A DNA stretch of 64,000 bases from Ectocarpus siliculosus (lineage: Eukaryota; Sar; Phaeophyceae; Ectocarpales; Ectocarpaceae), in assembly GCA_000310025.1 (NCBI GenBank), contig FN648551.1, positions 83,910 through 147,909 of the forward strand, in the 5' to 3' direction. The position numbers were made by a program, and so were the translations under genes. Shown here one piece after another: positions 1 through 64,000 of this stretch. Every line of letters starts with the position of its first letter. The first letter of the stretch is position 1. Under the pieces are notes generated by a model. It was not told the origin of the DNA. It saw only the letters and a program-made list of their open reading frames with translations, and made no database searches.

Positions 1-290
1 TCGCGTCTGCGAGCACACGGCCCTCCCGCCGTGTTATTTGGTTGTCGTCCTCCCGCGCCCCTCCCGTCGCAGCTATGAGCACACGGCCCTCCCGCCGTGT
101 TATTTTGTTGTTGCCCTCCCGCGCCCCTCCCGTCGCGGCTGCGAGCACACGGCCCTCCCGCCGTGTTATTTTGTTGGTGCCCTCCCGCGCCCCTCCCGTC
201 GCAGCTATGAGCACACGGCCCTCCCGCCGTGTTATTTGGTTGTTGCCCTCCCGCGCCCCTGCCGTCGGGGCTATGGGCACACGGCCTTGC
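1..290. repeat. 66-bp minisatellite
   Basis: A 66-bp unit beginning gagcacacggccctcccgcc repeats about four and a half times from near position 11, with a few substitutions between copies. The array runs off the left edge. Because 66 is a multiple of three, every plus-strand frame reads as a 22-residue periodic peptide rich in Pro, Arg and Ser. I see no start, partner domain or splice signal that would make this a protein, so I read it as a tandem satellite. Confidence 0.9.
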
Positions 291-460
291 GGCCGGTTTT
301 CTGTGAGTCCACCCTCCCACGCTGCTGCAATGGTACCATCTTCAGCATCTCCTGCTGCTGCTGTTGTGTGTGGATGGAGCGCGCGCAGTGACTCGCGTGG
401 CTATGATGTATTTCCTCCGCCTCTTCTTACAAGGCCTCACGTGCTGCATCCAGCTCCTCG

Positions 461-1382
461 TCATCGCTCGCCACCACAATCGCCAGGACAGCCTACAGGG
501 TCTGCACGATACTGACCGATGCCCCCGCTTGTTGCACCGATATTATCTACTGCCTCACCCCACCGTGTCTTTCTTCCCATGGTCCCACGATTAGCTTCAC
601 CTGGTTGCTTTGATGGCGCATCGACGGCGTCGTGGGGATGCATGCTGCCCCAGCTCTCTAGACGAAAGCACTTTCCCGCGGTCAACAGGCACACTTGGTG
701 CGCCGTCTGCGGCGCCCCTTCCAGCGCCGCACAGCTCTTCTCGACGTGATGGGTACGTTGCTCTGACTCTTCGGCAAGTGCCTCGAGCGGCGGCTGCATC
801 TCTACCAGCGTTGCCTATGTTGTAGAGGTATTCGGTGTTCTGGAATCTACCAAACCCACCGTTAGTAGGGACCTGAAATGCCCACACCGGTTCGCCTTCC
901 GCAACCGGCCGACTGCTGATGATCTCTTCTGCAGCCGTGTAGCCTATGCAAGCGCCCACCGCAGCAGGCTGCTCTTGGGATGATGACCCCCTGACGTCCC
1001 CGATGCCCGGTCCTATGCCCAGGTCCGCTCCAGCAGGGATCCGTGGCACTACCGGGCTGGTTCCCGGTCTGGTGCTTGTTCCCCCGTGGTGTGCGGGCGG
1101 CGTGATTCCGTCGTTGTGCGGCCCCTCTTCCAGCAGACCGCGGGCAGACGTAGCGCCCGTAACGACAGCGCCCACCGTGGCGCCGCCGGACCCCCACTCC
1201 TTCTCTAACTTTCCGAGGGCGGCTCGGAGTAGCCCTGACAGCTGCTGTACCTCGTCCGTCAGGCCTGAAACTTTGCTCTCCAGGTTGTCAACCCTGCCCT
1301 GCGTACTAGTGGTGACGTCGGCAGCCTCTGCTGCAACATCGGCGTCACTCATCTCCAGCACGGGTTCCCTCGAGGGATACAC
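461..1382 (-). mobile_element. Possible gag-like remnant of an LTR retrotransposon
   Basis: Minus-strand open frames here begin with a heptad-rich, coiled-coil-like stretch (VDNLESKVSGLTDEVQQL), then a Gly/Pro-rich linker and an Ala/Arg-rich part. This resembles the N-terminal half of gag-type polyproteins of algal LTR retrotransposons. No protease, integrase, reverse transcriptase, primer-binding site or convincing LTR pair is visible nearby. If it is such an element it is a broken fragment. It could also be an exon of an unrelated coiled-coil protein. Age cannot be estimated without a second copy. Confidence 0.25.
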
Positions 1383-1995
1383 TCTAGAGTGTTAGTATAC
1401 CCTTGTAAGTGTGTTGAAGATGATGGTATCACTTGTATTTAGGACAGCAGACACGATCAGGACGCGGCGGGAGAGAGAGAGTGCCACGACACAGCAGGCA
1501 CTCCCGCAGGGTCGATCAACCATGAAACCAACCCAGGGGACTATCAATTCCTATCTGCGTAGCCAATTCCTACAGTCCCGTTGGTTTTTCTCATCCGCTC
1601 ATGCACACACGAACAGGACCCATGCGTGTACATTCAATAGTTATTTTTTGCAACCCATGTGCGCTTCTACATTGAAGTCTCTACGAATCACACGGCAGCA
1701 TCAGGTCTGTCTGTGGTTAATAACCCGCATGCGGGAAGCGGGAATCCGAGTTTGAAATATGTCTACTTTTGAATTTGGGGGCAACGCATTTTGAAACACG
1801 CAGTCCCAGGCAAGCTTCATTCTGCGGAGCGCCGCCATCTCGCCCAATGCCGCACTTGACTTGTTCAGACTCGCTCTTTCTCCACACCGTGCCACACTGC
1901 CTGTGCTGTCCATCTGTCTCCCTGCTCCGTGCCAGCCTACTGCTATGGCCTACAGCCTAACAGCAGCAACACAACACCACGCAGAAGATATTCAA
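1383..1995. other. No gene recognised
   Basis: Short open frames only, with no domain or consistent splice pattern. Mixed composition with a few A/T-rich words. Nothing here can be assigned. Confidence 0.4.
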
Positions 1996-2190
1996 GGTTG
2001 GGTTGGGTTGGGTTGGGTTGGGTTGGGTTGAGGTTGGGTTGGGTTGGGGTTGGGTTGTTGGTTGGTTGGGTTGGGGTTGGGTCGCCGCCGTCGATCGCGC
2101 CGCCTTCGCGTCGTCGTTCGTCGCCGTTGGGTTGGGTAGGGTTGGGTAGGTTTGGGTAGGGTAGGGTAAGGTTGGGTCGGTCGGTCGGCC
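1996..2190 (+). repeat. G-rich telomere-like tandem tract
   Basis: The plus strand carries a run of GGTTG/GGGTT units that grades into GGGTAGG and GGGTTGG variants near 2,127-2,185. These resemble degenerate telomere-type (TTAGGG-like) repeats. With many G-triplets spaced a few bases apart, the strand could form G-quadruplexes. A short GC-rich segment of GATCG/CGTCG words follows up to about 2,270, just before the ankyrin-repeat sequence starts. Confidence 0.85.
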
Positions 2191-2295
2191 GGTCGATCGG
2201 GCGGCCTTGGGCCGCCTTCTTCGATCGCACCGCCGTCGCTCCGTCGATCGTCGCCGTCGATCGCCCTTGTTCAATAGTAAAGAACTCGACGTGCA

Positions 2296-3850
2296 TTGTT
2301 AGCACCGAGGAACGATCCAGTTGGCGCAGATGATGCACAATGTGAAGACCGATCACGTGTTGACGGCTTCGAGATGGAGATCTTCAAACTCGTCCAGGAG
2401 GGAGCGACGTCGGAGCAATGGAAGGAGTGGCTTCGAGTACCTCTGGAGCATGCCGTGGGCAAAGGAAACCTTGATCTATTCACACGGTTGATGGACGCTG
2501 GTGCTGATGGTAGCGCAGGCTGGCGGGGATGCCGTGGACGCACGCTGCTGGGTGCGGCTGCATGCGGCAATGAAAGCGACAAAAACAGGTCCGGGCTTTG
2601 CTAACCGGGGGCGAAGGGTGATGTAAACGTCCTGTTCGGGGGTAAACACGAACCCGCTATCCACGTTGCGGCAGCGCGGGGAGCAGAGGAGGCCTCGAAG
2701 GCGCTCATGATGGCCGCAGCAGACCCAAATCTGCGTGATGGGAAGGCTTATGGCCCGCTCCACCTCGCCGCCGAAGCAGGGCACCACCGACTCACAGGTG
2801 TCCTTCTTCGGAACGGGGCCCGAGTAGATGCGACGAATGATTTCCAGGAGACTCCTCTCTACCTTGCTGCCTCAAGGGTCATGCGCTGTGCATCTCTGAG
2901 CTCTTGCTGGGGGGCGCAGACAAGAACCAATGGTCAATGCTAGAGGTGAAACGCCACTGTTCGAGGCAGCAACAAACAACCACCTCGGGGCTATTGAGCA
3001 GCTTCTAGCTGCCGGTGCCGACCACAACATTCGTACCATCACCCACTTTTCCCCACTCGAGATTCTTGCAACCAGAGGAGACGCGACCATCTTGAAGGCC
3101 TTCCTTGACATGGACAGTAGTCATGTCAATCCACCGATTGTCTAGGACACAGGGTCCTTCACCATGCTGTTTGTGTTGACGGACCTGTCCGTGACAACAG
3201 CGATGCTGTCCGTGCACTCTTGGACGCTGGGGCCGACGTCAACGCCAAAGCCGGGGACAACGGCGACCGCACGCCTCTCCATGTTGCCGTCGATCGTCGG
3301 ATGTCATCGATCTGCACGATCCGCGCGCTGTTGAAGGGAGGGGCGGATGTCAATGTGCGTAACGACTACGACCATACGCCGCTGCATGTAGCTTGCATGT
3401 GTTTTATTTAATGTTTCTACTGTGGAGCTTCTGCTGCGTTGGGGAGCAGATGAGATGCTGAAGGACGACGATGGAAGCACGCCTGCAGACGTAACAGGAG
3501 AGATGGGAGATGGTGACCTCACCGACGAAGAAATCAAGACCGACCGCCAGCGCATTCGCCGCGTGCTGGCGCGCGCTCCAGCCAACAGGTCATGGCGTCG
3601 CCGCGGCTGGCTGGTGCTGAGCCGTTGCTGCCCGACCAGGGTGCACATTGCAAACAGAGGCAGCAGCAGCGGCAGCAGCGGCAACAGCAACGATTGCTGC
3701 CTCGAGATGGCGAGGGTCAGCGGCAAGGAATCGCGCGAGGATGATGCGGAGACGGAAGACAAAATCATGTCCGACTGGAAGGATTTGGTGCGCAGGCTGG
3801 TCGGCCTGGAGGTTGATGGCTTGTTCCGCTTGGTGGTGGACTTTCGGTGA
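2296..3850 (+). pseudogene. Decayed ankyrin-repeat protein gene
   Basis: The plus strand encodes roughly seven ankyrin repeats, recognisable by the spaced TPLHVA / LLxxGADVN pattern: DAGADVNAKAGDNGDRTPLH, ALLKGGADVNVRND, PLHLAAEAGHHRLTGVLLRN and VELLLRWGADE. A conserved-looking C-terminal region follows, with WRRRGWLVLSRCC and, before the stop at 3,850, LVGLEVDGLFRLVVDF. That tail is typical of the expanded ankyrin families of brown algae. Reading is not continuous: there is an in-frame stop at 2,602, and the frame changes between about 2,880 and 2,930, between 3,145 and 3,220, and near 3,411-3,422. The gaps are too short or lack splice signals, so I call it a pseudogene. A gene with unusual small introns or sequencing errors remains possible. 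Ankyrin proteins mediate protein binding; no specific partner can be inferred. Confidence 0.8.
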
Positions 3851-6800
3851 GGTATGCATACGAGGAGGAGAGAGTTTGGCAGTGGGATAGACTATGATTT
3901 CGCAGCCGTCAAAGAGGACGTGTTCTAGTGAGTAGTGTCGTGAACAAGCATGGGACTTGCGGAAGGAGTTTTTTTGGATTTGTTCGCATCGCCACTGCCT
4001 TGCCTTAGCATACAGGGGGTTGACGCAGTTTGCCCGATTTTGTGTTGGTTTGCTTCACGTATAGAGCAATCGTGTGTAACTTTTCGCGCAGCGGATGGGT
4101 TCATAACTTCGAATTCCATGTACTGGGGAACAATCGTACTTGGGGGTGCGCAACGAACGGGGGTTTTGATCAGTGGCCGAACAAGATGTCTCTTGAACTG
4201 TCACGGCCGATTATATGGCGGTTGGCTCGAGATCGCTTTCATGTTTCGGCAACGAAAGCCAACTCCTGCCGTGTCATCCTCGTGGTTTCGGTTGTGTGCA
4301 GTGATGTGCTCTTGGCGGATGTCGAGCAGCCTGCAAGGGAACACTAATGTGATCGTCTTTATAGCTGGGCATGCCGTACAGGGTCTAGCGGATGCGTCAA
4401 GTCGACCCCCCGTAAAGTCTAGACTATGGTTTTTCTTGGTATCTATGTTGATTGTTCCGCATTGCAACACTCGCACTCCCTACCCTTGACACCATCCACC
4501 ATCCACGGCCTGGGCTGCTGCAAGGGCATGTAGGTTCTCTGTCCTACGTCCTCTTGCGTGCTTCGGAAGACGGAATGATCCCACGCAATGCCATTGACGG
4601 GTGTGTTCTGACGAAGCGCCATCTTCTTGGCTTTCTCGTCTATGACTTCTGTTGTTGTTCAGGTTTTAGGCACAAGAGGAGGTCGAGGCGGCGTTCTTTT
4701 CTCGAGCCTACCGTAGCCGTTTGACTCTTTGCACCAGGTGGTGGCCACTGAACTATGTCGATGGTGACGATGCCGGCTAGAAAGTTGGCATAGGAGGTGT
4801 GCCAGGACTGAATCCTGGTAGAGAGCTGAATCTTGGTCGTCGCCTAAGGATGGAGTCATGTGCGAGAGGGCTTCCTCTCTGTCCTACCCCGGCTTGTTTT
4901 TGCTTGAACGCGCCCCCAGGCCCCCTGGAAATAAGCTCCTGGTTTGCTGGATGTGAGATTTGTCTGCTATTCTTGTCGAGCCTTTTCTTACTCTTTTTCT
5001 GTGCCCTTCTTTCCGTTGCGCCTGTGATTAGGACGTTCTCTCTCTTGCTTTCTCTAGGCCCGTGTGTACAAGCGAGAGAGGCGAGCTGTTCGTCACTCAA
5101 GCGCTTGACTAAAATATTGGTGCCGTCGGCAGCATATGGGCTGGGTAGCAAAGGCGTTACATAGTTCCATGTGTTGACCAAAGGGGGACCACCTGTTACG
5201 CGGACCCGCGCCAATCACATGTATTTGTGGCGACTCCTCCGCAAGTGGTTTGCCGTATCTTCTGGAGAGCTTGGGGCGTACGCCGACCGTACGGTGGGCA
5301 TTCATGCACATGACGTTTGTCAGCCGAGAGGGGCGTCGTTTTGTGGAGAACCTCCATTTCTTCTTGTCGTCAGCAGTATCTCCTATCTATTGTTTCTGCT
5401 GCTGGGTCTGTCGCAAGACACCTGTAGACCGTAGACGATATGAGTCGGTGGGAAAGGAGGGTGTCGAATGTAAGGTAGACACGTCGTGTTTGTGTGATAC
5501 CCGAAATCATCGGGTATGGTAACGCTGTTTGTGGCGGATGAGGGGGGCACCGGCTTTTCCTTGCGTGTCCATGGGTAATAGATTATGATGTCTTGGAGGT
5601 GCGAACACCTGGCAACCTGCTCTGAGTGGATTAAGAGAGACCCTGCAGTTTACCATCAATGCTTCTGCGTCTCCCGTCGTAGTGATGCCTGACTCTAAGT
5701 CGCTAATTGCGAAGAGCACAATTGAGCACAGTTCACCCCTCCCCACCGCGAGATGCGCCGCAATCATCCGACCTCCCCCGTCAATCGCGGAGGGGGGCTT
5801 GCAGAACGCACGGTGGTAGGAACAAGTATTCCCTCTTCCCGAGCTTTTTTTTCGGGCGTGTCTCGGTTTGGTGGCATCACTGCAAGGACCGAAGCTCGTC
5901 ATGAAGGCCGTCCCTGCTGTATCACAGTTGGGGTGCAACATGACGACAACCCATGCTGTGTAGGCAATTGGCGTAAAACTTGATCGCCCCTGCTCTGCTA
6001 CAGATGTGGCAGTGTTTGACATACTTGGTAGCTTTCCTCAATATTCTGCGAAGAAAACGTTCAACACACGTACGTATGCCCACTGACCAAAAGTCGGGGT
6101 CCGCCGGGGGGGCATTTATACAGAAATCCCGGGTCTCTTCTGAGGCATGTTCGGTCAGGCCGCTGCTGCTTCTTGTGTGTTGTGAACGTATGATACGCCA
6201 TTTAGGCCTGGAGACCGCCGAGAGGCGGTAGACACCACCCCGGAAAACCTTAGACGTTTGCACCCCGACTGACCTTTTGGAGCAGCCTCTAAATGCAAGG
6301 CGTGTTGGCTTTAGTTCGCGGTGAGCCTTTATACGCACAAAAAACATATGCGTTACTGGGTTAGAGCTGCATCAACCGCACCCAACAAGCCCAGGCGGCA
6401 ACTGTGGTACTTTCAGCATCGACGACCTTTCCCTCCACCGATGATGCAAGGGACAACACCCCCACCGACTATTGATACATATCTACATCATGTAGTTACA
6501 TTCTACCAGAGAAAGCAGCGTAGGATAGCACGCCCACAACACAGACAGGAAGGCGCGAAACAAAGTCACCAGTGCGGTTTCCCATGCACGTCGCAACATC
6601 CTACAAATTGGAGCTCCACGTCCTTCGAACTCCCCCATTCCCAGTTCACATTTTGTCAACCTGCATTGCACATCCCCTTATCACCGCTACCATTGGAGGA
6701 GAGATCATGACATCATGTTCCCACGAGGACATGCCAAAGCATTACACAGCCGCAACCGTTGCATGCAATCACTCACAGACAAGCACTTCCTGCTGATCCC

Positions 6801-7127
6801 TCCACCTTTGACTACATACCCTTCTGAGCCCAATGGGTCTCTTATCCCCCCTGATAAAAATATCCCAAATAGCACAGCGACTTTGTACAACACTGACCCC
6901 GAGATGGACTCCCTCATGCTCTCGCCCCGCGCCAAAGCTCAGCCGAGCGAACGAGATGAGTACGTCGCCAACCAGTTCGGCATGGGCCGGTGCCTCCGAC
7001 CACCACTAGCACCACAGGCTAGCAGCTCAGACAAATAACAGCCAGTGCTCAAACCAGGCAGCACAGGGGAAAAACACCTCAGCAGCGGCCCGGCGGGTTG
7101 ATCCGATCAATAGCATAGGGGTGGCCA
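3851..7127. other. No confident gene
   Basis: Only short overlapping open frames on both strands, none with a recognisable domain. A minus-strand stretch around 5,990-6,070 has a C-x2-C pair in a context faintly like the zinc-binding head of retroelement integrases. It is too short and isolated to call. The last part (6,350-7,100) is C/A-rich downstream sequence of the E2 gene and may contain its 3' untranslated region. Confidence 0.4.
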
Positions 7128-10100
7128 TCAACGAGTGTCGGCGAGCATTAGAGCGGGATTCTCCAAGTAAGCTTTCCATGTGTTCGAGAACCGGGCGAGG
7201 GTGCCTCCGTCGACGACGCGATGGTCGGCCGACCAGGACACCGGGATCACCTTGCTGGCCACGACCTTGTCCGTGTCGACAGCATCGAAGCGGGGCACGC
7301 GCTGCATGCGCCCGAGGGCGCCGATACAGACCTAGAACAATATCGGACAATGGCAGAAAAGTTATACCGACGAAATTTCATGGTTGGAGGGGTTGAGGTC
7401 GGCAAGAAGATCGATGAAAAATCGCAAAACAGGGCTCCCGCCGACAACGGGATGGAAAGGGTGAATATCGGCAAATAGCTCTTCGTTCGTTGCCGACAGA
7501 GTTCGTTTCGGAAGGAGGCTGGCTCTGTTTGAAGCGGTCGCCGCAGTGGGGAGTGGGTGGAGCGGGGGTGCGAGAATGCAAACTGCGGGGATCTAGGCGG
7601 TTCCGTCCCATGGGATCAACAAAACAACGGCGTGAAGGAAGATGGTCGAAGTCACCACAACCATCTAACCGCAGCCCCATTGCTCAAGCGATGACACACG
7701 AAGCGTCAGGGAGGGAGGGAGGGTATGAAGCCGGCCGACAAACAGAGAAAATCGCCCCATTGTGCGTTTCGTGCTCTGTGCAATAGGTTTGGAAAGAAAC
7801 AACTTCCGCCTTCCAATCACGGCAGAGGACCCTACATCGATTGATTGTAGGCGCTCCCAATTCAGCACATGACTTGTTCAAGGCACGTACTGGCACCTGC
7901 CAGCGTGCATGTTTCGGTGCCTAGAACTATTCCTCCCCAGGTCTTCTCATTTTCACGAACCAAATCTCAACAAGAACTACGCATTGTGTGTGACAACCAC
8001 GGCATAGGGGGCAAGGCTAAGGGTGTGAATGCTAAGAGTGTCGGGTACCGACCTGGGGGTGGAGAATGACGGGTGATGCGTAGGTGCCGCCGATGCTCCC
8101 GATATTGGATAGTCTGCCGTGCCGCCGCCGGATGAAGAAAACGCGAAGGATGTCGATTGGCAAGGATTGTCAGACAAAACGGCAAGGCTAGAGCAGATCG
8201 GCGCACTCAGCGGAAAAGTAGTGAACGAACCCGAATTAATTCCTTTCCGTGCTGCCAATCCAAACACGCCGACTTAAAGACACGTGAAGCGGAAGGCCAC
8301 CACGAAGTATATCTTGCCGCAGACGACACACTTTGGCGAAACAATCCCCACAAAGACAGATCTATGGAATTTGGAGGTGTTTCGGCCTCACGTGAAAGTC
8401 GTTCCGGCAAGTTCCTCCTCTCCCAGCTTTCCCGCGGCCCCGAGTCTCTGGAGGGTGTTCAGTTCCTGCAGAGGGGGGTCGAACGTGCGAACACGCCCAC
8501 CACAATGGGGAAACGGGCGCGTGGGGGTTAAACGAAGTTATAAACAGCTTGGGAACGGGGACTAACACAGGCCCACAAGCCTTCCTGCCACTGGAGGAGA
8601 GAGCGGAAGCGGTGTTGTGTGACGACGGCAACAACGACCTAAAAACATCACCACAACAACAACAGCAATACCTCCGCGATGTCGAGAACGCTCATCTCCT
8701 CCACGTTGGCGATGCAAGGAACAAGCAGTCCCTTTTCGGTGTCCATCGCAACCCCGATGTTGTGGCCTGGATGCTGCAGCAGGAACTTCTTGTCTTCACT
8801 CAGGCTGGCGTTGAGGGTAGGGAAGGCAGTGAGAGCCATCGACGTGGCCTGCCATGGGAGGTTCAACAGCAACCGTAGCATGTTCAAAGGCGGAGTCGAA
8901 GATCCCCGATGATCGTCGTCATGGCAATCGACGAGCTACATTTATGCCCGACTTCCGCACGTGCCGTGCCGCCCATAGAACAATCACCTAGTTCCGCTGA
9001 CAAGTACTCTGGGCCAACGCTTTCGGTTGCTGGTAGACAACTAAGCTGGAGGAGTATTCACGCGAGACGCTTATTTCTCATGAGAAACAACTCGTCTACA
9101 GTCTGTGGGGTGCCCGACAGCCACAGGCCGGGCGTCCGGGACCTTCTCGTATCCACCCCACAACTAGCGAGAACCACCACCACACATGCCGCCCAGTCTT
9201 CACACAGAACCCCCAGCCCAACCAGGATCGAGGCGTCGTTGTCACCTTGACGATGAGAGGCAAGTAGCTCAGCCTGGCACCCCGCCGCTCGGCGGCCTCC
9301 TTAAGGTCGGACCTCAGCTTGCCCAGGCGGTCCGCGTTTACCTCGTCGCAGAAGGTCATGTGCGGCACCTCGAGGGCCTTCCGCATCGCCTCCATCATCG
9401 CCCGCTGGACTCCTGTCGAATGGGTCATTCGCTGCAAAATGAGCGATGAAAACATATAATTGCTTGCGGCCCGACGGTAAACATAGACCGGGCCCGCAGT
9501 CATTCAAGGCAAATCCCGCTGGGCAAAGGAAAACAGCTCAAACGTTCATGAAAAGTAAGAAAATAGGGTCCAGGAACACACCACCGGCGGGGATCCTACA
9601 CTCAACCCAATAAAAAAAAACTGTACTTGACGGTGGCAACGAAACAAAAAATCTAGGTACGGCCCGAAAAATACAGTTCATGTCTCCGGGCCTTCCAGTA
9701 GTCCACCCACCGTCAAATTACTTCGGTACCAATACCCTGCCCCGCCACCTTTACTCCCTCGCGTGACTTTTGAGAGTTGATACGTGTGGACCGAACTCGG
9801 CGACGGTGCGAAACACCTCTCCGAGAGGGATCGATTATCCGGTCCAAAACCAAAACGAAATCGTCGAACACGGTCAAGTGGCGAAATGCCTTTCCGACCA
9901 GAACCGACACATGGCTACCCGTTTCGACGCATTGTTGCCCCGCGCTAGGCGAAGAGCACTTCGAGAAGCTTCTCGACACGAGCACGAGTTGTTCCCAACC
10001 CCCCCCCACCCCCCCCGGCGTTTGCCATCGGGGTTGGGTTTTCGTCGCTTGGCAACGACGTTGTAAAACAAGCCCCCCCCTCGGTGTTTGCCATCGGGAT

Positions 10101-10751
10101 TGGGTTTTCGTCGCTTGGCAACGACGTTGTAAAACAAGCCAATTCACTTCGTGAACTCGGCAACCAGGTTACCGTTTTTTTTTTTACCTCGTTTTTTTTT
10201 TGGCGGTAACCATAATGGTGGTCGAGTAGATCATGTTGTGCGGGGTCGAGAAACCTCACTCCGCGCAACGGGGGATGATCGCACCACGTTGTGTTAAAAT
10301 GGTCAAGCATCCTCGAGGCAGTTACACAGTGCTTACAACTGTCTATGGAAGTGAAAGCACCAGAAAATAAATTAAGTCATACGTAGCTGTCATCCGTACG
10401 CAAGGAAGTAAGCACAAGATGCCGAACACCCTTAGCAGGATGCAGCTCATCCTTCATGCGACTCGCCAAATATCTCACGGCGCTTCGCGCTTGGTAGATG
10501 TGAGAGCCTGGTCCGGTGAGAACCCGGCGTGCTCCGTCCCGGCTTTGTAGGGATGCGAGGTCAATGGTCTAACGACTACGGCATGCACGACTATGAGTAC
10601 ACCCCCCCCCCCCCCAACATACACCGTGCTTCACCTTTTATCGGCACTGCGACAGTCTCCTTTGCCTCATGTCGTGACCGCTGCTGCTCCCCCCCCTCTT
10701 TCTTTCTCCGCCGCCACCTCCACCCCTTCTCCCTGCTGCCGCCGCCGCCGC

Positions 10752-10786
<35 letters not shown>

Positions 10787-13355
10787 CAGGTTGGATTCCC
10801 GGGCCGCCGTGCCCATCTCGCCGTTGATGGGGCCTCCGCTCGCCGCGGTTTTCGCCGTCGCCGAGGCGTGCGCGAGCACGTCGCCTTTCAGCAAGCGTCC
10901 CCCAGGGCCTGTTCCAGGGATTGGTTCCAAGGCGAGGTCGATGGACATCTCACGGCAGAGTCGTCGGACGGCCGGGGTAGCCAAAACCTTGCCATAAACA
11001 ATTGGCGGAAGCAAGCGATCGGGGGGGGTCACGAGTGTTTCTGCTTGCCTTGGCCGCACGACGGAGGGGGCAAACACCTCTTTCGCCTGATGTAGCGAGC
11101 CACGGCGGTCAGACGCAATATGGCTTCGTTGGTAGCAACACCCACACAGATCCTAGCGACGCAGAGAGTGAGAAGTGGGACACGGCGGCGGCGAAGGCTG
11201 AGAACTCCAGCCACATTAGTCGGTGGCACTCCAGAAAAACCCACACAGCCACGCGTACAAAACCCACACCATGTCGTACACAAGCAAAAACAAGGGAGCA
11301 TTTTCCTTTGCTGTTTGCACTCTCGCGCTACCTGTCTCCTCGCCTGCGCGCTCCCCTCAAGGTCGCCAACGACTCCTCCATTTCCGAATGACGTCCCTCC
11401 GGTGCTCTCCGGGGTTACCGTTTCAGCAGGTGCCGGCGGCGCCACTGCTGGGTGTGGCGAACTCGGCACCGAAAGCTGCGGCACCCCCGTACTTTCAGCC
11501 GACGACAAGTACGGCTGCCTCGGTGTGGAACTCCCCGCGGAAGAAGCCGCTCGCTCCTCGATGTCCACTAGAACAGCGCCTGTCTGCGGGTCGGGCAGAA
11601 CAGACGTTTGGTTTCACTTAGTTTAATCCCCGAACATACGTGCGCCAGAAGACATGCGGCAGCCCAGCGAGATGCAGCGTTGCCCTCAGAGAGAACAGGA
11701 AACACCACCGCCAGGCCATTCCGCCGCGGCCTGCGGGGAGCGTGGTCCTGTTTTCGCGGAGACCGAGGATGCGGCATCACCCGGAAAGGGTTAAGCTCGG
11801 TGGTGGAAGCATCTTGCAATCTGCTGTGCCTCCCTCCTTGCATAACATCACAATCACCTGGACCATGTCGCCAACATTCCAGTGAACCTTCCGCACCACA
11901 CCATCGTATCGGCTGGTTATTTCAACGTTCGCCTGCCCGGAGCGTCGATCAGGGTGCGAAGGAATGTTCCCGCGGGATGGCAGGGGTCAGGGGCAAGAAC
12001 AGGCCTCCCGGCAGATAGATTGATTGATAGGTGCAGAGATAGCTGAGGGCTGATGTGGGGCAGGGTGCAAGGAAAGAAAAGTAGATGTTCATGCTGTGGA
12101 TGGAGGCGCTGCCTACGTTGGTTGTCCTACAACACTGCTGTATTCGCACGCCTGACGCGCTCGCACGTGTAGGCGGGTGCTCCGCCAAATGCACCACAGC
12201 TAAAACCACGTGTCGAACCTCTCTCGGTGTGCTAAATAGGGAGGGGATAACGCGTACCTTGTCGCTCTGGACCTCGCACAGCTTGTCGAACTGGCTCACG
12301 CTGTCGCCGGGAGCAACATACCATTGCAACACCTCCACTTCCAAGATTCCCTCTCCGATGTCTATAGCGGGGTGAGATGCGGGCCGCGCACCGAAGGGCG
12401 GGAGATAGGGGAGAGCGGGGTGCATGAACCAAAAAAAGCAAGGGAGGATGTTTTCGAAAGACTGGATCGCATACTGGGGAGGACGGCCTCATCAGCCATT
12501 CGTCCCGGATTTTGTCGTACGCAGAACGGCATTGGATTGAGAGGTCGTGAAGCACCGCGAGCGTCAGTGCCCCGCCTCTCCCTCTGCTGCGCTTGCCTTA
12601 GTTCTTGTGGCGAGAAGGGTTCAAACATCCCTTTCCCTCGTCGACCGTGAAGCCGATTGTGTGCACTCACGACCTGTAGACTACAGTAGTCGCTCTCTAC
12701 TTTCTAAGATTGTGGAAATATGCACACACACCCGGGATAAACCCTTCGCAGAGAGAATCGAAACCACAACCTGCAGAAGTTTGACCACTACTCCATGAAC
12801 CACCGCTACAGCATTACTTCTACATTATAGAAGGACTCAACATTTCAAACACAAGAAAAAAATAGAGCCACACGAACGACGCACCACACTCTCACCCGTC
12901 AGGCGAAAGCTCGTCAATCCATTGCTGCTGTCACCGCCGCCGTCGTCGCCGCTGCCGTCCACAACCACATCTCTCGAGATCTCGACATCGAGATCCAAAG
13001 CAGCAGCAGTCGATTTAAAGCGGGCGCCGCCTGCGGAAGATCCGGAAACGCGAGGCAGCAGCGGCGCGTCACCGCCGCTACCGCTAACAACCTCTGGAGA
13101 CAGGTTGAACTCAACTTGACCACTGCGGGTGTGGAATACTTGACGAGGTGATCCAGCGGCGGGGGCGTGTGTTGAGGTGGGCGATACTGCGGACGCTCTC
13201 GAGATCGGCAGGCCGGAGCAATAGCAGCAGGGTTCGTCCGTGTGGCCGCGGCAGTAAGAGGGCACGATCTTCGCCGAGATCCCTCTTGCCGTTGATCTGC
13301 CCAATGCTGTGGCGGTTGATGTTCCGAGGGCGGACCTCCATTTCGAGAGGATCAT
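7128..13355 (-). CDS. DBT: Branched-chain 2-oxoacid dehydrogenase E2 (dihydrolipoyl transacylase)
   Basis: E2 core of the mitochondrial complex that oxidises 2-oxoacids from Leu, Ile and Val. Exons read on the minus strand: 13355-12896, 12361-12258, 11932-11858, 11583-11332, 11077 to about 10730, a piece ending 10635, 9412-9246, 8848-8672, 8465-8392, 8113-8053 and 7331-7128. All clear junctions are GT-AG and in phase. Exon 1 gives an Arg/Ser-rich presequence. Exons 1-3 give the lipoyl domain ([16 protein letters not shown]; lipoyl Lys in EVQSDKANVEI). Exon 5 gives the E1/E3-binding domain ([27 protein letters not shown]). The last exons give the acyltransferase core ([32 protein letters not shown]) with the catalytic HRVVDG. 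The start at 13355 is the second Met; 13481 is an alternative. The join between exon 5 and VPIKG (about 10.73-10.66 kb) is unresolved, and a Gln/Arg run lies there. Confidence 0.92.
9999..10139. repeat. Tandem duplication of about 70 bp in an E2 intron
   Basis: The block ending tggcaacgacgttgtaaaac occurs twice in direct tandem, separated by a C-run of variable length. It lies inside the E2 intron between the exon ending at 10635 and the exon starting at 9412. The two copies differ by only a couple of bases plus the C-run, so the duplication is recent. Confidence 0.85.
10741..10781 (-). repeat. (CTG/CAG)n and (CCG)n trinucleotide run at the E2 linker
   Basis: About nine CTG units preceded by about five CCG units on the plus strand. 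In the minus-strand E2 frame this reads as a Gln run followed by Arg, directly after the peripheral-subunit-binding domain. That position corresponds to the flexible linker before the acyltransferase core, which is where length variation is tolerated in E2 proteins. Whether it is exonic depends on an exon 5 donor that I could not fix. Confidence 0.75.
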
Positions 13356-14722
13356 CTCTCTTCGACTGCCGTTTCTGTTTTTCAAAGCGAGAGCACACCG
13401 GGCGCGACAGAGTGCCAATTGAACAAACAGGGGGCGTCGGGGAAGTAACAGGAGCTTGGTAAGGTGGTGTAGTCCCAACACGGTGACTGCCTTGAGTCTG
13501 GGTGAGAGGACGTGTTCGTGAAATCAGCTACATACGCGCCAAGCACGCGGCGAGTCTCCCCGCGGTCCCGTTTCAAAAACCTCGAAGTCGTCATCGCACA
13601 ACTCGCACCGCCCGCAGCAGTGCCGTGAGCCGTTCAGCGTGGACGACGCTCACGACAAGCAAGAACAGCCCCTACATGCGAACTTACCCTTCCTCACGAT
13701 CCTGTTAGGTTCCTCCTGTGGCGTCTGGCTCCCTGTGAGCGAGTCATTACTTCATGTTGAATCACTACCCCAAAATCATGGAACAAGTGACGGAAAACGC
13801 GGCGTGATTACAGGGCAGTCAAATGTTCTACTGTACCGTCTCTTGCCACCTAGCATCACCAAGCGTACCGGGAGGAGGGATTGGAATCACGTGAGAAACT
13901 TGTGTTATCAGGTGGGCCCGATGTGTTCTGCTGGCACACGCCAGGTTTTGTAGCGGGTCCTAAAATAGCCACACGAAACGCGGCGGTTCTCGTCCGATCT
14001 TGTTGTCATCAGCCGCGTGTCGTGTGCGTCGACAACCCAACCCACCTTCAAAGTTCCGTCGCTCGGAGGTGCCCCGGCAACCCATAGAGATCGCAGAGTC
14101 GCGGACGCCTTCGCCTTGTTTCCCTTTCACTCTATCGCTTTCCATCAATCAACGGTGATATCTCCAAAGCAACAATTTTTCCCTCATCTTTTTGGTGAGG
14201 ATATGGGTTCACCAGACTACTGCTGTACAGCAGTGCTGTTGCTTCCTCAAAGTTGAAGGAGACAGAGAGAAAAACCAGACGACTCTAACTGACTCTATTC
14301 GGTGTACGTAGGCTTGGGAGGCGACTTGCTACTCGCTAGATTCCGTTGCTCGATTTCTAACCTTACTGTTTCCCTTCATGGAGAAAAAAAACATCTCGAG
14401 CGTGTCGAGAAAGGTCACGTGTAAGTCCTTGTCCTGCATCTGCAGAAGGGGTGCCGGGAAAATGCTGCGTACATTTATGTACAATTTTCTATACACAGAA
14501 AGCGCACGCGAGATACAAGCTGGCGCTCGTTAATGGCGTTGATTGCGTTACGGCAAAGTGTAGCTTTTGATGCTTGTGCGTCTCATTTTCTATGCATAGA
14601 CTGGTTCGGTGCAGCTGACGTGCTCTCTGCTTGTAACTTTCCGGGGGCATCTGTCGCATCAGGAAATTCATCTCGCCTAGAGAGGCGACTTCCCAAGTGG
14701 TCATTCAAGTACGGCGGCAGCC
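13356..14722. promoter_or_regulatory. Divergent intergenic region of E2 and E1-beta
   Basis: The start codons of the two BCKDH subunit genes face away from each other across this interval. No third gene is recognisable in it. Two perfect CACGTG palindromes (G-box/E-box type) occur at 13,888-13,893 and 14,416-14,421. These are candidate binding sites for bZIP or bHLH factors, which is family knowledge and not proof of function. No clear TATA box stands at a fixed distance from either start. A bidirectional promoter is inferred from the layout alone. Confidence 0.55.
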
Positions 14723-17700
14723 ATGTCGCCCAGTGTTGCAAGGTGCCCTCGATCCCTAGCAGCGGGTTCCGCCGGCCTGAGGAATGTCGTTCTCAGCGCC
14801 ACCAGCGCCAGCTCCACCGGATCGAGGATTCGAAGCGCCTCGGACAGCTTGCTACTTCGACCGCCTCGCAGCAATCGGGAGGTAAGAGGAAATAAACGAT
14901 TATGTACAGATCGAGCCCATCCCTCGGCGCAATTGCGGGCTTTCGCCCCCACGATAGTACCCTCACACGTCAAAGCGTGTTGTCCACCACTACTGTAGGA
15001 CAACGTGCGAGGGAGCGTTCTTCGAAATTGAAGCACGCCTCCGCGAGACAGTACGTCGTAAGGCCGGCAAATTTTCGTTGCTTGACGCGGAGAAAATCAC
15101 GGAGCCCCCGGTAGCAAGGAGTGTTTAGAGAGCACGAGAAAGTCGAACGAATTCAACACGGGTGTTCGGCTTCCTCTTTCCCGTCTCTGCTTCTTGATCT
15201 AACACATCCTGGTTTAGAACAGAAGACGTTAAAGAATTTCAGCTGAATAATTTGATCGGTTCACTCATGGTGGGCACCAAGAAGTTCCCCCGATCGCCCC
15301 TGTTGGCTACCACCGCCACACACACCAGCCCCGGCGGCAGCGATGGACCGCGGCAAGCAAGGGCGGCGCTCTGGCCCGGCCACGAGCGCTTCATCCACCG
15401 GGGTTTCCGAATCGAAGAGCTTCGAGCGTCGTCGATAACGACATCGATGAGGATGATGATTCGGTGGCGGCAGGGGCACATGGCACGAAAGGAGCTTCAG
15501 CTGCCGCCGGCCCCGGCTCCGGCTGCGGAACAAGGTACGCGGAAGGACCTAGCACTCGGATGAACCTGTTCACGGCCGTGAATGCTGGGCTTCGAACGGC
15601 GATGGAGACCGATGACACCGCGGTAAGGGAGGCAGCCCAACACAGGGGGCATGTCGGAAAGAATCGGGCATTTCCGCAAGAAACAGGCATGTCGGAAATA
15701 TGTAGTTAAACACACGTAGTTCTGTTTTCACAGCGTTTGCTATCCAGCCTATGGTGTTCGGCACGGCGGTGGTATATGATACGCGGCGCTGATAGAACAA
15801 TGGAGAGGCGGACAAGCAGGTTTCCAACGGACGATCGCCACACCTGGGGTTTGACCGAAAAGTAGATAGCGCGTACACAGCACCCCGTTCAATGAGTTTT
15901 TTTGTTTTCTCCGTGATGGAGTCACAATGGAGCGTTCTTTCCACAGAGGTTGCATTTTTAGTGGGAGTGATTATTCGTCTGTTGTTGGAAACCTCATGGG
16001 GGGTGGCGATCTGTCCCGTGCTACCAGATAGTGTTTGGAGAAGACGTGGCATTCGGAGGCGTGTTCCGCTGCACGGGCGGCCTCAAGGAGCAGTTCGGGC
16101 CTGACCGCGTGTTCGACAGCACCCTCTGCGAACAGGGCATCGCGGGGTTTGCGATCGGATACGCCTCAATGGGCAAGACTGCTATCGCCGAGATTCAGGT
16201 GCACCTTGATTGCCGCGCAGAGTCCAAAAGCGAAAGCTCTGTCATCTGTCGACAAGTGTTTTGTCCCCAGTGCAGTGCAAGCGCGGTTTTCCGTTGCTCG
16301 TGCTACACGCGAGGTGTACGGACGGAGGCAAACATGGAGTACTAGCGAAGCTGTTGTTCATTTTGACATTCTGGGGGGAAAACACGTTGAGCGCACGAGG
16401 CATACGTCTTCAAGCGGCGAAATTCGATCTCCGCTCTCTGTTTGTACGTTTTGTGTTTTTGCACCCGATAGCAATATTGTTTTCTTAAGCCCCTTCGGTT
16501 TTCGTTCATGGTACATATGGCGCCTGCTGCCGCATGCCATCTCCTGTCAACGCCACTGACATACAACACAAACCTTTCTTCTCCCCGCTCACGCCGCACC
16601 GCGATGGTCGACACCACAACACCACGCCTCACCCCTCTCTCCGTGCCTGTTTTGTTTCCACGCTCTCGCTGACTTTGTGCAGTTCGCAGACTACATTTTC
16701 CCGGCCTTTGATCAGGTGAGAGTTGAAAACAGCGCCGAGGAGTATGGCGTGCACATGAAACCATCGCGCCTTGCGCGATGTCGGTTGTCATTTGTTTGTT
16801 CTCTATGTCCTCGATGCGCTTCACGATCTCGACGGGCATTTCGGGGGTGGAGAGTATCCGTGCTGTGGTCTACATCAGCGCATTGAAATTGCAGTTTTTT
16901 TCTCCCACGACATGATTCCCGTCTCTCACCGCCCCCCGGCGCAAATTTGATTTGATTCTCGTCCAGATTGTAAACGAAGCTGCCAAGTTTCGGTACCGCT
17001 CGGGCGACCAGTTCAACTGCGGAGGGCTAACCATCCGTGCCCCGTGCGGCGCCGTGGGCCACGGAGGGCACTACCACTCACAATCCCCCGAGAGCTACTT
17101 CGCGCACACGCCGGGACTGAAGGTACTAGGGGCGAGCCCCATTGTTTATGGGCATCGGCACGTTTTCCCCCATGTCGTCCCCAATGTTCTAAGTCACGCT
17201 TGTGTGGATGCAGACGTGTGCGCGTGAATGGTTGCGAAGCACGATGGTCCTGCGAGGTCACTGATCGCCCCATTCAGAACTTAGTTGTGGGGATATTCCT
17301 GCTTGCGAGCAAAATTTCCCGGATATTGGCGGTGGCGATATCAAGAAAAGCCGTGGGTCTGTAGAGCCGGGGCCACAGCCATCTTTTTCCGTTTCGTCTT
17401 CGTGTGTTTGGTTCGTGGTAAATGCCTTGTTCCTGGGTGTTGTTGTGGTTAGATGGTTGTGCCCAGATTTGCTTTTCTTTGGCAATCTGATATTCTGGCT
17501 AATCGGTGTTTGCGTGGTTAGGTGGTTATGCCCAGAAACGCGACGGAAGCGAAAGGCCTGCTGCTGGCCTCGGTGAGGGAGCCGGATCCGGTGATCTTCT
17601 TCGAGCCGAAGATCCTCTACCGCACCAGCGTCGAGGACGTGCCCGACGGCGACTACGAGGTGCCACTAGGGGTGGCGGACGTGATGAGGGAGGGGACCGA

Positions 17701-19808
17701 CGTGACCTTGGTGAGAGGGGCGCAGAGGCGGGTAGAAAGAGAGGCAGCAAGATACAGCAGAGCTAGATACAAGAGGGAGGGAGATGAAGACAAAAAAACA
17801 GACAGACATGCAGATGCAATAACAGAGAGGAAAATCTACAGAGGAAGATCGCGACAGCAAGACAGGTACATGTACATCGATGCGCATATGAATAGATAGA
17901 AGCAAAGCTAGGCATAGAGTCGCGGTTGCGGGCCGGCATTTGTCGTTCTGGAGTTTGTTTCGCTTGGCGCCGAGTGGTGTTTGACGTGCCTACGGGGTTG
18001 GAAGATTCCATGATACACATTCGGCACGATGGTGGTCGTGGAAACTCGATGTCGCGAAGATTGCCGAGTCAGACGGGATTATTTCATTTCGCTTTGGAAC
18101 ACATCCAAGGAGTTGAAAGACTCTTCCACACGTTCCTAGTGAAGAAAGGAAACGCGTACTTCATGTACCACACATAAGATCAGGCTATCCAAGCTGTGGC
18201 AGTCGTCCGAAGGTCCACGTGGGCGTTCGTTGACACCAAGTGGTCCAAGAATTTCTGTTCGGAGTGCGCGGCGGATCTCATGATCTGCACTCAACCGCTA
18301 TTGCCCACATTGTTATGCTTGGAATTGGGGCAATAAAAAATGTCACTGAGCACCAACTTGTGGTTTGCTGCACGTCAGGCTGGTGTTTGTTTCGCTGTCT
18401 TTCGGTCCTTCTCTGTTCGTGTCTCTTGCTCGTGTTTCTCTCTCGTACAGCGATATGACTTTCTGCGCCGTTCTATCTGTTTGTGTGTCTGTCTGTCTGC
18501 TTCCTTGCCTGTTTCTCTCTCTCTGTCTGCGTGTCTGCCTGTCTGTCGCTCTGTCTCTCTGTCTCTCTGTCTCTCCCTCTGTCTGCCTGTGTGTGTGTGT
18601 CTGTGTGTCTGTCTGTCTATCCCTTACTTTCTCTCTCTATCTCTACCGTCTCGATGATGGCCAGGTCGGATGGGGGGCCCAGCTACGAGTGATGTCCGAA
18701 GCGTGCGACGACGCGGAGAAGGAGGGCATCAGCTGCGAGCTAATCGACCTCCGGTACGCCAATCCCGTTCTTCGTAGCCTCGACCGATCCGATCGGGAGA
18801 GAAGGCCCTCCCTCCTCCCGAAATCTCGATAGCGGGCATCACCCGGCGTGGTTCCCGCTACTACCGTAGGTTGCACTGGATGTCACACCCCCCGTACTGA
18901 TTTTCGAAGCTCGAGTACTCTGCTGCAGGAACCGTCACGATTGCGCCGGTCCAACCGTCTCGTCGAAAGCTTCCCGAAAATGTGGCATTTGATTGTGGCA
19001 TCCTCTTCAAAGCGGAGTAACCGACCTTTGAAAATTGGTCGAGCGTTTGCGATATCTTACGCAACCTACGGTGACCCCTGCGACATCGGGTATCTCTGAT
19101 GGCTGGAGACGTGTCCCCCTCTGAGGCGTTTCCTTCTCTCATTACCCCTCTCTCTCGTCCGTCCCTTTTCCCGTTCGTTTCCTCGCTCACCTACAACACA
19201 CAATACACACGAACAGCACGATTCTTCCGTGGGACTTCGACACGGTGAGCCGTTCGGTCAAGAAGACGGGGAGGCTAGTGGTATCCCACGAGGCGCCAAG
19301 GACCGGGGGCTTTGCGGCCGAAGTCGCCGCGGATATGCAGGTAGGCGCGAGCCTCTACAGCTAATCTTTTTCTCGCGAACCGCGAGGTTTTCGTGCTGTG
19401 CCGCCCTCATGTCGCATCGTACCCGTGGTCGTACGTTGCAGTATCAAACGGTATTGCAGTATCCATGCTTGAGCGCTGCTTTGACAATCTTTGTCGCTCG
19501 ACCACGCCGCGTAGAACTACAGTAGTACCCGGGTACACACGAATGACACAACCATGGGGGCGGACTACCGTTGACTTCGTGACCCGAGCAAGGATGCACA
19601 CGCTGCTCGCGTTCTACCCTCGTCTGTGTCATGGGGCCTCCACACCCACCCGCGCCCCGCGATGCAGGAGCGATGTTTTCTACACCTGGAGGCACCGGTG
19701 CAACGGGTGTGCGGGTACGATACCCCCTTCCCTCTCGTGTTCGAGAAGTTCTACGTTCCCGGCCGGTTCAAGGTTCTCGACGCTGTCCGTGACGCCGTGA
19801 ACTACTAG
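14723..19808 (+). CDS. BCKDHB: Branched-chain 2-oxoacid dehydrogenase E1-beta subunit
   Basis: Beta subunit of the thiamine-diphosphate-dependent decarboxylase (E1) that feeds the E2 core. Nine exons: 14723-14881, about 15329 (or 15341)-15622, 16028-16198, 16683-16715, 16967-17122, 17522-17710, 18665-18753, 19217-19340 and 19668-19808 (TAG). Junctions are GT-AG and the phases fit throughout. Exon 1 is an Arg/Ser/Ala-rich presumed mitochondrial presequence ([15 protein letters not shown]). Landmarks in order: [29 protein letters not shown] with the cofactor-region Glu; [76 protein letters not shown] near the C-terminus. The 33-bp fourth exon is very short. The acceptor of exon 2 is the one uncertain junction, since two in-phase AGs fit. 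The protein looks full length and intact. It is transcribed away from the E2 gene. Confidence 0.95.
18400..18645. repeat. Polypyrimidine CT/TG-rich tract in a BCKDHB intron
   Basis: A long run of CTGTCTCT, TGTGTG and CTCTCT words fills the end of the intron before the exon at 18665. It is an extended pyrimidine tract ahead of the acceptor. The Leu/Ser/Cys open frames that cross it are repeat artefacts. Confidence 0.8.
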
Positions 19809-21593
19809 AAATGTATGCGATCCATCGCCAGCGTTTTACGTACGCGATATCCGCAACGGTGACTAAGCGCCAGGTGTATTTCTTGTTGCTGGACTCTGGG
19901 AAGATCAGCGTGTAATTTCTAGGATTTAGGCGCGGCTCTTGTGCTTGGATCCCGCCCTCACGGCGACACTGGAAGCGTCGTGATATGTATGTCGTACATA
20001 ACGTATATACATTCTAGTGAGGATGGCCATCAAATGCGATGCAGCCGTCATCGAGGATACTGTGTAGCATGCCTGGGCTTGTACAACGTGCATGGGATTT
20101 CTAAGTAAACGAGGGTCGTGCAAGCATTACATTTGATTCAAAAATACGTCCGGTCTACATACTGTAAATATCAATTTCGGGCGTGGGCTAATGCAGCACC
20201 CGGTGCATCGTGAAGCAACAAAGTGTCATCGTCGTGAAATCGCGGGTTCTGTTTCCGATTGCAAGGGTCGTGCCCACATGCCAGCAAAGCAGGAGAACGT
20301 TGAGCAGCGGGAAGTGCGCGTCATGTGAAGTTTCTCTTGCATGGAACTAATTTACAAGGCACATGCAAGATTTCGTGATTTCGTGGGGCGGGAGGATGTC
20401 GCGGTACTACGAAGGAACTGCATGTTCGGCAAGTGGTGGTGTGTACGTAAAGAAGTGTCGCGATAACAATTGCCGCCCGCTGCTCAACTGCCCCATCATT
20501 CTCACGACCCTGTTTGCCATCCACCTCACCTATAGTTCCGTCTTCGGGGACGTTCGCCATACAAAGAGTTACGGATCCTGAACGTTCGCGTTGGCGAGTT
20601 GCTACCGCTGATGCCGCTCTAGCCATCATCTTCTATCGGTGAAGTACTGTGTTGCTACAGGAGGCCAAGTTTCGCGACCAAATTGGTCAGCTTGCAGAAG
20701 GCGGGCGGAACGAGGGCAGATGGAGCACTCTTGGTCCCATAAAACGGCCAGTGCAATGCGCGGTGTTTCAGCTTATCCAAAAATGACACATGTAAATAAC
20801 TGCTGGTTTGCTACGGCAAAGTGGTGAGAAACCACACGCGCTCGCCCGTGGCACCGCGGTATGCCCGTGGCACCGCGGCATTTCGCTGCGCTCTCGACCA
20901 ACCACAGTTTCACCGCACTCGGCATAGCAACAACCCTCAAGGTGCGTGAGGCTAGAGTCGTGTTTCCGTTGTAAGGGGGTCGAGATCGGTTGTCACGGGC
21001 TCGACCCGCAATATGAGGGTTACCCTCTTAGAGAGACAAGCCCACTTGTAGTGGGCTAACCCCAACATAAAGTTTCAGGATTGTTTATCTGTGTGGCTTT
21101 TGGCGCCTTCACACACGCAAAAACACACACACTGCGGCTCAAACCAAACCGGCAGCAGCATACACACTGCACGGCTGGAAAATGTGTCGTACCCCAGACG
21201 TCACGACTGAGCCTCCCGATGAGTATGTGTGTCGCGGAGGTTGTGGCGGATGGCTTCACGAACATGATTCGGTAAAATTGTGTGCTACCAGGAGGCGAAC
21301 CCTTCTAACGACGAGCTAGCGACAACGACGACGCCGACGATTGCACTGGGCTACCACTTCACCACACATGCATATACAGTCACACATGCATAAACGTACG
21401 GCATCCTGGTGTCCTTGTTTCTCGTTGCTCCCGATTTTACCCCAAATAAAAAGGTTACCCCACTGTATAGAGGACCCCGATATAAGAGGGGGTTGCGATA
21501 TACGAGGGTCGAAGGCCCTTGTCACACTGTACATACATGTCAACAGACAGAAAAGCAGCGAGATTTTTCGGCTACCTCAAACATTTGAGGCGT
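19809..21593. other. Convergent intergenic region
   Basis: It lies between the stop of E1-beta (plus) and the stop of the amidase (minus), so it should hold both 3' untranslated regions. No coding domain is visible. A 21-bp unit (gcccgtggcaccgcggyat) is duplicated in tandem near 20,846-20,887. Confidence 0.5.
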
Positions 21594-24500
21594 TCACAGT
21601 CCCGACACAGCCGGTACGGCGACAAAATTCACGGCCTTCTCTACCTCTCGCATGGCGTGCAGCGCGAGCTCCTCCTGGAAGGGCATCGTCATTACCTGCA
21701 GCGATCAATTTAGCGTGGAAGCAACATCATTTGGGTGGGGGGTCGGGGGAGGATTCGGTGGAGCCCAGTACCGTACCCGTGTTAATAGAGGAAAAAAATA
21801 AGACGATAAAAAACGCCTCCTTCGGGCCCTCAAAGCTTGGTGCCAGCGATCAACGGTGTGTCGTCTCCCATCCCACACGGGAGGAAGATTCAGCGGTGCT
21901 TCAGCGAGTGTGGCCCTCATCCTACGATAGTCGGCAGTCTTTTGTAAGGGACCTGAAGGATAATGCGAATGAAACCGAGAGAGGGCTTCAAATACGCAGC
22001 CGACGATGACCGACACCATCACTATCATCCCCTTAGCATACCTGCACCCCAACAGGCAGCCCTGCCGAGCCACGCATCGTCTCTCTCGCGAGCCGGGCGG
22101 TTCCATCGCGCTGGTTCACGGGCAAACGTTTCACGTCATAGTCCTGGTGCGTCGCGGGGCAACAATACAAAAAAGGAGTGAAGAGGACGTTCTTTCCGGC
22201 TGAAACCGTCGCAGTTTGGCTAATCGAAACTATTGGTGCACAAGTCAGCGCATATACCACACATTTGATTTCAACGCATCATCAGGAATGACAAGTCTAT
22301 TTCTCTTGATATGATGTATTCGCCTGTACTGAACCTGTGACCACGGAAGGCGTCCGCGTCGTTCCGACCGGTATGGTACCGAGCGGAGATCGGAATAGCT
22401 TGTAACGTGAAGGCATCAACGACAACTACTTCGACACCTACCCGCCCCCGAAGCGTGCGCTCCGATTCATGAAAGGAGACCTTGGCGAACCATCACGAAG
22501 TGAATCCTACGAGAAACAGAGACAGATTATAGAGAGACAGGAAGAGAGAGAAGAGAGAGAGAGGACTGCAGTAGACCGGGGTCTCTTCGCCCCTTCGAAC
22601 GCATCTCACCTGTTCGTCTGGCCTCACTAGGGTCACCGGTACCACCCCGGCGGGCCAGTGGAGAAGGTTGGCGACAAACATATAGGTGAACGCGAGGGTA
22701 AGGTCCTTCGCCGCTCCGTGGGGCAGCGCCGGCAGGGCGACCGGCGGGAAGATGACCTTGACGGATCAGGCAAAGGTTACGCAGGTGCAGAACGGGCCAT
22801 TTCTCGGAAACCTTGACCGAAACCACATTTTTTTCGTACGCTCATTTCTTCCATACTAAATATCTTGAACGATTCAGTCAGTGTTGTAGGTTTTTCGCGA
22901 TAGAAGAAGGGAGTCTCGCGGCAAATAAAAGAGGATCTTCGTTACTGGTGGGTTCAGCATCATCGCAATTGAATCGCAATTGATCAGGGTTCAATACTAA
23001 CGGGTTTAAGGAAAATCAGGAGCAACAGGCGGAAATATGACGTAAGCAGGAACAACAATCGAGGGCGTGGCCTCAAACCATATCAAACCTTCACCTCGCA
23101 CAGGACAACGTACCGCATCAAGCCCCGCGTCGGTTACCGCATCTTCCCACTTGGAGCGAAGGTCGTAGGTGTCCGCCACGAGCTCGTAGTACTGCCGGAC
23201 GCTCAGCCCCTTGTTTCTCGTGATCCTGTAGCCGCAGACAACATTGCAAGACCAAAAAAAAAAATTATGGCGAAAAACAATCGTGACACCATTGGAGGCG
23301 AACAATTCCCATCCTTCCTCCTCGGGGGAACGGCACAACTTCCAGAACCTTTGGTGACGCCTCCCCTCTAGACGCACGAAAACAGAACCCAAAACACAAA
23401 CACGCATTCACACATTGGTCAGCCGGTTATCGCGGTCGATGAAAATAGTAGCGAGAAGCACTCACACCACCACATAGACAGTGACCTTCCCTCTGCTGCC
23501 GCACAGCAGACTGACACTGCAAGAGTACGCAAAATCGTACCCTTCTGCCCCCGTCCAAACGCTCAGTGCTTGCCTCAACACAAAGAACAGCGGCATATCC
23601 ACTCTCAGGTGCCTTCAGCTGTGGACGGCTCCACCGTCCGCCTGATTATATTGCCACAAGAAATGGGACCATCGAAACCACCAAACTAGGTGGCATTCAC
23701 ATCCCCACCAGTGCAATCCAACCTCTCGGCCAACCCCTCTTACCCTACAATGGAGGCCCTCCTCTCGTCCCCCAGCACGTTCCGCAGCACCCACGATAGG
23801 GCGGGCCGCAAGCAGTTAGGGAAGCCCGCCAGCTGGCGCAGGGCCGCGTAGCTCGGCAGCATCCTCTCCCCCTGTATCGAGTCGACGAAGCGCTTCATGT
23901 TTCCCTCGGCGCCCATCTGACCGTAGTACAGCTTGGCAATCTGCAGTGAACGAAATGACAACGACGTGCGGGTTGCCCCGGTTCGAACGAATCACGTCGG
24001 GGTTTCGCTGGCCGGTTGAGGCTAGAAGGGATGAGGCGGTGCTTATTTGTTTCTGGCCTGAGTCGTTTGGCCATAGGGCACGAACCCTCTTCGGGCCATG
24101 CAAAGCCCCGACTGATACACTTGAGGCGTTTACACGCTTTCGCCAGGTACTGAGCAGAGTCGGAACGGTTTCCGCTGTGAACATAAACGTAAACACAAAC
24201 AATAACAACATCATCAACAACATCAAAGACAACCACAACAACAACAACATCATCAACAACATCAAAGGCAACCACCACAACAACAGCAACACGACAACAA
24301 TGGTTGTTGCAGGTGGAAACGAGGCTGTTTTCCTTCCAACCAACCCCACCTGCCATCCCGAAACGGGGGGCTCAAAGGGCACCACCTCGTGCCCGGCGGC
24401 GCGAAGCCCCTCCGCCGCTTCGTGAACGGCCCGCGAAATCGCCGCGCAAGGCTCGAACCAGTGGTCCGTCGTAAAGAAGCCGACCTGCCGGAACCGGCGG

Positions 24501-27500
24501 AGAGGAGGCGCAACGCGCGCACAAAAAAATTGTAATTTGTGCTGTGCTGCACCGCTGAATAGTAGACAACCAAGAAGAAGATGGGTGACGGCCCGTCTCG
24601 AAAAGGGGCCACTAACCTTATGTTTACCGGCGGCAAGGGCTCTAGCGGCCGAAAATCCATTGCGTGTGAGCCTTCCGTATGCATGCGTCAAATTCCTGCG
24701 TCCAACCGACGTCACCACGTCATCTATCGGCTGCTGCATAGAATGGTTACCTAAAGAGCTATATAAACGGAACAGTTCTCGCAAGTACATGAGGGAGAAG
24801 ATATTTTAACGCGGTTCACCACATGGTAAACGGGGGCGACCGGAAACCCCGCGGTACACGACACGGGGCGTAAATCAGAACCAATCCGGAACGAGGGCGG
24901 AGGGGGGTTGCCAGGGCACGACAAGAGAGTGAAACACTTGCCGTGAGACAAAGAGACACCGCAGCACGGTTGCCAGGGCATGACAAGAGAGCGAAACACT
25001 TGCCGTGAGACAAAGAGACACCGCAGCACCATCTTTTACCTTCAACGGGCGACCCGGGCCGTCTATCGCTACGGTCCTATCCCACGGCAGTCGGGGGATA
25101 CGCTTATCAGCGTCCCACATCTCCACGGAGCAGAGCGCCGTCATGGCCAGCTCCAGATCGTCGACGCAGTTGGCTATGGGTCCCGGTGTCGGGTGGATGA
25201 TTCGTTGGCCACCCTTGTTGTCCTGCACGCACATCGCACGCCAGGCGGAAATTCGTTGTTCAACGTTCGGGGAGGGCCCGTGGTGTAGTTACAAATAAAT
25301 GAGCGGAGATCAGAACTGCGTTTCCGGATTGACGGGGACGGTGAAATCAACACCACTAAGACCAGGAACGGCAAAAATCGTAACCTCTGGGCCGTGTAAC
25401 TCTCATCGACAAAACAGAAATCAGCAATGCGAGAAAACGGCAATCCTCCAACCCATACACAACATGTGCATCCTCCTGCTCTGATTCTTGCTTCCCGTCG
25501 TCGGCTGGCTTCATGCCGCAATTTTGCCCCACGAGAAAAGATACCATGACAACAAGCACACACACACAAACCCGGTACTAAACACTGCTGCGCCCATATC
25601 ATGACACGCACACACGAAATTGCCACTGGATTACCCCAGCGGAATCTCTTGGGGTTTAGGGCCCTTTCTAACTCGACGGTTTTCGCCAATCTCACCTGCA
25701 GGGCAGACAAACGCACAGTTCAGCCGCTTTCCGCGTGGGCAAAAAGACACGTTGGACATGACATCGACTTCTTTACGCTACCTCGGTCGCAAGCACAATG
25801 CTCCCGGCTGGTAAGTCAGCCCCATCAACAAGAGATAGGTACCAAAAAAGGATACTAAACCCAACACTTTCTACTACTGTCTGTGGGGGTAAGTTACGGC
25901 ACCTCGCTCAAGCTCTCCATCCCTTTCTTGCTCATCCTGTCCGGCGTCGGCTTGAGGCCGCAGGTCCCCGTGAAGTGACACGGGATGCGGATCGACCCGC
26001 CGACATCGCTCCCTAGGGCCAAAGGTGTGCTTCGAGACGCCACGAGGCTTCCCTCCCCGCCGCTGCTTCCCCCGGGCGTGCGCCCCAAGTTCCAAGGGTT
26101 GTCAGATCGGCCGAAGATGGCGTTGTCGCTCTCCGGTAGCATCCTTTCAGGGGTTGGGCCGGGGGGGGGGAGTTGGTTGGGAGTTTTTACCATGCAGGGA
26201 AAGATGAGATTTGACGAGCACCAGAACAGACATCCCGTGGGCCGATTTCTTAGAGAATAATTCTTCTGCAGGACGGGAGGATGCCGGCGTGAAACATTGC
26301 GATGACGGCGACCTGTACCGAACGGCTTTCACGTAACTTGGCGTTTGGCTGTGCCTCTGTAATTGTAGAGTACTCGAGCCTCAAAAATGGTGTTGGGGGG
26401 GGGGGGGCATCTAGTTACATGCAAGCACCCGTGTTGCAGGCGGCATAAAACGTCGAATCTTGCATTTGCCCTCAAACGATGATGTTGCAGAGACCCCCCC
26501 CCCTGGTAGTGCTAACGGTTGGTTTCTTCCCCATTCTAGTCGGAAGTGACTCATTCCGTCAAGGCTCATATTTCCACGAATGTGGAGGTAGCCCGGGGGG
26601 TGTGACTGCCGGCACGACTTAATTAAATCTTCGCTGCAGCAACCGGCGGGGTGGTGCTGACCAAGCACTCCACCAAACCTTCAACGATCCTTTTGTTCGG
26701 TTGCGCCAAAAGTACCGAGCGAAGTCGTCCCCTCGTTCGATTGCGAACAGCCGCTCACGTCTCGTGCCAAGAGAGCTGAAAAAGGAGGCTTAGAAGCAAC
26801 AACACCACACTTTTGCAGGGCACGCGTCCGTTCTACGCAATGACCAGACATGTCCGCTATCTGCTCCCCGAGACCACGACAAGCTTGAGGCTGCCTGCTG
26901 ACATACAGCGGGTCGCGGTCTGTGGGAGAAGCGCATCGAACAGACACTTTATGCAGTGCGGGACAGTCACCACCCCCTCCAACAAATGGCCACGGAAATA
27001 GAGGCGGTTTCAGCAGTCCACGGCCCCCACGCGGAAAAAGCAGTTGGTAGGCAGCTTGATGCGGCTCTCGCTCACAGCTAAACGCAACACTGTATTTGAA
27101 ACTCTCGACAGGTCTACCTGGAGCCCACCCACACTCTGCTAAGGGGCAAAACACCGGGCTCACATGCACTGCGGGACGTTGCCGCGGACGAAAGGAATGG
27201 CTCCGTGCGCGCGGAGAACCTTGACCAGCAGGCCGTCCTCCTTGCTCGGCCCCTTGGCGGCCTTGCACGCCATGCCGCAGGTCGTCAGCTGATGCAGGGC
27301 GAAGATGGGAGAGGAGGGGGGGGTAGATGTGAACAAAAGAAATGGCCCGAAGAACGCACTATGCTTCGGAAACGAGGCGGCGTCTTCGCGCTCTCGTGGT
27401 GTGTGGGCGCGAGCAGTTTGGACTGCTATGCTTGAGTGCGAAAATGAAAACCCATGTACACGGGGGTTCCGTGATGTCGCAAATGCTTATTAGCAAAATA

Positions 27501-30340
27501 TATTACCGGGTTGGGCGCCTCCGTGCCTGATGTGATCCAGCCGACAGGAGACAACTTCTGGTTGTTGTTGGGGAAGAGACAAAAAAAATACGGCCTGCGA
27601 CGTACTATAGAATCCTACAGAGAAGGGAATTTCCATATCCATCTCACGAAAGCAAGGTGTTGCTGTTGAAACAGTATTTGCGTCTTGTCGGTAGAAACGG
27701 TATTTTACCGAGCAAGTTAAAAGCTAAAACGTACGCTGAAGGCGTTTTTATCATCGGAATGTTTGGAGGAGAAATATACGTCCGGCTTCGACCCAAGTGA
27801 ACGGCATGCGGTCGTGTCGGACATGAATCAACCCGCTCAGATTCGTCATCTTTCTACGTACTTCTAAACCCAAACAACCAAAAAGCACTACGTACTTGGG
27901 GGGGAGCTGCTTCTTCTGCCGCGCTAGCTTCAACGTACACGACAAATGCTTGAAGAATCCATCAACCCCCCGCGGGTTTTCCACCAAAGAAATACAAACC
28001 GGGGACGCACAGACCGTGCAACCTCAATCATGCACATGAAGAGCCGGGTCGTGCTTGCTTACCGCGCCCTTCATGTGCATGGCGTCCTTGATGCTCATCG
28101 GCATCCCCTGGAGCAGCCCGGCGGTAGCCGTAGGGCCGCCCCCTCCGCCGCCGCCGCCACTCGCATCCACCTTCCTGGCGGCTTGGACGGCCTCGTCGTA
28201 GAACTCTTCCGTAACGCCGTTCGTCTTGACCTTGCCGACCGCGCGGGCTCTACGGCAAAAGGCGGCCACGGCTCGTTCGCAAGACAGGGTGCCGTTCCGC
28301 ATGGCTGCCATGAGCTCGGTGCCTCTTAGCCTGGCGATGCGCGTGTCTTCGGAGTGGCGCTCCTCCTGAGGGATGTTTCCGCGTTTGCATCCATGAACTT
28401 GTCAAACGTTTATGGAGCGAGCTAGAAAATACGTTTCGCTGCGGAACGCTTCGCATGAACAGATTCGTCTCGCGAGTATAGGCAGGGCTCTGTACAGGGT
28501 AGGTCAAGCCCCAGGGGTTAGAGGACCGGTCAGGCGCGATCAGACACACGCAAGGGGAGAGGACGGGGTGAGAGAAGCATTATCACCAGCAGTCATGGCG
28601 AAGGCTGCCACATAATCATCGAAGGGGGTATCGCGCGACATCTCATGCGCACGCGCGCGTGCGACGCCTTGACCGACTCCGAAAACCATCACCTATCCTA
28701 CGTACTATGGAAAGACTTTTTTGCACGCGTTGTGTTACAACAAGAAGGCGCACACTACTAGAGACATCAAATAAACGTCGAAAGCCCCTCTCCACAATAT
28801 TTACGTACACACCACCGTCGGTCAAAACCTCTCCTAGTCTGAGTCACCGCCTTCGCCGTGTCAGCTGTATGTCGAAGGGAGTATTCAAATCGCTTCCTGA
28901 CACTAACTATTGTTCTCTGCTGAAACTCGCTGTCGCCGTCCACCCTTCTCTCTCCTTCTTTTCATTGAAGCTCCTCCCCAAATATTTCGTCACGGAGCAT
29001 GCTTGCATGTGCGCGTACATGCGGACAATCCGCAGCGTCACACATGGCGCGCGCGCAATGAAGCAGCAGGAAAAATCACGGCGCTGCCAAGGCCCTCATG
29101 TGACGGGCGTTGGAGTTTCTGTGGTGCAGTACGATAACTACTCTATTTACTGCATGGGGTTGGTGCGGAATTGTGAAGACGTGTTTCACGGTTGTTTCAT
29201 GAAGGCAGCTTGGGCTTCTGTGTGCGCGGAAAGAAAAGTCACCCTTTGTGTGTTGGTTTGTCTACCCCAGCCGCGCCAGTAATACCAGTTACAGCACGCA
29301 AGCGACTACTCACGTCCCTAGCTGTACAGCAGAGAATTGCCAAGGCTCATGGATCGCCGAGAAAGGGGGCCGGACGACCGAGGAAGAACAGGAAACCACA
29401 TCAAATGACACAACGTACCTCGTGGGCGGAACGAAGAACCGCCGCGAGTCAAAATTAGAAGAGGGTCATAAAGTAAACCCACGGCTGGCTTGTAGACATA
29501 ACCGATAAGCTAGCTACGTATGAAGGTTATTGTTGAAAATATGAACTGGCGGGTAGTTGACGGCCGAGCACGTCAATAATTCAGCGCGACGTAAGAGACC
29601 AAACGCTCAGCACAACCCTCAGACTACTGTTTGCATACTACGCTAATAATGCTGAGCCGTATGCATCCCCACCTATGCTCTTCCACGGTAGTCTTGCTGT
29701 AATCCAACCCAAATCTCGGGCTATCTCCTGACACGCCAACGTGCGCTCGACTACGTTCTTGATTTTTGTTCCCACCCTGGCGCCAACGCTGTGATCCGTG
29801 TTAACTCTCCGATCTTTACGGTACTAACTATCCGATTTCTACGGTACCTACCCTCCCGCGGTCCACATCGGCAGCTGGTGTGTACAACAGGTGTAGTCTA
29901 GAGGCTGAGACAACGGTTTTCTCCAGACTACCGAGCAGTACTGCTATTTTCAATTTCCACCTCTGTTCGAAGCAATCCATGTATCTTATCGACACACCAG
30001 GAACAGAAGGCCCAGAATGTCGACAGCAGTGGGTGCATAATCCTCCACACCCTGTGGGTACCTAGTCCTCACACCCAGGACAGGACGTGGAGCCTACAGC
30101 AGTAATATGCATATGTAGACGTGTAACATGTTTGCATCTCACCTGCGGGGTATCTGATCCATCTTGAAGCACACGGTGCATGACGTTGTCTCGCTCTTGG
30201 AGTACGCCTCGGCACACCGCGTCCCAATGCTTCTGGGAACGCTTTTCCTTGTTGTCCCCCCTGGCAAAGTACAAGACGAGCACCAGCACAACAGCTGCGC
30301 CCGCAATAGCCACGCCCTGAGCATCGCCGTTGGCCTCCAT
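21594..30340 (-). CDS. FAAH: Fatty-acid-amide-hydrolase-like amidase
   Basis: Amidase-signature serine hydrolase; relatives cleave N-acylethanolamines and other fatty acid amides. Exons: 30340-30143, 28365-28063, 27288-27164, 26143-25903, 25222-25040, 24484-24350, 23940-23744, 23225-23114, 22756-22610, 22110-22042 and 21695-21594 (TGA). All have GT-AG junctions with matching phases. Exon 1 encodes one hydrophobic segment near residues 9-26 (VAIAGAAVVLVLVLYFA), a likely N-terminal membrane anchor as in animal FAAH1. The Ser-Ser-Lys triad is present: Lys in MPMSIKDAMHMKG, cis-Ser in TPGGSSGGEGSLVA, nucleophile Ser in GSDVGGSIRIP. FAAH-type landmarks follow: LTTCGMACK, IPFVRGNVPQ, HWPAGVVPVTLV, GSAGLPVGVQVMTMPFQEEL. 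Introns are long relative to the exons; the first is about 1.8 kb. A small exon between 22610 and 22110 may be missing from my model. The exact substrate is inferred. Confidence 0.9.
24180..24300. repeat. AAC/ACA-rich low-complexity tract in an amidase intron
   Basis: Imperfect runs of AACAACATCATC units, twice containing aacaacatcatcaacaacat. The Asn-rich plus-strand reading frame is a by-product of the repeat. Confidence 0.8.
24904..25030. repeat. Tandem repeat of about 65 bp beside an amidase exon
   Basis: The block ggttgccagggcatgacaag...gacaaagagacaccgcagca occurs about twice in tandem immediately downstream (minus-strand sense) of the exon ending at 25040. It reaches to within 10 bp of the donor site. 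Confidence 0.85.
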
Positions 30341-32320
30341 ATCTGCCCCCTCTCCCTTGTCCGAGAGGTGCAAGAAGTGGATGCTGCAGCAGTAGGCGCA
30401 CTACACGTACACGTGTGCAGCTGTTACAAATCCAGCTGGCTCAGACTCTTCGCGCAGAAGCCTATGCGAGGACAAATGCAAAGTCGCCCCGGTGAGAGTT
30501 CCACCCCTCTCTCTTGGTTAAACTTTCCTCAGACCTCGGACACTCCTCGCTTGCCCAGTGTGATGGGCCTCCCCTTTGACTTCGTCCCATTTTTTTTTTC
30601 ACCTCAGTTGGCGGTGGAACAAATGCCGTTTCGGGAGAACTTGGGAGAACTGTTGAAAAATCTGAAATCCCAGCATCCACCATTCCTCCATCCATCGTTA
30701 CGTCTACTCCCACATATCGGGCGCGCTTCCACTACAGGCAGACAGCAGACAGCAGTGCGGCCCATAGGCATGCAGAAACGACACGAAGTCCGGGTATCAA
30801 AGCTGCGATAGGGGTGATGGGGCGTGGATCTCTCTCATTGACAACACCGACAGCGGAGCACATTCAGGCACACGAGTTTACAGCTGTACAGCGTGTACAG
30901 TCTCGTGTGCAGCAATCTGCAGTAGACTTGTTGTGGGTGGACAGGGGAGGGCCGTCAGTGGGATACACGAGAGAAAATAGGTGGGTTTCTTGTACAAGTG
31001 CAAGCCCGCCCGCTTTTACACCCGCGTCGCCAGGGAGCGAGGCACAAGGGGATCCCGGTGGCAAGACCCAAGGGATCTCCGCAGCTGCGGCCGTCCATGA
31101 AACACCCACGCCTACCAATCTTTAAGGTATCGTTCTTCCAGACTTATGGGCCGCACCGCGTTTCGTCCTTCCTGCAAGCGCGCCCGTTGCCACGCGCGCG
31201 GCTGCCCAGGACGCACGGAGCGGTCCACGTCGCAGGCCGTCCAACATGCACCGCGCCAGTTAGCACGCCCGCGACTGCAAGGGACGAGGACGACGAAAAA
31301 CTGCCCGCAGCAGCGCGCACTACGGGAATCTTGAAGTGGCGATCCTTCCGTGTGTCCCTGGGAGCATGCGCGACAACAGGGGCGCTTCGCGAAGGACGGC
31401 CCGGGGTGCGGCACCTAGGCACGTTTAGGAGAAACGGGCGGAACCTCGAACCCGCAACGTTGCTAATAGCCGTGGGCGTCTCGTGGACGGCCACAGAGGT
31501 GGATCCCACCCCCAGACACCACACCAGCGCATTCGGCCATAGAAGAAAATATTTGGTGTGGACCGCCCATCACTCCAATGCGGGAAGGAAGACAGGGAGA
31601 GATTCCCGCCGCAGGCTGCCGTTCGTGCAGGCCTTGAGGACGCGGAACGACCGCCGCGGTAGGCTGCCCTTCATACATATACCCACCTTTTCTCACATCC
31701 GCAGCTACCAGCAGCTGCCCTCGTCAAAAGCCGAGGCGCGCACTGCCAATTCTCCAACTTCGCACACCCTCTTCGATTCCCACTGGCCCGTTATCGCCGC
31801 CTGGCCTCGGATAATCAGTTCAGGTTCCGCAGCAGCAGGTACGACGATTTCCTTGCCCCCGTAACTTTGTCTCCGGTTACGGCCGTTGCTTCCGGTGAGC
31901 TCGGCGCGGCCGCCGTCCCTCCTTCCGGAGTAGGCCGCTGCGCCGGTCTCCGAGGCAACCGCGATAACCTTAGGCACAACCCCATCGACCGCAGCCACAA
32001 TCCTGGAGTGAAGGTTTGACATTGGCCGGTGAAGACAACGGTCGGCTCGGGTTCATGATCGGGTTTGCCAGGCCAGGGGTGATTGTGCGCCTTCTGTTTG
32101 GGTGGGATAGAGAGGGTGTGCTGGGGCGCACAAGTTGAAGAATCTTGACGCCGAGCACCAGAGCGACGTAGACGAGTACATGGGCTGGGCGGGGCCAATC
32201 ATGGCGATTGTACCTCAGGTGTGTGTTTTCTTGTTGTATTTGAACAGTTGCCTGTATCTGCTTCTTGGTCAGCTTTGTATCTTCGCGAGGTCGTTTTGTT
32301 TGGCAGGGGAACTGTGTTGA
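30341..32320. other. No confident gene; 5' flank of the amidase and repeats
   Basis: This holds the presumed promoter of the minus-strand amidase and then unassigned sequence. A minus-strand frame at 31705-32022 and a plus-strand frame at 32135-32220 (ending at a GTGTGT donor-like site) look mildly protein-like but match no family I know. An inverted repeat lies inside and is listed separately. Confidence 0.35.
31071..31507. repeat. Inverted-repeat pair of about 40 bp (possible MITE)
   Basis: Left arm 31071-31115 (gcggccgtccatgaaacacc) is an imperfect reverse complement of 31468-31507 (gtgggcgtctcgtggacggc). About 350 bp of GC-rich sequence lies between. The arms are compatible with a small non-autonomous DNA transposon. 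I could not see a convincing target-site duplication. Confidence 0.5.
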
Positions 32321-32771
32321 CGTTCCGGCGTTTCCCATCATTTGTTCGCCGCGCCTTTGCTTTGGTATTTTCGATTGCCAAGGTTGGCCGCGATGTATGC
32401 GTGAAGCTCATAAATCGATCTTGAGTACGTGGCCCGTCATCGCCCCATCCACTCACTCTCTGGACATTGGTTCGAATCCAGGATAGTGATGATGCCAAGG
32501 GAGGTTCATGTAGTGAAACCGTTAGTTGTGATGTTCCGACCAACCCGCTGCAAAGAGTACACGTTCGCTTCAATTGTTTCCTCGAGTGCTTCCCTGTTCA
32601 CTACAAGCACAATATTTTCAACTATTTGATGTCATCTTCCTGGGAGAGAGTGGATAGATGATGGCGGGCCGTGTAACCTTGTGAATATTGCGAGCTTCTC
32701 GTACATGTCACGGCTAATGTTGACAATGGGCAATGCGAAAATAATAGCGCGTCGAACAAGTATCGGAACTA
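32321..32771. mobile_element. Foldback element with terminal inverted repeats of about 135 bp
   Basis: Left arm 32321-32462 and right arm 32638-32771 are reverse complements at roughly 70 percent over most of their length. Shared blocks include ttgttcg.cgcgc, tattttcg.attgcc, gaagctc and ccactc.ctctc. The spacer of about 175 bp encodes nothing recognisable. This is the architecture of a MITE or foldback element. The divergence of the arms suggests an old insertion. Confidence 0.65.
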
Positions 32772-34560
32772 GATGCTCGGACCGTCCACATAGTCCTCCT
32801 TCATCACGAACGGTCTTGTGCCCAAAGCCGTTGGCCAACAGGTACATACGAGTAACTGTACGTGATTCACAACAACAACAAAATGCACGCCTTCAGGACA
32901 ATACTCCTGACTAGCCCCGCCCCTCCCGTGTACTCGTCCACACGGGTCTGGCGTTCGGCGTCAAGCATCTCCAGCCTGGGCACCGCTGCACACCCTCTCT
33001 GCCCCAGCCGGCGCCCAAAGGCAGACAATTCCTCCCGGCACTGGCAAGCTGATCCGTTGTCCCCACCGCACTAATTCAAACCTTCTTCGCTAGGTTTTCG
33101 GCCGCTGTCCCTGTGACATTTCCCCAGATTTTTACCGTGGCCTCGGAGGCTGACACAGAGGCCTCCTCCGGAGGGAGGGAGGGCGGGCGCGCAGGGCTCA
33201 CCGGAAACACCGGCAGCAGCCGCAGATGAAGTGGTGGGGGCGATGATGTTGTCCTTCTGCTGCTGTGGAAGTGCGGTGATGGTTCTACAACTCCGTGGGG
33301 GCGACAGCCGCGTCGGCATCGGTGCGGCGTGCCTCGTTGGGGGCGAGGAACACCACCGTCGACTATCATAATCGATGGTGGCTCGAATTCCAGTGGGAGA
33401 CCACGGCGGATGCTGGGGTCACCGCCGTCGTCACATCGGGCACACTTACATGAAGGGCCACCTTCGGCCGGAATGCTTCCTTTCTTCCCTTCCGGGCGAC
33501 CTTGCGTGACAACGGGAGAGCTTTAACGGAGGTGTGTCATCGCTTGATACTCATCATCGACACCCGTGGTCGTCTGGCGTCGCCCAGAGGGATTGAGTAG
33601 ACTTTCGGTTGTCTGGTCGGTTGCGTGGCACAACCAGTTTTTCGTGTGTTTTTTCGTTCAAGCGGGTAAACGTAGATGGTAGAATTGGTGTCTTTTAATT
33701 TGGGGTGTAACGGAACAGAAGAACCGGGCGTTCAACATAATCCTTGAACACGGGTGGGGTCCATGTTTTCCGAAAAGGGGCCGTCCCGCTCATGCAAACC
33801 TAGCTAGAGTGAAAGGTTTTAGGAAGAATGACGGAGAACCATCCCGACCCGTTTCCGACGGGTGCTAATTACTACTAATTAGGTCTGAATTGCTCGTATC
33901 CACGACGTTAAGTATGAACAATTTCCAACTTACATAGTGAGTGTGTAATTCAATGATCTTCGACGGGTTGTAGCGCGCCGTTTCAGGAAGCAGGCAGGGC
34001 TCTCCTAGAAGCCCAGAAGGACGCCGTGGGTTATGAGGCTCATTTTCTCGGCTACATACCTTTCGTGGCCACGGTGGGACTGTACGGCCTCAACGACTTT
34101 CGACCACCTTTCGTCCAAGTAATACAGTACACCTGAGCAGGGACCCCATCTACACTTTTTCCTCCCGACAGGGGGGCGTTTGGCAGCGTCTTGAAAATAT
34201 GCCCATAAACTGGCCTGTCCCACGCTTCCACGCTGCCAGGAAAGAAGCTTTCGGGTATGGAATGAAAAACCTGATGCAAACAACGACGGAGATATGACTG
34301 GCAAAATCTACTCGGGGCGGTGGTGACTTGTCAAACGCGATGGAACGAAGACTGAACTCTGGTCCACTTTCAGGACACGGGGATTCATGCTCGCAAGTGT
34401 TTTCCGGTTGGCGCGGGCCAAAAGAACCGGATATAGGTGTGCTCGGAAGAATTTCTTCGGCCTCAGGAGTTCCCGGGGCTTCGGAATCTGTGATGATTGA
34501 GTATCTTGTTAGATTGTAACGAGGTGGGCAACCCGCACACAATGCTGTCGAGTGACATAC
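32772..34560. other. No gene recognised
   Basis: Short open frames only. The Pro/Ser/His-rich frames near 33,076-33,370 come from composition. Sequence between 33,540 and 33,990 shows no repeat or motif I can name. Confidence 0.4.
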
Positions 34561-35600
34561 AAGACTGATGTCCTGAAAGCGGCTAGCCGATTTGTGCGGC
34601 GGTCCATGGTACAGTGGTCGGGAAAGGGATTGGGTTGGCGAGAAGTGACGCCATGCAGGCGAGAGTGAGTCTTTAAGGCTGGAATCGGGAGGCAAGGGAT
34701 CGGTGTGGTGAAGAGTCCGGCGGGGCATTAGATATGATGGCGGATGAAGGGTCGGGGGATGGGAGGCATGGCGCGCAGCGAGCATGAGTGGAACATGACT
34801 AAGGGAATACGGATTGGGCCCAGTCAGAATGTTTGCTGGACGAGAGATCGAATGGCCGAAGAAGGGTCGGGACAAGGGGTTGGTTCCGCGAGAAGCGTGG
34901 GTTGGGAAGAAAATTACTGAAGTAGGCAGGAATCCACCTGCACGCGAGATACCACGGTGGGCGAAGGGTCGGGTGAGGTAGCTGTTTCGTTCTTATCGAG
35001 GTGCGATGTCGAATGCAGCAACACAACTGGGTTGGAATGAAGAGTACGTGAGGTAGAGGGGGATCGTATTAGCCATGAGCTTGGTTGGTGGGGAGATGGT
35101 TCTATCGGAGGAAGGGGGAGCAAGGGCCGGTTTTGGGCGAACCTAAACGGTCGGTCCAGCCAAACCGGTGATGGCGTGAAATGCATTTTTCCTGGGGTCG
35201 GGAGTAAAGGGATCGGTGAAATCAAGGGCTCGAAAAAAGGAGAGACTATATTTGGGGGGGAGGGCGGGGAAACTCCTGGGGGGTTGCCAACACAGATGCT
35301 GCTGGTAGCCAAACCGAGGTGGGTTGAAAGTAGGCTTGCTTGGAGTGGAGATAATGGAATCAGTGTACTATAGCCAGGAGCTCGGATGGACACGTCACGG
35401 TATGATGGGGGGTGGCGGGGGGGGGCAGTGGCTGGGTTTGGTGACGAACGAAGTCCGGTGCAGCCCCGAAGTTGGAATGGCATGCAAGGGACAAGGTGCG
35501 GGGGGTAAGGAATCGGTGCAATCAGGAGCTCGGATTGAGGCCATAGGATACTTGCGTGTGCGTCCGAAACGTCTGCCCAACCAGATAGATAGTCTCGCTC
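34560..35600. repeat. Degenerate G-rich tandem repeats
   Basis: Diverged units share words such as ggatcggtg, gagctcgg/gagcttgg, ttggttggtggggagatgg and gggtttggtgacg, with spacings of roughly 100-250 bp. One related piece recurs at 37,130-37,260. The long Pro/Ser/Leu-rich minus-strand open frames here (34150-34875 and 34914-35483) reflect the purine-rich plus strand, not genes. Confidence 0.55.
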
Positions 35601-35779
35601 AGGGCAGATATCTGCTTAACGACGGGATGGAAACTCCATGTAACGTTAGTGTGTTTGTACACAACCACAACAGTTCACCCCACACAGTGACTGGCCGGCG
35701 AGGGAAACAGCGCATTTCAAGATATTCCGACTTCAAATCGGGGCCCAGAATGGAAGGAACACTGTAGATTTTTACTCAT

Positions 35780-37085
35780 GATTGTAAGAAGCCCCGTCAT
35801 GCCGCCTGGTAGTGTGTACGTGCGGCGGAAACGTGCGGTTCCCCCCAACACCACGCTCCTGCGCAAGAGGAGAAAGCTTGGCGCAAGCCGAAGAATCTGC
35901 TGCTGCTGTGGAGGGGGATTCAGCCCTGGCGGTGAACCTGCAGGTGCGCACAGGTTCCTCATGGCCAACATCGGTGCCTCCAAATTATGATAGGCCGAAA
36001 ACACTTGCCCAGTGGGTGAAGTCAGCCAGAGCCGAAATTCGCAAAAGACACTGGAATAGCCTTTTTATGCAGCTTCTTTCCATGAAAGCCAACCGGAAGT
36101 TCCAATCGTTGGGAGATGCCAGTCAGAATCGAGACTCGGAGGGAAACAACGAATGAATCTTGTTGAGCTTCCTCCTCGGAAGCCAAACGGAACTTCCACG
36201 GGCATCAAGGTGAACTTCCACTTTCACGGGGAATGAGTTGTTGGCTTGATGTCCGTGCAAGTCGACATAACTATTTCACTTCCATGACGACGGCTCACTC
36301 TGAAACGCGTCCTCCGTGCAAGATACTACTTTCTCCAATAGATTCGTGTATAACTTCCATGGACTTCTTGGATTCGACTTCATTCAATGGAAAGAAAACA
36401 TATCAATTACCATGAGTATTTCGTTCAAGTTTCCATGGGACGAAAAATTGTAACTAAGAACATCTTCCATACGGGATGGAGAGGGTTTGGGTATTCATTC
36501 ATGGAACGTTCGGGTATTAACGTATTGATGGAGTAGTCATCATGTCGAGCTGTAGTGTAAAGAAATTCTTTAGCTCTCTTCGCATGTTCCATGAAGAAAT
36601 GTTTCGGAAACCAGCGGGCAGTAGTGGCAAAGGTGACCGGTCTCTATTTACGGTCCATACCTTCCACCAAACCTGGTTGTCAAACTTCCAAGTCGTGGAG
36701 ACTAGTTTTACCTCACATCTTTCAATATATATAGTCCATGGCCTTCATCGAGGGCACCTTTCACGGTAATTGGGCGGACACGGGCTATTTTCGCGCCAAT
36801 TCTGCTTACCCGTGGTCGAAACGAAACTGCGAATATTGTCTCTTCAATACAAACATTCTTCGTGCAGCGGACCAGGGAGTGAAACGGATATTGAAGAATC
36901 GTCGGAGCATCAACCTCGAGACAAAATAATCTTAGCGACACTGTTTTGTTTTCCACACCATGCACCCAACAGTTAGCAGAGATGGTTTCACTCCACCCCC
37001 ATGATCTTTATTGAGTGCTCTTTCACTCGAATTCGTACGGCCCCTAACTCTCAGAATGGCACTCAGCAATGTCGGGTGAACCACA
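35780..37085 (+). repeat. Diverged interspersed repeat, copy 1
   Basis: It begins near gtacgtgcggcggaaacgtg and ends near actcagcaatgtcgggtgaa. Similar blocks recur in the same order and orientation at 38,100-39,840: the tacgtgcggcgg start, a gacaccugg-like block, aacttccac words, and the tail tttcactcc.cccc.atgatct...gcgatgtcgggtg. No protein domain is visible. The copies are strongly diverged, so the repeat is old. Confidence 0.6.
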
Positions 37086-37276
37086 CCACAAGGTAGGAAT
37101 GAAAAGGAGGCATATTATATATGTTTTTTAAAGCCTTTGAGGTGTAGGGGACAAGGCACCGGTGTAGCGAGGAGCTTGGTTGGTGTGGAGATGGTACTAA
37201 GGGGCAACGCTTGGAGTTGGGAGGTGGTTAAAACCTCGGATGAAGGGGAAATGGCATGAAAGGGAGGAGGGCTGGC

Positions 37277-37516
37277 AGTGCCACAGGTGGACGTCCACCC
37301 CCCTTCCCCACAATGTCGGATGCCCTCGCCCTCCTGTGGAGGCCTTGACAAGGTCGAACACCTTGGAGAAGACAACCAAGGCCTTGAAATGGGAGAAATC
37401 GAGTTTTTTTTAGGCCTTGGTTGTCTTCTCCAAGGTGTTCGACCTTGGCAAGGCCTCCACAAGGGGGCGAGGGCATCCGACATTTTGGGGAAGGGGGGTC
37501 GACCTCCACCTGTGTA
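37277..37516. repeat. Near-perfect palindrome with arms of about 105 bp
   Basis: The arms 37277-37384 and about 37411-37516 are close to perfect reverse complements. Both contain the word gtcgaacaccttgga on one strand or the other. A loop of about 27 bp contains tgggagaaatcgag and a T-run. This can form a very long hairpin and is the form of a foldback transposon. Part of it is copied beyond the adjacent assembly gap. Confidence 0.85.
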
Positions 37517-37735
37517 CGGCATGATGGACCGATTACCGAACCAACACCAAACGGCTCTTGAACCGGTTCTTTGGTCTTCGAACCGGCAGCTTTGGCCAAC
37601 GTACAAGCGCGTTGGATCGCTGGATCGTGTCGATTTGGTTTGTGTGCGTACATCAGTACAGTAGTACAGCAGTAGCACCGACGAGCGTGACGTACATAGC
37701 GACATCGATAACAGCATAACCGCACTGTTGTGTGT

Positions 37736-37740
<5 letters not shown>

Positions 37741-37802
<62 letters not shown>

Positions 37803-37808
37803 TCTCTA
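37741..37808. repeat. (CT)n microsatellite abutting the gap
   Basis: A CT dinucleotide run of about 68 bp, with one G interruption, runs directly into the block of Ns. Confidence 0.97.
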
Positions 37809-37908
37809 NNNNNNNNNNNNNNNNNNNNNNNNNNNNNNNNNNNNNNNNNNNNNNNNNNNNNNNNNNNNNNNNNNNNNNNNNNNNNNNNNNNNNNNNNNNN
37901 NNNNNNNN
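37809..37908. other. Assembly gap of 100 Ns
   Basis: Exactly 100 N characters, a conventional placeholder for a gap of unknown size. The flanks are a microsatellite on the left and a copy of the palindrome arm on the right, both sequences that commonly break assemblies. Confidence 0.98.
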
Positions 37909-38041
37909 CCTTGAAATGGGAGAAATCGAGTTTTTTTTAGGCCTTGGTTGTCTTCTCCAACGTGTTCGACCTTGTCAAGGCCTCCACAAGGGGGCGAGGG
38001 CATCCGACATTTTGGGGAAGGGGGGTCGACCTCCACCTGTG
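37909..38041 (+). repeat. Second copy of the palindrome loop and right arm
   Basis: This matches 37382-37514 with about two substitutions, then diverges at tgtggctggg versus tgtacggcat. It is either a second foldback copy whose left half is lost in the gap or a local misassembly. Confidence 0.85.
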
Positions 38042-38099
38042 TGGCTGGGTTTCGAGGCGAGCGAAGTTCGGAATAGCTACTAAGCTGGAAGGCCTGGAG

Positions 38100-39840
38100 A
38101 GGGCCTAGCCGTGGCGTACGTGCGGCGGGAACGCGCAGTTCCACCAAGACCGCCAACCGCGCAAGGGAAGAAGCTTGACGCACGCCAAAGAAACCACCGC
38201 CGAAGAAACTACCGCCGTGGAGGGAAGTTTTTCCCTCGTAATGCAGTGAAGTCGCGGGAAAGTGCGCGCAAGTTCCTCGTGGTCTATGTTGGCCCGCTCA
38301 ACTTTGATTGATTGGCCGAAAAATCACTTTCCGTTGGCGTTAGCTTGAGTCCAAACTCGCAAAGACACCTGTATTGTCTATGTGTCCACCTTCCTTAGAT
38401 GGAAGTCAAACGTAGCATCCATCCGGTAGGAGGCGTTAGCCGGAATCAAGATTCGTACAGACAAGGAAAAGTGTGTTCAGCTTCCTAGCCACGCGATACT
38501 TCCGTTGAAGTCACGAAACTTCCACGGAGCGCGACTGGTTCACCTACTTTTAAGGTATCTTCTTTTCTTCCTTCCGTGGGAGTCGATTCCACCTTCCAAA
38601 CGTTCCATGATAAGTGACAAATCTGAAACCCTCTGTAGTAGTCGCTACCCCTTCCGTGAAAGGTTTCATAGCTTCCAAGACGTTGTTCGATTCGCCTCCC
38701 ACATGAAACGAACGCAACATCAGTTTCCGTTACAGATAATAATATGTATCGACTTTGGTGGGCGATGTGCCGCGCAAAACCTCATTTCAGAAGATCAACA
38801 AACACATGGCCCTGGGTACAAGCCCAATTTGCTTGAGCCCGTTGACATATTTTTCAAATTGTATATATTCGAACATCCGCAATAACCTAACTTCCATTCA
38901 CTGCCGGAATCACGGTTTCCTACGTAGTCAACAAAACGAATCGAATTCATCTCAGAACAAAACAATCTGTCCTGACATAGCTTTGGAAAGAAACCTTGCA
39001 TGTCACCAGACGACACGTTAGTCACTCTGCAGTGAATACATTTGTTTACTAAGAGGTTGAAATTTCGATCGGACTAGCATCATACCGTGCGTAAGGCTGC
39101 ACAACGCCTCGCTCTCCTGGCAGTGTGAACTATTGTGAATAGTTTTTTCGCTAACGGTCCATTCTTTTCATGGGTTGGATATGTTCCGTGTGCATGCGGT
39201 ACATACATGCAGTATGCACAAAACGTTTAGACAAAATTACTATGTATCACGTGAGCACACAAGCTTTTACTCCATTCCTCATAGACAAAAGTTTCCCCTA
39301 CCGATTCACTACTCTCCTTATGAGTTGATCGACGCGCTAATTTTCACTGGTGTCTTTGTGACAATGTCATTTTCACTCCATCTCGTGTTACCTTCAGCAC
39401 CCCTTCCACAACGCATGAGCTACACCACTCACCGCGTACGGAATGTTTTTCTCCTCTGTACCTTCCCGCAGAAAGTTGAGGTTAGGCATGGGGACAATAT
39501 AAGCCTAGGACGTACCCCGATGACGATTGAAACCCGTTGCTTCCTGAAACACGGAATGTAAACACGTTAAACAAGTTTGCGAACTCTCCGAGAGGGCCCT
39601 CGGAGTTGGACTCCCAACGATATACGCCCCACACACTAACAGTTTCCAGAGCGGATGTCGTGCCCAAGTACCACCGACAGCTTTCAAGGGTCTCACTTCA
39701 CTTGGTAGGGACTTTAGTAGCGTGAGCGATCTGTTTTCACTCCGCCCCAATGATCTATAGTACAGTTTCACTCTGGTTGGAGTATAACCTATGACTGTCA
39801 CAATGTTGTTCTGCGATGTCGGGTGCAACCACGAACGGTT
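38100..39840 (+). repeat. Diverged interspersed repeat, copy 2
   Basis: This is the direct-orientation partner of the repeat at 35,780-37,085, starting at gtacgtgcggcgggaacgcg and ending near tgcgatgtcgggtgcaacca. It is longer than copy 1 and rich in aacttccac/ttccatggaa-like words. No coding domain is visible. Confidence 0.55.
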
Positions 39841-39989
39841 TTCCTGCTCCAATCATCCGGGTTCACCCAAATGCAGCCCTTACCCCACCCTACCTTACCC
39901 AGTGGTGTGGCCGAGACTGCATTCTTCAGTGCACGTCACACGTCGCCCAACCAGGCTATTATTTCGCTCGTAGGACCAGTAGATAATAT

Positions 39990-40138
39990 GTACAACACAG
40001 TGAGCCCGACACCGCGGAGGCAGAAATCTCCAACGACCCTGAGCTGAGGCGCAAGCTGGTCATCCACCATGCTAGCATGTGCCTCAGCTCGGGTTCGTTG
40101 GAGATCGCTGCCTCCGCAGGGTCGGCCTCACTCTGTTG
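39990..40138. repeat. Inverted repeat with 59-bp arms
   Basis: Arms at about 39991-40049 and 40080-40138 are reverse complements at close to 90 percent (shared block gaggcag..atctccaacga and cctgagctgaggc), separated by about 30 bp. One plus-strand frame stays open across both arms. The overlap with the start of the repetitive coding region downstream may be coincidental. Confidence 0.8.
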
Positions 40139-41858
40139 TTTTTAGGATGTGCGCGGTACATGGAGAGGGGGGGGTTGCAGGATAGAGAGAGAGATGGGGC
40201 CAGGGAGAGAGAGTGTAGGGATGCCAAGTCAGCGCCTTCGTTGTGCGAGAGCAACATCGAGCACTACTCCGAACCTCCCGTCGCCGCCCAACCAGTAGCC
40301 AACAAGCCCATCGCTGCCGGCGTCAACGCCATTCCCGTTGCTGCCACTCAACCAGAAATCGCCGACGTCACGGCCGCCTCACCCACCGCCCCGGCAACCA
40401 TACCTTTCCCCGCTGCTGCTGCTGCAGCTGCCTCCAACGACGGCGACGGCGACAAGACCACCGCTGCCGCCAACGATGTTCCCGTTTCTGCCGCTCAACC
40501 AGCAATCGCCGACGTCACGCCCGCGTCCCCCACCGCCCGCAACAGCGCGCCTTTTTACATGCTAACGATGGCGACGGTGACGAGACCACCACTGACGCCA
40601 ATGCCATTCCGGTTTCTGTCGCTCAACCAGCAATCGCCAACGTCACGTCCGCGTCCCCCACCGCCCCCATTAGGGCGCCTTCTGCCCCTGCTGCTTCTGC
40701 TACTGCCTCTAAGGACCGCGACGAACACGAGGCCACCACTGGCGCCAACGCCGTTCCCGTTGCTGCCGCCCAACCACTAATCGCCGACGTCACGGCCGCC
40801 TCACCCACCGCCTCAACAAGCATGTCTTTCCCCGCTGCTGCTGCTGCTGCAGCTGCTGCTAACGACGGCGACGGCGACAAGACCACCGCTGCCGCCAACG
40901 CCATTCCCGTCGCTGCCGCTCAACCAGCAATCGCCGACGTCGCGTCCGCGTCCCTCACCGCCCTCAAAAGCGCGTCTTTTCCACTGCTGCTTCTGCTGCT
41001 GCTGCTAACGACGGCGACGGCGACCGCGACGGCGACCGCGATGAGACCACCACTGGCGCAAATGTCATTTCTGCGCATACTGCTACCACTGCTACCACTG
41101 GTTCCGCTACGACTTCATATGAAGCGGGCGAGGCACCAGTGCCAGTCCCGAACTCGTGGACGGTGAAGACGAAGAAAGGCAAGCGCGACAACAACCGCAA
41201 CGGTACCAGCGACAACAACAACGGCCACGGTAACGTCAGCAACAACCACAACAACAAAAACAGCAACAACAGCCATAACAACAGCAACAACAGTCACAAC
41301 AACGGCCACAACAGCCACAACAACGGCCACAACAACAACAACGACCGCAACGGCAACGGCAACGGCAACGGCAACTCGTACTCCCCGCCCGACAAGCAGT
41401 ACCACAAGCACACAGTCTTGAGGGTCGGAGAGGTATTGTTCGGCAAACCGCTGAGCCCGCGGAAGACAGAGATGGTTTACGCCGCGCCCGCCGCTGGCTC
41501 CGAAGTGTTCGCAACCCCCACCGGAAGGGTGCCCTGGGATGAGGAAGGGCGGGCAACGGGTCCCCTCCCGCAGAAGCAGCTGACCCTCCTCGCTGCCAAC
41601 GAGCGACTGATGGCCAAGGTCGAGGACTTTCGTTCCGAAATCATCCTGCGGAGGTTGGTGAAGAAGAATGCTTTGCGTGAGGGTCGGACACTTAAAAAGT
41701 CCAAGATTTCCACCTTGATGGGCTTCTTGCCGTTTGGGAAGCGCGGCTTCCTCCACCGGCGAGCGCGGGGGCGCGCGGAGGCCCACCTGGGGGAGGCCAC
41801 GCTGAAGCTCACCAGCAAGAGCATCTTGGTGCGTTGGAGGACAGCAAGAGTCTTATAG
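40079..41858 (+). pseudogene. Repetitive Ala/Thr/Asn-rich protein region, frame broken
   Basis: Five degenerate units of about 50 residues carry the core QPAIADVTAASPTA followed by an Ala run and NDGDGDKTTAAANAIPVAAA. They are followed by a unique region (VPNSWTVKTKKGKRDNN), a long Asn/His/Gly/Ser tract (41,160-41,380) and a basic C-terminal part ending at 41858. The periodic protein is read in three successive plus-strand frames that switch near 40,550 and near 40,980. Both switches fall at T-runs (CTTTTTA and CTTTTCC), where a one-base indel or sequencing error would do this. The frame 40079-40780 supplies the N-terminal part, but its true start is unknown. No enzymatic domain is seen; a disordered, scaffold-like protein would fit. 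It is either a pseudogene or a gene with two homopolymer errors. Confidence 0.55.
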
Positions 41859-43367
41859 CTGTAGTGTCAGGGTTCGTTAGGTAGATGTTGGTCGGGATGA
41901 TCCTCATGACTTTGAGTTGGTCCAAACGGGTGGAGTTCTCGCCTCTTTTTCTCGATTGATCTCACCATATGCTCACGCCCCCCTCGCGCCTGGTAACTAG
42001 CGTATCCCCCCTCCGTTGGTCGGTGCGCTCCCCTTCTCTGCTTTGAGCACGTGTTCGGTGGTAGAAGTCGGACGCAGTGGCAGAAGGAATCATAGGAAAA
42101 CGAAGAACTTCTCCCCCGCCAACACTATCTACAGAGAACCATGTCCCCGAACACTTCCCCTTATCAACCGTGTTCGTGTTCGGTACCCCCTACAATATTC
42201 ACCTCACAGGAGGTATCGGTCGACGGCACCGTCGTTCTGCGCAAGAAGGGACCATCATTTTTTGGCTTTCGGAGAACCGACCCTAGCTACGAACTCCAAG
42301 TGATCGAGGAGGGGATCGAAGTATCCCGAAGAGGGGATTTCGTCTGGGGCGTCAAGGCTGAGGACATATTTTAGCAAGTGCCCGCCGAAACCACCGCGTC
42401 CAGTTTTTTTTTTTTCCGTTTTCTTTCATCCCCAAGAGAGCCTTGCGCTACTTAATTTGTACTTTCTGTAAACATTTAGACACTGAATCGCAAGTTTTGC
42501 GACTTTCGTAGGAAGTGCAAGGGGGCTCTGCCCTGTGGACGAAAGAAGATGTTGCAAGAAGTTTTCCTTGTGAGGGCCTATTTAGCGGCTTTGTTTCGCA
42601 ATGCCCTGCATGCAACACGGAGGTGATGACGCTCGTGTGGTGCCGACCGAATCCCGTTTTACATATTTTCTCTCGATTCTTGGCGTGGTTGCTGCTTCAT
42701 CAGTCCTTCTTGTCGCTTGCAGGACAACCTTATTTCCGAATTCTGCGATCGAACGGTGGAGGATAGGAACCCGTATCGTCGTCATGTGAAGTGGCTGCTC
42801 CTGCTCCTATAGTGCAACATGTATAATAAACGGAAATCAAAATGTTTGACCTCGCGACCTGACCCAGATTGGAATCAGAGACAAACGTTCGAGCCATTCC
42901 GTTGATTGCCGTTGCGTGGAAACTTTTTTTCTCACCAACCGCACACAAGGAGTTGGTGGTAGGGTCGGCTTGCTGCTGCAAAGCGCAATGTAGCATGTAG
43001 CAGTTTGTTTATTTTTTCTGACGTACGGAGGAGACATTTCCGTGCCACGAAAAAACATTTTGTCGCCTTTGCATTCGGTGATGTGGAGGGGTAAATTTGT
43101 TGCGCATACCGTAAGTAGTAGATAAGGTGTGTGCGTGTTCGTTTCGGTTCCCCCGAAGCACAGAGTCGCCGCCATCGAGTTTTTACTTGTTTGCCTAGCC
43201 GAGTTTGGGCTATTTAGCAGCTTTTTTTCGATTAGTCGTGCACGCAGTGCCCACACCGTTTTATCACGGAGGAGGCGAGGTCATGGTGCTCGTTGTCATT
43301 CCGGCCTGTTCTTTTTTTTTCTTGGTTCGTTCGTGTTGTGGCTGCTTCATGATCGCTTTCGTGTTGT
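41859..43367. other. No confident gene
   Basis: A plus-strand frame ending at 42374 (GFRRTDPSYELQVIEEG...VKAEDIF, stop) looks like a possible terminal exon, preceded by an acceptor-like ttcacctcacag at about 42,210. I cannot name a family. The remainder shows nothing. Confidence 0.3.
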
Positions 43368-43632
43368 AAGGAAGGTTTGTTCGTCGAAGCAGATAGAATA
43401 AACTGGTGTTTATTTTGTAAGAGTCGAATTAGAATTTGGCTTCATTTTCTACCGGAAACCCAGGGTCACGGTGTTTGGAATTATTAGTCTGGTAGTTGGG
43501 GGTGTCATTCCGTGATCGAGTCCACGCAGGGGCTGTAGCAAAGTCGGGTAACGTGTGACAGCTACAGAGCGCGTGAAGCAACGGAAGGACAGCAGCAGCC
43601 GCCTAACGCAGTAGCGGCGGCAGTTTAGAAAA
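43368..43632 (+). repeat. Split direct repeat A1 (left terminus)
   Basis: It begins aaggaaggtttgttcgtcg and ends gcggcggcagtttagaaaa. It matches A2 at 49155-49420 nearly perfectly. A TATAAA-like box (tccatataaagg) follows at about 43,686-43,697, a plausible promoter position for transcription of the element. Confidence 0.93.
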
Positions 43633-43806
43633 GGGCGGGACGGGACACGGCGCAAGCATTGGGGAAGCGACCAGCACGCGACTCTCCATATAAAGGTGTG
43701 TACTCGTGTCCAACATCCATCGTGTCGGCCGTGTTCCTATTCGCGTCCCGCTACTCTTGTGACCTCACCGCTGCGTGCATTTAGCACGAGGGGGGAGGGT
43801 GCAGTA

Positions 43807-44133
43807 AGATAAGCGGCGGCAAGCCACCGCAGTCTCGCTCGCCGCGCCGCTCAGATAGGTCCCTTCCCAAACATGGGATGCGGTTCATCCCAACCGAGAC
43901 GTACTCTCGCTGAAGAAAAAAAATGCGGTTCGTCCCAACCGAGACGTACTCTCGCTGAAGAAAAAAAAATTAGATAAGCGGCGGCAAGCCACCGCAGTCT
44001 CGCTCGCCGCGCCGCTCAGATAGATCCCTTCCCAAACATGGGATGCGGTTCATCCCAACCGAGACGTACTCTCGCTGAAGAAAAAAATGCGGTTCGTCCC
44101 AACCGAGACGTACTCTTGCTGAAGAAAAAAAAA
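43807..44133. repeat. 165-bp tandem duplication in the element's 5' region
   Basis: Copies start at 43807 and 43972 (agataagcggcggcaagcca). Each contains a short internal duplication, atgcggttc.tcccaaccgagacgtactct.gctgaag plus an A-run, so that motif occurs four times. The GC-rich start can fold (agcggcgg with ccgcgccgct). Confidence 0.92.
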
Positions 44134-44694
44134 TTCAACGGCAAAAAGAAAGAGCGGGGCCTGTTGTATGGTCGCACGCTGACTTGTCGCGGTTGATAGC
44201 AGCCATTGTACTGCACGGGGTGGAGGAACCCTGCGGCATCGGACATAACCAATCGACCCGCGGCAGTAGGGCATGATGCTGTCACGAGTATGCACATGAG
44301 GCAGGTGCCTTGTTTTCTGTTTCCCCCGGCTTACTAGGGACTACTTGCCGGTACAATCTTGTCTGTGCCGCGCACAGAGGGGCATATAGCTGAAGGAATC
44401 GACGATAATATGCCCACTCACGTAAGCAATCGTCTCCACGGATGGTATCGACAAGTCCCCACTGATGGTATCGACAAGTCCCATGGCATACAAAGCGGCC
44501 GCATACGTAATCGGAAAGTGCATTCAACAGCATTCACGGGAACGGATAAAAGCAAAAACACATGCATGCGAGAGAAAGACTCAAGGAAAAAGACTGAAAA
44601 ACAAAGAAGACGAGAAAAAAAAACGAGACAGCGAACTACGTGCTGTATGCATAAGGAAAAAGAAGATGAGAAAAAAATAGGGGGGGAGATGAAA

Positions 44695-44773
44695 GTGACA
44701 CGCGAGGTTCGAACTCGCGAGGAACGTCAGGTAGCGGTCCATGTGAGTGCATCACGGTCTCGAGGGGCATCAC
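44695..44773 (-). ncRNA. tRNA-like sequence (weak)
   Basis: On the minus strand a perfect T-arm (GCGAG TTCGAAC CTCGC) is followed by GTGTCAC, and GTGATGC lies 79 nt upstream. These two 7-mers pair fully if G-U is allowed, like an acceptor stem. The T-loop matches a B-box. The D-arm and anticodon arm do not fold convincingly and the A-box is poor. I regard it as a possible degenerate tRNA or tRNA-derived element, not a functional tRNA. Confidence 0.25.
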
Positions 44774-44952
44774 GTCAAATTTATTGCCGTTGTGACACAA
44801 ACCTTCTATAAGAATACGTCACGTCCATCGACGATTAAGCGACCAAAAACGCCCGGACAGCAATTTGATGCATGCCAAAAACTCGTCAACCTGCCGTAGG
44901 ATTGTCTATGCGGAAGTGATTTCAATGAAAAAAAAAAAAACAAGGACACGCA

Positions 44953-46372
44953 CCAGCACGGGACGCGCCAATAGTGGAAGCACTCGTCCGTGCTGTTGGC
45001 GAGTGGAAGTTAACCGATCTCAACGCAACGAAACACGAAGTCATACATGTATCAGCACGGGATGCGCCAATGAGTGGAAGCACCCGCGCTGTTGGCGAGT
45101 AGAGTTAACCGAATTCAACGCAGCGGTAGAAAAATACCACAAATCATGCATCAGTACGGGACGCGCCAATGAGTGGAAGCACCCGTGCTGCATATGTGAT
45201 GTCAGCCTCAGCACGAGACGCGCCAATGAGTGGAAGCACTCGTGCTGTTGGTGAGTAGAGTTAACCGATCTCAAAAAGAAAGAACAAAACGTCGTACATG
45301 TATCAGCACGGGACGCGCCAATGAGTGGAAGCACCCGCGCTGTTGGCGAGTAGAGTTAACCGAATTCAACGCAGCGGTAGGAAATACCACAAATCATGCA
45401 TCAGTACGGTACGCGCCAATGAGTGGAAGCACCCGTGCTGCATATGTGATGTCAGCCTCAGCACGGGACGCGCCAACGAGTGGAAGCACTCGTGCTGTTG
45501 GCGAGTAGAGTTAACCGATCTCAAAAAGAAAGAACAAAACGCCGTACACGTATCAGCACGGGACGCGCCAATGAGTGGACGCACCCGTGCTGTTGGCGAG
45601 TAGAGTTAACCGAATTCAACGCATCGAAAACGAAGTCGTACACGTATCAGTACGGGACGCGCCAATGAGTGCTGTTGGCGAGTAGAGTTAACCGATCTCA
45701 AAAAGAAAGAACAAAACGCCGTACACGTATCAGCACGGGACGCGCCAATGAGTGGACGCACCCGTGCTGTTGGCGAGTAGAATTATCCGATCTCCACGCA
45801 TCGAAAACGAAGTCGTACACGTATCAGTACGGGACGCGCCAATGAGTGGAAGCACCCGTGCTGCATATGGTGTTGTCAGTTTCAGCAAGGGACGCGCCAA
45901 TGAGTGCTGTTGGCGAGTAGAGTTAACCGATCTCAAAAAGAAAGAACAAAAACGCCGTACACGTATCAGTACGGGACGCGCCAATGAGTGGACGCACCCG
46001 TGCTGTTGGCGAGTAGAATTAACCGATCTCCACGCATCGAAAACGAAGTCATACACGTATCAGTACGGGACGCGCCAATGAGTGGAAGCACCCGTGCTCA
46101 TATGTGTTGTCAGTTTCAGCAAGGGACGCGCCAATGAGTGGAAGCACCCGCGCTGCGTACAAGTATCAGTACGGGTCGCGCCAATGAGTGGAAGCACCCG
46201 TGCTGCATATGTGCTGTCAGTTTCAGCGAGGGACGCGCCAATGAGTGGAAGCACCCGCGCTGTTGGCAAGTGGAGTTCACCGTATCCAACGCATCGAAAA
46301 AAAAAAAAAAAACACGTATCAGCACGGGACGCGCCAATGAGTGGAAGCACCCGTGCCGATGGCGAACCGGGG
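44953..46372. repeat. Minisatellite of about 18 hairpin-forming units
   Basis: The core is cagcacgggacgcgccaatgagtggaagcacccgtgctgttggcgag, written in parts: cagcacggg, acg, cgccaa, tgagtggaagca, cccgtgct, g, ttggcg. It recurs about 18 times, with linkers of two main kinds giving spacings of roughly 58 and 95 bp. Each core contains two inverted repeats, AGCACGGG/CCCGTGCT and CGCCAA/TTGGCG, arranged alternately. The open frames across it repeat DAPMSGSTRA-like peptides and are by-products. It lies between the duplicated 5' region and the gag-like frames of the tyrosine-recombinase element. Confidence 0.93.
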
Positions 46373-46758
46373 TTCACCGAATCCAAGAAAATATATGTAT
46401 AAAAAAAAAAAAAAGAGAAACCATCGCTAGTGTTCCAAAGAGAGAAATATTCGGGATTGGTCGACGTCCGGTGACCGTAGCGTCAGCAGCAATAATCACT
46501 CCGTTCAATCCACAGGCGTCGAGAACGAACTAACGCGAGCTCGCGATATAACAACGCGTCGTTCTGGGCCCGACGAAAACCCACGCCAGATAGTTTCGCC
46601 CGAAGATAGGATTTGTAGACCATTCTAACTGCAGATCCAGGCGCGCGATCGACTACGCCCACGATGAAGAGGAAAAGAAGTGTTCCCGCAACGCCGCCCT
46701 GACGCTCGCCCGCCGCCTGCCGCCGGTCCGCTGCTTATACGACTCCAACCGCGACCAG

Positions 46759-47220
46759 ATGCCGACACGGGCCTCCACGCGGAGCGGCAGGGCAGCGGGT
46801 GGGCAAGCAGGGCGAGGTCGGGCGGCGACACCTTCGACACCACGCACGAGGAGGTCTACCGCGCGATCGGTGGCGAGCTCGACGGCTCGCCCCTCGACGC
46901 GCAGCGGATCACGTACTCCCGCGAGGCGTCGAGCGGTATCCTCCTCGCGAGCGCCAGGGACAGGCACCCGCGGCGACCCCCCCGCTGATGAGACTGAGCT
47001 CGCTTCTCTCCGCGGGCTGGTGGACGGCCTGAGGGAGGAGCTGCAGCGGAAGCGCGATGAGGCTGCCGGCGATCGCCAGCAGCTTCAAGCAACGATCGAC
47101 GACCTGATCGCCACCCAAGCAGCAGGACCTGGCCTTCCGGGGGGGGGTGCAACTGGTGGGCACAACCGCCCCACCATCGGCCTCTCGGGCCCCCGCTACA
47201 CCCAGCGCCGAGGCGGCTAA
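46759..47220 (+). CDS. Gag-like open frame with coiled coil (element body)
   Basis: An Arg/Ser/Thr-rich N-terminal half is followed by a strongly heptad-patterned segment (LASLRGLVDGLREELQRKRD). This is a common feature of the first open frame of DIRS-type elements, where it is thought to support multimerisation of the structural protein. The assignment rests on position inside the element and composition, not on a recognised domain. Confidence 0.45.
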   Translation: MPTRASTRSGRAAGGQAGRGRAATPSTPRTRRSTARSVASSTARPSTRSGSRTPARRRAVSSSRAPGTGTRGDPPADETELASLRGLVDGLREELQRKRDEAAGDRQQLQATIDDLIATQAAGPGLPGGGATGGHNRPTIGLSGPRYTQRRGG

Positions 47221-47247
47221 GGCTACGGCAAAGGATAGAGCGCGGAT

Positions 47248-47628
47248 ATGGGGGGACCTCCGCCGGGTAAAAGCGTGGCTCATCCTGGGGTGGCCTCCGG
47301 CAGTTTCAAAACTGTCGCAGATGGAGTGGCAATCCTTGCTTCGCAAAGGCGTCCTGGTGACAGAGAAAGTGGCGGCATCGCTCGACACGCTCGTGGTTAC
47401 TGCTTCGCCTTCAACTCGTCGTCCGGTTGCCATGATCGTAACTGCCCACACATCCACGCCCAGAACCCTTCCCACGCTAGGCGCGGAGCGTCCGAAACTC
47501 CGGCAACCGGCGCGCGCGGCGTTGGCCACGGCAACGGGGGAGGGCGCGGAGGAGAGGCGCGCGCCGCTGGCGAGGGCGGCGCGAGACCCAAGGCCGCTGG
47601 CTTCTTCACCCACGGGAAAGACAAATAG
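47248..47628 (+). CDS. Gag-like open frame with CCCH zinc-finger motif (element body)
   Basis: A C-x8-C-x4-C-x3-H motif (CFAFNSSSGCHDRNCPHIH) sits mid-protein, followed by a Gly/Ala/Arg-rich tail. A similar zinc-knuckle-like finger directly precedes the polymerase or recombinase region in many DIRS-like elements and is presumed to bind nucleic acid. It lies just upstream of the recombinase frame. Confidence 0.55.
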   Translation: MGGPPPGKSVAHPGVASGSFKTVADGVAILASQRRPGDRESGGIARHARGYCFAFNSSSGCHDRNCPHIHAQNPSHARRGASETPATGARGVGHGNGGGRGGEARAAGEGGARPKAAGFFTHGKDK

Positions 47629-47721
47629 GGGTGCGGGCTCTCCCGCGTAGCGGGGGGGCCTACCTCGGATGGCAGCGCACCTGCGGCTAAATCGAACGGC
47701 AGCACGCCGGTCTACACGAGG

Positions 47722-48876
47722 TTGGCTCCAGGGCTATCAGCAGGTTCAGGACCCGGGACAGGCAGGACGGGACTTTGTTACCGACGTCTTGGCATGCAGC
47801 TCGTCGAGCACTCAGTTGCGTCTTCGTCTAGAAGGACTTACACGTCAGGCTTCAACTCTTGGTGCACGTTTCGCAGGCTGACGGAGAAGCCCAAGTTCCT
47901 AGGGCAACGTGCCGGGGACCTTCATGTGTGGGAGTTGATAGACTTCGTAGCCTGGTGTTTCGAGTCTGAGGGTAATCTAGCGAGTACAATATCCGGAAAA
48001 CTCACGGCTGTACAACATTTTCATAGGCTGGAAGCTTCTGTCGAGCTAGACTTGTCGTCTCCGATGTTGAAATGTGCGCTAAGGGGGATTGCGAGGAACC
48101 ACGTGGCTGTGGGGACGATACGCCGTGTGCGCCTGCCTGTGTCTTGGCGTATGCTGCTGGACGGGGAAAGCGCAAGCCAGAACTGGGGGGAAGGGGGCAG
48201 AGTGATGTGGCTGTGTCTGTGCTTGTCCTATCTCTTTATCACACGGTCTGATGAGGTGTTCGCGAATGACGCGGGCAGGGTGCATGAGGCACACTGTCTT
48301 ACGAGGGCGGACGTAGCATTGTTTGCTGGCGAGATGCAATTAGTCTTTAGTCCCTATCGTAGAGCAGACCGCGTCGAAATGAGGTTTAGAGGGCACAAGG
48401 CCGATCAAGAGCAGAAAGGAAACATACGGGTTCGTACGCGAGACGAAGTCACCGGACCGCAGTCAGGTGTGAGAGCACGCGGCGGCGCGGTGGCTCTTGT
48501 GGTGGAGCTGTTATCGTGTCATGCGACGTTGCCTGACTCCGCACCGTTGGCTTCGTACCGTAGTGGAAGAGCAGTGAGAGTAGTGAGGTATACTGCTGCC
48601 CTCCGTGCAGTCAGAGAAGTGGTAGCGAAGTCGGGGCGTAACCCCCAGGAGTACGCGTTGCACTCGTTGCGAATTGGAGGCGCGACGGCTCTTGCATCGG
48701 GCGGGGACATCGCAGAACGAGTGATTCAGAGAGAAGGGAAGTGGAGGTCGGATGCATACAAGCCGTACGCGCGAAACAATGTAGAGGATTCGCGGCGAGT
48801 GTCACGGAAACTTACAGACGGCAGTAGGATCGTATCGAGACAGCCGGGGGAGGGGACCGTCTGGGGGAACGGATAG
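47722..48876 (+). CDS. Tyrosine recombinase of the DIRS-like element
   Basis: A 384-codon open frame. The N-terminal part looks like a core-binding (SAM-like) domain (SSSRRTYTSGFNSWCTF). The catalytic domain shows the box-I Arg in the FITRSDEVF context, the box-II H-x-x-R in LHSLRIGGATALASGG, and the nucleophile Tyr in SDAYKPYAR. The order and spacing fit DIRS/Ngaro recombinases more than phage integrases. It would cut and join the circular DNA intermediate into the genome. The frame looks intact. B1 follows about 40 bp after the stop codon. Confidence 0.9.
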   Translation: MAPGLSAGSGPGTGRTGLCYRRLGMQLVEHSVASSSRRTYTSGFNSWCTFRRLTEKPKFLGQRAGDLHVWELIDFVAWCFESEGNLASTISGKLTAVQHFHRLEASVELDLSSPMLKCALRGIARNHVAVGTIRRVRLPVSWRMLLDGESASQNWGEGGRVMWLCLCLSYLFITRSDEVFANDAGRVHEAHCLTRADVALFAGEMQLVFSPYRRADRVEMRFRGHKADQEQKGNIRVRTRDEVTGPQSGVRARGGAVALVVELLSCHATLPDSAPLASYRSGRAVRVVRYTAALRAVREVVAKSGRNPQEYALHSLRIGGATALASGGDIAERVIQREGKWRSDAYKPYARNNVEDSRRVSRKLTDGSRIVSRQPGEGTVWGNG

Positions 48877-48917
48877 TTGACTTATTCGGTGGTCGTCCAG
48901 AAACTGACCTCGATGTG

Positions 48918-49155
48918 GGTGTTGTAGAATGGTGTGTACCATTTGAGGACTTGGTCAGTTTTGGGACTCCTGCGTTTGCAGTCGTAGTCCCCCGGCTAGT
49001 ATTTGTGGGGAGAGAGATGGATTTGTAAGAGTTGACGCCGGCCTTTGCAGCTAACGCGGCCGGAGAGACGATGAGCGTTTCGTGCGTCTCTCTCCCCAAC
49101 ACGTAGCCTAGAAACCGAAGAAATAATGAAGCAATTCGAAAGAAAACAAAATAAA
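48918..49155 (+). repeat. Split direct repeat B1 (internal)
   Basis: It begins ggtgttgtagaatggtgtg and ends gaaagaaaacaaaataaa, directly abutting A2. It looks identical to B2 at 49489-49726. Confidence 0.93.
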
Positions 49156-49420
49156 AGGAAGGTTTGTTCGTCGAAGCAGATAGAATAAACTGGTGTTTAT
49201 TTTGTAAGAGTCGAATTAGAATTTGGCTTCATTTTCTACCGGAAACCCAGGGTCACGGTGTTTGGAATTATTAGTCTGGTAGTTGGGGGTGTCATTCCGT
49301 GATCGAGTCCACGCAGGGGCTGTAGCAAAGTCGGGGTAACGTGTGACAGCTACAGAGCGCGTGAAGCAACGGAAGGACAGCAGCAGCCGCCTAACGCAGT
49401 AGCGGCGGCAGTTTAGAAAA
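49155..49420 (+). repeat. Split direct repeat A2 (internal)
   Basis: Partner of A1 at 43368-43632, differing by a single base-run difference that I could see. It abuts B1 on its left and is separated from B2 by 68 bp of unique sequence. Confidence 0.93.
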
Positions 49421-49488
49421 TCCCGCCCTCCCATCCCTTTTCTTTCGAAGGTGGGGGCATAAGTTCGGGAATATTCGGTATCTAGTCA

Positions 49489-49726
49489 GGTGTTGTAGAA
49501 TGGTGTGTACCATTTGAGGACTTGGTCAGTTTTGGGACTCCTGCGTTTGCAGTCGTAGTCCCCCGGCTAGTATTTGTGGGGAGAGAGATGGATTTGTAAG
49601 AGTTGACGCCGGCCTTTGCAGCTAACGCGGCCGGAGAGACGATGAGCGTTTCGTGCGTCTCTCTCCCCAACACGTAGCCTAGAAACCGAAGAAATAATGA
49701 AGCAATTCGAAAGAAAACAAAATAAA
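49489..49726 (+). repeat. Split direct repeat B2 (right terminus)
   Basis: Second copy of B, ending aaacaaaataaa before the unique flank cgagccgatctatatg. It marks the right end of the element. Confidence 0.92.
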
Positions 49727-52353
49727 CGAGCCGATCTATATGTGATTGGCGCCGTAAATCCGCGTTTCATGATAATGACTTGGAGGTTCGGGAGGGAGAG
49801 GATCTTAGCTTGTACCGCACGGACGGGTACGTACCCGGACGTCGACAGGGTTCCCCTTATTCACAAATTATTGCAGTAAAACTACCAGCTATCCTCCGAC
49901 AAATTCCAAAATGAGAAAGGCGTGCCCAAGGTGTGGAACTTGCTCTCCGGGTACCCTTGAATGCAGCCAAAACTCCAATGGAGACGAACAGTGCTGCATT
50001 CAAGGCGTGTGTGTGCTGTGCGGCTTTTCAGCAAAGACTGTTGCATCATCCTGCAAAGTCCCTGGCATACGATCTTCTCAACAGAATGCATAACCATCTG
50101 GTTGATGGCCATGTGCGATGGAAAGCTGGAGGGCGAGCTTCTCTGTTGGCTTTGTCGCCACTTTTTTTCTGAAGAAAATTGAAATCATGTCTCTGCCTTT
50201 GAGGTAGCAAGGGAAAGGGGATACCGGACAGAGGCGAGAATCACGTAAGCTTAAACTTTAGAGCCTATCAACAGCACTGTCTGGCTTCCATCTTGGTATT
50301 TTTCTTCTCTGCCGGAGAGACTCCAATCGTGATCGGAGATGCACTCATTAACACTTCAGTGATGCCTACGCTCTCACTCATCAAGCGAGAACGGTTTGGC
50401 GGCCCGTTCCCTCAAGTTCGGTCGCTCATGGTTGGTGTTTTAGTAGGAGGTGTGAGACGGGCACAGCGCGCGTGTGTCTAGACGAAAGGCAGGGGCTTCG
50501 ACGCTTTGAACTTGCTGGTGTACATTGTTCGTGTTTGAAAACATTCTAGCTTCGGTGGGGTTCGTGGTAGCAACTAGTCCTGTCCGTTGCAGCGGTCATC
50601 ACTGGTTGTCGAAGCGATTTCTCGGCCAATTTACGCTGGTATGGGTGTCTGCCTCAATACTAGGACCATCAAACCCAGGCGATACGACCTACAACACTAA
50701 CCATATTTCTCGAAAAATAGGCGCAATACGAGAAACAAGACGCCACCGATGCACATGTAGACTATGTGCACAAACCATAATCGCGAGCTGGTGAAAACAA
50801 TTGAAGCAACACCGGCAACCCTCGCACGTTCGCCGAGAGATGCTAAACGGGCTTCACACAACCTCATCCTCGTAGCCGCGTCCGAAACGCACCACAAGAC
50901 TACCCAAAAGAGGAGGCTTCACCTGCGAACGAAGCGGACACACGGCTGCCTGAACTTACCTGCGGTTACACAACTATTGTACGAAGCCTCATCCCCCATC
51001 TCCCACAACTTCTTCGATCACAACACTCTTTCATTTCCTCTGGACATCGCTTCCGCAGGGCCTCTCGCGCGTCGAGGAAGTAGTCCGCCCCGATATCCAC
51101 CGTCACGAGCGCCTCTCCGACTGTCAAAACCGTCGTGATGTTCCCTTCTCGTCGAACACCGTCGTTGTCGAGCAATGCATAAACAGCTGCCTCGCGACGT
51201 CAATCTTCGCAGCGACGCAAGTTGCGTCCATCACCTCCTGCTGGGGGGTGTGGCGTTGACAATGGGTTGGTTGTTGTTGGGGTTATCATCACATACAAGG
51301 AGCGGGTGAGGTGATACGCGAATCGGGCCAAACGGGCAGTTCTCGTTTGCGTGTAAATTGGCCACACCTCAACCGCTGCTGGCAAATGGAAAACGCAACC
51401 AGAGAAGTTCAGGCGAAGGCCCCGCCGAAAACAACCTCCACGTTGCCAACACAGGGAAACGTAGAAAAAATCAGTACCTCATCTCCACACACACGCGAAC
51501 ACCACTGGGGCAGAGCATCAGCAGAACCCTTCAGCGCAAGCAGAACCCCCTAAGCTAGAACGAACCTGGTCGACCAATCAGCAGGGCCGTGTCAACAGAC
51601 CGTGAAATCGGGCTCTCCCGGTCGGCGGCGGCCTCTTCCCCCCTGCCGTCGTCCCCGCGGCAGACGGAGAGTTTCTCGTGCCCAGGGGAACGGCGAGCTC
51701 TCGCATCCTCGAGGCCGGCAGCAGGTGCATACACCGAACGGTGGCCGCGACGAGAGCGGCTTTGGCGGCCACCGCTGCCCCCGTGACTGCCCCCTTGGCG
51801 TTGTCTTGGAAGAAAACCCGCGAAAACAGAACATGTGCAGCGACAAAAAAAAAACGAGAACAAGTTTGCTTCGGGATGGCGGGTCCGCGTGAGAATAATA
51901 TTTTTGCCAACAATAAATCAGTCTCCGTGTGCTTGCAATTCTCTCTCGCCACGCACACAAGACACGGACGATCACGAGAACGGAGACACGTGGTACACAC
52001 AGCACTTGTCCGTCTGATTCCACTACCGTAGGTTGCACATCATACCACGCCCCCTGGGCCTATTTTCATGGCCCGATTACTCCGCAGCACAAACATTGGC
52101 TGTGCTGAGAATGGTGATGTTGGAGCCTTCAGGTCAAGAGCTTTCCGAAAACGCACAATTGATGTTGTCATCATCTTCGTTGTGGAGTACCTTATGCAGC
52201 CTACGGTACATATGTGGCGTCAGCGTGATTTTCGGCTTCGGTCGCAATAATTCCCTCTCTGGCTCTCAACAAACATGTATTGATGCACGAAAAATCACAC
52301 GTAAACAGGGAAGATACTGAGGGGAAACCGGAACGGTTTTTGAGTATGAAACC

Positions 52354-52388
<35 letters not shown>

Positions 52389-52477
52389 CGGTGGTCGAGA
52401 ATGACTTTAATTACCACGGACCGTTGAGTAAAAACGAAACCGAACGATTGAGAGTGCAGTTCAAAAAATAATCAAGT
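49727..52477. other. No confident gene; two exon-like minus-strand stretches
   Basis: On the minus strand, 51,183 down to about 51,020 reads EAAVYALLDNDG...VRREGNITTVLTVGEALV...DYFLDAREAL, and about 51,820 down to 51,600 reads VFFQDNAKGAVTGAAVAAKA. Both look protein-like and lie downstream of the tRNA-synthetase relics on the same strand, but I cannot assign a family or confirm splice joints. Nothing else stands out apart from a (CAA)n tract at 52,359-52,389. Confidence 0.3.
52359..52389. repeat. (CAA)n microsatellite
   Basis: About ten uninterrupted CAA units on the plus strand. Confidence 0.95.
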
Positions 52478-53039
52478 TTAGGTATAGACCTCGACGGTAT
52501 CGCCGACTAGGAGGCCAGGCTTCTTGCTGACCTAGGCGATCTCGCGAGCGAGCTTTTGCGATAAGACCTTCGCGTCCTCCCGCGTGTCGAGGGCCACCAT
52601 CACCTTCCCGTCCTCGGACACGGCGGCCTGGGAGATGCTCTTGTCTCCCTTGTAGTCTCTCTTCAGCATAAGGTCGGCGGCAGAGGGGGTGTGGCCCGTC
52701 ACGTCCACGGTGCCCCCTGAAAATACAAATTTCAGTGGAAAACGATACAAACAGTGCAAGAACAAAAAATGAATGTTTCGGGCGCACATGCATACGGCGA
52801 CGAGCAAAACATATCACAGAGGTAGGAACCAAGAGGGCGACGGGAGGGCATCTCTCGCCCAACCTAAATCTTGAGAGATCCTGAGAACAAATCACCATGA
52901 ATTAGAAGAAAATAATCACAAATCTTTATGCGAAGTTTTCACGACAATGCCAGGTAACGCACACAACACGATTGTGACACAGCCAACACACCGTTCCCAG
53001 TAGTCGCTGCATGCAACACGACAAGGGAATGCAAGTCTA

Positions 53040-53185
53040 AGGCCCTTCTTTGTGGAAACATAATCTTGCAATTATATCTTGGCATTTTGACCCAAGATTT
53101 GCTCACAATATATCGCCGCGAAGATTTGCAGTATCGCGATTTATTGGGGAAATATCTTGAATGTTGAAAAAGCGGCGTGTTGTTC
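53040..53185. repeat. AAGATTT/AAATCTT-rich tract, copy 1
   Basis: Dense recurrence of aagattt, atatatcg, cgatttattgg and their complements in about 150 bp inside the interval between IleRS relics. A related tract in the other orientation lies at 53,870-54,080. Confidence 0.55.
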
Positions 53186-53869
53186 CTCTCTTCTGCTTGA
53201 AGTTGAAAAAGGCACGACGGCCACTTGGTCCACAGAAAATGCCAAGGTGTGGCGAAAAGTGAGCATGACGCAGTTATAGAAGGGGCATCCCTCCCCCAGC
53301 TGTATTGCCTCAACACTGTGGGTGCATACTAGCGATGGGCGCCTACCTGGGGTGGGTGCAAAGTTGAATCCGTTGCCCACGAGCACATGTCAAGCGGAGA
53401 AACAAAACTGTTCCATTGCTGTCCACCTGACACGAAAGTGCATCAACCCGAGGCCGATGACACCCCATGCACGTATCTCACAATGTAGCAGGCGTACCGA
53501 GGTCAAACCTCCGGCGCTGTCATCTGTACCCACGGATTTGGCTCGGGTGCAAACGGGTCGGGTGTGGGTTGATTCGATGAAGAGATAGAAGCGTCGCACA
53601 CGACAGAGCAGTGTTGGCAAAACGTTCCTCCTGCTCTATGTTTCTACTTCAAAATAAAGTACTCTTTGAACGGTCCCTCGACAGACTGGTGATGACGCAC
53701 GTGGAACGAGCCAGGGCAAATACGCATTTTTTTCGCGCGCCTTGGTTGTTTTGGGGCGCCGACATAGTGACGACAGGGTGCGTTAGAGACCCTTGCGAGT
53801 GTGCCACGTGCAGATTTCATGGCGTTATGGACGATTAGGTTGACTGACCTTCGGTGATCGCGCCGCACT

Positions 53870-54080
53870 GAGGCAAGATTTGTTACGCCACCTCAAGATT
53901 TGTCGGAAGGCTCGTTTCGACCGATCTTGGGTCAAGATTTGTTCGAAAGGGCAGATTTCGGGCCTCGAGAAATCTTGGCCAAGATATATCGGAAGATTTC
54001 GTTCCCATAAATCGTGCAACTGGCAGATCTTGGCCAAGATCAAGATTTATCTACAAGATTTTGTTCCCATAAATCGGGGT
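53870..54080. repeat. AAGATTT/AAATCTT-rich tract, copy 2
   Basis: Imperfect repeats of caagattt, gatcttggccaagat and cgttcccataaatcg. The 14-mer atcttggccaagat is itself palindromic and occurs twice. Simple-sequence or old satellite remnant. Confidence 0.6.
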
Positions 54081-55027
54081 CTAAGTCATGTGATTTATTT
54101 TTCCCGTTCTCAAGACGAAGGCATCGATCGCCGCAAAAATCAAGAGAGGCGGCAGCAAAGACTTGTTTTTCACCTCGAGAAGGGGTCAGAGATCAGCCGT
54201 GTCAAGCTTAGCCAAAGACTTCTTCGCACCAGCGAGGGTCTTCCGTAGTCGATTGCCGAGGACCTTGTTGCCTCTGCCGTTAGCGTGCACCACGACTTCT
54301 CGTCCGCTTCCAGGTCAACCTGAAATTATTCGCCAAATGAGAAAAAGTAATAGAAGTGGAGAGGGGAAGGTGATCGTCGGCTTTCATCGGACCCTCGTCC
54401 GGTTGGTCTCGTAGGACGTGATGCTTTTGGGTGCTTCATGCGGCCCCGAAACCATTAGGTCTACCGCACGATCGACAGAAAGAAAAAGGTAGGAGTACCA
54501 TTGGGCAAACAATGACGAGATCATGCGTTTTTTTGCGCTGTGGTCCGTACACCTTTACCTAGCTTCGATGCAACCAATTCAGGTCTTGATTTCCCATTCA
54601 AATCTTTGGCCCCAAATCCTCCCATCACCCCGTCCTCGTGAAGCACTTTCGGCGTATCGCCATCCTCACCTTCCACGCGTTCGAGCTCGCCCTTCATGTA
54701 GCCCTGCATCTTTCTCCAAGGCTTTCAGGCCACCGTGATACCCTTGACCGGTGTCTTGAGAGAGATACCTGCTTCTCACGGGCAGAGCGGCCAAGGTCAA
54801 TGGCGGTCTGCATCGCTCGCATGCCCGACTCCACCTGGGGGTCGAGTCTGTCCAATCAACGGGGGCAGAGACGAGAAGAGAGGGCGAGGGATGACAGGCA
54901 AGACGTGCTGAGGAAGTAGAGTAGACGGTCGATGCTGTTGTCTCGTAGTAGGAGGCTGCGGTCTCTGCTCGGTGCCATCTAAAGAGCCCTCCCTACTCAA
55001 TTAACTAACGCGGAGATTTGTTGTCGT

Positions 55028-55505
55028 TTTATTTCGAATTGCTTCAATATTTATTCGGTTTCTAGGCTACGTGTTGGGAAGAGAGATGCACGGAACGCAC
55101 ACCGTCACTCCGGCCGAGTTGGCTGCGAGGGACGGCGTTAACTGTTACAAAGCCATATCTCTCCCCACAAATATTAGCCGGGGGAATACGACTGCAAGCA
55201 CAGGAGTTCCGAAAAACTGGCCAAGTCCTCAAATGGTACACACCATTCTACAACACCCGACTAGATACCGAATACTCCCAAACATATTCCCCCACTTCGA
55301 AACAAAGGGATGGGAGGGCGGGTTTTTCTAGACTGCCGCCGCTACGTTGGGCGGATGCTGCAGTCCTTCCGTTTCTTCGTGCGCTCTGTAGCTCCCACAC
55401 GTTACTCGGCTTGCTACAACCGCTGCGTGCTCTCGTGCACGGAATGGCAGCAAGGGCTATAGTTCCTAGCACCCGAAACCTTCCTCCTTCCGTGTCACAG
55501 GCCAA
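55028..55505 (-). mobile_element. Terminal remnant (B-spacer-A) of a DIRS-like relative
   Basis: The reverse complement of this interval aligns to the A2-spacer-B2 end of the element at 43.4-49.7 kb. It runs B-like 55028-55256, spacer-like to about 55330, then A-like to about 55500. Similarity is clear but well diverged, so this is an older insertion of the same family in the opposite orientation. Only the end region is present, with no recombinase frame; it is broken. Confidence 0.8.
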
Positions 55506-57002
55506 CTACTCAAAAAAGGTACACAGATGTATACTCCCTCCCCACGGGTAAACCTTTCCAAACGATGTCGTTTTGCTCTTCGAGAACATCATCGGCAATT
55601 CGTAACTCTTTCTCATTTTTTCTAAGTGATGGTGTCACGCGGGCAGCCCGTGGCTTTCATTTCCTACACTCTGCGCTGGGCAAGCACTGGGCCGGAAGCA
55701 CGGTGGCGTTAAGTCGGAAAACGTATTTTTGGACGAGGGGGGTTGTCATCAAGCTCGCGGTATTCTGCTTGAGCTGCGAGTCTTTGGGCGAGTGCAGGTT
55801 TAAAAAATATTTGTAAGCACTACATACGGTTTGATGCAAGCTTCCCGTGTCTACTTTCGGCAGCACAACTTCTCAGATAGTGACTGCCGCGTTCACAATT
55901 ATGCTGCAGGTATGTTAATCAACCGTCAACGCCACCGTCACCACCACAACCACCAACAACAACAATAGCAACAACCATAGCAACAACAACATGTGAAACT
56001 GACACGAAGATCCATGTGGTTGCTCAGGTTAAAGCCGAGACGCCATCACCGGGCTCACGAGAGAACACGCCGCCCCGGAGGCCATTCCGGTATTCCTGCA
56101 TACAGGGATTCCTCAGAGGGAGATGATGGAACACTCTTGTCTGGACACCGTCTCGTTTTCAGACACGATTCTCCTGGTTCCTTTCTTCAAGAATGACGCA
56201 TGGTACAGTGACAATGAGAGAGAATGGACTTGCGCTCGTTGTAGAAGCCGTAGTTGTTCTTGCCCATGCTGCTTCTAATAACCAAAAGGAAACAGCGGTT
56301 CTGCATTCTCTGGAACCCCCCACAAGGAACAATAGTAGCGGAATAATTGGTGGAGAGGCAAGGACTTCGATGTTTTCATGTTTCCTGTTTCCGACCCATG
56401 TACGCCTCTCTCAACCCTCCTCTTCCTCTAGACGTTGGTTACGTACGGAACGATCCCAAGACACGCGAGCTTCCGCGCTGCATTTAGACCTCGTCTATCT
56501 GCAGCAGCGGCAGGTCGAGGCCACGGGGGAAGCGAGCGACAGGCAGCAGGTAGCACATGAACACCTTGTGTGGGCTACCCTCGAGCCGTAACGTGTACCA
56601 TATTGCTTTCCCCGTGGCCTTGGCTTGCCGCTGCTGCGGACTGATGGCGTTATGGAATTCTTCACGAACGTTTGGGTATCTTCGGATCATACAGTGGGTA
56701 ATCAGCGCCTGGAGGTAACGCGAAGTAGGATCGTCGTAAACATGTTCATTGAAAACGCCGAAATACTCCTCTCGGCCAACCAGCCCACTGCTACTGTTGT
56801 GGGTGCTTTTTCGAACCTCACACGGCCATCCCTCTAGCTGCATGTGAGTCGTACGACCGGCAGCCACCCGGTGCAGGGCGAATGAAATTTCACGAAGGAG
56901 CGATTTGTCTCATTACGCTTTGAGCCGGGGCTACCAAGCCATAGGTCATCGTTCACGCCGAGTATCAAAGATCGGTAGACGTATGACAGCATTTCTCCGC
57001 AT
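55506..57002. other. Unassigned; one protein-like minus-strand open frame
   Basis: The minus-strand frame 56867-56484 (128 codons, within it EEYFGVFNEHVYDDPTSRYL and KVFMCYLLPVARFPRGLDLP) has a natural composition and few low-complexity residues. I recognise no domain. It may be an exon of a host gene or part of an element. A CCACCAACAACAACAA-type low-complexity run lies at 55,940-55,990. Confidence 0.3.
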
Positions 57003-57026
57003 ACCGTAATCTACACAAGATAACAC

Positions 57027-57072
57027 ACCCCCGGTGATACATTTTTGGCTTTAAAAATGTTATCACCGGGGG
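57027..57072. repeat. Short perfect hairpin
   Basis: cacccccggtgata...ttatcaccgggggtg forms a 14-16 bp stem around an AT-rich loop that also pairs partly (attttt/aaaaat). It lies next to the left terminal repeat. Confidence 0.85.
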
Positions 57073-57157
57073 TGGTATCCTGTGGGGGGTGTGGTATCTT
57101 ATGTAGCCCGGGTGATAAGTGCAGCTCGCAGGGGCACCTAAGGGGGTGTGATAAACC

Positions 57158-57395
57158 AGGGGGGGTGATAGCACGTCCGAACACCCACAGAGTGTGTTTG
57201 GGGGTGTGATAAATGAGGGTGTGTGATAAAAGGGGGGTGTGATAGCCAGTCTGAACATCCGCAAGGTGTGTTTGAGGGGGTGATAAATGAGGGCGTGTGA
57301 TAAAAAGGGGGTGTGATAGCAACTCCGAACACCCACAGGGTGTGTGTTTGGGGGGGTGATAAAAAGGGGGGGCGATAAAAAGGGGGGGTGATAAC
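57158..57395. repeat. G/T-rich minisatellite of about 64 bp
   Basis: Three imperfect copies of gggtgtgatagc...tccgaacacccacaggg followed by tgtgtttgggggtgtgataaa. The associated His/Thr/Pro-rich minus-strand open frames are repeat artefacts. Confidence 0.85.
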
Positions 57396-57871
57396 ACTGC
57401 TTGTAGAGTCGAACCGCTGCTGCCGCACACTCGCAGGGGTGCCGCACACTTGAAGTGTGGTTCTGCGGGGATGTGGTAAAACAAAGGGGCTCAACGGAGG
57501 TGACGAAACTCCTGAGCACGTGATCTCGGTGATGACTCAACCCCCTCAACACCGAAGAAAGTTTCAAACAAAATAATGTCAGCAACCATCACGGCTTGAT
57601 GGAGCATGAAAAATGAAAATTAAATCGAAGGTACCTTGTCCGATATGATGGGAGGTACATGCGGCAGCATTCTGCGCTCCCTGCACATTCATGTTGTTGG
57701 AGGTCTCCATGCGGGGTGATTCCCCGCACGCAAGTGTTGTGTGTGTGTGACAGCAGTGTGCGATACCCACGGGGCAGATGATGCATCACCCCGGTGATAG
57801 AAGGAGGGGCCCCGTGAATGTATGCGGCGTGACCACGGGGTGTGTTATCTTATGTAGCCCGGGCGATAAAT

Positions 57872-58612
57872 CGATGGTTTATTGTTTTCTTTCGAATTGC
57901 CTTGATAAATATTTCTGTGGCCTACGGAGGGAGACATCCCCCGTACCACACGTTCCGCACGGCACAAAGCCTCTGCGGTATCCTAACGTGTCTCTGCTTC
58001 TAAACACAAAATCTCCCTCTGAATACTACCAGACGGGACGAAACTGTTGCACAGTAGCAGTCTCGGACGATTGAGCCTCCCAATGGTACGCACTACCATT
58101 CAGAAAACACCCCAATGCTACGCCATACTTCTACGTGGCAAACGGTTGCGCCAATTCCGAGTCACAGAAATACTTAGATGCCTCTCCTAGGTGAGTCCTC
58201 ACTCGTAACATCTCCTATCCCCCACCTTCGAAAGAAAAGGGGTGGGTGGGCGGGAGAAAAGCTACGAATTTCTGCTAGCTACTGGTCCAAACTTCGATGT
58301 AGCTAGCTGCTGCCCTCCTTCCCGCGTGACCCTCCGACGCGGGCTGCGTGTTACACACTGTGCATTCCTCAACACGTGGCCCTTGGTCCAGTAGACACGC
58401 GTCTATCATACTCTTGATGCAGGAGCAGCGAGGCAGCAGAATGAGAACTCCGTGAGACCTTTCTTTTTGTAAGACCCCAGAAAACCAAACCAAGACAACC
58501 CAACCAACACGCCACAACAAGAACTCAAATACAACCGTAGATCTGGGAGATGTTCCGAATTCTTCCGTGCACAATAAACTACAGTTTATTCGGTCTTCGA
58601 CAACAAACTTTC
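57872..58612 (-). mobile_element. Second diverged terminal remnant of a DIRS-like relative
   Basis: It shares with the 55.0-kb remnant and the 49-kb terminus the order: poly-T/ttcgaattgc block, the ccatttgagg-like ggtacgcactaccatt block, a ccccaccttcgaaagaaaag spacer motif, and an A-like end with ataaac..cagtttatt and ttcgac. It is more diverged than the 55-kb copy, in the same reverse orientation, without coding capacity. Old and broken. Confidence 0.6.
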
Positions 58613-58711
58613 ATTTTGTCAGAAATGCCGAAAATTACCACCGGGGTGTCGTATTCTGTGGGGGGTGTGGTTTCTTATGTGGGTGTGTTTATCTTGTGTA
58701 TTTTACGGTAG

Positions 58712-58996
58712 GTTTCTGTTCTAGATCGCGTTCTTTCACTTAACATGGTGGGTAGGCCTCACCATTCGAGCGTAGAGGCACCGTTTCCGTACGTCATCCT
58801 AAAAACAAATCAACTATAGTCACCCATGAGAGCAGTGAGTGGTGCACAACCTTTCTTGCATTGTGTCTGCCGTACCATCCCACGTTTGACGCGGCGGAGC
58901 ATGATCTGCACATAAAGAACGATAGCCCACTGGGGGGAGTAGTAATCCTCTTTGCCATGCAAACTTATTTTCACCACGAACGTCTCAATCACCATC
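58712..58996. other. No gene recognised
   Basis: Short spacer with no motif. The minus-strand open frame that starts in the left arm of the adjacent inverted duplication extends into it. Confidence 0.4.
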
Positions 58997-59546
58997 ATCG
59001 CGGATAGTCTTACCGATCGTGTCCCGCACGGTTTGAACGTAGGTGGAGCTAGCGCATGTAATGCGGTCGCTATTTGGTCGTCCTCGTCACCGTCTGGTAC
59101 TACCGGCGACAACAGGAGCGGACTCTGGAGAAGTCGGGACAAGGTGTCGAGGCTCGGGCGTCGGCGTGGGTTCTTGTAGAATCGACAGGAAGGCAAGAGT
59201 CACAAGGTGTTTGTGAATGAGCAATGGATGTCTTCGAGAGGTGGGCGTGCTCGGGGTGAAAAAAAAGCCAGCCCGAATACGCCCACATCACGAAGACACA
59301 TTTTGCTTAGGCTTAGGGTTAGGGTTAGGAAATGGTGACTGGCTCTAATATTCCTGTCGATGCTCCACACGAACCGCTCCGACGCGTGGACCTCGACACC
59401 TTGTCCCGGCGCCTCGAGTGCCCACTCCTGTGGTCGCCGGTAGTACCAGACGAGGACGAGAACGACGGAAACAGCGGCGGCATGACGCCCGCTGGCCCCA
59501 CCTATTTCAAAACGTGCGGGACACGATCGACATGACTATCGGCGAT
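58997..59546. repeat. Inverted duplication around a telomere-like tract
   Basis: Left arm 58997-59172 and right arm 59374-59546 are reverse complements at about 75 percent. Both encode, outward, a peptide like LDTLSRLLQSPLLLSPVVPD. The spacer carries (TTAGGG)-type repeats at 59,306-59,329. The common reading frame in both arms suggests that a once-coding segment was duplicated. Confidence 0.7.
59306..59329 (+). repeat. Short interstitial telomere-like tract
   Basis: cttaggcttagggttagggttagg: about three and a half TTAGGG-type units in a single orientation. Confidence 0.9.
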
Positions 59547-59599
59547 GGTCTACTGGCGGATCGAGCTCTCGCCACTACAAAAGGGGCATCCGCCTCTCC

Positions 59600-61949
59600 A
59601 AAAGGGTTATAAGGCAAGACCAATGCAGATCAATGTGCGTGTGGATCACTTACCGAGGTTTGTGCGGATCAGTGTCCCTGGGTGGGGATCGACGACCCCA
59701 CGGGTCTACCGCTCTAGACAAAAGGGATTTCAATATTACAGACAAGACCAGCCAGTTCAAAAGTGAAGGAGGGATGCTGTGGTTCCTCAGGGCTTTGGCT
59801 TGAGCAATGCACAGGACGACAAATGAGAGCATCAGACATGGCGGTGGATTGGGTTTGTTGATCATACGGGAAGACACTTCGCTGAACATTCAGCTTCAGC
59901 AGTCCTAAACGTCGACTGCAACTGAACGCTCCAGTTCAATATTGCAGGACTACACACATCGAGCAGCAAATGAACCCCTGTCCGTGGCATGCATATGGGC
60001 GGACACACCGCAGCAGCCACGCGGTCGCGGGGGTGAATTGTGCATGGCCGAAAAGAGTTTTCTCCGCCGTGGACCAAAAAACGCACGCAACTATACAGCA
60101 TTGATACCGTCGTTGCGTTTCCATCTCTCGCGACCACCCTCTGCGCTTCAATTGTCCGCCAAGTACTCCCTACTTGAGTACTTCCAACTTTGCCTAACCC
60201 TCAACCACCCAAAAGCCCATGTCCAGTGGTAGGCCCCCGTCTGTCTGCCGTGCCGTAGCTCACAGCCATTGTGTAGTCTATCAATTGGGCATGCAGATAT
60301 TTTCCGGATAATTTAAAGCTGTGTATAGTATCTTCTCGGCCCGCCGGTACCGCCCTCATCTATGGTCACGATTGGTCAGGTCACGTCGGCGGCGGAGATG
60401 GGAACCACCTGGACTATACTTACGTCCACGAGCTGCATTCGCTTATTTTTTGTTCTGAGAACAGGCAACAGGCACACACGCCCTGCAAATCGACAGCGGT
60501 GGGATATCCTCAACCAGAACAGCGTGCGAAGCCTCCACGGGCAACATATCAATTTATCCTCACCAGCTGGGTGTAGGGTGTGTATTCTACGTCGAAGCAC
60601 CTCCGGACACGGCATTTTGTCTCGTCTTGAATTGCGCGACTGCGCATTTGACCATCAATAACGGTTCTGGTAACGTCTGCCTTGTGTTTTCTTCCGCGGG
60701 CGACATGAAAGAACTACACTTTTGTACATGTACCGCCAGAGCAAGAACTGCGACCGAACTTGCCGTGCCCCGAGCTCCGCCATCGCCCTCTATTTTTCTC
60801 CTTCTCAACGGTAGATTGTACTTCCGTGGCGTACGCTAGGTAGTAGATGCACTTTCCCGTGCAAGATCTAGCTTCTCCAGGCTGTGCAGCAGTCTGCAGT
60901 AAAGAATACTTACACCTCTTTACTGCTGCAGGACAGGACACGAAGCAGAGTGCTCCTGAAGAAATTCCTGCCGTTCTCTCTTCGTTGAAGTTCCCCCTGA
61001 CCACCTCTCTCTTTCCTCTACCCCCCCTACACCTTCTTCTCGTTGTTCACCTCCCTCGCGGTGGCCACAGGATGCCGGCTCGGGTGGACTACGCCGACCC
61101 CCCGCCGATCCCCGATCCCGGATCCTCCCCCAACCAAGCACGCAAACAAGCGGCGGAACCGGTGCCGTTTCGGAGGGATGCGGTATATTCCTTAATCCCC
61201 ACTCTTGCCCCACTCTCATTTTTTTTTTTTTCGTGTGGATGTGTGATCCAACCTCCCCCACACGCAGCAGTTTCACTCTCCCATCTGAGCCTTTCCTCGC
61301 TCCCATCTGAGCCTTGTGCGCACCAGCACCATGGCAAGACCAGCAGAGAACACCGCGAAGAAGAAGAGAAACAAGACGAAGCGTAGAGTCAAGGTAAGAC
61401 TGAAGGGAAGGGTGTGGGTGAGGCAACCTTGGTAGCAGAAGGTGCTGTAGGTTGGGTTGTCAGGTGTTGGGGAGATCTCAAAAACTGCTGTTGGTAGACT
61501 AGGTAGGGTTATCAGGTGTTGGGGAGATCGAGATACTGAGCCTAGACTAAACATGTTGCGCCAGACCACGAAACAGATAGCGATGCATGCGACACGCCTG
61601 CTCTCCGTTCTGAGACACTACCTTGGTGCCTTGTAAGCAGTTGCCAACCCCGGCCACGTCAATCACGTGGGCCGTTGTCTAGGTGCGCCCACCCTCTTCC
61701 TTGTGCGTTGGATGTAAATATTTCGAAGCCGCGATGTGATGGCTAAAACGGAAATAGCCATCCGCCAGCCGACCTCACGAAACATGAACCGATGTGCTAC
61801 AGCCATGAAAAAAGCTGTACCTACAGTACATCATGACATGTATAGCTGCTGCCTGTCGCGGTTAGTCCAAACATCGCGTCCACGAGATTGTGATCCTATC
61901 ATCTGGCATTGTATCGACCTCCTCGTGGATTGATCCACTTGTTTGACGT
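59600..61949. other. No confident gene; one exon-like segment
   Basis: At 61,072-61,189 the plus strand has an acceptor-like ggccacag, then ATG and a 39-codon open segment (MPARVDYADPPPIPDPGSSP...PVPFRRDA) ending at a GTATAT donor-like site. It may be an exon, but no continuation could be found. A direct repeat of about 35 bp around ggttgtcaggtgttggggag lies near 61,452-61,530. Otherwise nothing is recognised. Confidence 0.3.
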
Positions 61950-62531
61950 TTCTCTTAATAATTCATAAAAAAATAAAGGGTTTGCTTTTGGAAGATTCAT
62001 TGAGACTTGTTTGGCATTATAAATCGCTTCAAGAATGGGTAGTCTTTCTGTGTGTGTTTTTATTATTCCTTAATTAAATCGCTTCAAGAAATTCTTGGTT
62101 ATCAACACCTACCTGCAATCTCTACGGGATATTGAAATAAATGCTAAAAATAATCTTAAATGCGAGCGTAAATCAGGATCTGAATCACAAATGTTTTTCC
62201 CCTGAAATAAAATTTCCCCTTCTATTACATCATAGGATGGATGACCAGCAATAACTTTAGAGAGTGTACTTTTGCATGGATTTCTCCCTCAAAAATAGAG
62301 AGGTTTACTCCTCTTAAAATTTTATTAAATGTCTGGGTTTCTGAGTTGGAGAGAATCGTATTTCCGGAAAAAATATTGAACTATAAATAGTTTAAAGTAA
62401 CACGGGCCTTGATAAAATTTAACCTACAATTGAATATATTTTGTATTAGTAATTAATATATATTCCATCAATCTTGTTGTTTTAGTTTAATTCGAATTTA
62501 TTTAAAAAACTTTTTATCCTAAAAAAAAAAA
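61950..62531 (-). pseudogene. sufC: Plastid DNA insertion (NUPT) with a broken sufC (ycf16)
   Basis: A sharply AT-rich block of about 580 bp in a GC-rich neighbourhood. On the minus strand from about 62,370 it encodes the N-terminal half of SufC, the ABC ATPase of Fe-S cluster assembly, which is plastid-encoded in red-lineage algae: ILRGVNLSIFEGEIHA, then KSTLSKVIAGHPSYDVIEGE, ILFQGKNICDSDPDLRSHLR and FLEAIYNAKQ. The Walker-A core (GPNGSG) is missing because of a deletion that also shifts the frame. Further frame changes follow after LAF. A 55-bp insertion is flanked by a 16-bp direct duplication, taaatcgcttcaagaa, at 62,020-62,035 and 62,075-62,090. The gene's C-terminal half is absent. The AT-rich part above 62,370 is probably plastid flanking DNA. 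Non-functional. Confidence 0.87.
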
Positions 62532-63886
62532 GCCCATCCTTATCTACTTTGCACTATTTATCAAAGCAATCTAAACTGCTAGAGGGGAAAATAGAAACAG
62601 CAGATACTACCGGATATCCCTTGCTCACACTGCTCAAAGCCCAAGGCGGCCGTGTTTGTGCGGGAAAGCAAAGGGTCCCAGCACCCACCGATGTTGTGGC
62701 GAGTGATACAAGTGTGTGGTGCTAGAAGGTGTGCTGGTTCCCCGACTCTGGTTCCTGCCGAAACATGTATACTCCGTCATGGTGGTATTCTTTAGTCACA
62801 CACACATGTCTCTCTCGGGTCATCTACAGTACGTACTTGTATCTCGGGTCATCTACTGTGTGTATTGTACTGTAGCACGCACAGACAAGCTTCGCCGCTA
62901 GAAATTTCAGCCGTAACATGCAGTGACACGCACATGCAGGGGCGCATGCCTGCCGCACAGCAGTGGAAGGCTGAGTGTATTGCGCAGTCGGTTGGTGTGG
63001 TGGCTGCACCCCAGACCTCGATTATATTGTACAGAAGGGTCTCCATCTGAAAAATATTAGCACCATTGGCACGCCTATACTATTTTCTAGGGAAACGACG
63101 GACGACGATATTCTTTCAAAAACACCGCTCAGCTTCGATGTTCCCACGTCATCCCATGGCGACACCGCATGTTTTCATCGGCGAGGCTATGTGCTAGTGT
63201 GTCCGGATGGAAGAAAATGCAAGAGAGTGACAAGTTTGTGTCCCTCCCAAGCAAAAATCCAGCAACCGTTTCGGACAAAAAGGTTGATACCCAGGACTGA
63301 GTGACGAGTTGCGCGGCGGGGGTGAAAAGGGCTAAGTTGTTCCCGCGCGCGTGCGGTGACCCACCAACTTGTTCTGCGAGAAACAGGATGCGCAGGAGGT
63401 GGCAAAGGGTCGACGGAGACAGGCGGCGACGCTGCTGCAGGCCGTTTACCGAGGGCTGTACGGTCGCCGGATCGCTGCATATAGGTACAAGATGATGTGT
63501 TTGGCCGGCTGTGTTTGAAGCCCCAGGGCGGCAACACATGCCGTTGGTCGTTGTGGCTGGCATACGCCTTTCGGTATTTTTGCCGGTTGTGTTTGAGCCA
63601 ATCTGGCGGGTAACCGTGCGACACCACCTGCACTAGTCAAGCCTTGCCCTCGTGTCCAACAGCCCTGTGCTTTCAGGTTGGAGATGGCACGCTTTGTATT
63701 TTTTCGTAGCTGGCAAGCTTTTGCGTCAGAAAAGTCAGCCCCTTTTCCCTTGCCTGATCTTGCCACGTACTAAATATTGCGTTGAGCCGTGGAGAACGTG
63801 AAGCTCAGTATCATGTCTAGACAAACGGTGATCCAGTACACAACGCCCGCCCAAGATTGAAACCGTTTCGTCGTTGATTCGACCCC
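62532..63886. other. No gene recognised
   Basis: Short open frames only. Two related words, gccggytgtgtttga.gccccagg-like, occur near 63,505 and 63,583 as a weak local duplication. Confidence 0.4.
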
Positions 63887-64000
63887 ATGAAAAACTGCCA
63901 AAGGCGCGTGTACGAGAAGGCGGCCACGTCTATCCAGCGTTGTTTCCGGGGTGTCCTGCGGCGGCGTATCATGATCGAAGAGCGAAATCGGTGCCGGCGA
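63887..64000 (+). CDS. IQ-motif protein, 5' end only
   Basis: An ATG at 63,887 opens a frame that runs off the window after 38 codons. An in-frame TGA lies 12-14 bases upstream, which supports this start. Residues 12-25 contain a calmodulin-binding IQ motif (ATSIQRCFRGVLRRR, matching IQxxxRGxxxR). Such motifs bind calmodulin or myosin-light-chain-like proteins. They occur in myosins, in ASPM/abnormal-spindle-like proteins and in many flagellar and cytoskeletal proteins, so the full identity cannot be told from this fragment. Confidence 0.6.
   Translation, partial: MKNCQRRVYEKAATSIQRCFRGVLRRRIMIEERNRCRR

Follow-up and report, generated by a model that had tools for sequence, protein, structure and literature searches.

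Tyrosine recombinase (YR) retroelements have been proposed to derive from Cryptons, and the replication cycle of those with split repeats is still a model. Ngaro elements carry reverse transcriptase (RT) and RNase H between gag and the YR, and isolated AB repeats are described for the Ngaro elements of Cafeteria (PMC8547959). In Trypanosoma cruzi, SIRE joins A2 and B2 of VIPER through a private segment of ~30 bp (PMC6681497, section 6). Fifteen Ngaro and five PAT-like families are listed for Ectocarpus (PMC12477816). The element described here lies at positions 43368-49726 of a stretch of 64,000 nucleotides of Ectocarpus siliculosus DNA (the window; 54% GC, with one 100-N gap) and is composed of A1, a 5.3-kb body, B1, A2, a 68-nt spacer and B2. 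Its features, together with those of two related units nearby, are summarized in Table 1.

Table 1. Features of the element and of the two body-less units in the window.
Feature	Position	Strand	Basis or remark
A1, 5' repeat, 265 nt	43368..43632	+	equals A2 except for one G
Tandem duplication, two 165-bp copies, 98%	43807..44135 (copies 43807-43971 / 43972-44135)	+	self-comparison
Minisatellite, 18 units, CGCCAA core	about 44951..46370	+	stem possible, not beyond shuffles
Gag-like stretch	46664..47628	+	protein-like runs, successively in three frames; frame reading by eye
C-x8-C-x4-C-x3-H motif at end of gag-like stretch	47401..47457	+	direct reading
Tyrosine recombinase, 360 aa from first ATG	47794..48876	+	frame open from 47629; profile match
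B1, 238 nt	48918..49155	+	identical to B2
A2, 266 nt	49155..49420	+	one G more than A1
Spacer, 68 nt, A2 to B2	49421..49488	+	first 37 nt kept in 58-kb unit
TTCGAAAGAAAA box, inverted, in spacer	49438..49449	-	complementary to B end; motif search, inverted-repeat search
B2, 238 nt	49489..49726	+	identical to B1
TTCGAAAGAAAA box near end of B2	49706..49717 (B1 copy 49135-49146)	+	motif search
Last 10 nt of element	49717..49726	+	complementary to A positions 42-51 (43409-43418, 49196-49205)
Body-less A-spacer-B unit (55-kb)	55558-55021	-	83-89% (about 86%) to main unit over aligned parts; A start diverged
Body-less A-spacer-B unit (58-kb)	58616-57878	-	strongly diverged, three anchors kept

B1 and A2 abut, with base 49155 common to both, and the internal repeats lie 3' of the recombinase, as in Ngaro and VIPER (PMC4157794, section 7). 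The ends follow the order A1-body-B1-A2-B2 of the split-direct-repeat class, the PAT/Ngaro layout that the preliminary description had assigned to them with correct coordinates, and the 68-nt spacer between A2 and B2 comes in addition. All the long repeats are direct (503 nt; matches of 238, 181 and 87 nt, each at 100%) and the inverted matches are only 10-26 nt, so that the inverted terminal repeats and internal complementary regions of DIRS1-like elements are absent. The near-identity of A1 with A2 and of B1 with B2, also claimed earlier, holds to the base: there is no substitution over 503 sites and a single indel, the extra G in A2, which places the divergence below ~0.6% (95% upper bound). 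With end repeats so alike, the copy is either recent, as the preliminary description held, or recently homogenised; gene conversion between the repeats could give a false look of youth.

The recombinase frame runs from stop to stop over 415 codons (47629-48873; first ATG 47794), a length reached in none of 500 Markov simulations of 46600-48917, the largest of which gave 412. Single-sequence searches with the protein in Pfam, PHROGs, NCBIfam and PDB chains returned no match, nor did tblastn against phages; across the 64-kb window tblastn gave no other match below E=2.4. Modelled on its own with AlphaFold, the recombinase has a mean pLDDT of 30, which is uninformative. In plasmids, tblastn found one integrase with a weak match (E=0.8), which aligns pairwise with the N-terminal domain of the recombinase and has a weak second piece over the HSLR box. 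Eight bacterial tyrosine recombinases of this integrase's family were then built into a profile, which matches the frame at E=1.7e-10, as against 0.62 for the best of 500 shuffles and 4.8 for the next best of the window ORFs (628 with 60 aa or more); hhalign of the frame against the same family gives a probability of 93.2 (E=2.9e-7). Fourteen columns are invariant in the joint alignment of the nine sequences, including R151, E154, K202, H290, R293 and Y325. These six form the set expected of a working recombinase, and the frame possesses the catalytic residues R, K, H, R and Y. The profile and alignment show that the recombinase domain is genuine.

RT, RNase H and methyltransferase were not recognised among 80 body ORFs of at least 45 aa (Pfam, E up to 0.1) or in stop-masked translations of the non-repeat body in its three forward frames (E up to 10), and the RT catalytic box [YFLMIV]xDD[hydrophobic] is absent from all six frames of the body. 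The Pfam scans covered the reverse frames as ORFs only and were run without an RT positive control, and since the same Pfam missed the recombinase, which is real, a Pfam miss alone is no proof of the absence of RT. The spacing provides an argument independent of the scans: only 165 nt lie between the stop of the gag-like stretch (47626-47628) and the recombinase ATG, and B1 follows the recombinase stop after only 41 nt, which leaves no room for RT beside the recombinase. For an RT/RNase H ORF, one study sets a requirement of more than 600 aa (PMC6681497). The rest of the body is taken up by the 330-bp duplication, ~0.8 kb in which no domain is recognised, and the 1.4-kb minisatellite. Lacking the RT and RNase H of the split-direct-repeat class, the element is filed as a derivative rather than as a full member. 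The methyltransferase domain of PAT and DIRS elements is likewise missing among the Pfam matches; it could have gone together with RT.

For the body, the preliminary description had reported a whole recombinase frame, no recognisable polymerase, a duplicated 5' region and a hairpin minisatellite, the last two in the place of the polymerase. The open frame and the profile match bear out the first, and neither an intact nor a broken polymerase is recognised by any of the approaches above. The duplication is likewise present in two copies, and the minisatellite is a real array of CGCCAA-core units; its hairpin is weaker, since three units folded as RNA give z=-0.76, -1.71 and -1.85 against shuffles. 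The placement does not hold, as both features are located 5' of the gag-like stretch and not between gag and the YR, where Ngaro elements carry their RT/RNase H. A TATA-like TATAAAG occurs at about 43690, downstream of A1, and may be chance.

The gag-like stretch is ended by a single TAG directly before the recombinase frame. No protein family of Pfam matches it, and the label gag denotes its position and the CCCH motif only. A stretch split over three frames, set against end repeats of similar total length with no substitution, suggests that the moving copy may already have been defective before insertion. The argument presupposes genuine frame breaks in an originally whole gag; sequencing error could mimic such breaks, and either this or gene conversion would weaken the case for a defective copy.

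Two body-less A-spacer-B units were found in the window by self-comparison and with a profile built from the three units, whose E-values, the units being its own source, are not independent evidence. For the strongly diverged 58-kb unit, support independent of the profile comes from three local alignments, each better than all 500 shuffles: A over its first 50 nt, the spacer over its first 37 nt and B over its last 37 nt. The A start, the start of the spacer and the B end are accordingly termed anchors. Units consisting of ends only have precedent in the anatomy of Cafeteria Ngaro and SIRE. We infer that those near the element are either remnants left by the loss of A1-body-B1 through recombination, or short elements mobilised in trans. 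These units, the A2-B2 spacer and the kept motifs linking their ends are all absent from the preliminary description.

The TTCGAAAGAAAA box is the first of these motifs. Allowing at most one mismatch, it occurs at six sites in 64 kb, all of them within A/B units, and none of 100 shuffles reaches six. The sites are in B1, B2 and the two other B ends, and, inverted, in two spacers, that of the main unit and that of the 58-kb unit. Spacer and B end thereby form a perfect inverted match of 12 bp; in the main unit none is longer, though it shares the top length (1 of 300 shuffles reaches 12), and in the 58-kb unit all others are shorter (3 of 300). In the 55-kb unit the corresponding stretch is altered on both sides, from C-G to G-T, a changed pair that would pair as G-U in RNA; the longest perfect inverted repeat of that unit lies elsewhere and is of usual length (9 nt; 89 of 300 shuffles). 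Folding of the spacer as an RNA hairpin was no better than shuffles in the three units (z -0.03, -0.55 and -0.76), and the same was found for a hairpin from the B palindrome (z -0.57).

The second motif is the complementarity between the last 10 nt of B and positions 42-51 of A, which is matched in the first 60 nt by 2 of 20,000 shuffles of A, and anywhere by 12 of 20,000. It amounts to 8 nt in the 58-kb unit, where the corresponding two bases are gone from both sides, and is not visible in the 55-kb unit. The shortening in step is suggestive and no proof, the sample being a small one of two units of common descent. The region of A around 42-51 can form a hairpin (z -4.15), the arms of which are found again in the 58-kb unit. 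Between the B end and the A start, a gapped inverted repeat scored 12, not above random pairs, and complementarity over 8 nt between the sequences that follow A1 and A2 is present in one copy only. The end motifs could serve as recombinase sites, or as contacts that join the ends of RNA or cDNA.

From the repeat layout, the recombinase domain, the lack of a recognisable RT and the two body-less AB units, we infer with moderate confidence that this is a recent copy of an element of the Ngaro/PAT/VIPER plan that has kept its recombinase and ends, is without RT/RNase H and a whole gag, and was moved in trans by the RT of a partner. An autonomous relative would supply gag and RT. The transcript would then be copied, with the B1-A2 junction as template for the end sequences missing from the transcript, to give a circle; a comparable use of internal regions for circle formation is part of the DIRS1-like model (PMC3266345). 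Through their complementarity to A, the final 10 nt of B may unite the ends or let the 3' end of the RNA prime. The B-A junction of the circle would be joined to the target by the element's own or the partner's recombinase. Insertion would occur without target duplication, as is stated for the class (PMC4157794). No partner RT is found by Pfam among the 135 window ORFs scanned, which gave amidase, dihydrolipoamide acyltransferase-type, transketolase-type, ankyrin and L36 domains; the window gave no match in scans for Rfam families or tRNAs. In viral contigs and bacterial and archaeal genomes, the related-locus search found no relatives of the recombinase or repeats, and no further copy of the body appeared. 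Two recombinase motif patterns and the B pattern gave no relative in viral contigs, nor did the spacer pattern there or in bacterial and archaeal genomes; the weakly matching plasmid integrase has no relatives in viral contigs.

The lack of RT may instead be a one-off, an autonomous Ngaro/PAT-type copy having lost RT/RNase H by internal deletion after inserting here. Most of the 2241 YR elements in a fungal survey are short, truncated or incomplete (PMC3783388), and no second RT-less copy of the element is known; we nevertheless regard this course as unlikely, because the absence of substitutions over 503 sites leaves little time for a deletion and several breaks in the gag-like frame, and because the deletion must also have spared the recombinase frame.

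Quite improbable, in our judgement, is a DNA element driven by its recombinase and no longer involving RNA, resembling a Crypton with long split repeats, in which an A1-body-B1 circle is excised at B-A sites and reinserted. Such excision would be expected to leave body-less A-spacer-B units, no whole enzyme frame other than that of the recombinase is recognised, and the ends carry repeated paired boxes. Body-less units, however, are also yielded by RT-bearing Ngaro (PMC8547959), Cryptons are described without long direct repeats (PMC3212892), and cut-and-paste alone does not account for A1 being the same as A2 and B1 the same as B2, as copying or gene conversion could do. We hold it similarly doubtful that the lineage has dropped reverse transcription and now spreads, or leaves and re-enters, as a DNA circle made by the recombinase, with the paired motifs of A start, spacer and B end as its recombination or end-pairing code. 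If true, this would invert the path by which YR retroelements are proposed to have arisen from Cryptons. A tandem pair without any split-repeat unit, in which a separate short A-spacer-B has inserted at the end of a long A-body-B element, gains from A-spacer-B standing alone twice in the window and hence being able to form its own unit, but is very improbable, since A1 equals A2 and B1 equals B2 against 83-89% to the next unit, which needs recent common copying or conversion, and since the same order is the published plan of Ngaro, PAT and VIPER (PMC4157794, section 7; PMC6681497, section 6).

Movement in trans by a partner's RT is the preferred reading. If there are other copies with the RT-less plan, they would form a class of non-autonomous elements in which the joining enzyme persists and the copying enzyme has been lost, and would show that RT and gag can act in trans in split-repeat YR retroelements. 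The end segments kept in the 58-kb unit (A start, spacer start and B end) mark sites for tests of circle formation and insertion.

Among known systems, Cryptons resemble the element in that the recombinase is the only enzyme recognised, and differ in having no long direct repeats, with short ones (4-6 bp) described in some groups (PMC3212892), as compared to the 503 nt found here. The element thus falls outside the Crypton pattern of a recombinase alone without long direct repeats. The Ngaro elements of Cafeteria burkhardae share the order A1-[ORFs]-B1A2B2, the recombinase as the last ORF before the internal repeats, a length of about 6 kb and isolated AB units (PMC8547959). In contrast to the element, where none is recognised, their RT/RNase H is ORF2 between gag and the recombinase, and the Cafeteria accounts, in the portions cited, mention no counterpart of the 68-nt A2-B2 spacer (PMC8547959). 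VIPER and SIRE of Trypanosoma cruzi show the arrangement A1 ... B1-A2-B2, and the A2-segment-B2 of SIRE resembles the A-spacer-B units (PMC6681497, section 6); in VIPER the RT/RNase H overlaps the recombinase ORF (PMC12278014), whereas here the recombinase stop and B1 are 41 nt apart. With RT located before the recombinase in Ngaro and overlapping it in VIPER, both sides of the recombinase are closed to RT in the element. PAT-like elements, including the green-algal TOC, likewise have split direct repeats, and differ in carrying RT and a methyltransferase domain (PMC4157794, section 7), neither of which is recognised here. The element is a well-preserved example of what is probably an ordinary kind of split-repeat YR derivative; its interest is raised by the complete recombinase frame, by recent movement and by the motifs linking the ends. 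TOC1 of Chlamydomonas is an RT-less derivative of TOC with internal tandem repeats, and is possibly the nearest analogue of the element.

The 8 nt directly 3' of A1 and of A2, the near-identical end repeats of the main element (a tyrosine-recombinase element with split direct repeats and no recognised reverse transcriptase), are exact reverse complements of each other. The spacer between A2 and B2 opens with four C runs, which are read as four G runs on the opposite strand; they are common to the main element and the 58-kb unit, a body-less and strongly diverged A-spacer-B unit, and the differences between the two units fall outside the runs. The start of the spacer is possibly a quadruplex-type motif.

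Self-comparison of the window also revealed a large inverted repeat, and repeated sequence on either side of a gap of Ns, with a direct match of 134 nt (98.5%) and an inverted match of 103 nt (94%). A TC dinucleotide run adjoins these flanks, and the repetition around the gap is possibly an assembly artefact. Among the tandem repeats, the 74-bp repeat sits 0.5 kb past the 58-kb unit.

Positions of the sequence features in the window
Feature	Positions	Detail
8 nt after A1	43633-43640	GGGCGGGA
8 nt after A2	49421-49428	TCCCGCCC
Spacer C runs (candidate quadruplex-type motif)	49421-49437	
Satellite-like tandem repeat, window edge	1-322	66-bp period, 92% matches
Short-unit repeats	1996-2177	GGTTG / GGGTTGGGTA
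Inverted repeat	31825-32409 / 32692-33270	~600 nt arms, 66.6% identity
N gap	37809-37908	100 N
Gap flanks	37282-37515, 37909-38042	
TC run	next to the gap flanks	
Tandem repeat	57141-57393	74-bp unit, GGGGGTGTGATAAAA-rich
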